From Synechococcus sp. WH 8020 (GTDB lineage: Bacteria > Cyanobacteriota > Cyanobacteriia > PCC-6307 > Cyanobiaceae), in assembly GCF_001040845.1 (NCBI RefSeq), contig NZ_CP011941.1:2486890-2550889 (forward strand): a DNA stretch of 64,000 nt. Direction: 5' to 3'. How positions within the stretch are numbered: position 1 is the first letter of the stretch; every line of letters starts with the position of its first letter. Position numbers and translations under genes: made by a program. The notes beneath the pieces were generated by a model. The model did not search any database. It was given only the letters and a program-made list of their open reading frames with translations, and was not told the origin of the DNA. Below, piece after piece: positions 1 through 64,000 of this stretch.

Positions 1-572
1 ATGCCCTGGTGGGCGCATTGATGCCTGATTACGACGCCGTGCAGAAGATTTCGATCATTCCCCGCGGTAACGCTGGTGGTTTGACCTTCTTCACGCCGAG
101 CGAAGAGCGGATGGAGTCTGGCCTTTACTCACGGACCTACCTCCAAAACCAAATGGCTGTGGCCCTAGGCGGTCGGGTTGCAGAGGAAATCGTCTACGGA
201 GAAGACGAGGTCACAACGGGTGCTTCCAATGACCTTCAGCAAGTTGCTTCGGTTGCCCGTCAGATGGTGACCCGCTTTGGGATGAGCGACAAGCTTGGTC
301 CTGTTGCTCTAGGCCGTGCACAAGGAGGAATGTTCTTGGGTCGCGATATCGCAGCTGAACGTGATTTCTCCGAGGACACGGCAGCCACGATTGATTCCGA
401 GGTTTCCGATCTGGTTGATGTGGCCTATCACCGTGCCACCAAGGTCTTGAATGACAACCGCTCTGTCCTTGATGAGCTCGCCGAAATGCTGGTTGAAAGC
501 GAAACTGTTGATTCACAGGAACTTCAGGATCTCTTGATCCGACGCGATGTGCGAATTGCTGAGTACGTCTGA
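1..572 (+). CDS. ftsH: ATP-dependent zinc metalloprotease FtsH, C-terminal part (5' end outside window)
   Basis: This is the C-terminal peptidase domain of FtsH, the membrane-anchored AAA+ zinc protease that degrades damaged membrane proteins such as photodamaged D1 in cyanobacteria. The frame is open from the first base. The first two bases complete a His codon followed by ALVGALMPDYD, which follows the HExxH zinc motif in this family, so the window starts at the second zinc-binding His. Further on are the conserved NAGGLTFF and LGGRVAEE segments and ASNDLQQ, which carries the third zinc ligand (Asp). The stop overlaps the start of the downstream aldolase gene by about 25 bases. The AAA and membrane segments lie upstream of the window. 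FtsH paralogue type cannot be decided from this fragment. Confidence 0.96.
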   Translation, partial: ALVGALMPDYDAVQKISIIPRGNAGGLTFFTPSEERMESGLYSRTYLQNQMAVALGGRVAEEIVYGEDEVTTGASNDLQQVASVARQMVTRFGMSDKLGPVALGRAQGGMFLGRDIAAERDFSEDTAATIDSEVSDLVDVAYHRATKVLNDNRSVLDELAEMLVESETVDSQELQDLLIRRDVRIAEYV

Positions 573-1197
573 TCGTCAGCAGTGGTTGATGGCCTCGTTG
601 CGTCGTCAGCCACTGATCATGGTGTTGCGGCCCAAGGAGAGTGATCTCCTTGGGCCGTTTTTGCAGTCACTGTTGTGTCAACGCATCGACCAGTTGGTCG
701 ATCTTGGCGTCCACCACATTGAAGTTGCCTGGATGGATCACCCTCGCTGGAGTGCCCTGATCGCGGCGATCCGGCTGAGGCATCCAACCGTTCAGCTGGG
801 AGTGGCCTCTGTGACGTCACAACGGGGTCTCCAGGCAGTGATCGATCTCGATCTGCCCTATGCAATGTCTCCGCTCTTGGATCAGGGCCTGGTCTTGATG
901 GCACATCAACACAACTGTTGTCTTGTTCCTGGTGTGATGACGCCAACCGAAATTCGCCAGGCGGTTGCTCTTGGTTGCCATGTTGTGAAATTGTTTCCTG
1001 CAGTTGTGCTGGGCCTCGATTACCACCGTCAGATTGCAGCCCCGATGTGGGATCTGCCCTTCATGATTGCCGCAGGCGGGTTGAGTGTGGCCGACTTGGA
1101 TCCCTGGCTGTCCGCTGGTTACGACGCGATTGCCCTCGGTCGTGGCGTCCTCGGCGCAACGAACGCCATCGCCGATCTACGCGATTGGTTGACGTGA
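547..1197 (+). CDS. eda: KDPG/KHG aldolase family protein (2-keto-3-deoxy-6-phosphogluconate aldolase)
   Basis: A 216-residue class I aldolase of the KDPG/KHG family. It is expected to cleave 2-keto-3-deoxy-6-phosphogluconate to pyruvate and glyceraldehyde-3-phosphate (Entner-Doudoroff route) in the cytosol. Family marks are the active-site Glu in HHIEVAW (about residue 59), the PGVMTPTE segment near 128-135, and the Schiff-base Lys in HVVKLFPA (Lys148). The family is usually a little over 200 residues, so this is full length. The ATG at 547 overlaps ftsH; an in-frame ATG at 589 is an alternative that would drop 14 residues. The overlap suggests translational coupling with ftsH. Substrate choice between KDPG and 4-hydroxy-2-oxoglutarate is not visible. 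Confidence 0.88.
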   Translation: MCELLSTSDRQQWLMASLRRQPLIMVLRPKESDLLGPFLQSLLCQRIDQLVDLGVHHIEVAWMDHPRWSALIAAIRLRHPTVQLGVASVTSQRGLQAVIDLDLPYAMSPLLDQGLVLMAHQHNCCLVPGVMTPTEIRQAVALGCHVVKLFPAVVLGLDYHRQIAAPMWDLPFMIAAGGLSVADLDPWLSAGYDAIALGRGVLGATNAIADLRDWLT

Positions 1198-1236
1198 GTC
1201 TTATCTGCTACAGATGGGATAGTGATTTGGTTTCGG

Positions 1237-1848
1237 ATGTCTCAGTTATCCATCAAGCTGAGCGACAAGGCGGATGCTCTGATCGCGCAATTGCAGAAAG
1301 AGATCTTTAACCGTCGCCGTAAAAAGGTCACGGCAGCTGGTGTTGTGGAGACCTTGGTTGAAAGCGGCGCAAGGTCTCAGTCCGACAAGCGCTTTGCCAC
1401 CTCTTGGGTCAATCTGATTGAAGACATTGAGAAGGCTGCCAAGTTGGCCAATGCGCATGGGAGCAAGCCCGCAGCCCTGACGGATGAGGAATGGGTGATG
1501 GTGTTGAGCCATCGCAATCGCCAAGTCTCCAAACCGCGTCAAGCCAGTAAAGCCAGTAAAGCCAGTAAAGCGGTGAAGGCCGAGAAGCCTGCTGTTGCTG
1601 CGCGCACCACGACCGCAACAAAAACGAAACGAGCTTCCTCCTCATCGCGGGTGGCCAAAGCTCGGGTGGCCAAGACAACGGAAACGTCTACCACCTCCTT
1701 GGCATCAGTCGGAAAGCCTCGTAAAGCGCGCCGTGCCCGTAAGTCGGTGACTGAGTCCACTTCAACGCGTTCCACGGCTGGCCGCATGGCGAAAGCGGCA
1801 GCACAGTTGGCTAGTAGCAGTGGGATCAAGTCTCCGGCTAGAAGCTAG
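1237..1848 (+). CDS. Unknown basic protein with Lys/Ala/Ser/Thr-rich histone H1-like tail
   Basis: I do not recognise a named family. The first ~95 residues are compact and helical in character (LSIKLSDKADALIAQLQKEI, then NRRRKKVTAAGVVETLVESG), slightly reminiscent of ribbon-helix-helix DNA-binding proteins. The remaining ~110 residues are low complexity, rich in Lys, Ala, Ser, Thr and Arg, with ASKASKASKA repeats and RKARRARK patches, like eukaryotic H1 or bacterial H1-like tails. A DNA- or RNA-binding role is an inference from composition. The ATG at 1237 is chosen over the in-frame start at 1222 because it begins directly at the ordered region. The gene stands alone after the aldolase and converges on aroC. 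Confidence 0.7.
   Translation: MSQLSIKLSDKADALIAQLQKEIFNRRRKKVTAAGVVETLVESGARSQSDKRFATSWVNLIEDIEKAAKLANAHGSKPAALTDEEWVMVLSHRNRQVSKPRQASKASKASKAVKAEKPAVAARTTTATKTKRASSSSRVAKARVAKTTETSTTSLASVGKPRKARRARKSVTESTSTRSTAGRMAKAAAQLASSSGIKSPARS
1543..1569 (+). repeat. Three tandem 9-bp repeats inside the basic protein gene
   Basis: The unit gccagtaaa occurs three times in a row in frame and encodes (Ala-Ser-Lys)x3 at the start of the low-complexity tail. Such in-frame units can change copy number by slippage without breaking the frame. Confidence 0.9.
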
Positions 1849-1860
1849 GGCTCTTTCAGA

Positions 1861-2949
1861 TCACCAAAGGCTGCATTGCCCTTGCTGCCTGAGCAGGTGA
1901 TCGGCAAGAACCAAGGACACCATGGCTTCCACCATCGGAACGGCTCTTGGTAAGACGCAAGGGTCGTGGCGTCCTTTCGCTGAGAGCGTGGTCGCCTCCC
2001 CTGCCGCGTTGATGGTCTGTTGCTCCTTGCGGATGGTGGCCGTTGGCTTGAAGGCCACTCGGATCACAATCGCTTCCCCATTGCTGATTCCTCCCTGAAT
2101 GCCTCCGGAATAGTTGGTAGCCGTATGCAAGCTTCCATCCTGGGTGGGTAGGAAAGCATCGTTGTGGGCACTGCCCTTCAGCAGCGTTCCGGCAAAGCCC
2201 GATCCGATTTCAAAGCCTTTGGTGGCGGGCAGTGACATCACGGCTTTGGCGAGGTCAGCTTCTAACTTGTCGAAGACGGGCATCCCCAGCCCCGTGTTCG
2301 CTTGCCTCACCACGCACTCAATCACTCCGCCGCAGGAATCTCCCTCTTGGCCGATGGCTTCAATGCGTTGAATCATCTGTTCGGCCATTCCTGGATCAGG
2401 GCAGCGCACGATGTTGCTTTCCACTTGTTCCGGCGTGACTGAGCTGGGATCAACGCTCGCCTCGAGATCATGGATTCGCTTCACCCAAGCGATCACTTCG
2501 GTGCCATTGGCTTTCCTAAGAAGCTGCCTGGCGATCGCTCCCGCTGCTACCCGTCCAATCGTTTCCCGGGCCGAGGCTCTGCCGCCGCCGCTGCGGGCCT
2601 GGATGCCGTATTTCGCTTGATAGGTGGCATCGGCATGGGATGGGCGAAAGGCCACTTCCATGTCTTTGTAGTCCTGAGGGCGTTGGTCCTTGTTGCGCAC
2701 CACCATCGCAATCGGTGTGCCCAGGGTTTCCCCATCCAGTAATCCGCTCAGGATCTCGACCTGGTCAGCTTCTTTCCTCGGTGTGGTGATGCGACTTTGA
2801 CCCGGACGTCTGCGATCGAGGTCTGCCTGAATGGCTTCTAGATCTAATTTCAGCCTGGGCGGGCAGCCATCCACAATGACGCCGACGCCTCCCCCATGGG
2901 ATTCCCCAAAGGTGCTGATCCGAAACAGTTCCCCGAAGCTGCTGCCCAT
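1861..2949 (-). CDS. aroC: Chorismate synthase
   Basis: A 362-residue chorismate synthase, last step of the shikimate pathway, converting 5-enolpyruvylshikimate-3-phosphate to chorismate with reduced FMN. The N-terminus [19 protein letters not shown] and the [21 protein letters not shown] and [11 protein letters not shown] segments are the family signatures. Length is normal. It lies 59 bases downstream of the DUF985 cupin in the same direction, so it could be transcribed with the betaine operon or have its own promoter. It converges with the basic protein gene, leaving 12 bases between the stops. Confidence 0.98.
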
Positions 2950-3008
2950 GCTGTCTCCCTGCTGGGATGAGCGTAATGAGTCGGCTTCACTGTTGAACTC
3001 TGATGCGT

Positions 3009-3485
3009 TCAGATCAGATCAGGATGCGCTCCCTTTGGGCGTTCGCTGTCTGGAAGATCTCTGAGCATGGTGAAATCTTCAAAGCTGAACCCAGGCCCAA
3101 CACAACAACTCACCAGGCAGTAAGGACCTTCGGCTTTGGCGGCCTGCCAGTGATCCGCTGGAATGACTTGAACAGGGTTATGCATCGACAACACCTCTCG
3201 AGTGGCCTGATCAGCCTTGGGCTTAAGGCACCACAGACTGAGGGGTGCTCCTTGTAGATGGGTCCACACCTCATCGGCATGGCTCACCCTGTGCCAGCGA
3301 CTGAGCGATCCTGAATCCAAGAGATACAAGATTGTGCTGATGCCACAGCGCTGTTGCTGATCAGGTCGAACCACAAGCACAGAGCTTCGATGCAGCTCGC
3401 GATACCAGCCGCCCTCTGGATGGGGTTGCAGCTTCCATTCTTCTACCAGCTTTTCAACGACTTCTGAAGGGTTGCGTTTGTTCAA
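3009..3485 (-). CDS. DUF985-type cupin protein
   Basis: A 158-residue single-domain cupin of the DUF985 type. Typical segments are [16 protein letters not shown] near the N-terminus, [18 protein letters not shown] in the first strand pair, and [11 protein letters not shown] in the second motif. No enzyme activity is assured for this family. Its ATG overlaps the stop of the dimethylglycine methyltransferase gene (ATGA), so it is the third gene of the betaine synthesis operon. A role linked to osmolyte or sugar metabolism is an inference from that context only. Confidence 0.82.
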
Positions 3486-4351
3486 GGGATTGACTCTTTT
3501 GGTTTGTGGAATCGCATCAGTCCCCAGCAGAGCCTCCCAGCTTTGCCTCCCTCAACCCAATGCTCAAGACCTGCGCTCATTGTGTTGAGGTACTCAGGGC
3601 TAATGCTCAGTTTCAGCTCATCATGACGCCGTTGGAGCTCGTCTCGAACACGGCTATAATGACGGACCAGCATTGGCGTGCGCTCATCCCAAACGTCGTG
3701 TTGCAGCCCAACATTATTAGCCCAGCTAATATATCGGTCTGGAGAGCCCAGATCGGAGAGGTGAATGCGCTCAAGGATCTTGGAAAGTGATTCTGAGGGC
3801 ACACCATCGGCCGCCATGGGGTCAGTCATCACCATTACGCCGCCAGGCTTGAGAAGCCTGGCGGCCTCTTTCATCACCTGTTGGCGATCTCCCGAGTGAA
3901 GGATGGCATCCTGGCTCCAGACCACATCTGCGCAGGCATCCTCCAGAGGAACGGCTTCAAAAGAGGCGTTATGGACCTGGATTTGGCGGTCCAAGCCGGC
4001 TGCACGATTGAGTTCACGATGGCGGGTATTTTCCACGGCAGAAATATTGATGGCTTCTACGTTCACCCTGGGGCTTTGGCAAAGGTGACGTGCGGCGCCG
4101 CCGTAGCCGGAGCCCAGATCCACGATGGTACAGCTTTCGTTGGAGGAGCCAGTGAGTTGTTTATCAATCAGGGCTGCTAGCGCTTCCACCGTGCGACGAC
4201 TCGCGGTTGCAATGGGTTCCGTCTCCGCGATGTAGAGCCCGATATGAATGTCTTCCCCGCCCCAAATCTCTGCATAAAAGCGGTCGGCATCATTGCTGTC
4301 GTAGTAACTAGCTGCAGTGGAGGCAGCCTTGGAAAAAGAAGATTCAGCCAT
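3482..4351 (-). CDS. bsmB: Sarcosine/dimethylglycine N-methyltransferase (SDMT)
   Basis: A 289-residue class I SAM-dependent methyltransferase. The homologous enzymes carry out the last methylations from sarcosine/dimethylglycine to glycine betaine. The SAM-binding motif I is VDLGSGYGGAARHL (about residues 97-110); FYAEIWGGEDIHIGLY near residue 25 and WSQDAILHSGDR in the middle are shared with SDMTs and related GSMT/SDMT-type enzymes. It starts 3 bases after GSMT stops and its stop overlaps the cupin gene, so GSMT-SDMT-cupin is one operon. Product betaine fits the divergent proVWX genes. Start ATG at 4351 gives normal family length. Confidence 0.9.
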   Translation of the reverse strand: MAESSFSKAASTAASYYDSNDADRFYAEIWGGEDIHIGLYIAETEPIATASRRTVEALAALIDKQLTGSSNESCTIVDLGSGYGGAARHLCQSPRVNVEAINISAVENTRHRELNRAAGLDRQIQVHNASFEAVPLEDACADVVWSQDAILHSGDRQQVMKEAARLLKPGGVMVMTDPMAADGVPSESLSKILERIHLSDLGSPDRYISWANNVGLQHDVWDERTPMLVRHYSRVRDELQRRHDELKLSISPEYLNTMSAGLEHWVEGGKAGRLCWGLMRFHKPKESIP

Positions 4352-4354
4352 GAT

Positions 4355-5197
4355 CTAAATCTCGGTCATGTCTGAGTTAAAGCGATATTCCTTTTCCGCA
4401 ACATGAACATAGAAGTCAGGATCATCATGGCCTTGTTGGTAGTCGCCGAAGCTGTTGATCCGTTGAAATCCAACCTCGCGCATCAGGCGTCTTACATAGC
4501 CGTGGCGCAACGGAAACATATTTAGGTGATAGGTGCTTCCGTCACTGAAGGCGTAGCGGAAGCGAGCCAGTCCGTCGTCGACGTGTTCTGGTCCAACCTC
4601 AACATCCTTCCCGCAGTAAACGTTGCTTTTACCGCTTGAGGAGTTGCCCTCCAGCAAGCGGTCGTAATTTCTATGGTCGAGGATCAACACGCCGTTGTGC
4701 TTCAGCACGGCGTAGTACTCCGCCAATGCTTTGCGTCGATCCTGTTCACGGAATAGGTGCGTGAAGGAATTGCCTAAGCAGATCACTGCATCAAATTCGC
4801 CATGAACATCACGATTGAGGAAGCGCCAATCGGCATGAACGGTACGCATTAGTAGGTCGCGTTCGCGTGCATTTTTAAAAGCACGCGCCAACATATTCGG
4901 GCTTCCATCCACGCTTACAACATCAAAACCTTCTCGCAATAAGCGAATGGAGTGGAAACCTGTGCCAGTGGCAACATCCAGAACAGATTTGGCTCCATGC
5001 TGATGCAATAATTTGACGAAAAAATCTCCTTCTGCTTTTTCTCTTGCTTCCCAATCAATTAATCGATCCCAGCGATCAACAAATTGTTCAATGTATTCCT
5101 GTTCGTAATGATCGGTTTCGCGAACCCGTTCAGGTGTGTCTCCGAACTTTTGATCATCGCTCTGTTCGATGGCGGAGGGATTCGTGAACGATGGCAT
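4355..5197 (-). CDS. bsmA: Glycine/sarcosine N-methyltransferase (GSMT)
   Basis: A 280-residue SAM-dependent methyltransferase matching glycine/sarcosine N-methyltransferases, which make sarcosine and dimethylglycine from glycine, the first steps of glycine betaine synthesis without choline. Marks are RETDHYEQEYIEQFVDRWDRLIDW near the N-terminus (split here into RETDHYEQEY and FVDRWDRLIDW), motif I VLDVATGTGFHSIRLL and ICLGNSFTHLF. It is the first gene of the minus-strand operon GSMT-SDMT-cupin. The upstream 277 bases separate it from the divergent transporter operon. Confidence 0.92.
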   Translation of the reverse strand: MPSFTNPSAIEQSDDQKFGDTPERVRETDHYEQEYIEQFVDRWDRLIDWEAREKAEGDFFVKLLHQHGAKSVLDVATGTGFHSIRLLREGFDVVSVDGSPNMLARAFKNARERDLLMRTVHADWRFLNRDVHGEFDAVICLGNSFTHLFREQDRRKALAEYYAVLKHNGVLILDHRNYDRLLEGNSSSGKSNVYCGKDVEVGPEHVDDGLARFRYAFSDGSTYHLNMFPLRHGYVRRLMREVGFQRINSFGDYQQGHDDPDFYVHVAEKEYRFNSDMTEI

Positions 5198-5474
5198 AGA
5201 TGGCTTCTTATTTGGGAACTAGGGTTGTGAAGACCTTGTGTCGGAGCATTGAGTAATGCATGCCAACGAAGAAAGCTTCAAAGCTTTGGATGCTGTTGTG
5301 GAAATTCATTCTAACAAGTTAATGCTCGTTTTGGAAGAAGTCGACAATTCTGTTCGGCTTTGATTGCCAGCTTGGCGCAATTGAGTCGACTTCCTGCTCT
5401 TTTCGTAAAGGAAAGCTATGTGATGAACTTGCGTTGTCTATAGTGAAATTTATTAATGCAAGGGCGAATCCGAG
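5198..5474. promoter_or_regulatory. Divergent intergenic region between betaine synthesis and betaine uptake operons
   Basis: This AT-rich 277-base spacer must hold the promoters of both the minus-strand GSMT operon and the plus-strand proVWX operon. On the plus strand TTGCGT followed after 17 bases by ATTAAT (near 5432-5460) is a weak -35/-10 candidate. I see no long inverted repeat. A 75-codon minus-strand reading frame here is not credible as a gene. Confidence 0.5.
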
Positions 5475-6614
5475 ATGAGTTCGGACATCTGCCTCGATTC
5501 TCTCTGGAAGATATATGGAGGGTCGGCAGATTCGGCGATTAAGCAACTTCAGTCTGGCCTAGATCCCCTTGGTTTATATCAGCGAACTGGCCTTCGTGCT
5601 GCTGTTCGCGATGTCTCGCTTGAGATCCACGCGGGTGAAATTTTTGTTGTGATGGGCCTCTCAGGGTCTGGAAAATCCACCCTGCTGCGTCTTCTGAATG
5701 GGTTAGTGAGGCCTTGCTCGGGTGAGGTGAGTATTCAGGGGCGAAGGCTGTCTTTGTTGGACCCTATGGAGCTCAACAAGCTTCGTCGTAAGCAGATGGG
5801 CATGGTGTTTCAGTCCTTTGCTCTCTTCCCGCATCGAACTGTGATCGATAACGCGGCTTTTGGTCTTGAGGTTGCCGGGTTGTCCAGGCCACGGCGCCGA
5901 GACTTGGCTTTAAAGGCTCTTGAGCGCGTAGGCCTCGGTGATGAATGTCAAAAGTATCCTCATCAGCTTTCTGGGGGGATGCAGCAGAGGGTTGGTCTTG
6001 CGCGAGCGCTGGCTCTTGATCCACCGATCTTGCTGATGGATGAGGCCTTTTCAGCGCTTGATCCGTTGATTCGCAGCGACATGCAGGAGTTGCTGCTGGA
6101 ATTGCAAGCTGAGCGGCAACGCACCATCGTTTTTATCTCCCACGACCTTGATGAAGCGATTCGGCTTGGCGATCGGATTGCCCTGATGCAGGACGGCCAA
6201 GTGCTGCAATGCGGAACGCCTCAGTCCCTCCTCTGCAACCCGGCAGGTCGAGCCGTGCGTCACTTCTTCCGCGATATCGATTCCGCGGCGGTTTTAGATG
6301 TTGCTGCGATTGCTGCAATGCCTCGCTGTTTGTTGGTGAATGCTGCTGCTCCGTCAGCCGCATTGGATGCCGTCGTTGATGACCCTATTTATGTGCTCGA
6401 TGAGAACAAGCGGTTGCGTGGAGTGTGCACTGGCTCTGACGGCTGGATTGAGGCTGATCAGTTGGCAACGCTGAGCGCTGGAACCCGGCTGCGTGATGCG
6501 ATGCCGCTAGTTGCCTCACTTGTTTATCCACCGCCTGTTGTCGACAGCGAAGGCTGCTTCCTGGGTGTGGTTACCCCCCGTCTGCTGTTGCGTTCTCTTG
6601 AGGTCAACGTCTAA
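5475..6614 (+). CDS. proV: Glycine betaine/proline ABC transporter, ATP-binding protein
   Basis: A 379-residue ATPase of the ProV/OpuAA family powering betaine uptake. Walker A is GLSGSGKST (residues 61-69), the signature LSGGMQQR lies near 165, and Walker B LLLMDEAFSALD near 185-196. The last ~100 residues look like a degenerate CBS pair (DENKRLRGVCTG and PPPVVDSEGCFLGVVT), the region that senses ionic strength in OpuA homologues. The ATG at 5475 begins with the typical ProV lead-in before the ATPase fold. Its stop overlaps the permease start (TAATG). Confidence 0.95.
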   Translation: MSSDICLDSLWKIYGGSADSAIKQLQSGLDPLGLYQRTGLRAAVRDVSLEIHAGEIFVVMGLSGSGKSTLLRLLNGLVRPCSGEVSIQGRRLSLLDPMELNKLRRKQMGMVFQSFALFPHRTVIDNAAFGLEVAGLSRPRRRDLALKALERVGLGDECQKYPHQLSGGMQQRVGLARALALDPPILLMDEAFSALDPLIRSDMQELLLELQAERQRTIVFISHDLDEAIRLGDRIALMQDGQVLQCGTPQSLLCNPAGRAVRHFFRDIDSAAVLDVAAIAAMPRCLLVNAAAPSAALDAVVDDPIYVLDENKRLRGVCTGSDGWIEADQLATLSAGTRLRDAMPLVASLVYPPPVVDSEGCFLGVVTPRLLLRSLEVNV

Positions 6615-7537
6615 TGGTTCAATCCCTGCCTTTCGGCTCCGCCTACTTATTTGCCGCAGTGCATCAAGCCGGAGCCTTAGGCCTCGCTGTTGATGCAGCA
6701 GTGGTGTGGTTGCTCACTTACGCACAGAGCGTATTTGATGTCGTAAATGCAGGAGTCATGGCTCTTGTTGCCTTCACAGAGCACTCGCTCAGAGCACCCT
6801 CTCCTTGGATTTTTGCTCTGATCGTGGCTGGTCTTGGCCTCTGGAGAGTGAGCGGAGGATTCGCCTTATTTGCGCTGCTTGGATTGAATTTGGTGCTGGC
6901 GATGGGGCTTTGGGATCCGATGATTTCGACCCTCGCACTGGTATTGACGGCATCGTTTCTGGCATTGCTGATTGGTCTCCCTCTGGGAGTGCTTTCAGCG
7001 CGAATTAAGCCGGTTTGGCGATTGTTGCGACCTTGCCTTGATCTCATGCAGACCATGCCGGCTTTTGTGTATTTGATTCCAGCAGTGATGTTGTTCAGCA
7101 CAGGTGCTGTTCCAGCAATCATTGCGACATTGGTGTTTTCGATGCCGCCGGTGGTTCGCCTCACCCAGCTCGGTATTCGTCAAGTTCCTCTTGATCTCAT
7201 CGAGGTGGGTCGTGCCTTTGGGTGCAGTGAGTTGCAATTGCTATGGAAAGTACAGATGCCGAGTGCTTTGCCCACGTTGATGAGTGGAGTGAATCAAACG
7301 ATCATGCTGGCTTTATCGATGGTGGTGATTGCCTCGATGATTGGTGGAGGCGGCCTGGGTGATGTCGTGCTGCGCGGCATTCAACAGCTGGATGTGGGCC
7401 TTGGTTTTGAGGGCGGGATTGCGGTTGTGATTCTCGCTGTCATCCTCGATCGACTTAGTCAGAGCTTGATGCTTGAAGGTGAGAGAGCGTTGGAAGCTCG
7501 CTCTCGTCGTTGGCGTTCGCTGTGGAGGACACCATGA
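6614..7537 (+). CDS. proW: Glycine betaine/proline ABC transporter, permease
   Basis: A 307-residue inner-membrane permease of the ProW/OpuAB type with about seven hydrophobic stretches. The conserved ABC permease loop lies around VGRAFGCSELQLLWKVQMPSA, where the EAA-like helix contacts the ATPase (short pieces: VGRAFGCSE and WKVQMPSALP). MVVIASMIGGGGLGDVVLRG is also typical of the family. The start overlaps proV by one base and the stop overlaps proX by four (ATGA), so the three subunits are translationally coupled. Confidence 0.95.
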   Translation: MVQSLPFGSAYLFAAVHQAGALGLAVDAAVVWLLTYAQSVFDVVNAGVMALVAFTEHSLRAPSPWIFALIVAGLGLWRVSGGFALFALLGLNLVLAMGLWDPMISTLALVLTASFLALLIGLPLGVLSARIKPVWRLLRPCLDLMQTMPAFVYLIPAVMLFSTGAVPAIIATLVFSMPPVVRLTQLGIRQVPLDLIEVGRAFGCSELQLLWKVQMPSALPTLMSGVNQTIMLALSMVVIASMIGGGGLGDVVLRGIQQLDVGLGFEGGIAVVILAVILDRLSQSLMLEGERALEARSRRWRSLWRTP

Positions 7538-8511
7538 CAGCCCATCTCTGGCGTCGCCGTGCCGTTTTGCTGTCAGGTCTTGGTTTAGCTACGGCTTCCC
7601 TGTCCAGCCTGGTGCGCTTGAGCAGGCAACGCCAGGCACGCTCGACCGCAGCTAAGTCCTCCACACAAAAAGGCTCGGAACCACAATCGGACTCTGTGTT
7701 GACTCAGTCGAGTGCAACGGGGCCGTTGCGCTTGGGATGGTCTCCATGGGCTGATGCAGAAGTGATGAGCTTGATCGCTCAGCGGGTGATTCAGCAGGCT
7801 TACAACCTTCCCGTGGAACGGGTCATGGCCGATATCGGCATTCAATATGCCTCTGTGGCGCGAGGGGATCTCGACCTGATGTTGATGGCTTGGTTGCCGT
7901 TAACGCACAAGGACTACTGGACACGAGTCCGTGACCGGGTGCTCGATTTCGGTTCCATGTATTCCGGCCGTCTTGGTTGGGTGGTTCCCGATTACGTGGA
8001 TGCCTCTGAGCTTCGCTCGATCACTGATCTGCAAAATCCTGAAGTCGCGGCGCGTTTTCAGAACAGGGTCCAAGGCATTGACCCTGGCTCAGGCCTCAAT
8101 CAGGCTTCTGAGCAGGCGTTGGTGGATTACAAGCTGGGTGACATGCGCCTGGTTGCTTCCAGTAGCGCTGCTATGACGGCTGTTCTTGATAAAGAGATTC
8201 GGGAGCGACGTTGGGTGGTGGTGACCAGTTGGACGCCGCATTGGATGTTTGCTCGCTACAAGCTCCGTTTCTTGGAGGATCCCCAGCTCGTGTTTGGTGG
8301 TGTGGAATGGATTCATGCCCTAGGGAGGCAGGGCTTGGATCGGGAGTACCCAGCTCTGACAGCATTTTTATCCCGTTTTCAGATCCCTGATCGTGAGCTG
8401 TCTGATGTCCTTCTGATGGCGAATGAGCGCTCGGCAGAAGAAGCTGTCGAAAACTATCTCAATCTTCATCCGGCCCGAATTCGCTACTGGACAACAGGAA
8501 AAATCAGCTGA
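7534..8511 (+). CDS. proX: Glycine betaine ABC transporter, substrate-binding protein (OpuAC/ProX-like)
   Basis: A 325-residue solute-binding protein with the OpuAC fold. Supporting segments are LRLGWSPWADAEVMS, DLDLMLMAWLPLTHKDYW and VVVTSWTPHWMFARYKLRFLEDP (seen as TSWTPHWMFA and RFLEDPQ); the Trp-rich patches fit a quaternary-ammonium cage. The N-terminus has WRRRAVLLSGLGLATAS, a basic then hydrophobic signal that could be Tat-like or a membrane anchor. ATG at 7534 overlaps the proW stop as ATGA; an upstream in-frame start at 7510 is less likely. It converges with gpgS, 16 bases apart. Confidence 0.93.
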   Translation: MTAHLWRRRAVLLSGLGLATASLSSLVRLSRQRQARSTAAKSSTQKGSEPQSDSVLTQSSATGPLRLGWSPWADAEVMSLIAQRVIQQAYNLPVERVMADIGIQYASVARGDLDLMLMAWLPLTHKDYWTRVRDRVLDFGSMYSGRLGWVVPDYVDASELRSITDLQNPEVAARFQNRVQGIDPGSGLNQASEQALVDYKLGDMRLVASSSAAMTAVLDKEIRERRWVVVTSWTPHWMFARYKLRFLEDPQLVFGGVEWIHALGRQGLDREYPALTAFLSRFQIPDRELSDVLLMANERSAEEAVENYLNLHPARIRYWTTGKIS

Positions 8512-8527
8512 ACAGTACAGGCTGGAT

Positions 8528-9808
8528 TCAAGCTGCTGTCGCAGGACGTCTCGGTGGACATGCCATTAGTGGGCGATGGTGATGATGTCGTGGCGTTTTG
8601 TTGGTTGCTGCCTTAATGCTCCGTGTCTGGCCTGCTTCGGCAAGGTCTGCTTGTAAGCGTTCGGTGCAGCACAGCAACCTCGACCAGCTAGGGAGCTGAT
8701 GGGCCACTGGAGCTGCCATCAATTCCTCAACTTTGGGACGTAACAAGGTTGCGAAGCTTTGGACAGCAAGCTCTTCGCTGTGTCGGCTGTAAGGCAGACG
8801 ATTAATGGCTGAATCCAATCCAAACTGTTGGACACGGTCTTCGCCGACCCGTCGGAACAGCACTTCAAGGGTTGGAATTTGGTCTGGAGACAACATTCGA
8901 CCTTCATGCTCCATGAGTCCACGAAGCACCGTGGCAAAAATTTCACCGGCCATGCGTTGCAATCCCTCTGAAGGAGCATTGCCCAATGTTTTGTGCTTGT
9001 GATCAAACAAGCCGAGATCCACTTGGGCGATGCGGCGAGGGGCCACATGGCGATACACCTCTGAAAGCAAACCAATTTCGAGTCCCCAGTCCGAAGGAAT
9101 GCGCAAATTCATGGCCAGATCTCTGGTGAACGCGAACTCGCCGGCTAAGGGGTAGCGAAATGATTGGAGATAGCGCAAATAAGGCATCGGCCCAAAAATC
9201 TGCTCCAGGCTGGTGAGGAGTGGGCCTACAAAAAGGCGTGTTGCTCTCCCATGCAGAGATTGGGTCTCGAGCGAAAGACGGCTGTAAAACGCTTTCACAT
9301 AAGCCACACCGAGAGAGGGGTCCAGCAACGGTCGCAGCATTCTTTGTGGGTACGCCGGTGAAAAGGTGCGGATGTCAGCATCAAAGAGACCAACGATCTC
9401 AGCGCTTCTGCAAGCCACACCAAGCCCTTGCCACACAGCCCAGCCTTTCCCAGGTGGTCCGGTCACATTGAGGCCAAGCGTCTGAAGGGACTGCAGTGAT
9501 TCGGCAACGGCGGGACCATTCGTCCAGTGCACGCGTACCGGAAATGGCATGTCAGAGAAGAAGGCTTCCGCGGCGGCGACGTCGTCGCAGGTCTCCGCTG
9601 ACAACGCGATCACGAGTTCTTCGAGGCCGCTTAGTTCTGCCAGCACCTCACGGATCAGTCCGAGCGCAGGACGGCTGAACTCTTCCATGAGGCACGGAAT
9701 CAGCAAGGACGTTGGGCGTTGCCTCAGCTGACGACGAAAGTCTGGGAGGTCCAGCTTTCCGAGTCCATAGTCATGAATCGTGGCGATTAATCCCTGCTGA
9801 AAATCCAT
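8528..9808 (-). CDS. gpgS: Glucosyl-3-phosphoglycerate synthase (GT81)
   Basis: A 426-residue GT-A fold glycosyltransferase that joins NDP-glucose to 3-phosphoglycerate, the first step to glucosylglycerate, an organic-acid osmolyte. Family marks are SLLIPCLMEEFSRPA near residue 35, GPPGKGWAVWQG, and the metal-binding LFDADIRTF. SDWGLEIGLLSEVYRH is also conserved. The ATG at 9808 (MDFQQGLIATIHDYG) is the family's usual N-terminus; a frame extension to 9874 would run into the opposite gene. It diverges from the phosphorylase and gpgP genes, forming one glucosylglycerate locus. Confidence 0.92.
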   Translation of the reverse strand: MDFQQGLIATIHDYGLGKLDLPDFRRQLRQRPTSLLIPCLMEEFSRPALGLIREVLAELSGLEELVIALSAETCDDVAAAEAFFSDMPFPVRVHWTNGPAVAESLQSLQTLGLNVTGPPGKGWAVWQGLGVACRSAEIVGLFDADIRTFSPAYPQRMLRPLLDPSLGVAYVKAFYSRLSLETQSLHGRATRLFVGPLLTSLEQIFGPMPYLRYLQSFRYPLAGEFAFTRDLAMNLRIPSDWGLEIGLLSEVYRHVAPRRIAQVDLGLFDHKHKTLGNAPSEGLQRMAGEIFATVLRGLMEHEGRMLSPDQIPTLEVLFRRVGEDRVQQFGLDSAINRLPYSRHSEELAVQSFATLLRPKVEELMAAPVAHQLPSWSRLLCCTERLQADLAEAGQTRSIKAATNKTPRHHHHRPLMACPPRRPATAA

Positions 9809-9872
9809 GCGGTGATCAATGCGACAACAATTTGCGAAGCTCTGTTCCATACCTGATGCACTTGGCAAAGGC

Positions 9873-11639
9873 ATGGTGTCGAAGCAGTTAATGGCGCATA
9901 AGTGGTTGCCATCGCTTCTGTCGGAGCTTTATGAACACCATTCTTCGGAGGATCTCAATCGGCTGTCGTCGCAATTGCTGCATTCCGAGCGGTCCGCGTC
10001 AGAGATTGCTGTTTCAGAGTCGCTCGATCTTGGGAGTGCAGACGCAACGGCAACGACTGCGCGTTGGGATTCCTCGAGTTGTGTGTTGATTGCCTATGCC
10101 GATACGGTGAGCGCCAATAACCAGCCTGGCCTTCGTTGTTTGCAGGCTCTTCTCCACGACCATTTCCATGGCCTCTCATCGGTCGTGCATGTGTTGCCCT
10201 TCTTGCGCTCCACCAGTGATGGAGGTTTTGCCGTTGCCAGCCATGAGGAGATTGAGCAACGCTTCGGTGATTGGAATGACTTGGCCGCGTTGGCTGAAGG
10301 TCGCCAGTTGATGGCTGATTTGGTTCTCAATCACATTTCAGCGTCGCACCCTTGGGTGCGGGCTTTTCTGAAGGGAGAGGAACCTGGCGCGCGATGTGTG
10401 TTGGCTGCTGCTCCCCACTCTTGTTGGGACAATGTGGTGCGCCCGCGCAGTTCGGCGCTATTCACCACCCTCGCGACAGATCGGGGCCCAGAAACGGTCT
10501 GGACCACGTTCGGGCCCGATCAAGTGGATGTGAACTGGCGAGAGCCTGAGGTGTTGCTGGGGTTCACTCGCCTGCTCGATTTGTTTTGCAGTTTTGGCAT
10601 CCAATGGTTGCGCCTTGATGCCGTGGGGTTTGTTTGGAAACAACCTTTGAGTGATTGCATCCATCAGCCTCAAGCCCATCGCTTGGTGCAAGTGTTGCGT
10701 CTTCTCTTGGAGTCTCGATGTCCTCAGGGAGTGGTGGTGACGGAAACGAATGTTCCCGAGCAGGAAAATCTGTCTTATTTGACCACGGGTACTGAAGCGC
10801 ACCTCGCCTACAACTTCCCCTTACCTCCTTTGGTCCTCGAGGCATGTCTCAGTCGTCGTGCAGATCTGCTGAATTCCTGGCTGGCGCGTTGGCCTCAGCT
10901 CCCTCAAGGGACAGGCCTGCTCAATTTCACGGCCTGTCATGACGGGATTGGTTTGCGGCCGCTTGAAGGGTTGATGGAATCCGATCGCTTGCTCCAGTTG
11001 CTGAAGCAATGCGAGCAGAGGGGTGGTTTGGTGAGTCACCGGCGCATGGCGGATGGACTGGATGTTCCCTATGAGATCAACATCAGCTGGTGGAGTGCCA
11101 TGGCGGCTCCAGGGAGGGATCCATCACACCATCAACGAGCGCGTTTTGTGTTGACGCAATTGCTGCTGTTGACGTTGCCCGGTGTGCCTGCGTTTTACCT
11201 GCCGGCGTTACTGGCAACCCCTAATGACAATGCTCGATTTCGCCTCAGCGGTCATCGGCGCGACCTCAACCGTCCTCAATTTCAACTCGACCGTTTAGAG
11301 CGTTTGTTGGCTGATGTTGAAAGCGATCCCCGTCAGGTGGTGGAGTTACTGCAACAAGCAATGGCTGTCCGTCGTGGCCAGCCGGCGCTAGATCCCTTCG
11401 CCCCAATGACGGTCCTGAGCGAAGGACGCTCTGATGTAGTGATTCTGCAGAGGGGTGAAGGGGCAAGCACTCTGTTTGCCATTCACAATTTCAGTGATGT
11501 TCGCCTCAGTTTCCCTTTGAGCACCCTTGCTAACGCCACAGGGTCTGTTTGGCATGACGTGTTGAACGGGAATTCCTTTGTTGCGGGCCAAACGGCTCTC
11601 GACCTTGAGCCGTTTGCTGTGCATTGGTTGACTCGATGA
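9873..11639 (+). CDS. GH13_18 sugar phosphorylase, probable glucosylglycerate phosphorylase (annotated elsewhere as sucrose phosphorylase)
   Basis: A ~588-residue alpha-amylase-fold enzyme of the sucrose phosphorylase subfamily. Catalytic residues are visible: nucleophile Asp in RLDAVGF (about residue 249), acid/base Glu in TETNVPE (about 291) and the stabilising Asp in ACHDGIGLRP (about 357). The ETNVPxxEN form, rather than the sequence of true sucrose phosphorylases, is the type known from glucosylglycerate or glucosylglycerol phosphorylases. With gpgS upstream and gpgP overlapping downstream, glucosylglycerate is the most likely substrate; this is inference. ATG at 9873 follows an AAAGG; 9891 is another possible start. 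Its stop overlaps gpgP (ATGA). Confidence 0.82.
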   Translation: MVSKQLMAHKWLPSLLSELYEHHSSEDLNRLSSQLLHSERSASEIAVSESLDLGSADATATTARWDSSSCVLIAYADTVSANNQPGLRCLQALLHDHFHGLSSVVHVLPFLRSTSDGGFAVASHEEIEQRFGDWNDLAALAEGRQLMADLVLNHISASHPWVRAFLKGEEPGARCVLAAAPHSCWDNVVRPRSSALFTTLATDRGPETVWTTFGPDQVDVNWREPEVLLGFTRLLDLFCSFGIQWLRLDAVGFVWKQPLSDCIHQPQAHRLVQVLRLLLESRCPQGVVVTETNVPEQENLSYLTTGTEAHLAYNFPLPPLVLEACLSRRADLLNSWLARWPQLPQGTGLLNFTACHDGIGLRPLEGLMESDRLLQLLKQCEQRGGLVSHRRMADGLDVPYEINISWWSAMAAPGRDPSHHQRARFVLTQLLLLTLPGVPAFYLPALLATPNDNARFRLSGHRRDLNRPQFQLDRLERLLADVESDPRQVVELLQQAMAVRRGQPALDPFAPMTVLSEGRSDVVILQRGEGASTLFAIHNFSDVRLSFPLSTLANATGSVWHDVLNGNSFVAGQTALDLEPFAVHWLTR

Positions 11640-12445
11640 CGAAAACAGATGCTCTGTCCTCAACCCCCTGGTGGGTCGTCACCGATCTCGATGGGACTCT
11701 GATGGACCATGCCTACAACTGGGAGCCGGCACGGGAGGCGATCCGTGGCTTGCAGCTAAAGGGAATTCCTGTGATTCCCTGTACGAGCAAAACGGCGGTG
11801 GAGGTGAAAGATTTCAGGGCTGCAGTTGGGTTGAAGGACCCGTACATCGTTGAAAACGGAGGGGCTGTTCATGGGGAAACCAATGATGGTGAGCCATGGG
11901 AGCTTGTCCTCGGATGCGCTGTTGCTGAGCTTCGCCCGGTTTTGCTTGAGCTTGAGCAGTTGCTCAGTGAGCCGTTGCAACCTATTGATGCACTTTCGGA
12001 TCAAGAGGCTCTCGACCTTCTTGGGTTGCAGGGCGAAGCGCTGCAGTTGGCTTGCGCGAGGCGTTGGAGTTTGCCCTTTGTGCCTCCTTCTTCATCAGCG
12101 CAGCAACGCTTGCCAGACCTCGCCAACCAACTTGGTTTCGCTGTTGTACAGGGCAACCGGATGGGGCACCTACTCGGCGCAGAGGTGAGCAAGGGGCGAG
12201 CGCTGGAGGTTTTAAAGCAGCGCAGTGGTGGTTCTCCAGTGCGGGTGCTCGCATTGGGTGACTCCCCCAATGATCAGCCCCTCCTTGAGGCTGGTGATCT
12301 CTCAGTTGTTGTGCCTGGTGCGAATGGTCCCCATCCGGTCTTCGCTGACGCCATTGCTCAAGGCCGCTACCAGTTGGCGCCTGCTTGCCATGCTCAGGGC
12401 TGGGCCGAGGCGGTCTTTCAGCACGTTCTCAATGAATCGTGCTGA
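11636..12445 (+). CDS. gpgP: Glucosyl-3-phosphoglycerate phosphatase (HAD-IIB, MpgP/GpgP family)
   Basis: A 269-residue HAD phosphatase of the mannosyl/glucosyl-3-phosphoglycerate phosphatase family. It should remove phosphate from glucosyl-3-phosphoglycerate to give glucosylglycerate. HAD motif I is VVTDLDGTLMD (Asp17, Asp19), motif II is PCTSKTAVEV (Ser/Thr), IVENGGAV follows, and motif IV is LALGDSPNDQPLL. The ATGA overlap with the phosphorylase stop fixes the start. Together with gpgS this gives the complete two-step synthesis route. Confidence 0.9.
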   Translation: MTKTDALSSTPWWVVTDLDGTLMDHAYNWEPAREAIRGLQLKGIPVIPCTSKTAVEVKDFRAAVGLKDPYIVENGGAVHGETNDGEPWELVLGCAVAELRPVLLELEQLLSEPLQPIDALSDQEALDLLGLQGEALQLACARRWSLPFVPPSSSAQQRLPDLANQLGFAVVQGNRMGHLLGAEVSKGRALEVLKQRSGGSPVRVLALGDSPNDQPLLEAGDLSVVVPGANGPHPVFADAIAQGRYQLAPACHAQGWAEAVFQHVLNESC

Positions 12446-12534
12446 TCCTGACCATTGCAATCTTTCCCTCAAAGACCGTGTGAAGCTCCCTCCTAAACGG
12501 GAGCAGACTTGAACAAAGGAATGATCAAGTACGG

Positions 12535-12957
12535 ATGACAGCGATTCAATGCCGATATACAGGTGACTTGCACTGCACGGCTCAGCACGGACCCTCGGGC
12601 ACCGTCCTCAACACCGATGCACCAACTGATCATGATGGCCTTGGCGAAAGCTTTTCGCCGACTGACCTACTCGCGACAGCCCTTGGAACGTGCATCTTGA
12701 CCATCATGGGCATCGCCGCACGGCGCCGCGGCTGGGACCTCGTGGACGCCAACGTCATCGTTGAAAAAACAATGACAAGCGAAGGACCGCGCCGCATTGA
12801 AAGCCTTCAAGCTCAGATCAGCCTCCCTGTTGCCCTTAGTCAGGAACAGAAGACCTTCTTGAAGCGTGTCGCGAATGATTGCCCAGTGAAACGAAACCTC
12901 GAGGCTTCAATCACGATTGATTTGATCTGGAACGATGCAAGTTCTACGTCTCTCTAG
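12535..12957 (+). CDS. OsmC/Ohr family peroxide-reducing protein
   Basis: A 140-residue OsmC-family protein that reduces organic hydroperoxides or detoxifies related oxidants in the cytosol. The two reactive cysteines are in ALGTCILTIMG (Cys53) and NDCPVKRNL (Cys116), at the spacing seen in this family. Length is normal. It stands alone after the osmolyte island, with 89 bases upstream. Whether it is OsmC or another subfamily member is not decided here. Confidence 0.88.
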   Translation: MTAIQCRYTGDLHCTAQHGPSGTVLNTDAPTDHDGLGESFSPTDLLATALGTCILTIMGIAARRRGWDLVDANVIVEKTMTSEGPRRIESLQAQISLPVALSQEQKTFLKRVANDCPVKRNLEASITIDLIWNDASSTSL

Positions 12958-13220
12958 TTGATTTAGTAAAGGCATTCAGGCCAGGAGATTGTGATAAGAC
13001 TTCAATTCCTTCCGATTGCCGTCTCTCTCGAAACAGCGTATTTCCCATCTTTTGATGCGGGTGTGTTTAAAACCAATGGGAAACAGATGTTGTGATTGAC
13101 CGGGATGCAGCTACGTCACCACTCGATGCGAATGAATTGAGCAGTAGTCCTTTTACCAGCATCAAGTGGATCCCGATTTGCTGCTCGAGGGACAGCTCAT
13201 CTTCCTTGTCGCTCGGCTAA
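12958..13220. other. 263-base intergenic region, nothing firm
   Basis: Between the OsmC gene and the convergent end of pyrFE I see no RNA gene and no strong hairpin. A short open plus-strand stretch near 13155-13265 translates as FYQHQVDPDLLLEGQ and so on, but has no good start and runs into the end of pyrFE. Confidence 0.5.
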
Positions 13221-14756
13221 TCATTGGTCAGTGTGTCGCAGAGCTTGTGCCTGATTGGGACTGATTCGATCCGAGGCCTCGAGTACATGGCTGATGGTGT
13301 CAAGGGTGAGCACGGCTTGCAGCTTCACTCCGTGGCTCTGTAAACGCTGCTTGGCGCGGAGATCATGGATTCCACCATGGTCTAGAAACACCACCACATC
13401 ACGCACGTTCAAGCCAGATGATTCGAGCTTCCCGATTCCTTCCATCACGCTTCCGCCGGTAATCAAAATGTCATCGACCACGGCCACTGTCTCCCCCTTC
13501 TTGAACTCTCCTTCCACCATTCGCCGGGTTCCATGGGCCTTCACTTCTTTTCTTGGGTAAATCAGTGGCTTATGCAATTGCAATGACAAGCCCGTAGCCG
13601 TGGGTAAAGATCCATAAGGAATCCCTGCAATGCGGTCGAATCGCAAGGGCCTTAGCACCTGGGCATAGCAATCGAGAACGCGATGGAAAAGAGCGGGATC
13701 AGAAATGATCTGACGAAGATCAACGTAATAGTTGAAAATTTCACCGCTTGCTTGCTTAAATTCCCCGAATAGAAGGCAGCGGATATCGTACAAATCGATC
13801 ACAAGATCCCAAAGATCTTGATCGATTGGCGTCACTCCATCTTTCCTGCCCGTCGTGATGGAGTCATCCTGATTGGATTGATCCGAGTGGGGCCAGATTC
13901 TGCATTGTTCTGGATGGATTGCATCAGTCTGTGCTCTTTCTTGGAGATGTTGGTCGCGAATTCGATTAATCCTTCCTTTGAGTGTTGCGGCCTGTTCATT
14001 GATTTTGTTCCCGTTCAGCAAATTTTGAGGAAGTGGGATCAACAATCCATCTCCCATCTTGTTTAAGCCGTTTTTGAGCAGACATTGCAAATTCCCTTCC
14101 TCACCCCAGAGTGAGCGGAGCATGACAAATCGTTCGGGTGCTGCTTGTCGCACATCAGCCAATATTGCTGGGTTGCTGGTGCCGACTTCAAGCAACAGTT
14201 GTTCTGGCGTCCCCCAGCTTTGGCTTTCTCGCACCACTTTTAAATAGAAAGGATTGTGGTCATCGGGATGATGTTGAAGATCGCGCGCAGCAGGATTGGA
14301 GCTATGGCAATTAATGAAGACTCCTTTCCCTGGATATAAAAGGAAAGGAGCTGCAATGTCTTGACCAGCAAAAGGATTGAGTGTTACGGCGTCGGCATGC
14401 AGGGATTGGAACAGGTAGGCAGCGATAGCGCTCGAGCTATTGAGATCTCCATGCTTGATATCGATAATGAGCGGCACGTCTGGAGGCAGCAGTTCACGCA
14501 CCTCCAACAGCAGCTCCACACCAGCAGAACCCATCGCTTGATAGAAGCCGAGGCTTGGTTTGTAGGCGCAAACATGATCAGCCGTCTCTTCGATGACGGA
14601 CTTGCACCATGAACGGGCTTGGCTGAGCAGTGATCTGCCGTTGAGTCCGCGCAGGTCTGCCCAGCTGCGCAGCATTTCAGGATTGGGATCAAGGCCCGTC
14701 ACCAGCAGCGACTTCCGACTGCTCATCGCATCGGTGAGTGCCGTGAAAAAGCCCAT
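13221..14756 (-). CDS. pyrFE: Bifunctional orotidine-5'-phosphate decarboxylase / orotate phosphoribosyltransferase (PyrF-PyrE fusion)
   Basis: A 511-residue fusion covering the last two steps of UMP synthesis. The N-terminal ~270 residues are OMP decarboxylase: LLVTGLDPNPEM near 17-28 and the catalytic DIKHGD (Asp99, Lys101, Asp104). The C-terminal ~200 residues are orotate phosphoribosyltransferase with IYPRKEVKAHGT and the PRPP loop AVVDDILITGGS near residues 424-434. A polar linker of about 40 residues joins them. The order is opposite to animal and plant UMP synthase (PyrE-PyrF). OMPDC-OPRT fusions are known from cyanobacteria and kinetoplastids, so this is unusual but not unprecedented. 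Confidence 0.93.
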   Translation of the reverse strand: MGFFTALTDAMSSRKSLLVTGLDPNPEMLRSWADLRGLNGRSLLSQARSWCKSVIEETADHVCAYKPSLGFYQAMGSAGVELLLEVRELLPPDVPLIIDIKHGDLNSSSAIAAYLFQSLHADAVTLNPFAGQDIAAPFLLYPGKGVFINCHSSNPAARDLQHHPDDHNPFYLKVVRESQSWGTPEQLLLEVGTSNPAILADVRQAAPERFVMLRSLWGEEGNLQCLLKNGLNKMGDGLLIPLPQNLLNGNKINEQAATLKGRINRIRDQHLQERAQTDAIHPEQCRIWPHSDQSNQDDSITTGRKDGVTPIDQDLWDLVIDLYDIRCLLFGEFKQASGEIFNYYVDLRQIISDPALFHRVLDCYAQVLRPLRFDRIAGIPYGSLPTATGLSLQLHKPLIYPRKEVKAHGTRRMVEGEFKKGETVAVVDDILITGGSVMEGIGKLESSGLNVRDVVVFLDHGGIHDLRAKQRLQSHGVKLQAVLTLDTISHVLEASDRISPNQAQALRHTDQ

Positions 14757-14959
14757 GGCTCTGGGGATTGATTCCTCTAGAATGGACTTTGGCTGGATTG
14801 TTCGTGACTCTGATCCATCAAATGAAGTATTTAAGGGTCGGATCGGTGTCGATAGCGTGGATTGGTCTGGATGGTTCAGATCCGCATGGTCAACAAATCC
14901 AGTAAGTTGATTTCCTTTTTGATCTCATTGATTCACGGCTCGTTATGGCAGGCGACCGA

Positions 14960-16471
14960 TTAAGTCTTGCTCATGAAGGTGGATGATTTGATTCCCCGCT
15001 GCATCACTATTAGCCTGGACAGTAAGCATCCAAGAGTTGTAAGTAGAACGGCAAGATTCATTGGTAATGGATGTAAATTGTTGGAATTTGCGTACAGTGT
15101 GATGAATATCGATAGCATTAATCCCCAGAAGAAAGAGAGTTCGGCGTAGAAGTCGTGCCGAAGGGTCGGATGGCTTGCGTCGGCTCGAATCACATCACGA
15201 AGAATGGCTCCGCCCGCTCCAGTCATGGCACTGAAGATTGGCCCCCAGAGGATCAAGGGATTGCATTTCTCCTCAACGGCCACGATGACACCCACAACGG
15301 TAAAAGCTGATAAGCCGAGGGCATCCAAAACTTGAACGGTTTTTTCTCCAAAGTGAAGTTTTTCCAGCATTCTGGGCAAACTGCGTAGCTTCGTAAGCCT
15401 TGCTAAAAAGTGACTGATCAGCACGAGTGCAATCACAATGATTAGGTTGTGAGTGGATTGAAGGACTGCTGGTTGGTCTCGATTTGCAATCAAATCCCTG
15501 ATGATTCCACCGCCAAAGGCGGGAAGACTTGCAAGTACGAGTGCGCCAAATAGGCTGAAGCGATCGCGTCGTGCCAATAAGATTCCGGAAAAAGCAAAGG
15601 CTGCCGTTCCAATCGTTTCTAGGGCGAAAAACCATGGCTGGCCTGCTGTCATGGCCAATAAAGAAGGGAAGAGATAATCGCGAACGATTTGGTTGTAACG
15701 TCCATCATCTTTAAGTTTTTGCATCGCTTGATCAAATGCGGCAACGAGTGCAGGTGATGTGGTACGACGACTAAAAAGGGCCACAATTGGACCTGAGAAG
15801 ATGTGTTCTTTACCGGCAATTAGATCTCGACTGAGAGATTCTTCCCAAATTAAAGTGCTCCCTACTAGGCGATCGATGGCAACTAAATCAACCTTTCCGT
15901 TCGCCAGGTTCTGTAGATTCTCGATGTCTGTTTTCACTGATGTCCATCGATCTTGATTGGATGGATTCTTGAGGAAGCTATCGATGGCATCTCCGTAGTA
16001 ATACCCAGATACAACACCTATTCGAAGTTTGCTTGAGGGGAATGATTGCTTAAACTCATCAGGCTGAAGCATGGCGATTGCGCTCGATTCCGATCGTCGA
16101 CTGATCAAAACGATGTCTTCGTTTCGATAAGGGGCTGAAAAGTAGGCATAGCGCTCTCGGTCTGGCGTGATAAAGGCTCCTCCTGCTACATCACGCATTC
16201 CTTCACTGATGTCTTGTTGATGGACCTTCCAGTCCACCTGAGGAAGTTTGAGTGTTAGCCCCAATTCCTCCTCAAAAACCTCTTTCAGCAGCTGAACATC
16301 TAGGCCGGTGAGTTGGAGTCGGTCATTACTATTTTTTTCAAGATATTGATAGGGCTTCCAGGGGTACCAGCCCCCCTGGATGACGTTCTTTCCCGAGGCA
16401 GAAACAGACGCCGACAAGCTCATGATCAGAACCATTGACGCCACTGCGATGGCGAATGTCTTGAGCTTCAC
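14960..16471 (-). CDS. Periplasmic solute-binding domain (SBP family 3) fused to TRIC/UPF0126 channel domain
   Basis: A 503-residue two-part protein. The start is a GTG at 16471 preceded by AAAAGGAT; it gives a classic signal peptide (KLKTFAIAVASMVLIMSL, ending SASG). The longer frame from 16555 starts inside the psbA terminator and is rejected. Residues ~27-280 resemble family 3 amino-acid-binding proteins (WYPWKPYQYLE, GLDVQLLKEVFEEELG, FITPDRERYAYFSAPY, RIGVVSGYYYGD). From ~285 on are about seven hydrophobic helices with the duplicated TRIC motif: LPAFGGGIIRDLI and TGAGGAILRDVI. A ligand-controlled channel is an inference; no biochemical role is known to me. Confidence 0.86.
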   Translation of the reverse strand: MKLKTFAIAVASMVLIMSLSASVSASGKNVIQGGWYPWKPYQYLEKNSNDRLQLTGLDVQLLKEVFEEELGLTLKLPQVDWKVHQQDISEGMRDVAGGAFITPDRERYAYFSAPYRNEDIVLISRRSESSAIAMLQPDEFKQSFPSSKLRIGVVSGYYYGDAIDSFLKNPSNQDRWTSVKTDIENLQNLANGKVDLVAIDRLVGSTLIWEESLSRDLIAGKEHIFSGPIVALFSRRTTSPALVAAFDQAMQKLKDDGRYNQIVRDYLFPSLLAMTAGQPWFFALETIGTAAFAFSGILLARRDRFSLFGALVLASLPAFGGGIIRDLIANRDQPAVLQSTHNLIIVIALVLISHFLARLTKLRSLPRMLEKLHFGEKTVQVLDALGLSAFTVVGVIVAVEEKCNPLILWGPIFSAMTGAGGAILRDVIRADASHPTLRHDFYAELSFFWGLMLSIFITLYANSNNLHPLPMNLAVLLTTLGCLLSRLIVMQRGIKSSTFMSKT

Positions 16472-16555
16472 GGATCCTTTTGTCTTGATTTTAATGCTGC
16501 TCGAATTTGGATCAATGTCATCATCCAAAAAGTCAACAGGACTGATCCAAGCCAC

Positions 16556-16583
16556 AAAAAAGCCCCCGCCGAAAGGCGGGGGC
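16556..16583 (-). terminator. Rho-independent terminator of psbA
   Basis: Arms GCCCCCGCC (16562-16570) and GGCGGGGGC (16575-16583) enclose a four-base GAAA/TTTC loop. Read on the minus strand the hairpin is followed by six T. It lies about 40 bases after the psbA stop. Confidence 0.95.
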
Positions 16584-16623
16584 TTCCTCGTTCAGTTGAC
16601 CTGAACTTGGATTGGATTCCGGA

Positions 16624-17703
16624 TCAACCGATGGCAGGTGCCTGAAGAGCCACAGGTGTGGACTCAGCAGCAGCCAGGTCGAGGGGGAAGTTATGAGCGT
16701 TGCGCTCGTGCATCACTTCCATGCCAAGACCAGCTCTGTTAAGAACGTCGGCCCAGGTGTTCAGGACGCGGCCCTGACCATCAAGGATCGACTGGTTGAA
16801 GTTGAAGCCGTTCAGGTTGAAGGCCATGGTTGACACGCCAAGGGCGGTGAACCAGATGCCGACCACAGGCCAGGCTGCAAGGAAGAAGTGCAGGCTACGG
16901 CTGTTGTTGAAGGAGGCGTATTGGAAGATCAGGCGACCGAAGTAGCCGTGAGCAGCCACGATGTTGTACGTCTCTTCTTCTTGGCCGAACTTGTAGCCAT
17001 AGTTCTGGGACTCGGTCTCGGTGGTTTCACGCACCAAGGAGGAGGTCACCAGTGAGCCGTGCATGGCGGAGAACAGTGAACCACCGAAAACACCAGCCAC
17101 TCCCAGCATGTGGAAGGGGTGCATCAGGATGTTGTGCTCAGCCTGGAACACCAACATGTAGTTGAAGGTTCCAGAGATGCCCAAAGGCATGGCGTCAGAG
17201 AACGAACCCTGACCGAAGGGGTAGACCAGGAACACTGCAGATGCAGCAGCAACAGGTGCGCTGTAAGCAACACAGATCCAAGGGCGCATGCCCAAGCGGT
17301 AGGAGAGTTCCCACTCACGTCCCATATAGGCGTAGATGCCGATCAGGAAGTGGAACACAACCAGCTGGAAAGGACCGCCGTTGTAGAGCCACTCGTCGAG
17401 TGAGGCAGCTTCCCAGATGGGGTAGAAGTGCAAGCCAATGGCGTTGCTGGAAGGAACAACAGCACCAGAAATGATGTTGTTGCCATACATCAGTGAACCT
17501 GCAACAGGCTCGCGGATGCCGTCGATATCAACCGGAGGTGCGGCGATGAAAGCGACGATGAAGCAGGTGGTAGCGGCAAGCAGGGTGGGGATCATCAACA
17601 CACCGAACCAACCGACATACAGACGGTTGTTGGTGGAGGTGACCCACTCACAGAACTGCTGCCAGCCATTAGCGCCGGAGCGCTGCTGGATGGTGGTAGT
17701 CAT
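16624..17703 (-). CDS. psbA: Photosystem II D1 protein, Glu130 (high-light) form
   Basis: A 359-residue D1 protein, the reaction-centre subunit that carries P680 ligands, the QB site and most ligands of the manganese cluster. Sequence from [10 protein letters not shown] to the C-terminus is canonical, with five membrane helices, [18 protein letters not shown] at the QB loop and the tail [11 protein letters not shown], where processing normally occurs after DLA. Residue 130 is Glu ([11 protein letters not shown]), the residue of high-light D1:2 forms rather than Gln of D1:1. A strong terminator follows. A radical SAM gene diverges upstream. Confidence 0.99.
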
Positions 17704-17745
17704 GAGAACGGAAAAGAAGGTCTCGCAAGGAGACGGTTACGGAAG

Positions 17746-17795
17746 GGCAGGATGCCCTGCCACACGCAATGTAAAGCAAGATTGCGCTTTGTAAG
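17746..17795 (-). promoter_or_regulatory. Probable psbA promoter and leader hairpin
   Basis: On the minus strand CTTACA (17790-17795) and TACATT (17768-17773) sit 16 bases apart as a plausible -35/-10 pair, which would give a leader of about 55-60 bases. Inside that leader GGCAGG GCAT CCTGCC (17746-17761) forms a perfect six-pair hairpin. Each hexamer matches the sigma-70 consensus at four of six bases, so this is a candidate only. Confidence 0.4.
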
Positions 17796-17865
17796 CGCTT
17801 GTTCATGAAGTAATTGTGAAGCCGGGGCCGGGCGCTGCGGCGGATGCAGTTGTTAGCGTCCGCAG

Positions 17866-19470
17866 ATGACCAACGCAGCGCCAATAGCGACTTCAAGCTC
17901 AGCAGCCGAAAGGGTCCTGTTTGTGCGCTTGCCATGCAATCCGATCTTTCCGATTGGCCCGATTTATCTGGCTGATCACCTGCACAAGTGTTTTCCGAAC
18001 TTGCCCCAGCGCATTCTTGATCTGGCCGCACTTCCTGTCTTGGATGTTGAGGGCGTTTTGCTCAACGTGGTGGATCAGTTTCGCCCCACGCTGCTGGTGT
18101 TCTCCTGGAGGGACATTCAGATTTATGCCCCTGTGGATGGTCGGGGTGGAAACCCGCTTCAAAACTCATTTGAAGTGTTCTACGCACGCAACCCTCTCAA
18201 GCGCGTCAAAGGTGCCTTGGGTGGATTGCGCTTAATGACGAGTCATTACGGCGAACTGCATCGCAATCAGAAATTGGTGCGCCATGGTTTGAAACGGGCG
18301 CGTCGCCATCGTCCCGAGGCCCGTGCTGTCCTCGGAGGAGGGGCAGTCAGCGTTTTTTACGAACAGCTGGGCCGATCCTTGCCCAAGGGCACGATCATCT
18401 CAATTGGCGAGGGTGAGCCCCTTCTCGAAAAGCTCCTGGCCCAACAACCGCTAGATGGCGAGCGATGTTTCGTTGTGGGAGACCCTCCTCGCCCGGGTTT
18501 GATCCATGAGCAACCCGAGAGCAGGCCGAAGACAGCGTGTGATTACAACTACATCTCTTCGATCTGGCCACAACTCGATTGGTATTTGGAGGGTGGTGAC
18601 TTTTACGTAGGCGTTCAGACCAAGCGAGGGTGCCCACACAACTGTTGTTATTGCGTCTACACCGTTGTGGAAGGCAAGCAAGTGCGGGTCAATCCCGTGC
18701 AGGAGGTTGTCGCTGAGATGCGGCAGCTTTACGACCGGGGAGTCCGGGGCTTTTGGTTCACGGATGCTCAGTTCATCCCCGCTCGCAAATACATCGAGGA
18801 TGCAAAAGAGCTGTTGCGTGCGATCAAGGCTGAAGGCCTAACGGGGATTCGTTGGGCGGCCTACATCCGGGCCGACAACTTGGATCCTGAGTTGGCTCAG
18901 TTGATGGTTGAGACGGGCATGAGTTATTTCGAAATTGGGATTACGTCAGGGTCCCAGGAGCTCGTGCGCAAAATGCGAATGGGCTACAACCTTCGCACTG
19001 TTTTGGACAGTTGCCGCATGCTTGCCGAGGCGGGCTTCGATGACCACGTGTCCGTGAATTACTCCTTCAACGTGATTGATGAAAGGCCGGAAACGATTCG
19101 ACAAACCGTGGCGTATCACCGTGAGCTTGAAGCGATTTTTGGTAAAGATCGAGTCGAGCCTGCCATTTTCTTCATCGGCTTACAGCCGCATACGCATCTC
19201 GAGCAATACGGCTTCGATCAAGGCCTGATTAAGCCTGGCTACAACCCGATGAGCATGATGCCGTGGACGGCACGCAAACTTCTCTGGAATCCTGAGCCGA
19301 TGGGCAGCACGTTTGGTCGGGTTTGCCTGGAAGCGTTCGATCGCGATCCCAGTCGTTTTGGCAAAACGGTGATGGACCTTCTGGAGAGGGATTACGGAGT
19401 TGCGCCCCTCGACCAAGCTCTTCGTGCTCCTGTTCAGGGACGAGCCGCTTTAGCCAAGGCCGTCAGCTGA
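17866..19470 (+). CDS. B12-binding-type radical SAM protein, "photosystem II high light acclimation" family
   Basis: A 534-residue protein with an N-terminal cobalamin-binding-like domain (residues ~15-130, no clear DxHxxG) and a radical SAM core. The [4Fe-4S] Cys motif is RGCPHNCCYC (Cys256, Cys260, Cys263). IGEGEP before it and ITSGSQELVRKMRMGY after it fit the B12-radical SAM family. From memory, orthologues in picocyanobacteria carry the product name photosystem II high light acclimation radical SAM protein. It is divergent from psbA with 162 bases between starts, supporting the link. Substrate unknown. Its 3' end overlaps the convergent CPBP gene by about 37 bases. Confidence 0.87.
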   Translation: MTNAAPIATSSSAAERVLFVRLPCNPIFPIGPIYLADHLHKCFPNLPQRILDLAALPVLDVEGVLLNVVDQFRPTLLVFSWRDIQIYAPVDGRGGNPLQNSFEVFYARNPLKRVKGALGGLRLMTSHYGELHRNQKLVRHGLKRARRHRPEARAVLGGGAVSVFYEQLGRSLPKGTIISIGEGEPLLEKLLAQQPLDGERCFVVGDPPRPGLIHEQPESRPKTACDYNYISSIWPQLDWYLEGGDFYVGVQTKRGCPHNCCYCVYTVVEGKQVRVNPVQEVVAEMRQLYDRGVRGFWFTDAQFIPARKYIEDAKELLRAIKAEGLTGIRWAAYIRADNLDPELAQLMVETGMSYFEIGITSGSQELVRKMRMGYNLRTVLDSCRMLAEAGFDDHVSVNYSFNVIDERPETIRQTVAYHRELEAIFGKDRVEPAIFFIGLQPHTHLEQYGFDQGLIKPGYNPMSMMPWTARKLLWNPEPMGSTFGRVCLEAFDRDPSRFGKTVMDLLERDYGVAPLDQALRAPVQGRAALAKAVS

Positions 19471-20339
19471 AACCTAAGTAACGCTGCGAAGCAAGCAATT
19501 CCCACCATGCCTCCAAGGGGATTGTCTCCAGGGCCTGTTAGCCAAAACGGAGATTGAGGAGACCACTGAATTAAGCCGGACTGAAGCGCAAACCACCCGC
19601 CAACCAATCCTCCATGCAGCCCGATGCATCCCCACAGTGAACCACCGTCGAGTTGCCGACGCGTCGCAAGGGCCATCCCAAGTAGGAATAAACCAATTAA
19701 TAGGCTCAGCATCGGCCAAAATCCCAAATTGAATCGGGTGTGCACCAGGCTGAAAATCACCGCTTGTGCGGGAACCGCTCGCTTCGTACCAATGAGCAGA
19801 TTGAGCTCTCCCAAGAGCCAGCCTCTGAATAGCAGCTCTTCGATCAGCCCAACGCCAAAGCAAAGAAGTAGGGCGTTGATCAGCTTGGCAGCACTGAAAT
19901 CGCCCAGCCATTGCCCCCATTGACCTCCCAAGCTGATCAAGCAAATGATCAGTAACAGTGAAGCGGCCCATCCCAGGCCGTTCAGAAGAGAGCGGCAACT
20001 GCTCGGCCCACGCGCTGCAGCCTTCAGTCCAAGTTGTCTCCATGGGTGACGCGTTTCCCACCGGGTGCGCGTCCAGCTGGGCAGGATCAGCAGAAACAAC
20101 AACACACTGATGCCCGTCCCGATCAAGTCTTGAGAAGGGATCGTTCCTCCTGGAACCAGAAGGCTGATGGGTTGCAACACCAACCAACCCACTCCATAAA
20201 GGACAGGAATGAGAGTGACGGTGGGGACCCAGCGTGGTTTCAGCGTGAACCAGGATGTCCTGAACGCTGTGAAAGAGGTTGGTCTCAGCTTTCTGGTTCG
20301 ATGGTGCTGGTCAGTCCCTTGTTCTTCAGGGTTTCGCAA
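19434..20339 (-). CDS. CPBP-family intramembrane metalloprotease
   Basis: A 301-residue membrane protein with about eight hydrophobic segments. The CPBP (Abi/Rce1-like) motifs are GLIEELLFRGWLLGEL (EExxxR) and FSLVHTRFNLGF (His) in neighbouring helices, the expected glutamate and histidine active-site residues. Substrate is unknown. No ATG, GTG or TTG suits a shorter start before the first membrane segment, so the ATG at 20339 is taken; this overlaps the 3' end of clpS by about 55 bases. The stop lies inside the 3' end of the convergent radical SAM gene. Confidence 0.8.
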   Translation of the reverse strand: MRNPEEQGTDQHHRTRKLRPTSFTAFRTSWFTLKPRWVPTVTLIPVLYGVGWLVLQPISLLVPGGTIPSQDLIGTGISVLLFLLILPSWTRTRWETRHPWRQLGLKAAARGPSSCRSLLNGLGWAASLLLIICLISLGGQWGQWLGDFSAAKLINALLLCFGVGLIEELLFRGWLLGELNLLIGTKRAVPAQAVIFSLVHTRFNLGFWPMLSLLIGLFLLGMALATRRQLDGGSLWGCIGLHGGLVGGWFALQSGLIQWSPQSPFWLTGPGDNPLGGMVGIACFAALLRFQLTALAKAARP

Positions 20340-20596
20340 TAGAACTCAGCGGGTTCAATGTCGCAAACGATCACGAGACCGACCCCCGTGTTGTGGGTTT
20401 CCAGCATCACGGCCATTGCATCCTGTTCACTGAGCTGGGGAACCACCTGCTGAAGGGTGACAACGACGTACTCCATGCTGTTGACAGGGTCGTTGTGAAG
20501 CAAAACCTTGTAGCGGGGCGATGTCTTGCGCACCCGCTCGGTCTGCTTATCAAGAACCGCAGCCCCACCGGGGCTACGGCTGGGTGTGTCCACCAT
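20285..20596 (-). CDS. clpS: ATP-dependent Clp protease adaptor ClpS
   Basis: A 103-residue ClpS, which binds the N-domain of ClpC/ClpA and delivers N-degron substrates to the protease. The core YKVLLHNDPVNSMEYVV near residue 28 and MLETHNTGVGLV are the family signatures; the acidic NDP-type patch binds the N-terminal residue. Length is normal. It is followed by, and overlaps, the CPBP gene in the same direction and lies 41 bases from dapL upstream. Confidence 0.96.
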   Translation of the reverse strand: MVDTPSRSPGGAAVLDKQTERVRKTSPRYKVLLHNDPVNSMEYVVVTLQQVVPQLSEQDAMAVMLETHNTGVGLVIVCDIEPAEFYCETLKNKGLTSTIEPES

Positions 20597-20637
20597 TGCG
20601 ACTGAATCCCATTAATCCCAATCTAGGAGTGATCAGG

Positions 20638-21864
20638 TCAAAGGTTGCGAATGCGGGCCATGGCTTCGTCGACATTGCGACGGCTGTTGAAAGCGGATAA
20701 GCGGAAATAGCCTTCTCCTGCAGCACCGAAGCCACTACCTGGAGTTCCCACCACGTTGGCCTTCTGAAGGAGGTGATCGAAAAAGCTCCAGGAGTCCATG
20801 CCTGAAGGGGTTTTTAGCCACACATAAGGGGCGTGCTCTCCTCCATGCACTTCGATGCCTGCAGCGCTGAGCTCGCGCCGGATGATGGAGGCGTTCTCCA
20901 TGTAGAAGCTCACGAGCGCCTTCACTTCCTGTTTCCCTGCGTCGGAGTACACCGCTTCTGCGCCACGCTGAATGATGTAGCTCACACCGTTGAACTTGGT
21001 GCTCTGACGACGGTTCCAAAGCCCCCAAAGCTCCACGTCTGAACCATCGTCAGCTTTGCCCTTCAGCCCTTTTGGGACGACGGTTAAGGCGCAGCGCGTG
21101 CCTGTGAATCCTGCATTTTTGGAAAAGGAGCGGAATTCGATCGCACAGTCGCGAGCGCCCTCGATCTCATAAATGGAGTGGGGCAGCTCGGGATCCTGAA
21201 TGAAGGCTTCATAAGCGGCATCAAAAAGGATTAAGGCCTTGTTGGCACAGGCGTAGTCCACCCATGCTTTGAGTTGCGCCTTCGTGGCGACAGCACCGGT
21301 TGGGTTGTTGGGATAACAGAGATAAATCAGGTCAACAGGTTCACTGGGAATCTGCGCTGAAAACCCGTTATCGGCGCTAATCGGCAGGTAGGTGAGGCCG
21401 CCGTAACGACCGTCATCACCAGCCTCGCCTGTGCGGCCAGCCATCACATTGCTGTCGACATAGACCGGATACACCGGATCGGTGACTGCAATGCGATTGC
21501 CGCTCCCAAGGATGTCGAGAATATTGCTGCTATCGCATTTGGAGCCATCCGAGACAAAGATCTCCTCTGCGCTGATCTCACAGCCCCTGGCTTGGAAGTC
21601 ATCGCGGGCAATCGCTTCGCGAAGCCAGGCATAGCCCTGTTCAGGTCCGTAGCCGTGGAATCCTTCTGCTGTCCCCATCTCGTCGATGGCTGATTTCATG
21701 GCGTCCCGACAGGCCAGAGGCAGCGGCTCTGTCACGTCTCCGATGCCAAGACGAATCAGCTGGGCCTCGGGGTTGGCGCTACTGAAGGCCTTCACCCTGC
21801 GGCCAATCTCCGGGAACAGATAACCCGCTTTGAGTTTCAGGTAATTGCCGTTGACCTTGACCAC
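20638..21864 (-). CDS. dapL: LL-diaminopimelate aminotransferase
   Basis: A 408-residue PLP enzyme making LL-diaminopimelate directly from tetrahydrodipicolinate, the lysine/peptidoglycan route used by cyanobacteria and plants. Marks are [14 protein letters not shown] at the N-terminus, [23 protein letters not shown] and the PLP Lys in [12 protein letters not shown]. The GTG at 21864 (reads [10 protein letters not shown]) gives the family N-terminus; the longer frame to 21972 would overlap the divergent radical SAM gene and adds non-homologous sequence. It runs divergent to that gene with 57 bases between. Confidence 0.95.
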
Positions 21865-21921
21865 GAATGACTGGGGTTGCTGCGGGCATCCTGCTACATA
21901 CGATGAAAGAAGCAGGGCCTG

Positions 21922-24615
21922 GTGGTCGTGATTGTCGCCCCGTCCCACACGAAACAGGATCCTGATCCCCACGCTGTCGTGGCGTTTGATCAGCTTGTGG
22001 ATGCCTCAATCAACCGCCCCGCCCGCTACATGGGGTACGAGTTGGGGGTGGAGCCGCGGGATTGGGAAGCGGCGCGGGTGCGCTGGGCTCTCACCTATCC
22101 CGAGATTTACGAGGTGGGTTCCAGCAACCTCGGTCACATCATTCTCTATTCCATTCTCAACGCTGTTCCTGGTCAGCTGTGTGATCGGGCTTACCTTCCT
22201 GCGGCTGATCTCTCCGAGAGGCTGAAAGAGCGGAATCAAGCCTTGTTTGCCGTGGAGAGCCGGAGGCCGCTCCCAGCCTTCGACATCCTGGGCTTCAGCC
22301 TCAGTTACGAGCTGGGTGCGACCAATATTCTCGCCATGTTGGATTTGGCGAAGGTGCCGCTCTATGCGGCCGATCGAGGTGACTTGCCCCTCTCTCACCC
22401 TGAGTCTCCCCCTTTGATTTTTGCTGGTGGTCCCACCGCGACCAGCAACCCTGAGCCGTACGCCGCTTTTTTCGACTTCATTGCTTTAGGTGACGGGGAG
22501 GAGCTTCTCCCCGAGATTGGATTGGTGGTGGCAGAAGCCAAAGCTGCCGGCTTGTCCCGAACGGATTTACTCCGTGATCTGGCTTTTGTTCCAGGGGTGT
22601 ATGTGCCGTCCCTCTATGGACCTGATCAGCAAGGGATCAGCGTGGAGCCGCTGGAGCCGGGTCTCCCGGCCCGCCTGCTGAGGCGTGTTGCCACGCCCAT
22701 GCCCCATTACGCGATGGGACTTGTTCCCCATGTGGAGACGGTGCATGACCGATTAACGGTGGAAATTCGGCGTGGCTGCACCCGAGGCTGTCGTTTTTGC
22801 CAACCGGGAATGCTCACCAGGCCCGCAAGAGACGTGGAGCCCGAGGCCGTGATTGAGGCGATTGAAACGGGAATGCAGAGAACGGGCTACAGCGACTTTT
22901 CATTGCTGTCGTTGAGCTGCAGCGATTACCTGGCGTTACCTGCGGTGGGGGTTGAGCTTCGGAATCGTCTTGCCGATCGCAACGTCACGCTTCAGTTGCC
23001 CAGTCAGCGGGTGGACCGTTTCGATGACGACATCGCGCATATCCTCGGGGGCTCGCGCCAGTCGGGCCTGACGTTTGCTCCGGAAGCCGGCACCCAACGG
23101 CTGAGAGACATCGTGAACAAAGGCCTGACGGATACAGACCTTGTGGATGGAATCCGCACGGCAATGCAGAACGGGTACCGGAAGGTGAAGCTCTATTTCA
23201 TGATCGGGCTGCCGGGTGAGACCGATGCCGATGTGCTCGGCATTGCCGAGACCTGTCGGATGTTGCTCGATCGCTGCCGCGATTTGGGTCGCCTCAATCT
23301 CAATATCACCATCAGTAATTTCACCCCGAAACCGCACACGCCGTTTCAGTGGCACAGCGTTTCGACTGTGGAGTTTTTAAGGCGTCAGCAGTTGCTGAGG
23401 GAAGCCGGGAAGCGACTCCGCGGTGTGCGCTTCAACTTCACGGATGTGAGGCTTTCGGCGATGGAGGACTTCGTCGGTCGCGGAGACAGAAGCCTGGCGC
23501 CTGTCATTGAAGCGGCATGGCGGGCGGGTGCTGGGATGGATGCATGGTTCGAGTCCCTCGATCGCACCTATGAGGCGTGGACGGGCGCGATTGCAGCGGC
23601 AGGCCTTGAGGGCCGCTATCGGGCCCTTGAACTCGGCGGCTGGGGACGCGCCAATGCGCTTAGCGAGGAGGGCTTGGATGCGTTTTGTTCCCAGCCTTTG
23701 CCGTGGGATCACATCGATACCGGGATTGATAAGCGCTGGTTGGCAGAAGATCTCAAGCGAGCGCTTGACGCTGCTGTGGTTCCGGATTGTTCGTTTGAGG
23801 GATGCAGCAGTTGTGGGGTCTGTGGCCCGGACCTAGGCCACAACGTGGTGATTCCTTCCCCTGAGATCCCTGTTCAGAAGCCAAGGCAAGCTCCACCGAG
23901 CGATCGGGTGTGCCGGATCAGGTTTCGCTTCAGCAAAACGGGCGCGATGGCCCTGCTCAGCCATCTCGATTTGGTCCGCTTGTTTGAGCGTGCGCTTCGA
24001 CGCGCTGAATTGCCGGTGAGTTTCACCGGTGGCTTTCACCCCCTTCCCCGTCTTCAGCTCGCCTTGGCGTTGCCGTTAGGCGTGCAAGGGGAGGGGGAAT
24101 GGCTGGATTTGGAATTCATTGAACAGGTTGAGGCGCTTCAGGTTTTGAAGCGTTGGCAACAGACCCTCCCCCCAGGCCTTCTGCTGATCGAGGCCTATGA
24201 AGTGCCAGTGTCTGGTCCGAGCCTCTCGCAGCAATTGGAGGCAGCCCGATGGAGCTTTGAGCTGAAACCTCAAGCAGGCGACCCTTCGCTTTCTTTGGAT
24301 CAGTGGAAGCAGGCGGTGGACGATTTGTTGGCGCGAGACACGCTTGTTTGGGACGACACCGATAAAAAAGGACGTCCTCGTCAGCGCGATTGCAGACCTG
24401 CTTTGGAGACGCTTGAGATCGTTGCTCCGATTGAGGGAGCAGCGGTGACTGGTGAACCGGTAGAGGGGGTGAGACTTGAGTTCTTCGCTCAGATCGATCA
24501 CCAAGGCCGAAGCCTCAAGCCCGCACAGCTCAAGCACTGGTTGTCTGAAGCCTTGATGCAGTCTTTACATCTTCACAATGTTCGTCGCCTCGAACTACGG
24601 CTTGTGCGGTGCTAA
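21922..24615 (+). CDS. TIGR03960-type radical SAM protein with C-terminal DUF2344 domain
   Basis: An 897-residue protein. The radical SAM core has [12 protein letters not shown] (Cys286, Cys290, Cys293) and a GLPGET loop. A Cys-rich patch [12 protein letters not shown] lies near residue 630. The C-terminal ~230 residues are a DUF2344/TIGR03936 domain ([28 protein letters not shown]). In other bacteria these domains are often neighbours of RNase E/G genes, as here with rne directly downstream. Function is not established. GTG at 21922 is used; a second GTG lies at 21928. Confidence 0.88.
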
Positions 24616-24875
24616 ATTCACTACAAGACGTCAAGCCACGGGCCTGCGCCACGGTTTCGTCCCGACCTTCTTGCTCCCACACCCTGCGGAAAAAGAGGCC
24701 AGAGCCTCCTGTTTCAAACAACGCCCAGGCGTTGCAGTCGAGCTCCAAATCAGAGGAGTTACTCACTCCGAATACTTAGACCAAATCGGTCACTTGAATT
24801 CTTCCAACCCCGTGCGACATGCCGGCTGGCTGTTGATCGGGCTCCAATCCTGACGGGCGTCGTCAGTCATTGTTT
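24616..24875 (+). promoter_or_regulatory. Structured 5' leader region of rne
   Basis: The 260 bases before rne hold three short perfect hairpins: GAGGC CAGA GCCTC (24695-24708), CAACGC CCAG GCGTTG (24719-24734) and CTGACG GGCGT CGTCAG (24850-24866). The last lies nine bases before the ATG, where a Shine-Dalgarno sequence would be, and none is visible outside it. RNase E genes elsewhere are autoregulated through leader hairpins, so this is a plausible autoregulatory element. A 91-codon reading frame crossing the region is not credible. Confidence 0.5.
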
Positions 24876-26882
24876 ATGCCCCAACAAATTGTTATCGCTG
24901 AGCAACTGCGCATTGCCGCAGTTCTCACAGATGAGCGCGTTGATGAATTAATTGTTGCCCAAGGGCGTTATCAGATCGGTGATGTCTATTTGGGCACCGT
25001 TGAAAATGTTCTCCCAGGGATTGATGCGGCTTTTGTCAACATTGGTGAAAGCGAAAAAAATGGCTTCATACATGTCACTGACTTAGGCCCTTTGCGCCTT
25101 AAAAAAGGTGCCGCTGGAATTACAGAACTGCTGGAACCACGCCAAAAGGTGCTGGTTCAGGTGATGAAGGAGCCCACGGGCACCAAAGGACCTCGCTTGA
25201 CAGGCAATCTGGCGCTGCCAGGTCGTTATCTTGTGCTGCAACCGAGCGGTCAGGGGGTCAATATCTCCCGGCGCATTGGTTCAGAAGGAGAGCGGAACCG
25301 GTTGCGTGCTCTTGGTGTGTTGGTGAAGCCCCCAGGTGCGGGACTGTTGATTCGTACCGAAGCCGATGGAATCAGCGAAGAATTGCTGATTGACGATCTC
25401 GAATCGCTTTTACGTCAGTGGGAGGCCATTCAAAAAGCTGCTGAGACGGCTGCCCCACCGGTGCTTCTCAATCGCGATGAGGACTTTATTCATCGCATTC
25501 TTCGCGATCACACCGGTTTGGATTTGGAGCGTGTGGTGGTGGAGTCTCCCTCTGGTGTGGAGCGGGTGCGCTCTTTCCTTGGAGAGGAAGGCGGTCACAT
25601 CGCGGTGGAGGCCCATCCCGAGCCCTCTGAGTTGCTTGAGCACTACAAAGTGAATGGGGCCATTCGTGATGCCCTCAAGCCAAGGGTGGACCTCCCCTCC
25701 GGTGGCTACGTGATCATCGAGCCCACCGAGGCCCTCACGGTGATTGATGTCAACTCTGGGTCGTTCACCCGCTCTGCGAATGCCAGGGAAACTGTGCTCT
25801 GGACCAATTGTGAGGCGGCCATTGAGATCGCGCGGCAGTTGCGTCTGCGCAACATCGGTGGGGTGATCATCGTCGACTTCATCGACATGGATTCCCGCCG
25901 TGATCAGTTGCAGTTGCTGGAGCATTTCACCAGCGCGATTCGTGATGATTCCGCTCGCCCTCAAATTGCGCAGCTCACGGAACTCGGTCTTGTGGAGTTG
26001 ACGCGTAAGCGTCAGGGCCAAAATATTTATGAGCTGTTCGGGCGAGCCTGCCCCAGCTGCGGAGGGCTTGGCCACGTTGCAGTGCTTCCAGGTAAGGATC
26101 TGATGGAGCCTCTCGCCACGGCCACAGGGCTGGTGCGTTCCGCAGCTTCAGCCCGTGCTGAAGTTCCTGCGTCTGGCGAGGCCTCGAATGGCCGCCGTCG
26201 TCGCGGTGGTCGAGGGAAGGTTGCGGCGGCTTCTGGTTCTCCCGACAGCAGCGATGCGCCCTTGGAAGAGGGTGAGGTTGCAAGCACATCGACGTCTGCT
26301 GCCATTGAGCCTGCAAGCGTGAGTCGACGTCAGGACCCTGAATTGGTTGCGGTTCCTATGGATGAAGATGAAGAGCAGGTCTATGGATGGCTTGGTCTGA
26401 ATCCAGCCTTACTGCTGGATAGTCAGCCGGAGCTGGACAACTTGATGGTGCGCGTTGTTCGTCCAGGCGAAGACGCAGAGCAGGTGCTCGAGCAGGCTCG
26501 ACAGCAAATGTCGGCTAACTCGGGTCGCCGCCGTCGCCGTGGCCCGAGGGGAAATGGTCGTGGCCCAGGCTCTGGTCCTGGTCGTCCCGCTGCGTCAGGT
26601 AGCGGAGATGATTCAGCACCCACGACCGTCGCCCCTCCCTTAGAGCCAGACAACCCTTCACAGCCGTTGCTTGTGGAGATCACCCCATTGATTGAGACCC
26701 CACTCCCGGTGATCTCACCCGAGCCTGAAGCTGTTTCCGTCTCTGACGCTGTCTCCGTTTCAATCTCTGAACCGGTCGCTAGTTCTGAGCCAGAAGTCAC
26801 TGCTGAGTCTGCTGACACCTCGGAAGCAAGGCCTGGTCGCCGTCGTCGTCGCTCGTCTGCAGCGACGTCTGATAACGACTAG
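24876..26882 (+). CDS. rne: Ribonuclease E/G, cyanobacterial RNase E
   Basis: A 668-residue endoribonuclease for mRNA decay and RNA processing. The N-terminus has the S1 RNA-binding domain (about 25-110). Catalytic Asp residues are in VIDVNSGSF (291) and IVDFIDMDS (334), and the zinc-link cysteines in CPSCGGLGHV (392, 395). The C-terminal ~240 residues are disordered and rich in Arg, Ser, Glu and Gly, with GRRRRRGPRGNGRG and a final GRRRRRSSAA, like the Arg-rich nonapeptide that binds PNPase in cyanobacteria. ATG at 24876 is preferred over TTG at 24870. rnhB follows after six bases. Confidence 0.96.
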   Translation: MPQQIVIAEQLRIAAVLTDERVDELIVAQGRYQIGDVYLGTVENVLPGIDAAFVNIGESEKNGFIHVTDLGPLRLKKGAAGITELLEPRQKVLVQVMKEPTGTKGPRLTGNLALPGRYLVLQPSGQGVNISRRIGSEGERNRLRALGVLVKPPGAGLLIRTEADGISEELLIDDLESLLRQWEAIQKAAETAAPPVLLNRDEDFIHRILRDHTGLDLERVVVESPSGVERVRSFLGEEGGHIAVEAHPEPSELLEHYKVNGAIRDALKPRVDLPSGGYVIIEPTEALTVIDVNSGSFTRSANARETVLWTNCEAAIEIARQLRLRNIGGVIIVDFIDMDSRRDQLQLLEHFTSAIRDDSARPQIAQLTELGLVELTRKRQGQNIYELFGRACPSCGGLGHVAVLPGKDLMEPLATATGLVRSAASARAEVPASGEASNGRRRRGGRGKVAAASGSPDSSDAPLEEGEVASTSTSAAIEPASVSRRQDPELVAVPMDEDEEQVYGWLGLNPALLLDSQPELDNLMVRVVRPGEDAEQVLEQARQQMSANSGRRRRRGPRGNGRGPGSGPGRPAASGSGDDSAPTTVAPPLEPDNPSQPLLVEITPLIETPLPVISPEPEAVSVSDAVSVSISEPVASSEPEVTAESADTSEARPGRRRRRSSAATSDND

Positions 26883-26888
26883 AGAGCC

Positions 26889-27494
26889 GTGTCAGATCCG
26901 AGGCTTAACAGCGATGGCCTTGGTATCGCTGGGGTGGATGAAGTGGGTCGTGGCTGCTTGTTTGGGCCCGTCTTTGCGGCGGCCGTTGTGTTGAGCGATC
27001 AAGCCGCAGTGCATTTGCAAGCGGCTGGTCTCACCGATAGCAAAGCGTTATCACCGAGTCGACGAGCTGCACTGGTCCCTCTGATTGAGGCTCATGCTCA
27101 TGCTTGGGGGTTGGGTCAAAGCTCTGCGCGGGCGATTGATCACTACGGCATTCGCAGCGCGACTGAGCAGGCCATGGTCTGTGCTCTTCAGCGCTTGCCC
27201 AGCCCCCCCCTGCTGGTCTTGGTGGATGGAGTGCTCCCTTTGCGTTTGTGGGAGGGCTCTCAACGCACCATCGTGCGCGGGGACAGCAGCCAGGCTGCGA
27301 TCGCCGCTGCGAGTGTGTTGGCCAAAGAGGCGCGCGACGCTTTGATTCGGCGGCTTTCCATTCGCTTTCCGGGTTATGGACTTGAACGACATGCCGGATA
27401 TGGAACCGCTCAACATCGGGCAGCTCTACTGAGCTCTGGCCCGACCCCCCTGCACCGACACTCGTTCTTGAGGAAGCTATTCGCCACCGTGTAG
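26889..27494 (+). CDS. rnhB: Ribonuclease HII
   Basis: A 201-residue RNase HII that removes ribonucleotides from DNA. Active-site acidic residues are in [13 protein letters not shown] near residue 16 and LVLVDG near 110; [12 protein letters not shown] and [11 protein letters not shown] are also family segments. The start is GTG, six bases after rne, so it is co-transcribed with rne. Its 3' end overlaps the convergent DUF1997 gene by about 18 bases. Confidence 0.96.
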
Positions 27495-28052
27495 GGCGGA
27501 CTCACTGGCTGGAGTGGTATCCCAATCTTTGGCCCAGGACTCAAAATCAGCAACCAGCTGACGACCGACTCGGCCTTTGATTGTGAGGAGAATTCCATTC
27601 AGGATGGACTCCCCGGTGTTCTCCAAGACTCGCTTGGGGATCAGGCGTAGCAGGGGTGGCTGGCTGACTTCCACGCTAAGCATCGCCTCCCCTTGCAGTC
27701 CCGTTGGAGTTGCCTCAAGCAAGGCTTCAAGGCTCAGTTGAAAGTCATCTACCAGCCCCAATCCCTCCAGGTCTGCATCGAGAGCACGAATACGCAGTCG
27801 TCCGCTCACTTCATCAACTTCTAGCGACACCACTGGCTTTACATGCAGTTGGAAGACATTCAGCGTTGTCACGGTGTAGCGGTAGCGCCCCTGTTCCAGG
27901 GCTGTGAGCTGGCTGGGGTCGAGCAATGCTTTGACAACGCGGTCGTGCTCATGCAAATAAGCGCGCAGACGTTCTGACTCATCTGCGATGGGTAGATCGA
28001 GATGCTGACTGGCTCGAAAGGCCAGGGGCATGATCGTGTCCTGACGCGGCAT
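27477..28052 (-). CDS. DUF1997 family protein
   Basis: A 191-residue protein of the DUF1997 family found in cyanobacteria and plastids; no defined function. Visible features are [11 protein letters not shown], the strand-rich middle ([19 protein letters not shown]) and a helix-rich end with [31 protein letters not shown], here noted as [14 protein letters not shown]. It has no signal peptide or membrane segment. ATG at 28052 overlaps the far end of the divergent pheA frame; an in-frame ATG at 28031 is an alternative start. Confidence 0.82.
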
Positions 28053-28083
28053 GATCCTATCGATCGATGTGTGTCTTGATCCG

Positions 28084-28923
28084 ATGCCGATGCGTGTGGC
28101 TTTTCTCGGGCCGGAGGGGACCTATGGGGAGCGGGCTGCTCGCAGCCTCATGAGACTTGAGGCGATCGAGAAACCAGAGCTGGTGGCTTGTTTGGGGCTT
28201 CGTTCTGTGGTGGAACATGTTGCCGATGGTCGCTGCGAATCGGCCGTGGTGCCTGTGGAGAACTCCGTTGAAGGTGGGGTCACGGCAATCCTTGACGCTC
28301 TCTGGTCTTATTCGAACTTGAGAATTCGTCGCGCTGTCGTTCTACCGATTCGTCATGCGCTTCTGAGTAGCGGGTCTCTGGACGGCATTTCGGAAGTCTT
28401 ATCCCATCCTCAGGCTCTTGCCCAATGCAGTGGCTGGTTGGCGCGTCATCTACCGCAGGCCGTGCAACTTCCTGCCAGCTCCACCGCTGAAGCGGCCAGG
28501 ATGGTGCGAGGAAGTCACTTCAGAGCAGCCATTGCTGATCGCTCGTTAGCGGGGCAGCAGGGACTCCAGGAGTTGGCCTATCCAGTGAATGATGTCCCTG
28601 GAAACCGCACCCGCTTCTTGTTGCTTCAGAACGGTGAGGTGAGTTGCGAGGGTGATGTTGCCAGTCTTGCTTTTTCACTCCATCAAAACGCTCCTGGGGC
28701 CTTGATTGAGGCTTTGGAAGCGATCGCCCAACTCGGACTCAACATGAGCCGGATTGAATCGCGTCCTTCAAAGCGTGAGCTTGGTGAGTACGTGTTTTTT
28801 GTGGATGTGGAGTTGCCGGGGCAGCAAACGGCAGCTTTGCTCAAACGGCTCACGATCAGCCTCAAGCCGCTGTGTGAACACCTTCTCCACTTCGGGGCTT
28901 ATCCAAGTTCAGTGCTGGAGTGA
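28084..28923 (+). CDS. pheA: Prephenate dehydratase
   Basis: A 279-residue prephenate dehydratase that makes phenylpyruvate for phenylalanine. The catalytic domain opens with RVAFLGPEGTYGERAA and includes VPVENSVEGGV and the NRTRFLLL motif (Thr essential). The C-terminal ACT domain for phenylalanine feedback has HQNAPGALIEALEA and SRIESRPSK. ATG at 28084 (MPMRVAFLG) fits the family start better than the frame start at 28051. It lacks a chorismate mutase domain, as is usual outside enterics. Confidence 0.95.
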   Translation: MPMRVAFLGPEGTYGERAARSLMRLEAIEKPELVACLGLRSVVEHVADGRCESAVVPVENSVEGGVTAILDALWSYSNLRIRRAVVLPIRHALLSSGSLDGISEVLSHPQALAQCSGWLARHLPQAVQLPASSTAEAARMVRGSHFRAAIADRSLAGQQGLQELAYPVNDVPGNRTRFLLLQNGEVSCEGDVASLAFSLHQNAPGALIEALEAIAQLGLNMSRIESRPSKRELGEYVFFVDVELPGQQTAALLKRLTISLKPLCEHLLHFGAYPSSVLE

Positions 28924-28953
28924 TTTCAGCAGTGTTGTATCACCAACGTGATC

Positions 28954-29898
28954 TCAATGGTGATCAGTTTTAAACACTCCAAACTGCATCATCCCTCGGG
29001 CAAAAGCCCAGCGCATTAACAGCAGCGTTGGTGTTTCACGGAGGCCCTGCAGGACGGCCTTTGGACCAAGACGGAGAATCGCATTGGGCCTGCGGATGCC
29101 CTCAAGGATCGATTCATTCCAAGAGGGCAACGTGGCGTCTGTCCAATCATCGGTACTGATCGTGCCGCGACGATGAGGGCTGCTTTCAAGGTTCTGGCGA
29201 AAGCCTCGGATGCTGGCGAATTCGGGATGCGCCCATTGCGTGAGTAATTGGTGCATCACCCAGCGTTCGCGCCGATCAAGGGCACCATCAACAGGATCGC
29301 GACGGTTCCAGTCGGCAACGGCCAGACGACCGCCAGGTTTCAGGACTCGCAGGAGTTCGTCGGCAAACCGCTGTTTGTCGGGCATATGAGGGCCGGCTTC
29401 GACAGTCCAAACGGCGTCAAAGCTTTGATCATCAAGTTGGAGGCTGAGGGCATCCATCACTGCGAAGCGACAGGACAAGGTGTTGGGTGTTAGGTGGGTA
29501 GCCCTGTTCACCTGAGCTGGGCTGATGCTGATCCCCAATACATCCAAACCGTAGTCACGGGAAAGGATCCTGGCGCTTCCTCCGATACCGCAACCCACGT
29601 CTAAGACCCGGGATCCTGGCGGTAATTGATCGAAGCCACTCCAGCGGACCAATTCATGAACAAAGTCGGCTTTGGCCTGCCTGAAATCTCGAGGCTGAGC
29701 TGGGGAACCGTAGTGCCCTAGATGGACGTGCTCACCCCAAAGGGATTCCAGTAATTGGTCTTCGGTCCAGGCGTCGTACGCGGCAGCAACGCTTTCACTG
29801 GAGTGATAAGCGCGATTGCGACGATTCCAAAGTTGGTAGATGCCAAATAAAAGCAGTAAACCCGCTGCTGTTGAGATGAGAACAGTCGTTGAAGGCAT
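28954..29898 (-). CDS. MPBQ/MSBQ methyltransferase (2-methyl-6-phytylbenzoquinone methyltransferase)
   Basis: A 314-residue SAM-dependent methyltransferase resembling Synechocystis Sll0418, which methylates the ring in tocopherol and plastoquinone synthesis. It has one N-terminal membrane segment (residues ~5-22), then AAAYDAWTEDQLLESLWGEHVHLGHYG (pieces AAAYDAWTED and WGEHVHLGHYG) and motif I VLDVGCGIGGSARIL. The membrane anchor fits a quinone substrate in the lipid phase. Its start overlaps the stop of the upstream LON-domain gene by one base (TAATG), so they are co-translated. Confidence 0.86.
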   Translation of the reverse strand: MPSTTVLISTAAGLLLLFGIYQLWNRRNRAYHSSESVAAAYDAWTEDQLLESLWGEHVHLGHYGSPAQPRDFRQAKADFVHELVRWSGFDQLPPGSRVLDVGCGIGGSARILSRDYGLDVLGISISPAQVNRATHLTPNTLSCRFAVMDALSLQLDDQSFDAVWTVEAGPHMPDKQRFADELLRVLKPGGRLAVADWNRRDPVDGALDRRERWVMHQLLTQWAHPEFASIRGFRQNLESSPHRRGTISTDDWTDATLPSWNESILEGIRRPNAILRLGPKAVLQGLRETPTLLLMRWAFARGMMQFGVFKTDHH

Positions 29899-30560
29899 TA
29901 ACCGTTGCTCGGATCTGTCTTTGACAGCGTGTCGCGTAAAACGGTGCGAGCAGCGAGCTGACGACGGGTTTCATCCAACATTTCGAACTCCTTCTCAAGG
30001 CGCGTGCGTGTGCTGGTGAGCTCTAAAAGATCCTGCTGTTGATCGGCTACTGGGCCTCCTAGATGCGCTCCAATCCAAAAGGAGAGCTCGCGAGGAAGGT
30101 CTGGAAGGTCGTCAGGCAGTGAGGATTTGGAGTCGGTCAGTTTGCCGGTCAGGTCAACAACATCTTTCAAGGCTTGCGTCACGGTTGCAGCTAAAGACTC
30201 CAGTTCGCTGGCATTGTCGACCGGTTCATCTTCAATCCAGCTGACCATTGCTGTGCGAAAGGGCATCTCTCTGGTGACGTTGAGCACCCGAAAGCGCTGT
30301 TGCCCAAGCGTCACGATGTTGCTGCGCCCGTCGTCTCCGGTTTGATGCTGAATGACTTCGGCACAACAGCCAACAGCGGCCATTGTTTGTTGGTTTGGAT
30401 CCCAACGCACGACGCCAAAACGACGATCTGTTTCTAGAACGCTCTGCAACATCATCCGGTAGCGCGACTCGAAGATATGCAGTGGAAGCACGTCACTGGG
30501 GAAGAGGACGACGTCCGGCAGAGGGAACAGAGGGAGTTCTCTGACGGACAGATCAACCAC
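29898..30560 (-). CDS. LON peptidase N-terminal (substrate-binding) domain protein
   Basis: A 220-residue protein with a stand-alone LON substrate-binding domain and no ATPase or protease part. LPLFPLPDVVLFPSDVLPLHIFESRYR at the N-terminus (pieces LPLFPLPDVVLFP and LPLHIFESRYR) and FGVVRWDPN are the family marks; the last ~60 residues look helical. Such proteins are common in cyanobacteria, function unproven. It lies between rpsJ and the MPBQ methyltransferase and is coupled to the latter by a one-base overlap. Confidence 0.9.
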   Translation of the reverse strand: MVDLSVRELPLFPLPDVVLFPSDVLPLHIFESRYRMMLQSVLETDRRFGVVRWDPNQQTMAAVGCCAEVIQHQTGDDGRSNIVTLGQQRFRVLNVTREMPFRTAMVSWIEDEPVDNASELESLAATVTQALKDVVDLTGKLTDSKSSLPDDLPDLPRELSFWIGAHLGGPVADQQQDLLELTSTRTRLEKEFEMLDETRRQLAARTVLRDTLSKTDPSNG

Positions 30561-30617
30561 GCAGCCTGTAAGCAGTGACTCGAATACTAGGCAGCTGATC
30601 GTTGCATGGGGCGTCGA

Positions 30618-30938
30618 TCAGAGCTTGACCTCGATGTCGACTCCACTGGGGAGGTCGAGCTTCATCAGAGCATCGATGGTTTTAGCGGAGGGACTGTAGA
30701 TATCAATGATGCGTCGGTGAGTTCGGGTTTCAAAGTGCTCGCGTGAATCCTTATCCACGTGGGGCGAGCGCAGAACGCAGTAAATTTTGCGCTTCGTTGG
30801 CAACGGGATAGGGCCGATAGCGGTTGCTGCCGTGTTGTCGGCAGTTTCAATGATTTTGTCGCAAGACAGATCCAGCATGCGGCGGTCAAACGCCTTGAGA
30901 CGAATGCGGATCTTTTGCTGAGCGATTGCGGTGGACAT
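30618..30938 (-). CDS. rpsJ: 30S ribosomal protein S10
   Basis: A 106-residue S10. [14 protein letters not shown] at the N-terminus and the family segment [25 protein letters not shown] (seen as [17 protein letters not shown]) are canonical. It lies after tuf in the str-type cluster, separated by 154 bases that hold two hairpins. This position of S10 behind tuf is common in cyanobacteria. Confidence 0.98.
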
Positions 30939-30996
30939 GGAAGCGCAAGAAAGCCTCTAAAAGAGACTGAGAGGATGGATTGTCTAGGTTCGGTGA

Positions 30997-31071
30997 GGAA
31001 GAGCTTCAGACTCTAAAGCTCTTCCACTCAAGAACTGTAAGGGACGGCCTCACCGCAGTCAGGCTGTCCCT
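30997..31071 (-). promoter_or_regulatory. Two consecutive hairpins between tuf and rpsJ
   Basis: Directly after tuf the minus strand has GGGACAGCCT pairing with AGGCCGTCCC across ten bases (31042-31071, one mismatch), then GGAAGAGCTT pairing perfectly with AAGCTCTTCC across nine bases (30997-31025). Neither is followed by a T-run, so they may be a processing, stability or partial attenuation site rather than a full terminator. Confidence 0.6.
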
Positions 31072-31092
31072 AAACAGGAATGGAGCGCTAGA

Positions 31093-32292
31093 TCATTCAA
31101 TGATCTTGGAGACCACGCCAGCTCCGATGGTGCGACCACCTTCGCGGATGGCGAAGCGCATGCCGTTTTCCATGGCAACTGGGCAGATCAACTCACCAGT
31201 CATCTGGATGTTGTCTCCAGGCATCACCATTTCAACGTTGCTGCCATCTTCCGCGGTGAATGCGGTGATCTGGCCAGTCACGTCGGTGGTACGGATGTAG
31301 AACTGCGGGCGATAGCCAGCAAAGAAAGGTGTGTGGCGACCGCCTTCTTCTTTCTTGAGCACGTAAACCTGGCCCTCAAACTTGGTGTGAGGAGTGATGG
31401 ACCCGGGCTTCACAAGCACCATGCCGCGCTCGATGTCTTCCTTTTGGACGCCTCGAAGGAGCAGACCCACGTTGTCGCCAGCCATGCCCTCGTCGAGCAG
31501 TTTGCGGAACATCTCCACACCGGTAACGGTGGTTTTGCGGGGCTCTTTAATGCCAACGATTTCGACTTCTTCGCCAACCTTGACGATGCCGCGTTCGATA
31601 CGGCCGGTAGCGACAGTTCCGCGTCCAGTGATCGAGAACACATCTTCGATCGCCATCAGGAATGGCTTATCAACTTCACGCTCTGGTTCGGGAATACTGG
31701 CATCCACCGCTGCCATCAATTCTTCAATTTTGGCTTCCCATTCTGCTTCGCCCTCGATCGCTTTCAGACCAGAGACTTGAACGACAGGGATATCGTCGCC
31801 AGGGAAGTCGTAGCTGGATAGCAGCTCGCGGATCTCGAGTTCAACCAGCTCGATGATTTCCTCATCATCAACCATGTCGCACTTATTGAGAGCAACAACC
31901 AAGGCGGGAACGCCAACTTGCTTGGCGAGCAAGATGTGCTCCTTGGTTTGGGCCATCGGGCCATCGGTGGCTGCACACACAAGGATGGCGCCATCCATCT
32001 GTGCCGCACCTGTAATCATGTTTTTCACATAGTCCGCGTGACCAGGGCAGTCAACGTGGGCGTAGTGGCGGGTATCGGTTTCGTACTCAACGTGAGCGGT
32101 ATTAATGGTGATGCCGCGCTCGCGCTCCTCAGGAGCACCGTCAATGTCGGCATAGTCTTGAACCTCGGCCTGACCTTTCTTGGCGAGCACATTAGTGATC
32201 GCAGCGGTGAGGGTGGTTTTGCCGTGGTCAACGTGGCCGATGGTGCCGATGTTGACGTGGGGCTTGTTCCTTTCGAACTTCTCGCGAGCCAT
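31093..32292 (-). CDS. tuf: Elongation factor Tu
   Basis: A 399-residue EF-Tu, delivering aminoacyl-tRNA to the ribosome. G motifs are [10 protein letters not shown] (about residues 18-27), DCPGHADYV and NKCD. Length and sequence are canonical. It lies 41 bases behind fusA in the str operon and is followed by two hairpins before rpsJ. Confidence 0.99.
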
Positions 32293-32333
32293 TTTGGTAA
32301 AGAATCTAGGGGTGAATTAAGGAAGTGTAGAGA

Positions 32334-34409
32334 TCAGGAATTGCCCTGATTCTTGGAGATGATGGCCTCGGCCACATTGCGAGGAACATCCTCGTAGTGA
32401 CTGAACTCCATCGAGAAAATACCCCGACCCTGGGTCATGGATCGGAGTTCGGTGGCATAGCCGAACATCTCGGCCAAGGGCACCTTGGAGGAGACTTTAG
32501 ACGTTCCGTCGTCGACGGACTGGCCCTCAACCTGTCCCCGGCGAGAGGACAGGTCGCCGATCACCGATCCGAGGAAATCCTCGGGGATTTCGACTTCGAC
32601 CTTCATCATCGGCTCAAGAAGCACGGGATTGCACTTCTTGACCGCATCCTTGAAGGCCATAGAACCCGCAATTTTGAAAGCCATCTCCGACGAGTCCACA
32701 TCGTGGTAGGACCCATCGACCATCGTGCATTTGACATCAATCAGGGGATAACCAGCAATCACTCCGGATTCGCAGGTCTCTTTCATCCCTTGCTCGGCTG
32801 GCTTGATGTATTCCTTAGGAACAACGCCTCCAACAATTTTGTTGATGAATTCAAAGCCAGATTCGGGTTCTCCAGGCTCCATCTCGATCACAACATGACC
32901 ATATTGGCCTTTACCACCGGTCTGACGGGAGAACTTCCCTTCTCCTTTGGAGGAACCACGAATGGTTTCTCGGTAAGACACCTGAGGTGCGCCGATATTC
33001 GCTTCCACTTTGAATTCGCGCAGCATGCGATCCACCAGGATTTCAAGGTGGAGTTCGCCCATGCCCGCAATCACGGTCTGACCCGTCTCTTGATCGGTTC
33101 GCACACGGAAGGTGGGATCTTCTTCAGCCAAAGCCACCAGTGCTTTGGAGAGCTTTTCCATATCTCCCTTGGTTTTGGGCTCCACCGCAACTGAGATCAC
33201 GGGCTCAGGCACAAATAGAGTTTCCAGAACAATCGGATCATCTGTTGCGCAGAGGGTGTCTCCAGTGGTTGTGTTCTTGAGACCCAGAACGGCTCCGAGA
33301 TCACCGGCTCGTAGTGCGTCAACTTCTTCGCGGTCGTCGGCTTTCAGCACAACGAGGCGAGAAATACGCTCTTTCGTGTCTTTGGTGGAATTCAAGACGT
33401 AGCTTCCTTTCTCAAGGACGCCTGAATACATGCGAACAAAGGTGAGCTTTCCGTAAGGATCAGCCATCACCTTGAAGGCAAGAGCACTAAATGGAGCACT
33501 GTCGTCGGAAGGACGGACAGCTTCTTTCCCGTTCGGAAGAATGCCCTGAATTGGCGGAACATCGATTGGCGCTGGAAGGTAATCAACAACGGCATCGAGA
33601 ACGAGCTGCACGCCCTTGTTTTTAAAGGCTGAACCGCAGAGTACGGGAACCAAATTGTGCTTTAGAACACCAGTCCTGATCCCATGCTTTAGCTCGGAGT
33701 TCGAAAGTTCTCCTGACTCTAAAAACTTTTCGATGAGATCTTCATCGTTTTCGGCAATCGTTTCCATCAAAACGTTTCGCCATTGATCCACCTCGTCTTT
33801 CATGTCGGCCGGAACATCGGTGACTTCGATGTCTTGGCCTAAATCATCCTTGTAGATATGAGCTTTGTTCTCGACAAGATCGATGATTCCACTGAGCTCG
33901 CCTTCGGCTCCAATCGGAAGCTGAATGGGTACAGCATTGGCTTTGAGGCGATCCTTGATTTGGCCAAAAACTTTCAGGAAATCGGCACCAGTGCGGTCCA
34001 TCTTGTTGACGAACACCATCCGTGGCACGGAATAACGGTCCGCTTGGCGCCACACCGTTTCGGATTGCGGCTGCACGCCACCGACAGCGCAAAAGACTGC
34101 GATCACTCCATCGAGCACGCGCATGGAGCGTTCAACTTCGATGGTGAAGTCAACGTGACCTGGAGTATCAATGATATTAATCCGGTGATCATTCCAGCTT
34201 GTGGAAATAGCAGCGGCAGTAATCGTGATCCCACGCTCACGCTCTTGGGCCATCCAGTCGGTTACGGCTGCGCCGTCATGCACCTCTCCAATCTTGTGCA
34301 CGACACCGGAGTAGAACAGAATCCTCTCAGTGGTGGTTGTTTTGCCAGCGTCAATATGGGCTGCAATACCAATATTTCTGACGCGTTCCAGGGGAAAGTC
34401 GCGTGCCAC
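32334..34409 (-). CDS. fusA: Elongation factor G
   Basis: A 691-residue EF-G, the ribosomal translocase. G motifs are [17 protein letters not shown] near residue 16 (piece [10 protein letters not shown]), DTPGHVDFT and [10 protein letters not shown]; domain IV carries [11 protein letters not shown]. Normal length. It sits between rpsG and tuf in the str operon. Confidence 0.99.
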
Positions 34410-34486
34410 AGGATACTCCGGGGTGGGGCGTTAAAAGGCGAATGTGACTCTACAAGTCAACCTGGGTTAATCAAGTTGACTGAAGA

Positions 34487-34957
34487 TCAGTAGCGATAGT
34501 GGGCGAATGCTTTGTTGGCTTCGGCCATCTTGTGAGTTTCTTCCCGTTTGCGGACGGCATTACCCGCTTCATTCGCGGCATCCATTAATTCTCCAGCAAG
34601 CTTTTGGGCCATGCTGCGACCGTTACGTGCTCTTGAGAAATTGACCAGCCAACGCAGGGCCATTGCTGTGCCCCTCTCTTGGCGCACTTCCATCGGAACT
34701 TGATAAGTAGCACCACCAACACGCCGTGCACGAACTTCTACAAGTGGAGTGGCGTTCTTGACTGCAGTTTCGAACAGTTCGACGGGATCACCACCGGTGC
34801 GTTCACCGATCATTCCAAAGGCATCCGACAAGATGCGTTGGGCGGTGGACTTTTTTCCATGCTTCATCAACCGGGCCACCATCATCGTGGCGAGCCGATT
34901 GTTGAATTGTGGATCCGGGAGAATCGGACGTTTGACTGCTGCGTTACGGCGTGACAT
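34487..34957 (-). CDS. rpsG: 30S ribosomal protein S7
   Basis: A 156-residue S7 that nucleates assembly of the 30S head. [16 protein letters not shown] at the N-terminus and [13 protein letters not shown] plus the [12 protein letters not shown] helix are canonical. Second gene of the str operon. Confidence 0.99.
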
Positions 34958-35007
34958 GAACCGTTAGGAGTGGAGAAACAGGGTGAGGAAATTAGAAGGA
35001 GTGTGGA

Positions 35008-35382
35008 TCACTCTTTAGGCGCCTTAGCGCCGTACTTCGAACGGGATTGACGGCGGTCCTTGACACCAGCGGTGTCCAAGGTTCCACGAATGATGTGGTA
35101 GCGAACACCGGGAAGATCCTTAACTCGTCCTCCGCGAATGAGGACCACAGAGTGTTCTTGGAGGTTATGGCCGATGCCACCGATGTATGCCGTGACCTCA
35201 AATCCTGAGGTGAGGCGCACACGGGCCACTTTGCGTAGAGCCGAATTCGGCTTCTTCGGTGTGGAGGTATACACGCGGGTGCATACGCCCCTTCGCTCCG
35301 GGCAAGCCTTAAGCGCAGGAGATTTTGTTTTCGCCTTGAGGGTCTGACGCTCGTGACGGATTAGTTGCTGGATGGTTGGCAT
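35008..35382 (-). CDS. rpsL: 30S ribosomal protein S12
   Basis: A 124-residue S12, part of the decoding centre. [30 protein letters not shown] and [13 protein letters not shown] are canonical; the Lys of the KPNSALRK segment is the usual streptomycin-site residue. First ribosomal gene of the str operon, 76 bases behind the HesB-like gene. Confidence 0.99.
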
Positions 35383-35458
35383 CGACGGTCGGGATGCGGC
35401 CGGAGACCCGACCTAGTTCGACAATCCGTCACCATACTGGTTCGTCCGACCTTTCTTC

Positions 35459-35791
35459 TTAACAGCGAGAAAATGCACTTCCGCAGAGACAGCAACGCAC
35501 GTTGTCCTGAGGGCTGATCAGAAAGCCACCGCCACTCAGGTCACCGCGGTAATCCAGGCATAGACCTTCCAACAGAGGAAGTTGCTCCTCCGGCGCGTGC
35601 AGTGTGACTCCTTCTGCTCGCGCCATGGGAATTCCTGCGAGATGCCCAGGTCGCAAGCGGATCACGTGTTGTTCACAGCTTCCGGATACCAAGTCCAGGT
35701 GCATCACACCTGGTGTCCCTGCTACCGCAGCCTGACGACCGAGTTCCGCCGCAGCGGTGGCGCTGATGGAGAACGTGGCGCCCATAGCCAT
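35459..35791 (-). CDS. Divergent HesB/IscA-like protein
   Basis: A ~110-residue protein that aligns by eye with A-type iron-sulfur carriers: FSISATAAAELGRQ at the start, a Cys in VSGSCEQHVI where IscA has GGCSG, and RCCLCGSAFSRC at the C-terminus in place of the usual CGCGxSF. The first motif is altered, so iron-sulfur binding is uncertain. ATG at 35791 (or 35785) fits; the frame start at 35842 would overlap the upstream gene. Some orthologues have been labelled AIR synthase, for which I see no support. It sits just before rpsL. Confidence 0.68.
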   Translation of the reverse strand: MAMGATFSISATAAAELGRQAAVAGTPGVMHLDLVSGSCEQHVIRLRPGHLAGIPMARAEGVTLHAPEEQLPLLEGLCLDYRGDLSGGGFLISPQDNVRCCLCGSAFSRC

Positions 35792-35807
35792 TCGGATGCG
35801 TATGGGC

Positions 35808-37532
35808 TCAGTTTGCCAGCACCTTGGTTGATTCACTGACAAAGCCCAGACCGTTTTGTACGCGCGGAGTAATGCCCCGGCCCGTCATCACAGTTGTATT
35901 CGCGACGAGCATGGTGGTTGAACCTCCCCCGTCGAGATTGAGTGCGTCCGTGAGCTCGAGTTGTCTCAGCGCCAGGCTCGTTTCCAGGAGGGTGGGATCA
36001 CTGCCATTGGCGCCCTTTGCGGTGAGGAGCCAAATTCGCTCCTTGTCTTGAGCTACAACGGTGCGGGGTGCTGACACGGCAAGAAAGCCAGGACTAAAGC
36101 CCTCCTGTCGGCCATTCAGTACAACCTTGCCCTTCTGGAGAAGAAGGGGCCCTCCCCCAAGCACTTGAGGGCGTTCACCCAACGGGTTTGAGCTCCGGGT
36201 GTTGATGGTCACTCCATCACCAACCCTCGCGGGGAGAGCGATTCCCCCACGGGCAACAATCAGGTCTCCCTTTAAGGGCAAAGGAACACCGCGAACGAGG
36301 GCAGCTTGGTCGTACACCGCATCGACGCGTCCTTCTCGGAGTGTCAAAGCCTGCTCTTCTCCACTGAGTGCGCGATACGTCGGGCCCCAGGCTCTGGTGT
36401 AGCGACTCAATCCCCGTTGTACATAGCCGCTGTTCAGCATCCCGAGAGGCCATCGCCGTCGTCCAGTCACGGTCATCTCCTGGATCAATTGCAGCCGTCC
36501 AAACATCAGGGGGCCGTTGCGGTCCCAGCCGATGGCACCTCGGTTGAGGATTGGGCCTGAAAGCCATGTGTTGTCGAGACGAACAGCTCCAAGGGGGAGT
36601 TGGCGAACCCTGTTAAAAAAACCTCCATTCACGGCCACAAGTGCTTTGGCAGGTTGCGCCAACTGATTGAGATAGCGCAAGCCGGGTTGGGCATGGCTGG
36701 GGGCAAGCGGGCGTAATAGCAGAGTTGAGGTGTTGTGTTGAACGCCCGCTCGGTAGAGCTGTAGGCGCTTGACGCCAACTTGAACCACGCGCTGATCGAG
36801 AACCAATCCGTTCTTGATCAGATCTTGCATCTCTGGGGCGAGTAGCGCCCTCTGAAATGCTTGGTATTGGCGCCGTCTTGCCGCAGGCTTCGTGGGGGTA
36901 ACGCCGTCCAGGACGACCCGCCATGGTCCCTTAAGGGTCAAGGTTGAAAGCTTGCTGGCTTGGCCGAGCAGTTTCAGCCCGCCCAGCCCCTGTCGTGTTT
37001 GCAAGCCAATCCTGCGCAATTGGCCTTCCTGCCCTGGCGTTACCTTTATTTGCAGAAGAAGATCGTCGCCCTGGCGCTGAACGAGGGCAGGCCCGCTGAG
37101 GTCCATCACAAGACGATTCGCGCTGCTTCCTTTGCCTTGTCTGAGCGTTTTCAGTTGGGGTTGGGGAAGGTCCACCCTCAGAGTGTTTTTGGTTCGGCTG
37201 ACTTGAACCCCGAGCGCGTTGAACCAGGGCAGCGCGTCGAGGGCGACTTCATCCCCGATGGTGCGTTGTTGCACACCGCTCAAAGGCAGTTGAAATCCAT
37301 ACCACTCGAGCCGTTCACCGCTGATCTCGGATTGACGTTGAAATCCCATCTGCCCAACAAGCAGATCAAGAGGCAGCCAGAGCCGCTTGGGTTGTGTTGC
37401 TCCTTGGCCCTGCCATAACCACGAGCTGGAGGAGTCGATGCCACCAATCGTTAGGCGATCTCCACTGAATTGATCAGTGACGCGAACCTCCGCAATGGGT
37501 GCTGGCGGCGGAGGTGGCATTGCTGCATCCAT
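35808..37532 (-). CDS. Phosphodiester glycosidase (NAGPA) family protein
   Basis: A 574-residue protein. The C-terminal ~300 residues are a NAGPA-type domain: ALVAVNGGFFNR near residue 290, RGGIALPARVGDG and LDGGGSTTMLV near 545. The N-terminal half is beta-rich and less clear (copper amine oxidase N-like repeats with VDLPQPQLKTL). Relatives are often exported, yet the only start (ATG 37532 or 37520) gives MDAAMPPPPPAP with no signal peptide, and an in-frame stop lies four codons upstream. Diverges from gltB. Confidence 0.82.
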   Translation of the reverse strand: MDAAMPPPPPAPIAEVRVTDQFSGDRLTIGGIDSSSSWLWQGQGATQPKRLWLPLDLLVGQMGFQRQSEISGERLEWYGFQLPLSGVQQRTIGDEVALDALPWFNALGVQVSRTKNTLRVDLPQPQLKTLRQGKGSSANRLVMDLSGPALVQRQGDDLLLQIKVTPGQEGQLRRIGLQTRQGLGGLKLLGQASKLSTLTLKGPWRVVLDGVTPTKPAARRRQYQAFQRALLAPEMQDLIKNGLVLDQRVVQVGVKRLQLYRAGVQHNTSTLLLRPLAPSHAQPGLRYLNQLAQPAKALVAVNGGFFNRVRQLPLGAVRLDNTWLSGPILNRGAIGWDRNGPLMFGRLQLIQEMTVTGRRRWPLGMLNSGYVQRGLSRYTRAWGPTYRALSGEEQALTLREGRVDAVYDQAALVRGVPLPLKGDLIVARGGIALPARVGDGVTINTRSSNPLGERPQVLGGGPLLLQKGKVVLNGRQEGFSPGFLAVSAPRTVVAQDKERIWLLTAKGANGSDPTLLETSLALRQLELTDALNLDGGGSTTMLVANTTVMTGRGITPRVQNGLGFVSESTKVLAN

Positions 37533-37634
37533 GGCTCGACGCTAGCTGGGGTGGGCCAATCCTTAGGATCCGAAGTAGCTCAACCAGCTACGGAATGCGA
37601 ACGCCGTTGCTGTTGTACGTCTCGACTGCAGGTT

Positions 37635-40600
37635 ATGACCCAACTCACCAGTTCCGATTGGCCCTATTGCGACAGCAGTGCACCTGCTGCGGTTGCCGGG
37701 GAGAAGGACGCATGTGGTGTGGGTTTTCTGGCACAGCTTCAGGGTGAGCGCAGTCATTGGGTGCTTCAGCAGGCCCTTCGTGGTTTGGGTTGCATGGAGC
37801 ACAGGGGTGGCTGTGGTGGCGATGGTGATTCCGGAGATGGGGCAGGAATCCTGTGCGAAATCCCTTGGGACTACTTGAGAGCGATTTGGCCAGAGGCCAC
37901 GAATGCCAACGGTTTGGGCATGATGTTTCTGCCTAAAGATCCCAGTCGCCGCGCTGAAGCTCAGCAATTCTGCGATCAAGAGGCGCAGGCCCTTGGCCTG
38001 ACCTCCGTTGGATGGCGTGAGGTTCCGATCGATTCATCGGTGCTTGGTCCGCTTGCGCGTGAGACCGCACCCGTGATTCAACAGTGGTTAGTTCATGGGG
38101 CTGTTGATACGGATGCCCTGGAATCCTTGCTGTTGCGCCTGCGCCGTCGTGTTGGGGCCGGGGTTCGCCAGGAATTTGGAGCCGAGGGTGCTCGAGACTT
38201 TTACGTCGCGTCTCTGAGTGGTCGAACCGTTGTCTACAAGGGGATGGTGCGTTCCGAGGTTCTCGCCCAGTACTACGCCGATCTGCGTGACCCTCGCTTT
38301 GCTGTCAGTTTTGCGGTGTACCACCGCCGTTTCAGCACCAATACGCTTCCCCGCTGGCCGTTGGCGCAGCCCATGCGCCTCTTGGGCCACAACGGTGAAA
38401 TCAATACGTTGTTGGGCAATCTCAACTGGGCTAAGGCATCAGAAGCTGGCCTGGAAGGCGTATGGGGTGAGGCTGCCAACGACTTGATACCGGTTGTGAA
38501 CCCTGATTTCAGCGACTCAGCCAATCTCGATGCCACGCTTGAGCTGATGGTGAGGAGTGGACGCTCTATTACCGACAGTTTGATCACGTTGGTGCCGGAA
38601 GCCTTCCGAAATCAGCCTGACCTTGAAAGCCGTCCTGACGTCACGGCGATGTACGAATTCAATGCCGGGATTCAGGAGCCATGGGATGGCCCAGCGTTGT
38701 TGGTGTTTGCCGATGGGAAGCGTGTGGGTGCGACCTTGGATCGCAACGGGCTAAGGCCTGCGCGTTGGTGCACAACGGCTGATGGGTTCGTGATCATGGG
38801 ATCTGAAACCGGTGTGGTGGATCTCAGCGGAAAGACTGTTGTTGAAAAAGGGCGCTTGGGTCCAGGTCAGATGGTGGCCGTTGATCTTGAGCGCGGAGAG
38901 CTCTTGACCAATTGGGCGGTGAAGGAAGACGCGGCTCAACGTTTTCCCTATGGCGATTGGTTGACGCAGCATCGCCGCTCCGTTTCGGCACAACCTTGGA
39001 GGCAGGATTGTCAAATCAGTGAGCTTGATTTGCTGCGCTTGCAGACAGCGATGGGCTTCACCGCAGAAGACCTTGATCTTGTGATTGAGGACATGGCAGG
39101 TCTTGGCAAGGAGCCCACTTACTGCATGGGAGATGACATCCCATTGGCGGTGCTCTCTGACAAGCCCCATCTTCTGTATGACTATTTCAAGCAGCGCTTC
39201 GCTCAAGTCACCAATCCACCGATTGATCCTCTGCGAGAGAAATTGGTGATGAGTTTGGAGATGCACTTGGGGCGGAGGCGGCCAGCTGTGAAGCCTCAGG
39301 CAGAGGCCGCGGCGTTGATTCACCTCGACACGCCAGTGCTGAATGAGGCGGAGCTGATCGCTCTATCTGACCAAGGGCTAGTGGTGCGATCCCTCTCCAC
39401 CCAGGTTGCAGTCGAGGCCTGCGCTAGTGGACTGCAGTCAGCAGTCGATGCACTGTGCTTGAAGGCGGAGGAGGAGGTCCGAAACGGCGCTGAGGTTTTG
39501 GTGCTGTCAGACCGTGTGAATGCTGAGGAACAGCCTGCGGAGCTGATGGCCACCACTGTGGCGATGCCGGCTCTGTTGGCGGTGGGAGCGGTGCACCACC
39601 ACCTTTTGCGTCAGAAATTGAGACTTCACTGTTCGCTGGTTTCGGAGACCGCTCAGTGTTGGAGTACCCATCACATGGCTTGCCTGATCGGTTATGGCGC
39701 TAGCGCAGTTTGTCCATGGCTCACCTGGGAGACCACACGCCATTGGCTCGCTCACCCCAAAACGCAGAAGCGGATCGAACAAGGCAAGTTGCAAGCTTTG
39801 GATCCCGACAAGGCCCAGGCGAATGTGCGCTTGTCGCTTGAGAACGGTCTTCGAAAGATTCTCTCCAAAATAGGTATCTCGCTCCTGGCGAGCTATCACG
39901 GTGCTCAAATTTTTGAGGCCATCGGTCTTGGGGCCGATGTGATTCAAAAGGCTTTTGCCGGCACGACCAGTCGAGTTGCTGGGATGACGCTTCCAGAGCT
40001 TGCGAATGAAACGCTCTCATTGCACGCCAAGGCTTTCCCTGAGCTGAATCGCAGCAAGCTTGAGTTCATGGGTTTTGTGCAATACCGCACGGGCGGTGAG
40101 TACCACCTCAATAGCCCTGAGATGTCGAAGGCTCTTCACAGTGCAGTGAAAGCTGGCCCTGGATACGACCATTTCGCCACCTACAAAACCCTGTTGGAAA
40201 ACAGGCCGGTCACAGCTCTTCGCGATTTGCTTGAGTTCAAGCTGGCGGCGATGCCTTTGCCGCTGGATCAAGTGGAGAGTGCAGAAAGCCTCTGTAGCCG
40301 CTTTTGTACTGGAGGAATGAGTCTGGGAGCTCTCTCAAGAGAAGCCCATGAGGTGTTGGCCGTTGCCATGAACCGTATTGGCGGAAAGAGCAATAGCGGT
40401 GAGGGTGGTGAGGACCCGATTCGTTTTCAGGTTCTCAATGATGTGGATGGAGACGGTCGATCATCGTCTTTCCCCAGCATCGGTGGGCTCAGAAATGGTG
40501 ACACAGCCTGCTCAGCGATCAAGCAGATTGCTTCCGGCCGGTTTGGCGTGACAGCGGAATACTTACGCAGCGGCAAGCAACTTGAAATCAAGGTGGCTCA

Positions 40601-42233
40601 GGGGGCTAAGCCTGGTGAGGGCGGCCAACTGCCTGGGCCAAAGGTGGATGAGTACATCGCTGGGCTGCGCAATAGCAAGGCCGGAGTGGCGCTGATTTCT
40701 CCTCCGCCCCACCACGACATCTATTCCATCGAGGATCTTGCTCAGCTCATCCATGATTTACACCAGGTGCATCCCAAAGCTCCTGTCAGTGTGAAGTTGG
40801 TGGCTGAGATTGGGATCGGCACGATTGCGGCAGGTGTCGCGAAAGCCAATGCCGATGTGATCCAGATTTCTGGTCACGATGGCGGCACGGGTGCATCGCC
40901 GCTGAGCTCGATCAAGCACGCTGGCAGTCCCTGGGAGCTGGGCCTAACCGAAGTGCATCGGTCTTTGTTGGAGAACGGATTGCGTGATCGTGTCTTACTC
41001 CGAGCCGACGGTGGACTCAAAACGGGCTGGGATGTTGTTGTCGCTGCCCTGCTCGGAGCAGAGGAGTATGGCTTTGGATCTGTGGCCATGATTGCTGAGG
41101 GCTGCATTATGGCTCGCGTTTGTCATACGAATAACTGCCCCGTAGGCGTGGCCACTCAGAAAGAAGCTCTACGCAAACGCTTCACCGGTGTGCCCGAACA
41201 CGTGGTGAATTTCTTCTGGTACGTGGCGGAAGAGGTGCGTCAATTGATGAGTGTTTTGGGAGTGGCTCGTCTTGAAGATCTGATAGGCCGCAGCGATCTT
41301 CTCCAGCCTCGTTCCGTTGAACTTGAGAAGACCAAATGCGTGGATCTCTCCAGCTTGTTGGCTCCAGTGGGAGACGCCAACGACCGCTCCTGGCTCAACC
41401 ACAGCCCTAGCGCGCATGGAAATGGTCCGATTCTTGAAGACCATCTTCTGGCGGATGCCGACTTCATGGATGCTGTCGAGAACCATGGCTCTCTCAGCCG
41501 CGAGATCGAGATCATTAACACCGATCGCAGCGTCGGAGCTCGGTTATCGGGAGACATCGCCCAACGCCATGGAAATCGTGGCTTTAAGGGCCAGTTGAAT
41601 CTGAACTTTCGCGGAGCTGCTGGCCAAAGCTTTGCGGCATTCCTCGTGCAAGGTATGACCATGCGCTTGGAGGGTGAAGCCAACGACTACGTCGGGAAGG
41701 GCATGAACAGTGGTCGGATCAGTCTTGTTCCTGGTGATGGTGTCGCCAATCCTGGCGATCAGGTGATTCTTGGCAACACCTGTCTTTATGGAGCCACCGG
41801 TGGTGAACTTTTTGCCCATGGCCGGGCGGGAGAACGCTTTGGCGTTCGCAACAGCGGTGCGAATGCGGTGGTGGAAGGCGCAGGTGACCACTGTTGCGAG
41901 TACATGACCGGAGGCGTGATTGTGGTGCTAGGAGGCACCGGTCGCAATGTGGGTGCCGGTATGACCGGGGGTGTGGCGTTCCTGTTGGATGAAGCGGGCG
42001 GTGTCCAGGCCCGCGTGAATCCTGAAATCGTTGAGGTGGTCAGCATCACCACCCCAGAACAAGAGTCCTTGCTGAAATCACTCCTTGAGGCTCATGTGAA
42101 CACCACATCCAGCGAGAAGGCCAAGGCGTTGCTTTCGGATTGGGCCAACGCCAAGTCGGCGTTCAAGTTGTTGGTGCCCCCAAGTGAGCGTGCGGCGATG
42201 GGGCTTGAGGCGCGTGAGGTGGTTGCCGCCTGA
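37635..42233 (+). CDS. gltB: Ferredoxin-dependent glutamate synthase
   Basis: A 1532-residue Fd-GOGAT, which with glutamine synthetase assimilates ammonium using reduced ferredoxin. After a short propeptide the mature N-terminus is the catalytic Cys of ACGVGFLAQL. The amidotransferase domain is followed by the central domain, the FMN synthase domain (GGKSNSGEGGEDP, SGHDGGTGASP), the 3Fe-4S cysteines in CIMARVCHTNNCPVG, and the C-terminal beta-helix. ATG at 37635 is the correct start; frame extension to 37470 overlaps the opposite gene and is not homologous. No NADPH subunit gene is adjacent. Confidence 0.98.
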   Translation: MTQLTSSDWPYCDSSAPAAVAGEKDACGVGFLAQLQGERSHWVLQQALRGLGCMEHRGGCGGDGDSGDGAGILCEIPWDYLRAIWPEATNANGLGMMFLPKDPSRRAEAQQFCDQEAQALGLTSVGWREVPIDSSVLGPLARETAPVIQQWLVHGAVDTDALESLLLRLRRRVGAGVRQEFGAEGARDFYVASLSGRTVVYKGMVRSEVLAQYYADLRDPRFAVSFAVYHRRFSTNTLPRWPLAQPMRLLGHNGEINTLLGNLNWAKASEAGLEGVWGEAANDLIPVVNPDFSDSANLDATLELMVRSGRSITDSLITLVPEAFRNQPDLESRPDVTAMYEFNAGIQEPWDGPALLVFADGKRVGATLDRNGLRPARWCTTADGFVIMGSETGVVDLSGKTVVEKGRLGPGQMVAVDLERGELLTNWAVKEDAAQRFPYGDWLTQHRRSVSAQPWRQDCQISELDLLRLQTAMGFTAEDLDLVIEDMAGLGKEPTYCMGDDIPLAVLSDKPHLLYDYFKQRFAQVTNPPIDPLREKLVMSLEMHLGRRRPAVKPQAEAAALIHLDTPVLNEAELIALSDQGLVVRSLSTQVAVEACASGLQSAVDALCLKAEEEVRNGAEVLVLSDRVNAEEQPAELMATTVAMPALLAVGAVHHHLLRQKLRLHCSLVSETAQCWSTHHMACLIGYGASAVCPWLTWETTRHWLAHPKTQKRIEQGKLQALDPDKAQANVRLSLENGLRKILSKIGISLLASYHGAQIFEAIGLGADVIQKAFAGTTSRVAGMTLPELANETLSLHAKAFPELNRSKLEFMGFVQYRTGGEYHLNSPEMSKALHSAVKAGPGYDHFATYKTLLENRPVTALRDLLEFKLAAMPLPLDQVESAESLCSRFCTGGMSLGALSREAHEVLAVAMNRIGGKSNSGEGGEDPIRFQVLNDVDGDGRSSSFPSIGGLRNGDTACSAIKQIASGRFGVTAEYLRSGKQLEIKVAQGAKPGEGGQLPGPKVDEYIAGLRNSKAGVALISPPPHHDIYSIEDLAQLIHDLHQVHPKAPVSVKLVAEIGIGTIAAGVAKANADVIQISGHDGGTGASPLSSIKHAGSPWELGLTEVHRSLLENGLRDRVLLRADGGLKTGWDVVVAALLGAEEYGFGSVAMIAEGCIMARVCHTNNCPVGVATQKEALRKRFTGVPEHVVNFFWYVAEEVRQLMSVLGVARLEDLIGRSDLLQPRSVELEKTKCVDLSSLLAPVGDANDRSWLNHSPSAHGNGPILEDHLLADADFMDAVENHGSLSREIEIINTDRSVGARLSGDIAQRHGNRGFKGQLNLNFRGAAGQSFAAFLVQGMTMRLEGEANDYVGKGMNSGRISLVPGDGVANPGDQVILGNTCLYGATGGELFAHGRAGERFGVRNSGANAVVEGAGDHCCEYMTGGVIVVLGGTGRNVGAGMTGGVAFLLDEAGGVQARVNPEIVEVVSITTPEQESLLKSLLEAHVNTTSSEKAKALLSDWANAKSAFKLLVPPSERAAMGLEAREVVAA

Positions 42234-42249
42234 TCCCTTTGCAATCCGT

Positions 42250-42558
42250 ATGCCCTGGTTTATCAAGCAAGAAACGTTTACTGCAGCGATGACATCGTTG
42301 TCAGCGGAGCAGCGTCGCGTGCATTGCGATGACCATCGCCGTTGGGTTCAAGCTCAGCGTCGCGCAGGGTTTGCCATGGCTAGTGGTTTTCTTGTGGATG
42401 ATCAACACAAGCCCGGTGGAGGAGGTGTCTTGGTCTTCAGCGCCGAAAGCTATGAGGCAGCAAAAGCGTTCATCGCTGCAGATCCAATGATTGCTAGGAA
42501 CCTCGTGGACTGGACGCTGCATGAATGGAAGCCGGTGGAGGGAAGTCTTCAGGCTTAG
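42250..42558 (+). CDS. YCII-related (YciI-like) domain protein
   Basis: A 102-residue small protein of the YciI/YCII fold (MPWFIKQETF at the start; VHCDDHRRWVQAQRRAG and FLVDDQ; DPMIARNLVDWTLHEWKP at the end). Family members are ferredoxin-like dimers with a His/Asp pair; activity is mostly unknown. It starts 16 bases after gltB and may be transcribed with it. ATG at 42250 is preferred because the longer frame overlaps gltB. Confidence 0.8.
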   Translation: MPWFIKQETFTAAMTSLSAEQRRVHCDDHRRWVQAQRRAGFAMASGFLVDDQHKPGGGGVLVFSAESYEAAKAFIAADPMIARNLVDWTLHEWKPVEGSLQA

Positions 42559-42603
42559 TTCAGGCCTGGTGACTGCTCCTCTAGGGGTTGAGCTGGAGTG
42601 TGT

Positions 42604-43482
42604 TCAGCGAGGATGAATGGTCATGAGTTTCTGCACGTCCCCTGCGTGGTAACTGCTGCGCGTGAGCGGAGAGCTGACCACCTGTAAAAATCCAAGTTCT
42701 TGTTCGCCCTTGAGGCGGTAGCCCTCGAACTGCTCCGGAGTGACGAACCGGTCCACGCGCAGGTGTTTGGGGCCTGGCGATAGATATTGGCCAATGGTGA
42801 CGATGTCAACTCGGTGTGCTCTGAGATCGCTAAGCACCTCGATCACTTCCGAGTCGCTTTCGCCGAGGCCCACCATCAATCCCGACTTGCTGTAAGACCT
42901 TGGCCAGCCATCGCGAACCCGTTTGAGAAGTTCAAGGGAGCGCTCGTAAACCCCCTGCGGACGCGCTTGGCGATACAGCCGCGGCACCGTTTCAATGTTG
43001 TGATTAAGCACATGGGGTGATGCCTCCATCACCGTGGCTAGCGCATCCCAATTGCCGCAGAAATCGGGAATGAGAAGCTCAATCGTGGTGAGCGGCGAGT
43101 GTTGCTTCACCTGCTCGATGCAGGCCACGAACTGAGACGCACCTCCGTCATCGAGGTCGTCGCGGTTCACTGATGTAATCACAACGTGTTTGAGCCCAAG
43201 CCGGGATACCGCCTCCCCGAGCCGTTGGGGTTCGGTTGGATCGAGGGTGCGGACGCTCTTGTCGAAGTCGATGTCGCAGTAGGGACAGGCGCGGGTGCAT
43301 CCGGGCCCCATGATCAGGAACGTCGCGGTCCCCCCGGCAAAGCATTCGCCGATGTTCGGGCAGCTTGCCTCCTGGCAAACGGTGTTCAGCTTGAGGTCCA
43401 GCAGCAGGTCGGCCACCTCACCAATGCGCTCGCGCTGGGGGGCTTTGACGCGCAACCAGTCAGGTTTCTGAATGGACGTCAT
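42604..43482 (-). CDS. lipA: Lipoyl synthase
   Basis: A 292-residue radical SAM enzyme inserting two sulfurs into octanoyl groups to make lipoate. Two cluster motifs are seen: [12 protein letters not shown] (Cys36, 41, 47) for the auxiliary cluster and CTRACPYC (Cys62, 66, 69) for the radical SAM cluster. [11 protein letters not shown] near the C-terminus carries the conserved Ser. It converges with the YCII gene and lies beside tRNA-Pro. Confidence 0.97.
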
Positions 43483-43500
43483 CTCTTAAAGTCGCCTCAA

Positions 43501-43574
43501 CGGGATGTAGCGCAGCTTGGTAGCGCACTTCGTTCGGGACGAAGGGGCCGCAGGTTCGAATCCTGTCATCCCGA
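43501..43574 (+). tRNA. tRNA-Pro (anticodon CGG)
   Basis: A full cloverleaf: acceptor CGGGATG/CATCCCG, D-arm GCGC-AGCTTGGTA-GCGC, anticodon stem CTTCG/CGAAG with loop TTCGGGA (anticodon CGG), and T-arm GCAGG-TTCGAAT-CCTGT. Discriminator is A; the CCA tail is not encoded. It lies 18 bases from lipA and 16 from cobJ. Confidence 0.97.
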
Positions 43575-43589
43575 CTCTATGAGTTTCGC

Positions 43590-45470
43590 TCAACTGAGTT
43601 CTGCGCCTGGATAGCCGCGCGGAGTCACCATTCGGCCCCCTTCCAGTCTGCTGCTGCTGTTGCCGATGACCAGTACGGTCAGCATGTCAATGCTTTCTAC
43701 CGGCAAGCTGTCGAGCCGGCAGAACGACACGTGTTCCTCTTGTCGACCTAATTGCCTTGCTATCACCACAGGTGTGGAGGCAGGGCGTTCCGCTAGAAGG
43801 ATGGTCTTGGCATGTTGCAGCTGCCAATCACGTCCTTTAGATCGGGGGTTGTAGAGCGCAACGACGAAATCACCCTTGGCAGCTCCTTTGAGTCGTCGTT
43901 CAATCACCTCCCATGGGGTGAGTCGATCGCTCAAACTCACGGTGCAGAAGTCATGCATGAGTGGTGCACCGGCTTTTGCTGCTGCAAGCTGCAGAGCAGA
44001 GATTCCAGGATGCACGGCAAAGCGAGGTCGGTCGTCTTCTGGTAGGTCCAACCAGAGCTCAAGTGCGAGTCCTGCCATTCCATAAATCCCGCTGTCTCCA
44101 GAGGACACCAACGCCACGCGAACACCTTGTCGAGCAAGACTCAGAGCTTGCTGGCAGCGGTCCCTTTCCATAGTGAGTTGCCCATCCAGCCGGATTTGAT
44201 CCGGACGGCGCAGCGGTTCCAGTAAGTCGAGGTAGAGCCCGTATCCCACCCAGGCAGGACAGCGCTCTAGGGCACTGCGGGCTTCAGGAGTGAGGAGGGC
44301 TAGATCCCCTGGACCACTGCCGATGAGATGGAGTTCTCCCTGTTGAGGTGAATAAGCCTCGATGCTCTCGGCAATCGCCACGGTGACGGCGCCGCGTTCA
44401 TCGTCGTTTGCGTGGGTGATCCGCTTGTGCAGCTTGAGTTGTCCGTTGTCTCCGGCACTCAGTAATGCAGCGGCTTCTGCAACTGATCCGGTTCCCATTT
44501 CTGCAGCAACCACCTCGGATGGGGTTGGCACTGGCACAGCGGTCAGGGCTGTTGCCGTATGCAACCTGAAGGGCCAATGATGAAGCTGTGCAAGCTCTTG
44601 GAGTGCCCGTTCATCGCCTTTGCGGTCAATGCTGCTGATCCCTGCAACCGCGGCCTCGGCTAAGCCCGCCTCTGCGAGGGCGCTATGCACAGCGCGCTGG
44701 ACAAGGTTCAAGCTTGTGTCGCGTTCGCAGCCAATGCCCAGCCAAAGCAGTGCTGGATGCCATGTGCAGGCCCCTTCATTGGCAATGGATGTGCTGATCT
44801 CCAGAGTTGGGATTGCACGGTCTGCCTCGGCATCCAGGCCTAGAAGCTTGCTGGCTCGAGCCGCCGAACTGCTTTGCCACAGCTTGCTCCCCATCGTTTG
44901 GATGAGACGGGTCGCTTCTCCCCGCGCCTGGGCCTTCATCAGTTGGGTCCAGTTGGCGCTTGCTCCACCGCGTTTCCATCCCCAAGCATGTCCGAACGTA
45001 TCGGTTGCAAGCCGGCCCGAAACAGCACTGTCTCCGCTCAGAACCGCTTCTCCTCCAAGCGCGGCGGCGACCTCCCGGCTCCATTGTTCGGCACCAGCTT
45101 GGTGACCTCCGAGCAATGGGATCACTCTTTGCCCTTCTGCATCGAGCACCAGGACTGCAGGGTCACTTCCTTTCTCGGTCAAGAGTGGAGCAATTAAACG
45201 GGTGACGGCACCCGTAGCTCCGATCACCATCAGGACTCCCCCCTCTTGCCAGTGCTGTTGGATCAATAGAGAAGCTGAGTTCACCAAACACGTTCCGTCT
45301 CGGTCCGCAATGGCGGCGGCAGCTCCGGGCGTGAGCGCCAGTTGATCAGTCAGGCCAGATTGCTGAAGTCTTTGCAGCAAAGGCCAGGCCTTTGAGGACA
45401 GCCCTAGGGCCAATCGCCGGGCAGCAGGTGGAGGAGAGGAGTGGTTCAGGGCAGAAGTTTCGGAGGTCAA
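43590..45470 (-). CDS. cobJ: CbiG-CobJ fusion: cobalt-precorrin-5A hydrolase-like plus precorrin-3B C17-methyltransferase
   Basis: A 626-residue fusion of two cobalamin-ring enzymes. Residues ~15-340 match CbiG (VIGATGAVTRLIAPLL, VIPLLGGHQAGAEQW, then a C-terminal CbiG part with WLGIGCERDTSL and AGISSIDRKGDE). From ~380 is CobJ/CbiH: LHLIGSGPGDLALLTPEA, VALVSSGDSGIYGMAGLALEL and YNPRSKGRDWQL. It makes pseudocobalamin-type ring intermediates. Its ATG overlaps the stop of the upstream unknown gene (ATGA). Such fusions are known in picocyanobacteria. Confidence 0.92.
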   Translation of the reverse strand: MTSETSALNHSSPPPAARRLALGLSSKAWPLLQRLQQSGLTDQLALTPGAAAAIADRDGTCLVNSASLLIQQHWQEGGVLMVIGATGAVTRLIAPLLTEKGSDPAVLVLDAEGQRVIPLLGGHQAGAEQWSREVAAALGGEAVLSGDSAVSGRLATDTFGHAWGWKRGGASANWTQLMKAQARGEATRLIQTMGSKLWQSSSAARASKLLGLDAEADRAIPTLEISTSIANEGACTWHPALLWLGIGCERDTSLNLVQRAVHSALAEAGLAEAAVAGISSIDRKGDERALQELAQLHHWPFRLHTATALTAVPVPTPSEVVAAEMGTGSVAEAAALLSAGDNGQLKLHKRITHANDDERGAVTVAIAESIEAYSPQQGELHLIGSGPGDLALLTPEARSALERCPAWVGYGLYLDLLEPLRRPDQIRLDGQLTMERDRCQQALSLARQGVRVALVSSGDSGIYGMAGLALELWLDLPEDDRPRFAVHPGISALQLAAAKAGAPLMHDFCTVSLSDRLTPWEVIERRLKGAAKGDFVVALYNPRSKGRDWQLQHAKTILLAERPASTPVVIARQLGRQEEHVSFCRLDSLPVESIDMLTVLVIGNSSSRLEGGRMVTPRGYPGAELS

Positions 45471-46861
45471 CGCAGGGTGCCATCGGGGTTCAATAGCTCA
45501 CGGGCTGATCCTCCCAGGGTGCTGGTTGGAGACATTCGTTCCGGTTCCTTGCTGATGATCGGCGGCCTTGATGGGGATGGGGTTTCAGGGGCGACCGGCT
45601 CGCTGGATTCAGGGGACGGTTCTGCAGGAGTCACTGCTTTTGAAATGGTTCCCTCTGTTGTGTCCACTCCCTTTTCTGGCAATCCTTCTTCTGGCAATGA
45701 CGTCTGTCTCGTTGTGTTTGGCTTCAAAGCCTCGGGCTCAGCGAGGTCTTCTTCCACAGCTGCCCTGTCCAGAGCCTTTTCATCCTTGTCTTTTAAGGGC
45801 TCTTGCTTGAAGGCCTGCGTCTTTGAAGCTGCCTTCTCGGCGTCTTGCGCTTCAAGGATGTCTTCTTTAGGCCCTAACTCTTGAGTTGTGCTCGGGTCTT
45901 CAGGCTTGGTTTCACCCAGCAAACGGGCGAGTTCCGTGTCTTTAAGGCTGGATTGCAGCCAGATCGGTTTTGGGCTCTGCCGCTCAGGGACCTCTCTCAA
46001 TTGGTTGTTGAACACTGGTTCGAGCGATTCACCGATTCCATTCAGCAACTCCATCTGAACGGTGTTGATTCCTTTGTGGTTGTCGATTCCCTGGAGCCAG
46101 AGGGCATCCTGCTGGTCCACCACAAAGCTGTCCTCGTTAACGGTGATGCGTAGGCGCCAGCGAGCATCTCCTGCTCTGAGGTTTTGAAGGGGAGCATTCC
46201 ATACGAGCCAATCGACCAGCAAAGGAGTGTCACCCCCAAGCTCAGCCGGACTTACCACCGCCAGCCAAGGGGCATCGCGTTTTGGCTGCGTGCCGATCAG
46301 GGGCCGCAGCTGATCTAAAGACCAATGCAAGCTGGCTCCAGGGGTTTTGACGGCTTCTCCCCAGGGATAGGCCGCATAGGCCGTGAACCTGTGGCTCCCA
46401 GGACTCAAGGGGGGGAGTTCAAGCGAGACTCGGTTTCCGTTTCGCTCGCTTAGACGGACTGGTGCTTGGTCATCAATTTGAATCGCGACGTGGGCTCCGA
46501 GCCCGAGTTCGCGGTCGTTAGCGAGGGGCCAATCCTCGATTTTTAATTCCAGATTGAGTGGGCCGCCCTTGAGCTGGCTCCCATCCAAGGGACTGATGAG
46601 CGACAGCTGGGGATGATGCTTGGCTAAGGCTTGATGAAGCTGTTGAACCGCACCAGGTGGCTCCACTTCTCGAAGACGGCCTGATGGGTTTTGGGTCGGA
46701 AGATTTTTGCCTTGATTAGGAACGGACCTGGAGTTGGGCTGATTGGCCCAAGGCAGCGACGGAATCGCCAGCACGGGTTGTCCCATGCCAAAGAGGAGGA
46801 TCAGTCCGATGAGAGCTGCGAACCATCGGATGTTTGCGTGTCGCCGGCCCGATTTATCCAT
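45467..46861 (-). CDS. Unknown protein, membrane-anchored or secreted, with two Ig-like units and Pro/Glu-rich tail
   Basis: A 464-residue protein with no family I recognise. Residues ~10-33 are a signal or anchor segment (WFAALIGLILLFGMGQP). Two similar beta-rich units follow: SLISPLDGSQLKGGPLN near 85 and LAVVSPAELGGDTPLLVDW near 205, like Ig-type extracellular repeats. The last ~170 residues are disordered, rich in Pro, Glu, Ser and Thr. ATG at 46861 gives the best signal; 46897 is an upstream alternative. It overlaps cobJ, so it may be translated with it. A periplasmic or cell-envelope role is only a guess. Confidence 0.7.
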   Translation of the reverse strand: MDKSGRRHANIRWFAALIGLILLFGMGQPVLAIPSLPWANQPNSRSVPNQGKNLPTQNPSGRLREVEPPGAVQQLHQALAKHHPQLSLISPLDGSQLKGGPLNLELKIEDWPLANDRELGLGAHVAIQIDDQAPVRLSERNGNRVSLELPPLSPGSHRFTAYAAYPWGEAVKTPGASLHWSLDQLRPLIGTQPKRDAPWLAVVSPAELGGDTPLLVDWLVWNAPLQNLRAGDARWRLRITVNEDSFVVDQQDALWLQGIDNHKGINTVQMELLNGIGESLEPVFNNQLREVPERQSPKPIWLQSSLKDTELARLLGETKPEDPSTTQELGPKEDILEAQDAEKAASKTQAFKQEPLKDKDEKALDRAAVEEDLAEPEALKPNTTRQTSLPEEGLPEKGVDTTEGTISKAVTPAEPSPESSEPVAPETPSPSRPPIISKEPERMSPTSTLGGSARELLNPDGTLR

Positions 46862-47102
46862 AGAGCGGGTAGGGGATTCCACTATTCTGAATGTCACCTC
46901 TTCTTAGGTCCAGAGCTCCGGCTGAGTATTAATTAGAGAAACAAAATAAGCGGTTTGTTGATAGTTTTTTGTCTTGATTGGCAGGCTCTCGCTGACACCA
47001 GCTGCAAACCAGATACCAGTTGCAGACTGGTCCGCCGCCGGATTGAACCTTTGTAACTCGATGAGGCCCTAGGCCCTCTCGCGACTCTATGCTCCAAACA
47101 GC
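46862..47102. other. Upstream intergenic region of psaA, distal part
   Basis: Divergent spacer between the unknown secreted protein gene and the psaA leader. It is AT-rich near 46915-46980, with T-rich tracts such as TTGATAGTTTTTTGTC, and should hold the psaA promoter. I cannot place a confident -35/-10 pair. A minus-strand 247-codon frame that starts inside psaA and ends here is an antisense shadow. Confidence 0.4.
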
Positions 47103-47267
47103 GGTCCCCTCTTTGGGGCCCAATGCTCCAGTGATGGTCAGGTTTTTCCTGGCTTGAACTGGCGCCCGGCTACGGCCTTTATGGCTATGGCCGGGGCCCC
47201 GGTGAACTGTCCCGTTCGCCGGAGGGGTGGCCCTCCACCTCGATCCCGTCCCTCGAGGAACGACTCG
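47103..47267 (+). promoter_or_regulatory. Hairpin-rich 5' leader of psaA-psaB (psaA RNA motif candidate)
   Basis: Six hairpins can be drawn head to tail. (1) GG-CCCC/GGGGCC, 47103-47120. (2) GTCAGG TTTTT CCTGGC, 47137-47153, inside an outer CCAGT/ACTGG. (3) GCCCGGC with GCCGGGGC, 47164-47197. (4) CCGGTGAAC TGTCCC GTTCGCCGG, 47199-47222. (5) GGAGGG GTGG CCCTCC, 47221-47236. (6) CCTCGA TCCCGTCCC TCGAGG, 47238-47258, whose right arm holds the GAGGAA ribosome binding site before the ATG at 47268. A structured psaA leader motif has been described in cyanobacteria; I infer this is a member or relative. Confidence 0.72.
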
Positions 47268-49571
47268 ATGACCAAAAGCCCACCAGAGCGTGGGAGCACT
47301 CGCAAGAGCAAATTTGTCAAGGTCGACAACCCTGCGACCTTTGAACTGTTCGGTAAGCCCGGGCATTTCGACAGAGCTCTTGCGAAAGGCCCCAAGACCA
47401 CAACCTGGGTTTGGAACCTCCACGCCAACGCTCACGATTTCGATAGCCACACGAGTGACCTTCAAGAGGTCTCTCGGAAGATTTTTAGTGCTCACTTCGG
47501 CCACTTGGCCGTGATCTTCATCTGGCTGAGCGGCGCCTTCTTCCACGGAGCCCGCTTCTCCAACTATTCCGGCTGGCTCGCCGATCCCACCCACGTGAAG
47601 CCAAGTGCTCAGGTGGTGTGGCCGGTGTTCGGTCAGGAAATTCTCAACGGTGACATGGGTGCCGGACATCAAGGCATCCAGATCACCTCAGGCCTCTTCC
47701 ACATGTGGCGTGCCTGGGGCATCACAACTGAAACCCAGTTGATGTCTCTTGCAATCGGCGCTCTGGTGATGGCCGGCCTCATGCTCAATGCAGGCGTCTT
47801 CCACTACCACAAGGCAGCTCCAAAGCTGGAGTGGTTCCAAGATGCCGAGGCCATGTTGAACCACCACCTGGCTGGTCTATTCGGCCTGGGTTCCCTGTCA
47901 TGGGCTGGTCACCTGATCCATGTCTCGGCTCCCACCACCAAGTTGATGGATGCTATTGATGCCGGCCAGCCGCTGGTACTTAATGGAAAGACCATCGCTT
48001 CTGTGGCGGATATTCCACTGCCTCATGAATTCTTTAATCAGGATTTACTCGCTCAGCTCTATCCAGGATTTGGCGCCGGTATTGGTGCCTTCTTCTCTGG
48101 AGATTGGGCCGCATACAGCGATTTCCTGACTTTTAAAGGTGGTCTCAACCCAGTAACGGGAAGCCTGTGGATGACTGACATCGCTCATCACCATCTGGCG
48201 ATTGCAGTGATGTTCATTGTTGCTGGTCATATGTACCGCAACAATTACGGCATCGGTCACTCTATTAAGGAGATCCACGAAGCCCATCAGGGTGATCCTC
48301 TGCTCTTCCCTGCAAGTAATGGCCATAAAGGCATCTACGAGTTCATGACGAACTCCTGGCATGCCCAACTGGCAGTCAACCTTGCAATGGGCGGTTCAGT
48401 TTGTATCGTCGTTGCCCAGCACATGTACGCGATGCCTCCGTATCCGTATATAGGTGTCGATTACCCGACTCAGATCGGTTTGTTCACCCATCACATGTGG
48501 ATTGGTGGCTTCTTGATCGTTGGTGGTGCAGCCCACGCTGCCATCGCCATGATTCGCGACTACGACCCCGCTCAGCACGTCGACAACGTGCTTGACCGTG
48601 TTCTCAAGGCACGTGATGCGATCATCAGCCACCTGAACTGGGTGTGCATCTGGCTCGGTGCTCACAGCTTCGGCCTCTATGTGCACAACGACACGATGCG
48701 TGCTCTGGGTCGTCCTCAAGACATGTTCAGCGACTCGGCGATTTCGATTCAGCCGGTTTTTGCGCAGTGGATTCAGAACATCCATGCAGGAGCTGCAGGT
48801 AGCACCGCTCCTAACGCTCTTGCCGGTGTGAGCGAAGTCTTCAACGGTTCCGTTGTCGCCATCGGTGGCAAGGTTGCTGCTGCCCCGATCCCTCTGGGCA
48901 CCGCTGATTTCATGGTGCACCACATTCACGCATTCACGATTCACGTGACTGTGCTGATTCTTCTGAAGGGCGTGCTTTATGCCCGCAGCTCCCGCCTCGT
49001 TCCAGACAAAGCAAACTTGGGCTTCCGCTTCCCATGCGACGGCCCAGGCCGTGGTGGCACCTGTCAGGTGTCTGCTTGGGACCACGTATTCCTTGGTCTG
49101 TTCTGGATGTACAACTCCCTCTCCGTCGTGATCTTCCACTTCAGCTGGAAGATGCAGAGCGACGTTTGGGGAACCGTCAATGCTGATGGAAGTGTTCAGC
49201 ACATCACCAATGGCAATTTTGCCAACAGTGCAATCACCATCAACGGCTGGCTGCGTGACTTCCTGTGGGCCCAGGCCGCGCAGGTGATCAACAGCTATGG
49301 CTCAAACACCAGTGCCTATGGCCTGATGTTCCTTGGTGCTCACTTTGTCTGGGCCTTCAGTTTGATGTTCTTGTTTAGTGGCCGCGGCTACTGGCAAGAG
49401 CTGATTGAGTCCATCGTTTGGGCTCACAACAAGCTGAAGGTGGCACCTGCTATCCAGCCTCGTGCACTTTCAATCACCCAGGGCCGTGCCGTGGGTGTCG
49501 CTCATTACCTCTTGGGCGGCATCGCGACCACATGGGCCTTCTTCCACGCCCACATCCTTGTGGTCGGCTGA
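47268..49571 (+). CDS. psaA: Photosystem I P700 apoprotein A1
   Basis: A 767-residue PSI core subunit, exactly the usual length, which binds P700, A0, A1 and, with PsaB, the FX cluster (conserved [13 protein letters not shown] loop). ATG at 47268 ([13 protein letters not shown]) is the family start; the open frame further upstream is leader sequence. psaB follows after 21 bases. Eleven membrane helices are expected. Confidence 0.99.
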
Positions 49572-49592
49572 CCTCACTGACCTTTCCCTCTA

Positions 49593-51815
49593 ATGGCAAC
49601 GAAATTTCCTTCGTTTAGCCAGGGTCTGGCACAGGACCCGACAACCCGCCGCATCTGGTACGGGATCGCCACGGCTCACGACTTCGAGAGCCATGACGGA
49701 ATGACGGAGGAGAAGCTTTACCAAAAGCTCTTCTCCACCCATTTCGGGCATCTCGCGATCATCGGCCTTTGGGTTTCGGGAAACCTGTTCCATATCGCCT
49801 GGCAGGGCAACTTCGAGCAGTGGGTCTCCGACCCATTGCACGTCCGCCCAATCGCTCACGCAATTTGGGATCCCCATTTTGGTCAAGGCGCTATTGATGC
49901 CTTCACTCAAGCGGGTGCATCCTCCCCAGTGAATATTGCCTATTCAGGCCTTTATCACTGGTTTTACACCATCGGCATGACCACGAATGCCGAGCTGTAT
50001 CAGGGCTCCATCTTCATGATGATCCTGTCGGCTTGGGCACTGTTCGCTGGTTGGCTGCACTTGCAGCCCAAGTTCCGTCCTTCTCTGGCTTGGTTTAAAA
50101 ACGCCGAATCCCGCCTGAACCACCATCTGGCTGTTCTGTTTGGATTCAGCTCAATCGCTTGGGCCGGACACCTGGTTCACGTGGCTATTCCTGAGTCCCG
50201 TGGTCAGCACGTTGGTTGGGACAACTTCCTGAATGTTTTGCCTCACCCGGCAGGCCTTCAGCCCTTCTTCACTGGTAACTGGGGCGTTTATGCCCAAAAC
50301 CCTGACACCACAGGTCAGATTTTTGGTACCGCTGAAGGATCGGGTACAGCGATCCTGACCTTCCTCGGTGGCTTCCACCCTCAGACCGAAGCCCTCTGGC
50401 TCACTGACATCGCGCATCATCATCTGGCCATCGGTTGCATTTTTGTGATCGCCGGTCACATGTACCGCACCAATTTCGGTATCGGTCATTCGATCCGCGA
50501 GATTCTTGAAGCTCACAACCCACCAACCGGAACCCCCGGCGACCTCGGTGCTGGCCACAAAGGTCTTTACGACACCATCAACAACAGCCTGCACTTCCAG
50601 CTTGGTCTTGCTCTCGCCTCTTTAGGCGTGATCACCAGCCTGGTGGCACAGCACATGTATGCGATGCCGTCGTATGCCTTCATCGCGAAGGACTACACGA
50701 CCCAGGCTGCGCTCTACACCCATCACCAGTACATCGCCATCGCCCTGATGTGCGGTGCCTTTGCTCACGGTGCGATCTTCTTTATTCGCGACTACGACCC
50801 AGAAGCCAATAAGGACAACGTCCTGGGTCGGATGCTCGAGCACAAAGAAGCCATCATCAGTCACTTGAGCTGGGTCTCTCTTTTCCTTGGTTTCCATACC
50901 CTTGGCCTCTACGTCCATAACGACGTAGTTGTGGCCTTCGGAACCCCTGAGAAGCAGATCCTTGTCGAGCCCGTCTTTGCCCAGTTCGTCCAAGCCGCTT
51001 CAGGCAAGATGATCTATGGCTTTGATGTGTTCCTGGCCAACGCCTCAAGTACTGCAACCCTTGCTTCTCAGAACATCCCTGGAGAGCACTATTGGATGGA
51101 TGCCATCAACGGTGTTCGTGGCAGCAATGACTTGTTCCTACCTATTGGTCCTGGTGACTTCCTTGTTCACCATGCCATTGCTCTAGGACTCCACACCACC
51201 ACCCTGATCCTTGTGAAGGGTGCTCTGGATGCCCGTGGCTCCAAGTTGATGCCTGACAAGAAGGACTTTGGCTACTCCTTCCCCTGCGACGGTCCTGGCC
51301 GTGGCGGCACCTGTGACATCTCTGCCTGGGACGCGTTCTATCTCGCTGTCTTCTGGGCTTTGAACACAGTGGGTTGGGTCACCTTCTACTGGCATTGGAA
51401 GCACCTTGCGATTTGGCAAGGCAACGTGGCTCAGTTCAACGAATCCAGCACCTACCTGATGGGCTGGTTCCGCGACTACCTCTGGCTGAACAGCTCACAG
51501 CTGATCAATGGATACAACCCATTTGGCAGTAACAACCTGGCCGTCTGGTCTTGGATGTTCCTGTTTGGTCACCTGGTTTGGGCGACCGGTTTCATGTTCC
51601 TGATCTCCTGGCGTGGTTATTGGCAGGAGCTCATTGAGACCATCGTTTGGGCTCACGAACGCAGTCCTATCGCCAACATGATGGGCTGGCGTGACAAGCC
51701 TGTGGCTCTCTCCATCGTTCAGGCACGTGTGGTTGGTCTGGCTCACTTCTCGGTTGGTTATGTGCTCACGTACGCAGCCTTCCTGATCGCCTCCACCTCT
51801 GGCAAGTTCGGATGA
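49593..51815 (+). CDS. psaB: Photosystem I P700 apoprotein A2
   Basis: A 740-residue PSI core subunit. [16 protein letters not shown] at the N-terminus and the FX loop [13 protein letters not shown] are canonical. It is the second gene of psaA-psaB and is followed by a strong terminator 47 bases after the stop. Confidence 0.99.
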
Positions 51816-51862
51816 CTTAGTCCCAACCTCTGCCTGATTAACGAAGCGTTTCTCAGAGATTC

Positions 51863-51892
51863 ACCCGTCCGGTTTTCCGGGCGGGTTTTTTT
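51863..51892 (+). terminator. Rho-independent terminator of psaAB
   Basis: CCCGTCCGG (51864-51872) pairs with CCGGGCGGG (51877-51885, one G-U) around a TTTT loop, followed by seven T. Confidence 0.95.
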
Positions 51893-51963
51893 ATGGGGAT
51901 GGATGATTGAGCGGTATCTCTTCTGTGTTGCTGATGTCCGCTGCTGTTAAGGGACGCTTTCGT

Positions 51964-52917
51964 TTAATTCCCGCCGCTGAAGGCGATGTCCAGCGTGCGT
52001 AGATAGGTGTGCAGGCCTGCATCTTGAATCGGCAGCACGTAAGCATCAGCTCCGGATTCGTTGTGGTGAGAATGCCAGTACCCGGGGGGTGTCACGAAGG
52101 CCGCTCCCGGGGCCCAATCTTCACGATGCCCATTGATAATCATCCCGTTCGCATCCAGCTTTGTGCCGATCATCGTGTAACAGCCGGGTTGGCACTCAAC
52201 CGCGAAATCAAGTGCGATCGATTGGTGGCGGTGGGGTCGTTGGATCTGGCCAGCAGGCAAGATTCCAAGCATGGCCCAGAGCGTATGGGTGATCGTTCGC
52301 GTTTGTGGAAAATTGCTGTTGCCCAGCAAAACGCTGACACGGTTGGCACGAGCACCGTTGGGGCTGTTTGCAATCGCATCCAGATGTCGTTTGCTGTCCC
52401 GATGGCTGTAGAAGCTCGGCTCAAACCGAGCTTGTGCAGGCTCGACGCCGAGATAGCGAAGGAGCGGTGCGTCATGCACCCAATAAAGTCCTGCTTTTTC
52501 GATGCTGGAGTGAATCGCGTCGCCACCCGCAGGCAGCACCAACATGTCTCCCTTTGACCATTGGAAGGTGCGCCCGCAGGCTTGCGTTTCCCCTTCTCCA
52601 TTCGTGATGAAAAACAGCTGACTTGTTGCAACTGCACTGGTGCGTTGTTCACCACGGTCGAGGCGAATAAAATTCGCGCAAAGAGATGGACCGGTGGCTG
52701 GGCCAGAGCAGCCAAGCTTTTCACTCAGATCAAGAGGAAGGACATCGCAACCGGATTGATCGAAAAAATCTGGCGAAAATGACCGATAGGGAACTGGATT
52801 GATCAGGCCACTCTGTTGAGGGTTCGCAGCGGAGCGGTAATCAAAAAAATGGGCTTGCTCAGATGATGACTGATGCAAAGCGGGAGTTGCCAAGGTGCCG
52901 ACCTCAACGAGACGCAT
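51964..52917 (-). CDS. Bicupin protein, gentisate dioxygenase-like
   Basis: A 317-residue protein with two cupin domains. The first has SQLFFITNGEGETQACG and KGDMLVLPAGGDAIH; the second has the metal motif RPHRHQSIALDFAVE followed by PPGYWHSHHNE, with several His. The layout recalls gentisate 1,2-dioxygenase and related bicupins, but the first domain seems to lack a full metal site. Substrate unknown. It stands between the psaB terminator and the desaturase, same direction as the latter. Confidence 0.78.
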   Translation of the reverse strand: MRLVEVGTLATPALHQSSSEQAHFFDYRSAANPQQSGLINPVPYRSFSPDFFDQSGCDVLPLDLSEKLGCSGPATGPSLCANFIRLDRGEQRTSAVATSQLFFITNGEGETQACGRTFQWSKGDMLVLPAGGDAIHSSIEKAGLYWVHDAPLLRYLGVEPAQARFEPSFYSHRDSKRHLDAIANSPNGARANRVSVLLGNSNFPQTRTITHTLWAMLGILPAGQIQRPHRHQSIALDFAVECQPGCYTMIGTKLDANGMIINGHREDWAPGAAFVTPPGYWHSHHNESGADAYVLPIQDAGLHTYLRTLDIAFSGGN

Positions 52918-53018
52918 ACCTTATCGATCAAGAGGACTCGGATTGTATGGGTTTTGTCATGCCAGAAATCCAGCGTTGAGCCGGATACACATCGGCACAG
53001 CATGGAGTCGCGCTTTAT

Positions 53019-54155
53019 TTATGCGAATGGTGAAACCAACTCGAAGCGTTCCCGGTCCCAAAGGATGAGAGAGAAGCAATCGCTAACCTGATACAGATAA
53101 AGTTTGTGGACATTATCTACAAGATGAATATTGGCCTCATGGCATTCTTTCAATCGATAATTTGGAATGCGCTCTGAGAGGTGGTGAATATGGTGATAAG
53201 CGATATCGGCAGTAAACCAATTCAAAACTGCAGGCATTTGAAGGAATGACGATCCAGAGATGGCTCCACGAAAATAACTCCAATTATCTTCATCGCTTGT
53301 ATAAGAATCTGGGAAATTGTGTTGGATGAAAAAGACCGCAATCATTACCGCGGCACTGCAGCTCATCACCAAGGCATAAAGAATCCAGAAATGTGCGTAG
53401 CCTATGGAGCTTCCGATCCACCACCACAACAGTCCAACGATCGCTGTATTGGCAATCATGTCGACACATTCTCCGCTGGTATAAAAGAAACTAGATTTGT
53501 AATTCAAACAAACTTGTTTTGGAGATGTCCAGGAGCTTGTGCGCACCATTTTTATGGTGCTTTTGATGGAATGGCCAATGAATTCAAAGAAGCTCAAAAG
53601 TAAGGCAAGCCTTGGCTTAATGATGAGATAAAAGAATCCACCTGGAAATAGCAGCAATGGATGGCGTAAGACGCGATAAAGCCACTGGGACCGTGGAGAT
53701 CGCGCTTCGTATTGCTCGCGTGTGATCAGAGCGGATGGTCCGCGATAGCGATCCCAATTTCCATTGTGTTTGTGATGGAAAGCGTGTCCACGTGACCAGG
53801 GATGTTGCGGCATGCCGTGAATCAAGCTCAAGCCGAAGGCCGCAATTCGATTCGAGCGCTTGGAGCTGAACAGGCTTTGATGTCCGCAGTCATGCATCAG
53901 GGAGAAGCTGCGACTGAGCAGCAGAACCATCAACACGAGGAGCAAGGGTGTCAACACGATGGTTGTGGTGTTGAACGATGTTGTGACCGCAGACATCGCG
54001 ATCGCCACCGCGATGATCGGAACCACGGTGTTCAGGATCTGCCAGCTCGCTATGCGGTCATCGCTGGCCATAAAAGGAGTGAGTTTGAAGTCGATCCGTT
54101 TGGGGTAAGTGCTAGGCGCCATGTGTTGGCTAATCGTCTGAGTGGTCGTTGTCAT
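53019..54155 (-). CDS. Membrane fatty acid desaturase (Delta12/omega-3 type family)
   Basis: A 378-residue di-iron membrane desaturase with four hydrophobic segments. The three His boxes are HDCGH (88-92), HAFHHKH (124-130) and AYHHIHH near 318; the third is followed by SERIPNYRL as in acyl-lipid DesA/DesB-type enzymes. It acts on thylakoid or cytoplasmic membrane lipids. Position of the double bond cannot be read from the sequence. The 3' half looks richer in A/T than neighbours by eye. Confidence 0.88.
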   Translation of the reverse strand: MTTTTQTISQHMAPSTYPKRIDFKLTPFMASDDRIASWQILNTVVPIIAVAIAMSAVTTSFNTTTIVLTPLLLVLMVLLLSRSFSLMHDCGHQSLFSSKRSNRIAAFGLSLIHGMPQHPWSRGHAFHHKHNGNWDRYRGPSALITREQYEARSPRSQWLYRVLRHPLLLFPGGFFYLIIKPRLALLLSFFEFIGHSIKSTIKMVRTSSWTSPKQVCLNYKSSFFYTSGECVDMIANTAIVGLLWWWIGSSIGYAHFWILYALVMSCSAAVMIAVFFIQHNFPDSYTSDEDNWSYFRGAISGSSFLQMPAVLNWFTADIAYHHIHHLSERIPNYRLKECHEANIHLVDNVHKLYLYQVSDCFSLILWDRERFELVSPFA

Positions 54156-54226
54156 GCAGCTTCCACGTGGGGTGCCGCGATCGGCTTAATGGGTGAACCT
54201 ATCTCTTTTTTGCTCCAACCGGTTTT

Positions 54227-57200
54227 TCAATTGCCTGGTGAGCGCTGAATTTGAGTCCTCTCCCTCCAGCCTTTGAGGCTCAAATAAACGGCTGGAACAA
54301 CAAACAGCGAAAGCAACGTGGAGATCAGCAAGCCGCTAAACACCACCGTGCCAATGCTGATTCGACTGGCTGAACCCGTTCCGCTGGCCAGCAGCAAGGG
54401 CAGAAATCCAGCCAAGGATGTAATCGCTGTCAGAACAATTGGACGCATCCGCTCTTCCGCTGCGTCCGTGATCGACTCACGAAGGGGCAGGCCAGCTCGG
54501 AGCCTTTGATTGGCAAACTCCACAATCAGAATGCCGTTCTTTGCGGCCAAACTCACGAGCACGAGAAGACCCATCTGACCGTAAACATCTAGCGGTAGCC
54601 CACGTAATTTGAGTCCGATCAGTGCACCGAGCAGTGCCAGAGGCACTGTCAGCAAAATCACTAGGGGATCTAGAAAGCTCTCATAGAGACCAGCGAGTAA
54701 GAGGTAGACCACCACTACGCTCAAACCAAAGAAGGCCCAGGTGACGCCTTCGGCAACCCTCTCTTCCTCCGCAAGGCCTGTAAAAGCAAGCCCGATGTTG
54801 CTCCCTCCAATTTGTTCACCTGCTGCCTCGAGAATGTTGATGGCTTGCCCACTACTTGTTCCTTTCCCCGGTAAAGCGCTGACACGGATGGATCGGTTCA
54901 GGGCGAAGTGGTCAATCGACCCTGTGCCCTCAACTTGTTCAAGTCGCGCCACGCTTTCAGCGCTGACGAGTTGCCCATCCCGGTTCCGGAGCATGAGAGA
55001 TTTGATGTCCTCTGGACGATTGCGGTCGCTGCCTTCCATTTGAATCCAGATGCTGCGTATTTCTCCGTCGGCGTAGGTGTCATCGAGATAGCGCCCGCCG
55101 ATGGCCATGCCAATCGAATTCAGCGTTTCTCTGTAGGGGAGATTCAGTGAAGCCATTTGGTCGCGGTCTAAAACGAGGCGCCATCTCGGGGCACTGGCGT
55201 CGAAACGGGTGCTGACCCGTTCAAATTTGCCCGTTTCCCTGGCACTCGCAATAAAAGCTTTCGCGACCTGTTCGAATTGGACCAGGTTCAGTTGGCCACC
55301 ACTGCGGTCTAGAAGCTCGATGTTTAAGGCTGAATCCCCGCTAAATCCTCGAACGGTAGGGGGTGTAATCAGCACAACTTTGGCATCCGTAATCGAACGA
55401 TTCAGGGCTTTTTGCAGTCGTCGCTTGATGGCTTGATCGCTCTGATCTGCACGGCCTCTCTCCTGGAGAGGTTTTAATCTCAAGTAAAAGGAACCCTTGT
55501 CTTCCCCGCTTTGCCCGAACGAACTTCCTGCATAGAAGTTCCCTGAGCGGATCAACGGTTCTTGCTCAACGACAGCGCGAATGGAATCCATGATTGCCAT
55601 GCTTCGTTCCAGGCTGGCGCCTTCCGACAAGGTGAAATAACCACGGATTTGGCCCTGGTCTTCGTTGGGGATAAAGGCTGTCGGAGTGTTGCGAAGGACG
55701 ACTCCCGTGAGCATCAAGCTGATGATTAAAACGATGCCCATCCAATTGGGTCGGTTTAATAGCTTGCGCAATGTTCGTGAGTAGTGCCGTTCAGTGCTTT
55801 GCATGGCCTTTCGGAGCCCATCGCTGAGTCGTCTGATCGGTCCAGGCAGGCGTCCATTCCCTGGAGTGAGAACCCTTGCTGATGCCATTGGCGTGAACGT
55901 GAGGGCGTTCAACGTGGAGAACACAATGGCAGCCGTAATCGTTAAGGCAATCGGTTCGTAGAGGCGACCAATTGACCCTGGAATCAACAGAACAGGAACG
56001 AAAACCGCTACGAGAACCAAAGAGGTGGCCACGATTGCTCCGGCCAATTCCTGCATCGCCGTTTCGGCTGCCTTTAGAGGTGGGTCTCCCTTTTCAATTC
56101 GATCGGCAATTTCCTCGCTCACCACGATTGCATCGTCTACAACAATGCCCGTCGCAAGAATCAGCCCGAACAGAATCAAACTGTTGATATTTGAACCGCT
56201 GAGGCGGATGACCAACAAGCTGCCGACCAACGAAATAGGTACGGCGATCCCAGGCACCATGGCTAATCGCCAGCGCCCCAGGAAGAGCACCAAAACAACT
56301 AAAACCAGCAGGACTGCATCGCGGAGAGTCGTGATGGTGCGATCGAGATTGGCTTGGATGGTGTCGGCCGTATCCACGATGGTTTGCATCGTGATTCCGG
56401 GCGGAAATCCTGATTCCAGTTTCGCGAGATTTCTGCGAATGCTTCGACTGAGAGCAAGGGCATTCGCTCCATCTCTTTGATAGATCCCTACGGCAACGGA
56501 GCGTTCTCCTTGAAGATTGATCGCAGCCCTTCCATAACTGCGCTGTCCAAGGCTGACGCGGCCGACATCGCTGAGTCGAATGAGGCCCCCATTGGCTAAT
56601 CGTTTGATCACTACGTTTTCAAGTTCGTCCTGGCTGCGCAAGCGACCGTCGGCTTCGACAGGGAGGCTGAGAAGTTGTCCTGATGGAGCCGGTGCGCTGC
56701 CGAGCGCTCCGATGGCGGCCAAAACGTTTTGCTCGATCAGTGCTGTGCTCACATCCGTGATCGTGAGATTGGCTTGCTCAAGTTTTTGAGGATCCATCCA
56801 CAGGCGGTAGGCCAACTCGCTGCTCCCGAATACACGAATATCCCCAGTGCCTGGAACGGATCTGAGCGATTCTCTGAGCGATTGTTCAAGCCACCCTGGG
56901 AGAAAGGTTGGAACGTAGAGATCTTGCGGATGGCTAAAGCCAAGGATCATCAGTAAATCGCTAGAGGAGCGATTCACGCTGAGCCCTTGGCGGGTCACGG
57001 CTTGCGGCAAACGGCGCAATGCCAAATTCACTTCGTTTTGGACCTTGATCGCATTCAGTTGAGGGCTGCCTTTTTTGAAGCGAAGGCTGATCCTTGATTG
57101 CCCTTCACTACTTGTGGACTGAATGCTGTCGAGATCGCTGAGACCGTTGAGTTGTTGCTCCAGCACAGTGGTGACGCTTTGCTCGACCACATCGGGGGAT

Positions 57201-57364
57201 GCAGCAGGGAAGCGTGCTGTCACGCTGACCTGGGTTGGGGCCAACTGGGGTAGGTCTTCAAGGCCCAAGCCGGAGAGCGAAACAAGTCCTGCCAGCAGGA
57301 CGAGCAGGCTGCATACAACGGTGAGGACAGGCCGTCGCAGAAACGGCTGGGAGATGGACCGCAA
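54227..57364 (-). CDS. RND efflux transporter, AcrB/HAE1 type
   Basis: A 1045-residue inner-membrane pump. The N-terminus has FLRRPVLTVVCSLLVLLAG then the porter domain; TM4 carries the proton-relay VVDDAIVVSEEI (two Asp near residue 410). The two-fold repeat and length are normal for HAE1-type drug pumps. A periplasmic adaptor and outer-membrane channel are needed but neither gene is adjacent. It lies 40 bases after the psaL terminator, leaving little room for its own promoter. Confidence 0.93.
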   Translation of the reverse strand: MRSISQPFLRRPVLTVVCSLLVLLAGLVSLSGLGLEDLPQLAPTQVSVTARFPAASPDVVEQSVTTVLEQQLNGLSDLDSIQSTSSEGQSRISLRFKKGSPQLNAIKVQNEVNLALRRLPQAVTRQGLSVNRSSSDLLMILGFSHPQDLYVPTFLPGWLEQSLRESLRSVPGTGDIRVFGSSELAYRLWMDPQKLEQANLTITDVSTALIEQNVLAAIGALGSAPAPSGQLLSLPVEADGRLRSQDELENVVIKRLANGGLIRLSDVGRVSLGQRSYGRAAINLQGERSVAVGIYQRDGANALALSRSIRRNLAKLESGFPPGITMQTIVDTADTIQANLDRTITTLRDAVLLVLVVLVLFLGRWRLAMVPGIAVPISLVGSLLVIRLSGSNINSLILFGLILATGIVVDDAIVVSEEIADRIEKGDPPLKAAETAMQELAGAIVATSLVLVAVFVPVLLIPGSIGRLYEPIALTITAAIVFSTLNALTFTPMASARVLTPGNGRLPGPIRRLSDGLRKAMQSTERHYSRTLRKLLNRPNWMGIVLIISLMLTGVVLRNTPTAFIPNEDQGQIRGYFTLSEGASLERSMAIMDSIRAVVEQEPLIRSGNFYAGSSFGQSGEDKGSFYLRLKPLQERGRADQSDQAIKRRLQKALNRSITDAKVVLITPPTVRGFSGDSALNIELLDRSGGQLNLVQFEQVAKAFIASARETGKFERVSTRFDASAPRWRLVLDRDQMASLNLPYRETLNSIGMAIGGRYLDDTYADGEIRSIWIQMEGSDRNRPEDIKSLMLRNRDGQLVSAESVARLEQVEGTGSIDHFALNRSIRVSALPGKGTSSGQAINILEAAGEQIGGSNIGLAFTGLAEEERVAEGVTWAFFGLSVVVVYLLLAGLYESFLDPLVILLTVPLALLGALIGLKLRGLPLDVYGQMGLLVLVSLAAKNGILIVEFANQRLRAGLPLRESITDAAEERMRPIVLTAITSLAGFLPLLLASGTGSASRISIGTVVFSGLLISTLLSLFVVPAVYLSLKGWRERTQIQRSPGN

Positions 57365-57403
57365 GGCGGCACCTGCTGCAAAAGCGGATTGATCTTGGCA
57401 GTT

Positions 57404-57444
57404 AAAAGTCCCTGTTGAACGACTTTTCGCTCAACAGGGACTTT
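57404..57444 (-). terminator. Terminator of psaI-psaL
   Basis: AAAGTCCCTGTTGA (57405-57418) and TCAACAGGGACTTT (57431-57444) are perfect 14-base arms around a 12-base loop; on the minus strand TTTTAAC follows. It lies 33 bases after the psaL stop. Confidence 0.9.
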
Positions 57445-57476
57445 GCGGGTCTGTTTTCAGTGAGGAACGTTGAGGC

Positions 57477-57968
57477 TTAGCTCACGCTCCAAACACCTGC
57501 AGCTATTTTCACGAGCTGCTGAACGTGGAGAGTGTCGCAGAGCAACCAGGCAAAGACAGCACCACCACAGCCACCAAGCCAGAAGCCACTGGTGAACTCA
57601 GACCACCCGTTGCGGGTGAAAAGATCTGCTGGGGGATTGTCAACGGTGACGTCTGCAGGGGGGATATGAGGTTGCTTTCCAGGCTGGTTATAGAGAAGAA
57701 ACAGGAAAGTGAGGAGGTGAACAGCACCGATAGCTGCTAAAAGACCAGCGGTTGCTGAGTAATCAGAATTACGCAGTGGGCCACAGATTGTGTAGGGCCC
57801 GTAAAGGAGATATCCAAAGGCTGCGCCTGTTTCAATTCCCCTGAAATTTGGTGATATTCCTTGGCGGTAAAAAGGAAGGTTATTGATAAGCCACTTCATA
57901 AAATATCCGCTATTCACGGGTGTGGCTAGATTGCCGACGCAAGGGTCGGCTGCAGGAGTGACAGTCAT
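57477..57968 (-). CDS. psaL: Photosystem I subunit XI
   Basis: A 163-residue PSI subunit that holds the trimer contacts and binds chlorophyll. [21 protein letters not shown] (pieces [11 protein letters not shown] and [10 protein letters not shown]), [18 protein letters not shown] and GPLRNSD are canonical; two to three membrane helices are visible. It follows psaI by 44 bases and ends at a strong terminator. Confidence 0.98.
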
Positions 57969-58012
57969 TGGAGTTTGATGGCTGAGTCGGATTGCTGGTG
58001 TCTGGTTTGAGA

Positions 58013-58129
58013 TCAGTCGGCGGCGGTAATCACCCCTCCCACAAGAATGATGAAAACTGCAGGGAAAACAATCCCGATCATCGGCACAAACAACACCGGC
58101 AGCCAGGCTGCTGCAAAATCTCCAGTCAT
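58013..58129 (-). CDS. psaI: Photosystem I subunit VIII
   Basis: A 38-residue single-helix PSI protein, [19 protein letters not shown] continuing to GGVITAAD, matching PsaI. It lies just upstream of psaL, the usual order. The longer open frame to 58216 is not used because PsaI starts at this ATG (58129). Confidence 0.95.
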
Positions 58130-58255
58130 GATCAAGCCCAGGGTTGTTCCCTCGATTTTAGAGTCTTCACGTTGGGCATTCCCCTCTAAGGGTTTCCTGG
58201 CGAAATAAAAGTTCAATCCAACCCTTGATCGGGTTGTCCCTAAGCATCTGATCCG

Positions 58256-58723
58256 ATGACTCAGCTATTTGCTGGTGTTGCAACCATTGTTCTGGCCATC
58301 ATTCTTTATGGTCTGGGCCGAAAACCCCATAAGCCAATTCTGCGCAGTACGGATGTTTCGGAGGTCGTAGCCCTGAATCGTGCCCAGGTGGAGCTGGTGC
58401 AGGTGGCGGAGGTTGAGGAGGTCGCTGAGCGTGCTCCCGTTCTTGCGTGGCAGGCTCCCTCCACCTCTGCTGAAAGGCTTGCGATGCAGCACTACCTGCG
58501 GCGGTCGATGGATGACGGGCCAGATCTACGCCTGCAGGCGATCAAGCTGGCGGGGCAGTGGGGTCACCAGTCGGTTCTTCCACTCTTGAGAAGAGGCCTG
58601 CATGATTCAGATAGTCGAGTGGTTGAGGCTGCTGCCGCCGCGATTGAACGTCACCGCAGTGGCCCTTCCCCTGATTTAGCTCAATCTGTACGGCCCCCGC
58701 GCAACGTGGCGCGGATGCGATAA
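58256..58723 (+). CDS. HEAT-repeat protein with N-terminal membrane anchor
   Basis: A 155-residue protein. Residues ~4-20 are one hydrophobic helix (LFAGVATIVLAIILYGL), the middle is acidic, and residues ~95-140 are HEAT-like helices (LRLQAIKLAGQWGHQSVLPLLRRGL; DSDSRVVEAAAAAIE). No specific function is suggested. It is divergent from psaI (126 bases apart) and its 3' end overlaps the convergent glycosyltransferase by about 43 bases. Confidence 0.75.
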   Translation: MTQLFAGVATIVLAIILYGLGRKPHKPILRSTDVSEVVALNRAQVELVQVAEVEEVAERAPVLAWQAPSTSAERLAMQHYLRRSMDDGPDLRLQAIKLAGQWGHQSVLPLLRRGLHDSDSRVVEAAAAAIERHRSGPSPDLAQSVRPPRNVARMR

Positions 58724-59673
58724 ATCGGCCTTCCTTGGCTTTCGTGATAGGTGCGACTGAGCAGTTCTGCCAACAGTCCAAAGCAGAACAATTGAATTCC
58801 AGCCAACCCCAAAACCACGGCCAGCGTGAGTAAGGGCCGGTTGCCAATATCGGCGCCTTGGAGCTTGATCAGCAAGAGGTAACTGCTGGAGACCAAGCTC
58901 AATGCGATCGCAATCAATCCCACGAATCCGAACACGTACATCGGACGCGTTAGGAACCGTTTCATGAACCACACGGTGAGCAGGTCCATGAGCACGCGAA
59001 ATGTGCGATCAATTCCGTATTTGCTGCTTCCGTACTGCCTTGCCCGGTGATTCACTTTGACTTCAGTGATTCGCGCGCCTTCGATGAAAGCCAGTGCGGG
59101 TAGGAAGCGGTGAAGCTCTCCGTACAGGCGCATGTCGGAGAGAACAGCCCGGTCATAGGCCTTTAGGGAACAGCCGTAGTCATGGAGCTTCACGCCTGTG
59201 ACCCTGCCGATCAGTCGGTTGGCGATTCGCGAGGGCAGCTTTCGCTGCAGTTCGGCGTCCTGTCGTTGATGGCGCCAACCGCTCACGAGGTCATACCCCT
59301 CACGCAGCTTCGCCAGGAGCAAGGGGATGTCTGCTGGATCATTCTGTAAATCACCATCAAGGCTGACGATGATCCGGCCACGGGCCACATCAAAACCCGC
59401 TGCCATCGCAGCGGTTTGACCGTAGTTTTTGCGAAGAAGCACGCCAACGACCTCTGGCACCTCTTGGCTGACCTGTTCGAGCACTTCGGCCGTTTGATCA
59501 GACGATCCATCATTCACAAGCACCAGCTCGAAGCGCTCACCTGAGGGCCGTAGTGATGCGAGAAGTTGCTCCACCAATTCGGGGAGGCTCTCTTCTTCGT
59601 TGTAGAGCGGCACCACGACGGAGACGTCGAGACTGCTCTCCTCGTTGGCGGGTTCTGCCGGGCTCAGAGACAT
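58681..59673 (-). CDS. Family 2 glycosyltransferase (DPM1/GtrB-like)
   Basis: A 330-residue membrane GT2. The GT-A domain has VSVVVPLYNEEESLPELV near residue 18, VNDGSSDQT and the DGDLQNDP metal motif; two C-terminal hydrophobic helices (MYVFGFVGLIAIALSL and LLTLAVVLGLAGIQLFCFG) anchor it. Relatives move glucose or mannose to polyprenyl phosphate. ATG at 59673 is preferred to the TTG at 59730. Located 49 bases after the NlpC/P60 gene. Confidence 0.9.
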   Translation of the reverse strand: MSLSPAEPANEESSLDVSVVVPLYNEEESLPELVEQLLASLRPSGERFELVLVNDGSSDQTAEVLEQVSQEVPEVVGVLLRKNYGQTAAMAAGFDVARGRIIVSLDGDLQNDPADIPLLLAKLREGYDLVSGWRHQRQDAELQRKLPSRIANRLIGRVTGVKLHDYGCSLKAYDRAVLSDMRLYGELHRFLPALAFIEGARITEVKVNHRARQYGSSKYGIDRTFRVLMDLLTVWFMKRFLTRPMYVFGFVGLIAIALSLVSSSYLLLIKLQGADIGNRPLLTLAVVLGLAGIQLFCFGLLAELLSRTYHESQGRPIYRIRATLRGGRTD

Positions 59674-59722
59674 CCAGGGGTGGGGCGACGCGAGCAACTT
59701 AAGCCGGCGTCGTTGAATCTCT

Positions 59723-60460
59723 TTAAGCAAGCGTTGTGCCGTCGTGGCAGCGGGTCACCCTGCCGGCTCCGCGAAGTTCGGATCGGTAATGGCAGGCAAC
59801 GGGGTGTTGGTCAGATGGATGGATGCTGTCGATGCCAATCCCGTTGCGGCCGTGCTCTTGGCCAGAACTGTGCATGTAGCGCCCTTGTTCGAGATGGATG
59901 GCCACGTGGGTGCAGCGCTGTGCCGTGCCGAAAAACAACAAATCCCCAGGCCGCAGCAGTTGATCATTCCCCGGGCGAACCGCCACGGGGCTGCAAAACC
60001 GTTCTTGTTGGTAAGCATCTCGAGGTAACCAGATGCTTTGGCTGGCAAACGCCGTTTGCACGAGGCCTGAACAGTCGAGATCAGGGCCGATCGTGCCCCC
60101 CCATAAATAGGTGTTGGGAATCTGGGCAGCGTTCTTCAGCCAATGAAGCACCAATGGAAGTCGCCTTTGGATGCTTGCGGCATCGAGCAGGCGAGGGCTC
60201 CAATGGCTGCGCGCCACGGCCTGACTGTTGAGCTCATCGATGGCCATCCAACAGGGATATCCATCCTCAATCAATGCCGTTCTGACGCGGCGTGCGCTCG
60301 GATGTGGATCAGCGAGAACTCGAAATCCCCTGCCAGCACAGGCTTGAGTCGCTAACCCGCTGCCATGGCTGCGCGCATAGCCTTGAACATCAGCATTGAG
60401 TGTCCAGCAGCTTCCCTTCTTCAGCTGTTCGGGAGTGAGCGCTGTGCCTAGGGTCGGCAT
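59723..60460 (-). CDS. NlpC/P60 family cell-wall peptidase
   Basis: A 245-residue peptidase. The N-terminal ~95 residues look like an SH3b wall-binding module; the C-terminal domain has catalytic Cys130 in DLDCSGLVQ and His185 in CTHVAIHL, with WGGTIGPDLDCSG the family signature. It would cut peptide cross-links in peptidoglycan. No signal peptide is visible. Its start lies only 17 bases from the start of the divergent hydrolase. Confidence 0.88.
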   Translation of the reverse strand: MPTLGTALTPEQLKKGSCWTLNADVQGYARSHGSGLATQACAGRGFRVLADPHPSARRVRTALIEDGYPCWMAIDELNSQAVARSHWSPRLLDAASIQRRLPLVLHWLKNAAQIPNTYLWGGTIGPDLDCSGLVQTAFASQSIWLPRDAYQQERFCSPVAVRPGNDQLLRPGDLLFFGTAQRCTHVAIHLEQGRYMHSSGQEHGRNGIGIDSIHPSDQHPVACHYRSELRGAGRVTRCHDGTTLA

Positions 60461-60477
60461 TGACTGATGCCAGTGCT

Positions 60478-61377
60478 ATGGCGTTCTACCGTGCCGAGCC
60501 GGCGATGCAGGAGTATCTCGTCGGCTTGATTGATCGATTCGCTGACCAAGGCCGCCCTGGATTGCACGAGCAGATTGCCGTGAACTGGGTGCGCTACGAC
60601 CAATCCAATTTGTCGATGGGAAGCGGATTGGGTGCCGCCTGGGCTGACCAGAAACCGCTCTATCCAGCGAGCGTTGTGAAATTGGTCTACGCCGTTGCGG
60701 TTGAGGATTGGCTGCAAAAGGGCCTTCTCCTCGAAACGGCGGAGTTACGACGTGCCGTCAACGACATGATCGCTCTGTCCAGCAACGATGCCACTGGATT
60801 GGTGGTGGACTGTCTTACCGGCACGTCCAGTGGCCCCGACCTGCAAGGCGAAGCCTGGGTGAACTGGCAGCGTCAGCGTCAATTAGTCAACGAGTGGTTG
60901 TCGGATTTTGGTTGGGCTGAGTTTGAACGGGTGAACTGCTGCCAGAAAACCTGGGGAGATGGACCCTATGGCAGAGAGCAAAGGTTTTATGGAGAGAACA
61001 ACAGCAACCGCAATGCCTTAACAACAGCTGCAGTCTCTCGGCTGTTAGAAGCGGTGATGACCGATGGTCTGCTTTCACCTCCCGCTTGCCACCGCCTGCG
61101 TTCAGCGCTGGCGCGTTCTTTAAGTCAGGTTGAGAGGAGCGCTGATCCTGAAAATCAGGTGGATGGTTTTCTTGGGGAAGGCCTGCCAGAGAACAGCAGG
61201 CTTTGGAGTAAAGCGGGATGGATGAGTCAGGCCAGGCATGACGCCGCTTGGTGGAGTGAGCCTGAGGGCACAACACAACTGTTGGTGGTGTTCAGCGTGG
61301 GGGCTGAACGTGCCAATGACAACCAGCTCTTACCAGGTCTTGCGAGGGAATTAGCTGCTTTTGGCAAGGATCCCTGA
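60478..61377 (+). CDS. Class A beta-lactamase-like serine hydrolase
   Basis: A 299-residue penicillin-binding/beta-lactamase fold protein. The SxxK motif is ASVVKL (Ser65, Lys68), SxN is SSND (about 101-104) and a KTG-like triad is LWSKAGW in the C-terminal half. Relatives include DD-peptidases and esterases, so the substrate is not certain. No signal peptide at the ATG of 60478; 60505 is an alternative ATG. Divergent from the NlpC/P60 gene, so a wall-linked role is plausible. Confidence 0.78.
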   Translation: MAFYRAEPAMQEYLVGLIDRFADQGRPGLHEQIAVNWVRYDQSNLSMGSGLGAAWADQKPLYPASVVKLVYAVAVEDWLQKGLLLETAELRRAVNDMIALSSNDATGLVVDCLTGTSSGPDLQGEAWVNWQRQRQLVNEWLSDFGWAEFERVNCCQKTWGDGPYGREQRFYGENNSNRNALTTAAVSRLLEAVMTDGLLSPPACHRLRSALARSLSQVERSADPENQVDGFLGEGLPENSRLWSKAGWMSQARHDAAWWSEPEGTTQLLVVFSVGAERANDNQLLPGLARELAAFGKDP

Positions 61378-62036
61378 GTAATTAATGGACTGGATTCTCG
61401 ATGTTTTCTGGGAAAGATCCTGGTAATTTTGGCGGTGTTGAATCATTGTGCGCCGCTTTCCAGGTGAAAGCAGTTCGTGCAAATTCTTGTTTTTGATTAA
61501 TGTCTTGCAAGCGCTTTGTTGCGAGTTGATTCGTTTGCTCAGGTGCTCGCTTGAATCGATGGATGTTAAAGCGAATGATTGATCTGGTGATTGGGAAATC
61601 AAACCTTTGAAAAATGATTTTAACTTTGCAGCAGGGTCGTGACTTGCTCTGATTTGTAGCCATGCTTATTGCGAAGGACGGTTTGAAGAGTTTCTCCTCT
61701 CTTGGCCTTTGGTTGTTGGGGTCTTGTTGTGAAATCTTTTGGTCGAGGCCTCTCAAGGCTTTAAGCCTTGAGAGGCTCTTGAAAGAATTTGGCTTTCCCT
61801 TGGTACTCCAAGGCTGTCGCGTCAAATTAGTGCAAGGACTCCGTCCGACGATAGTTTCTCTTTTTGATCAATCTAAGAGTCTGAGTTGATCATTCGTCGT
61901 TAGCATTGAATAATGCGAATCGTTCGTCGGAACGAGTGTTTGGCCGTGAAGGCGTGAAATTTTCAGCGCACAATCTCTGTTGCTTTGACTCTTGAATTCA
62001 CAGCAAAGTGAAGAAGGAGTAGTGACTTGTTTAAAA
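61378..62036. other. 659-base intergenic region with a long palindrome
   Basis: No convincing gene. A 147-codon minus-strand and a 75-codon plus-strand frame cross it, but neither resembles a protein I know and the plus one runs through the palindrome. The region looks richer in A/T than its surroundings. It holds the hairpin at 61748-61776 and, at its right edge, a tRNA-Ser. Confidence 0.7.
61748..61776. repeat. Perfect 14-bp inverted repeat
   Basis: GCCTCTCAAGGCTT (61748-61761), a single T, and AAGCCTTGAGAGGC (61763-61776) form a near-gapless palindrome; with a natural loop it is a 12-13 pair stem. No clear T-run follows on either strand (TCTTGAAAG on plus), so it is not a simple terminator. 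Confidence 0.9.
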
Positions 62037-62125
62037 CGGAGAGGGAGGGATTCGAACCCTCGACAGAAGTTGCCTCCTGTAACTCCTTAGCAGGGAGCCG
62101 CTTTCAACCACTCAGCCACCTCTCC
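62037..62125 (-). tRNA. tRNA-Ser (anticodon GCT)
   Basis: On the minus strand: acceptor GGAGAGG/CCTCTCC, anticodon stem GCTCC/GGAGT with loop CTGCTAA (anticodon GCT), a long class II variable arm and T-loop GGTTCGAATCC. Discriminator G. CCA is not encoded. Confidence 0.96.
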
Positions 62126-62163
62126 AGCAGCAAAGCCATCGTACCAAGAGGTCTGCCAAATGC

Positions 62164-63345
62164 TCAGATTACTAAGCGAGGCAAGCGATGTTTGAAACTG
62201 CAGAGCACTTCCCAGGGGATTGAATCCGCAAGTGTTGCCCAGGATCTAGGGCTGATGGTTTGTTCGCCATCACGGCCCAGCAGGGTGACAACATCACCGC
62301 TTTCCAAGCCCTTGTGTTCCGTTGCATCGAGGATTAGCTGATCCATGGTGATGGCTCCGACTTGAGGAAGCGTTTGGCCATCGTGTAGGGCATGGATGCG
62401 TCCCGAGAGGCAGCGGCTCACTCCATCGGCATAGCCGATGCTGACAACGGCCAGGCGACTGGGGCGCTGGGTGACAAAGCGGTGCCCGTAGCTGACTCCC
62501 ACCCCTGCTGGGACTTCGCGGATCAGGCTTACTTTGGCCTTCACGCTCATTGCAGGCTCCAGGTTGAGAATCCCATCGAGATGTTCGCTGGGGCAGTGTC
62601 CATAAAGAGCTAGTCCCACACGCACTAGGTCGTGGTGAAGGCCCGGATCCCGCAGGGTTCCTGCTGAGTTTGCGAGATGCCGTTTCAGTGTTGGGCTGCG
62701 TAGCTCGCGTGTGATGCTCTCGAAGCGGTCTTCTTGGAGCTTGGTCACTTGGGCTGCGTGTCCATCTCGCTCTCCGTCCGCTAAGGCCAAATGGCTGTAG
62801 ATGCCGGAGAGGCTGAGTTGATCCAGCTGCTGGATGGCATGGGCCAGACGATTGCCATCCTTCCAGTCACATCCGAGGCGGGTCATCCCCGTATCCACCT
62901 TCAGTTGAACGGGGAAACGACGCCCACTACTGTCGGCCAGGTTTTGACAGAGCAAGGCCTCACGCATGCTGCTGAGGGTGGGCATCAGCCGCCATTGCAG
63001 GCAGGCTCTGAGGTCGTCGGGTTGGGAAAGATGGCCCAACACAAGCACCGGCTGATCGAGCCCTGCATTCCTAAGGTCAATCCCCTCCTGGAGTGTTGCG
63101 ACACCGAAGCTCGTGGCGCCGCCACGAACAGAGGCTTTGGCCACAGTTTCTGCTCCGTGGCCATAACCGTCGGCCTTGACGACAGCCATCAGATCACAGG
63201 AAGGACCAAGGTGGCGTTTGAGGGAGCGGGCATTGGCTTCGATCGCTGAATCCGACACCTCCAGCCAGGCGCGCTGGCGAGGGTTGGCCTCCACTGGATT
63301 GTGAATCCAGGGGGCGTTTCGGTCGTCGGCGATCTGATCTCGCAT
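62164..63345 (-). CDS. alr: Alanine racemase
   Basis: A 393-residue PLP enzyme giving D-alanine for peptidoglycan. The PLP Lys is in MAVVKADGYGHG (about residue 58), the catalytic Tyr in GVGVSYGHRF in the C-terminal domain, with VDTGMTRLG and RVGLALYG between. Length is normal. It lies 38 bases downstream of the tRNA-Ser on the opposite side of an HNH gene. Confidence 0.97.
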   Translation of the reverse strand: MRDQIADDRNAPWIHNPVEANPRQRAWLEVSDSAIEANARSLKRHLGPSCDLMAVVKADGYGHGAETVAKASVRGGATSFGVATLQEGIDLRNAGLDQPVLVLGHLSQPDDLRACLQWRLMPTLSSMREALLCQNLADSSGRRFPVQLKVDTGMTRLGCDWKDGNRLAHAIQQLDQLSLSGIYSHLALADGERDGHAAQVTKLQEDRFESITRELRSPTLKRHLANSAGTLRDPGLHHDLVRVGLALYGHCPSEHLDGILNLEPAMSVKAKVSLIREVPAGVGVSYGHRFVTQRPSRLAVVSIGYADGVSRCLSGRIHALHDGQTLPQVGAITMDQLILDATEHKGLESGDVVTLLGRDGEQTISPRSWATLADSIPWEVLCSFKHRLPRLVI

Positions 63346-63419
63346 GCGAGCAGGGTAGTGAAGATCACAGTGATGTCCCTGTGATTCTCGATAGCATGAC
63401 TGTTATTGAGGGGGCTTGC

Positions 63420-63920
63420 ATGGGCCAAGTTCTCGTTCTCAACGCCTCCTACGAGCCACTGAACATCACGACTTGGCGGAGAGCCATGGTGATGTTGATG
63501 AAAGGTAAAGCGGAAGGATTGGAGCATGACCAAAACAAGTTGATCCGACAAGGCACGCATCTTCCGACCGTGATCCGTCTTGTTCAGTTCGTCAGGGTGC
63601 CTTTTCGCCAGCTCCCCCTAACGCGTCGCAACGTATTTCAGCGGGATAATCATTGCTGTCAGTACTGTGGCTCGCGCACTGAACAGCTCTCCATCGATCA
63701 CGTCATGCCCCGCAGTCGGGGTGGCGGCGACAGTTGGGACAACATCACGACTGCTTGCTTGAGCTGCAATGTACGGAAGGGAAGCCGTACGCCTGAGGAG
63801 GCTGGGATGCCCTTAAATCGTGTGCCACGGCGTCCGCACAGCAGTCTCAGTTTTGAGGCTGTACGCCAGATCGATTCTGGTCGCTATTTGGAATGGGCCA
63901 AGTATGTGATCGGCGCTTAG
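63420..63920 (+). CDS. HNH endonuclease family protein
   Basis: A 166-residue HNH protein of the kind found in nearly all cyanobacteria. MGQVLVLNASYEPLNITTW is the conserved start; the zinc cysteines are in CQYCG and CLSCN, and the HNH core is SIDHVMPRSRGG. A housekeeping rather than mobile role is likely since the copy is single and stand-alone. ATG at 63420 is chosen over upstream in-frame starts because it gives the family N-terminus. Confidence 0.9.
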   Translation: MGQVLVLNASYEPLNITTWRRAMVMLMKGKAEGLEHDQNKLIRQGTHLPTVIRLVQFVRVPFRQLPLTRRNVFQRDNHCCQYCGSRTEQLSIDHVMPRSRGGGDSWDNITTACLSCNVRKGSRTPEEAGMPLNRVPRRPHSSLSFEAVRQIDSGRYLEWAKYVIGA

Positions 63921-63930
63921 TCGACCTCTG

Positions 63931-64000
63931 TCAATCAGCCTGCTCGCTGAGATCGGCCAGTTTGCCTCGTTGTTCTTCAGCGATACAGGCATCGATGACA
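63931..64000 (-). CDS. prfA: C-terminal end of a probable peptide chain release factor 1 (5' part outside window)
   Basis: The minus strand reads VIDACIAEEQRGKLADLSE then a stop at 63931-63933. This resembles the end of release factor 1 (E. coli ends with an IIQEHQADQLAALSE-like tail). Only 22 residues are seen, so the call is tentative. Confidence 0.55.
   Translation of the reverse strand, partial: VIDACIAEEQRGKLADLSEQAD

Follow-up and report, generated by a model that had tools for sequence, protein, structure and literature searches.

Prokaryotic TRIC proteins (UPF0126), ordinarily about 210 residues long, are debated as either K+ channels, on the strength of structures and bilayer work, or metabolite transporters, on the strength of glycine fitness data. 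Prokaryotic TRICs are reported to carry cation (K+) currents in bilayers, another TRIC paper suggests a role in the membrane potential instead of metabolite transport, and a review reporting fitness data from 2018 states that UPF0126 genes are important for the use of glycine in 11 bacteria. Papers that mention UPF0126 or PF03458 include PMC12173739, PMC5477506 and PMC4602095, with PMC5401562 as a further source.

Solute-binding proteins (SBPs) joined to membrane proteins are already known in kind. In ABC importers with fused SBPs (GlnPQ; binding domains 6h30 and 4kqp), a family 3 SBP is permanently joined to the membrane part. In GluR0 and other bacterial ionotropic glutamate receptors, an SBP fold is combined with an ion-channel-type membrane domain, and the pore interrupts the SBP. 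Since 2025, an SBP-carrier fusion has also been published, namely TAXI-GltS (found in Bordetella, and fused in Lachnospiraceae), whose authors state that, among secondary transporters, only TRAP and TTT had been known to work with SBPs, and ask whether SBPs need an elevator-type carrier, a question that further classes would test (PMC12344293). Here we describe a gene in which a family 3 SBP precedes a TRIC domain. No description of such a fusion was found in the open literature searched, where most subscription papers are missing.

A binding protein and a TRIC domain in one reading frame

The window is a stretch of 64,000 nucleotides from Synechococcus sp. WH 8020, the genome of which is a single 2.66-Mb contig, and a PF03458 search of this genome found the present gene alone. 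The frame, which runs from GTG to stop on the minus strand, is intact, without stop or frame break, and encodes 503 residues in the order signal peptide, family 3 SBP and both halves of TRIC/UPF0126 (Table 1). In Pfam, SBP_bac_3 (PF00497) matches in one stretch with 68.2 bits (cut-off 26.4), and Gly_transporter (PF03458, TRIC/UPF0126) in two stretches with 100.2 bits (cut-off 23.5); in NCBIfam, every model stayed below its own cut-off. The solved proteins matched differ by half, with amino-acid SBPs for the binding part and the TRICs 5wuf, 5h35, 5wtr, 5wuc and 5h36 for the membrane part.

An earlier note, made from the letters alone, had proposed a signal peptide, a family 3 SBP and a duplicated TRIC domain on one chain, with the boundary inside one open frame. 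This anatomy is borne out by the Pfam matches, by 22 in-frame fusions and by a model with the TRIC fold, the putative signal peptide being assigned by reading. The GTG start with AAAAGGAT upstream is likewise where it had been proposed. A GTG further upstream, at 16555 (531 residues), is unlikely to be the start, because an orthologue with 91% identity has just 513 open codons, only ten of which precede the same start. Of the two GGxxRD motifs claimed, both glycine motifs are present, and their spelling needs correction: the first reads GGGIIRD and the second GGAILRD, which is GGxxxRD when counted from its GG.

The domain content sets the protein apart from the described systems. Fused-SBP ABC importers share the permanently joined family 3 SBP. 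In contrast to them, the present protein has PF03458 in place of an ABC permease or ATPase domain, and its neighbours are psbA and a pyrF-pyrE-like gene (both read from translation), so that the candidate reading as an ABC subunit was rejected, with no ABC permease or ATPase either fused or adjacent. Pfam shows PF03458 alone in the membrane part, with neither DctQM, TctAB nor GltS as in TRAP, TTT and TAXI-GltS. Unlike the SBP of GluR0, which is split by a K+-channel-type pore, the SBP here is whole, matched in one stretch, and the TRIC domain follows it.

Table 1. Features of the fusion gene and its surroundings (positions in the window), and NMT1-TRIC genes of other genomes (positions in the named locus)
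Feature	Position	Strand	Remarks
SBP3-TRIC fusion gene	14960..16471	-	503 aa, GTG start; Pfam and the orthologue's short open frame
AAAAGGAT, Shine-Dalgarno-like	16474..16481	-	read from sequence; short spacing to GTG
Putative signal peptide, residues ~1-26	16394..16471	-	read from sequence
Family 3 SBP domain, residues ~30-268	15668..16384	-	PF00497; AlphaFold; 1wdn match
R105 codon	16157-16159	-	
D200 codon	15872-15874	-	
Junction P269-W280	15632..15667	-	12 residues in 22/22 in-frame fusions
TRIC/UPF0126 membrane domain, residues ~281-495, seven predicted helices	14987..15631	-	PF03458 twice; model; 5h35 match
First TRIC motif GGIIRD, residues 321-326	15494..15511	-	
Second TRIC motif GGAILRD, residues 420-426	15194..15214	-	
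psbA (photosystem II D1), upstream neighbour	16624..17703	-	read from translation
Terminator-like hairpin between psbA and fusion gene	16562..16577	-	weak alone
pyrF-pyrE-like protein, downstream neighbour	13221..14756	-	read from translation
NMT1-TRIC overlapping thiO start	L065:8374-10164		
NMT1-TRIC overlapping thiO start	L066:2586-4385		
NMT1-TRIC overlapping thiO start	L067:8221-10011		
NMT1-TRIC overlapping thiO start	L068:8342-10072		
Other NMT1-TRIC	L062:10176-11927		
Other NMT1-TRIC	L069:9368-11101		

Neighbourhood of the fusion gene

The fusion gene lies directly behind psbA in the source window and in the related loci L055 and L056. In L057 and L058, the contig stops just before the fusion, with apparently the same terminator, as if broken at a repeated psbA. 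The region has 5 terminator-like sites, where shuffled sequences have 2.9 on average. In the loci compared, in which gene names were mostly read from translations, the nearest relatives share psbA and pyrF-pyrE, and no other conserved neighbour of the fusion, metabolic or otherwise, was seen.

Between positions 13000 and 19000 of the window, the sole Rfam match above cut-off is a PhotoRC-I RNA before psbA (17720-17762). In ten loci of other phyla, Rfam found two tRNAs and, in a Burkholderiaceae locus (L080), a SAM-I/IV riboswitch about 4 kb from the fusion; a riboswitch adjoining the fusion was found neither there nor in the stretch of the window just named. Near its fusion, the Burkholderiaceae locus also encodes a PF03458 protein of highly divergent sequence (L080:11027-11722), in a genome with three PF03458 genes. 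The defence-system search gave no match.

Recurrence of the fusion

Searching 149 relatives (source genome included) with the whole protein gave matches in 22, and the full fusion was present in seven besides the source genome, at 54-91% identity. A survey of the family found PF03458 in 24 of 400 genomes. Frames longer than 500 residues were seen in 14 of these, as sixteen genes, ten with the family 3 SBP (SBP3) and six with another SBP; two genomes (G012 and G168) have both kinds. At the level of the phylum, PF03458 is present in 11 of 291 genomes, and fusion-size frames only in the source genome and in G004. A scan of genome contigs added fusions from Burkholderiaceae (L080, 44% identity), Glo_12 (L081, 39%), Reyranella (L082, 37%), Verrucomicrobiota (L083, 37%) and Alphaproteobacteria MAGs (L084, 36%). 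Surveys around three of these genomes, chosen as centres for having a fusion, found PF03458 in 32 of 142, 41 of 185 and 49 of 145 genomes, and profile-confirmed SBP3 fusions in 5, 1 and 2 with the centre counted (4, 0 and 1 without it). One genome of 1.4 Mb (G805) carries three copies. Altogether, when each gene is counted once, there are 22 distinct, profile-confirmed in-frame SBP3-TRIC proteins, which come from Cyanobacteria, Pseudomonadota and Verrucomicrobiota. The fusion is rare, but real and widespread.

The earlier note had accepted that a sequencing error would overturn its reading. Chance or a frame error is excluded, because the frame is intact, the genome is a single contig and the fusion is present in other assemblies, where orthologues 36-91% identical to the source protein hold both parts in one frame. 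A sequencing or annotation artefact thus has a negligible probability for the source gene. Such an explanation could point to one other locus, L048:333-2205 (G173), which has no bearing on the source gene: its SBP3 match and its TRIC match are in different frames, with the change of frame at the junction, which makes it either a broken copy of the fusion or a product of misassembly. With the 22 in-frame fusions, the constant length of the junction and the model of the TRIC fold, a true single-chain protein is strongly supported.

Six further long TRIC frames (L124, L125, L126, L128, L129 and L131) were considered as other fusions and rejected, since Pfam shows PF03458 alone. Two SBP profiles detected no SBP in L119, L122 and L127, and one genome (G1111) has a frame of 451 residues with a match below cut-off.

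Binding domain, junction and membrane domain

Modelled alone with AlphaFold, the SBP domain reaches a pLDDT of 93.8. In the model of the mature protein (see below), it resembles GlnBP (1wdn; Z 25.7, 2.2 A, 218 residues) and the ligand core of GluR0 (2pyy; Z 23.7, 2.2 A, 209 residues). Its placement in family 3 follows from the PF00497 match, the fold and an Arg and Asp signature. These two residues, R105 (kept in 21 of the 22 fusions) and D200 (kept in all), align with an Arg and an Asp of AncQR, which has been solved with Arg and with Gln, and presumably hold the carboxylate and amino groups of an amino acid. W35 and Y41 are invariant, and W38 is found in 18 of the 22. The pocket is unusual in that residue 100, which we take to be the usual Thr/Ser position next to the ligand carboxylate, is Phe in 13 proteins, Thr in 7, and Ser and Pro in one each. 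The ligand is likely to be an alpha-amino acid, judging from these residues; that it is glycine or another small amino acid is a guess.

The longest gap-free block in the alignment of the 22 proteins (93 columns, the next being 39) covers the last part of the SBP, the junction and TM1-2, and the distance from P269 to W280 never varies (Table 1). Since indels are expected in a loop between domains, the fixed length argues for close coupling of the SBP and TRIC rather than for a loose tether. Against L055, pN/pS is 0.11 for the SBP, 0 for the junction and 0.19 for the TRIC part. Over L055, L056 and L057, the SBP ranges from 0.11 to 0.25, the TRIC part from 0.19 to 0.24 and the junction, the lowest of the three, from 0 to 0.08, with only 17 junction codons, and silent sites near saturation in L056 and L057. 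All three parts are under purifying selection. The same data make it very improbable that the SBP is cleaved off to serve a separate ABC importer while TRIC works alone. That explanation would accommodate the finding that the majority of TRIC frames in the surveys are without an SBP, and that one solo TRIC groups with the fused ones (see below), but it sits poorly with the uniform length of the junction and with its low pN/pS.

A template-free AlphaFold model of the mature protein, built from 11 sequences (pLDDT 81.0, pTM 0.73), predicts the SBP followed by seven membrane helices. The modelled membrane part is less certain, with ten-residue pLDDT means of 43-90, and matches the TRIC 5h35 (Z 23.9, 2.2 A, 194 residues), so that the C-terminal part, which the earlier note had wished to see checked for the fold, appears to have it. 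Lys and Arg in the modelled loops number 9 inside versus 2 outside with the N-terminus out, which fits the outside location that a periplasmic SBP needs. The glycines G321 and G421 are kept in all 22 fusions and G420 in 17. The lock residues D383, R425, D426 and Y442, which are identified by SaTRIC numbering and by equivalences from motif spacing and alignments, are each kept in 21. With two PF03458 repeats, a predicted seven-helix fold, the glycine motifs and the D, R-D and Y lock, the membrane domain is of the same kind as the prokaryotic TRIC/UPF0126 proteins SaTRIC, CpTRIC and E. coli YadS, and the fusion differs from these by its additional N-terminal periplasmic SBP.

The third copy in the 1.4-Mb genome (L117:6891-8369) is without the ligand Arg and without the lock residues, and is perhaps a regulatory or decayed paralogue. 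The joint loss hints that the ligand-binding and lock functions may be tied. Some members may then be regulatory, and the SBP could in general bind a ligand as a membrane-tethered sensor or scavenger, with TRIC mainly as an anchor or a signalling partner without flux. The fold matches include the SBP domains of two such proteins, the histidine kinase 3h7m and RmcA (7ejg). We nevertheless consider this explanation improbable, as a mere anchor would not need the lock residues that nearly all fusions keep.

A second binding protein on TRIC

The six long frames with another SBP, from Synechococcus and Cyanobium relatives (G002, G004, G012, G021, G168 and G287), carry an SBP of the NMT1/THI5 family (PF09084) on TRIC. 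The best solved match of the G004 copy is the thiamin-pyrimidine binding protein 3ix1 (E 5e-7), followed by yeast THI13 and THI5. The thiamin reading is weak, because the sulfonate-binding SsuA family matches as well, below cut-off. NMT1-TRIC resembles SBP3-TRIC in having an N-terminal SBP on the same kind of TRIC domain. It differs in the SBP family, in the gap between the SBP and TRIC profile matches (28 residues versus 10), in the replacement of the Arg of the second TRIC motif by Leu, and in its tie to thiO.

In four of the six genomes, NMT1-TRIC stands directly between gatB (read from sequence) and thiO, the frame of which starts inside its end with an ATGA overlap. ThiO, a glycine oxidase, scores 255.1 bits in G004, against an equivalog cut-off of 250.8. 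In G168 (L062:7676-13508), a Na+/H+ exchanger, NMT1-TRIC, AgcS and ThiO follow each other on one strand. AgcS belongs to the Na+:alanine symporter family, which also takes glycine. In G287, gatB and thiO were both not found in the 20 kb fetched. Among eight genomes picked without NMT1-TRIC, gatB and thiO are side by side in seven, including the source genome, and gatB is absent from the fetched flank of the eighth. Seven loci with NMT1-TRIC or thiO were searched with Rfam, and nothing reached the cut-off.

Convergent with one of the NMT1-TRIC genes, and adjoining a glutamine synthetase-like gene, is a gene for a protein of 416 residues (L069:8146-9396), whose SBP3 match is split by a membrane stretch and which reads like a GluR0-type receptor.

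Trees of the TRIC domain

A first tree, from which the loci below L055 were left out (many repeats, but 11 more solo rows), places the TRIC domains of the SBP3 fusions on one branch (98/94) together with a solo TRIC (L120), and those of the NMT1 fusions (97/86) nearest to five solo TRICs of the family. The test rejects a clade that holds all 28 fused TRICs and no solo (AU p 3e-6), but not a strict clade made up of the 22 SBP3 rows (p 0.131). L120 is placed among these rows, and L117, L118 and L120 have long branches with warned joins. In a wider tree (65 rows, quick method), the SBP3 rows share a branch (SH-aLRT 96) with L120 and L048, and the NMT1 rows (87) one with five solos; on closer inspection L048 is no solo, its SBP3 match lying in another frame. 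TRIC has thus become joined to two or more kinds of SBP, whether through separate fusions or through an exchange of the SBP. The trees are unrooted and fit two separate fusions, and also one early fusion with SBP swap and loss.

The earlier note had named homologues with the two domains in separate genes, together with a sequencing error in the present gene, as evidence against its reading. One TRIC without an SBP (L120:7587-8399) does group with the fused ones, and its 16 kb of fetched sequence contains no SBP match. A loss of the SBP is possible in this case. In G178, a TMEM175-like K+ channel gene adjoins a solo TRIC (L073:8587-10239) of the kind that comes closest to NMT1-TRIC.

Discussion

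The earlier note had left open whether the ligand gates the membrane domain or is fed into it. The anatomy agrees with both, and we lean to the latter, in view of the second, unlike SBP family fused to the same domain beside thiO, and of the glycine-use phenotype of UPF0126 genes. With about even confidence, we propose that SBP-TRIC is a binding-protein-dependent permease that consists of a single chain, works without ATP and receives a small amino acid in its TRIC domain from its own SBP. The signal peptide would direct the SBP to the periplasm, where it would close on an alpha-amino acid. The short fixed junction would keep each SBP at the periplasmic mouth of the TRIC protomer to which it belongs, and a TRIC trimer, if formed, would then carry three SBPs. 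When the SBP closes and docks, the ligand would pass to the TRIC pathway, and the lock network of D383, R425-D426 and Y442 would be more readily unlocked. The solute would then move in, down its own gradient or a coupled ion gradient; both the coupling and the direction are presumed.

The permease is favoured by the two unlike SBP families, the amino-acid features of SBP3, the thiO and AgcS context of NMT1-TRIC, and the glycine-use phenotype, and TAXI-GltS is a published precedent of an SBP-carrier fusion. Against it count the cation currents of prokaryotic TRICs, the role in the membrane potential that has been suggested for TRIC, and the failure to find a conserved metabolic neighbour or a riboswitch in the SBP3 loci searched. 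The link to glycine rests on a review, position 100 is Phe in 13 of 22 proteins, and the thiamin reading of the NMT1 SBP is weak. Moreover, the 2025 paper asks whether the partners of SBPs must be elevators, and TRIC is not known as one.

The chief rival, which we regard as rather unlikely, is a ligand-gated TRIC cation channel, in which closing of the SBP on an amino acid opens or shuts a K+ flux, as in GluR0. It owes its rank to the reported conduction of K+ by TRICs and to the gating of GluR0 by the same SBP fold; the fold matches include the ligand core of GluR0 (2pyy). Most of the pore and lock residues are kept, the short constant junction fits mechanical gating, and the K+ channel gene beside the solo TRIC of G178 and the Na+-linked carriers beside NMT1-TRIC in G168, which a counter-ion channel could serve, point the same way. 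However, the attachment of another, unlike SBP, with its tie to thiO, to the same domain fits supply better than gating, and the glycine-use phenotype also counts against this rival. If the protein were a gated channel, bacteria would have two routes by which a binding protein has become part of a ligand-gated ion channel, the other being GluR0.

The preferred permease reading would place SBP-TRIC near TAXI-GltS, with which it shares an SBP tied to a non-ABC carrier, single-chain fusions and the SBP in first place. The SBP and carrier families are different, and an elevator mechanism, as modelled for GltS, is not known for TRIC. SBP-TRIC is a candidate further class for testing the elevator idea. 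It is conceivable, at somewhat less than even confidence, that SBP-TRIC proteins form another class of binding-protein-dependent transporters, so far undescribed, and that the TRIC fold, known as a K+ channel, is in them a solute permease with its substrate set by the attached SBP. If so, two unlike families of SBP, of amino-acid type and of NMT1/THI5 type, have been attached to it, and SBPs can serve a carrier fold that is not known as an elevator. For the debate on TRIC/UPF0126, the ligand-binding domain in the same chain is a handle: once its ligand is found, the cargo or the gate follows.

Viral and plasmid records

Pattern scans of viral contigs found relatives of neither fusion. In plasmid records, 83 match a part of the query, and none covers 80% of it at one place. 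One of these matches (H1, a Klebsiella record) has a TRIC gene and, under the same match, an annotated btuF, the gene for the vitamin B12 binding protein, and is perhaps another case of a TRIC beside an SBP gene.
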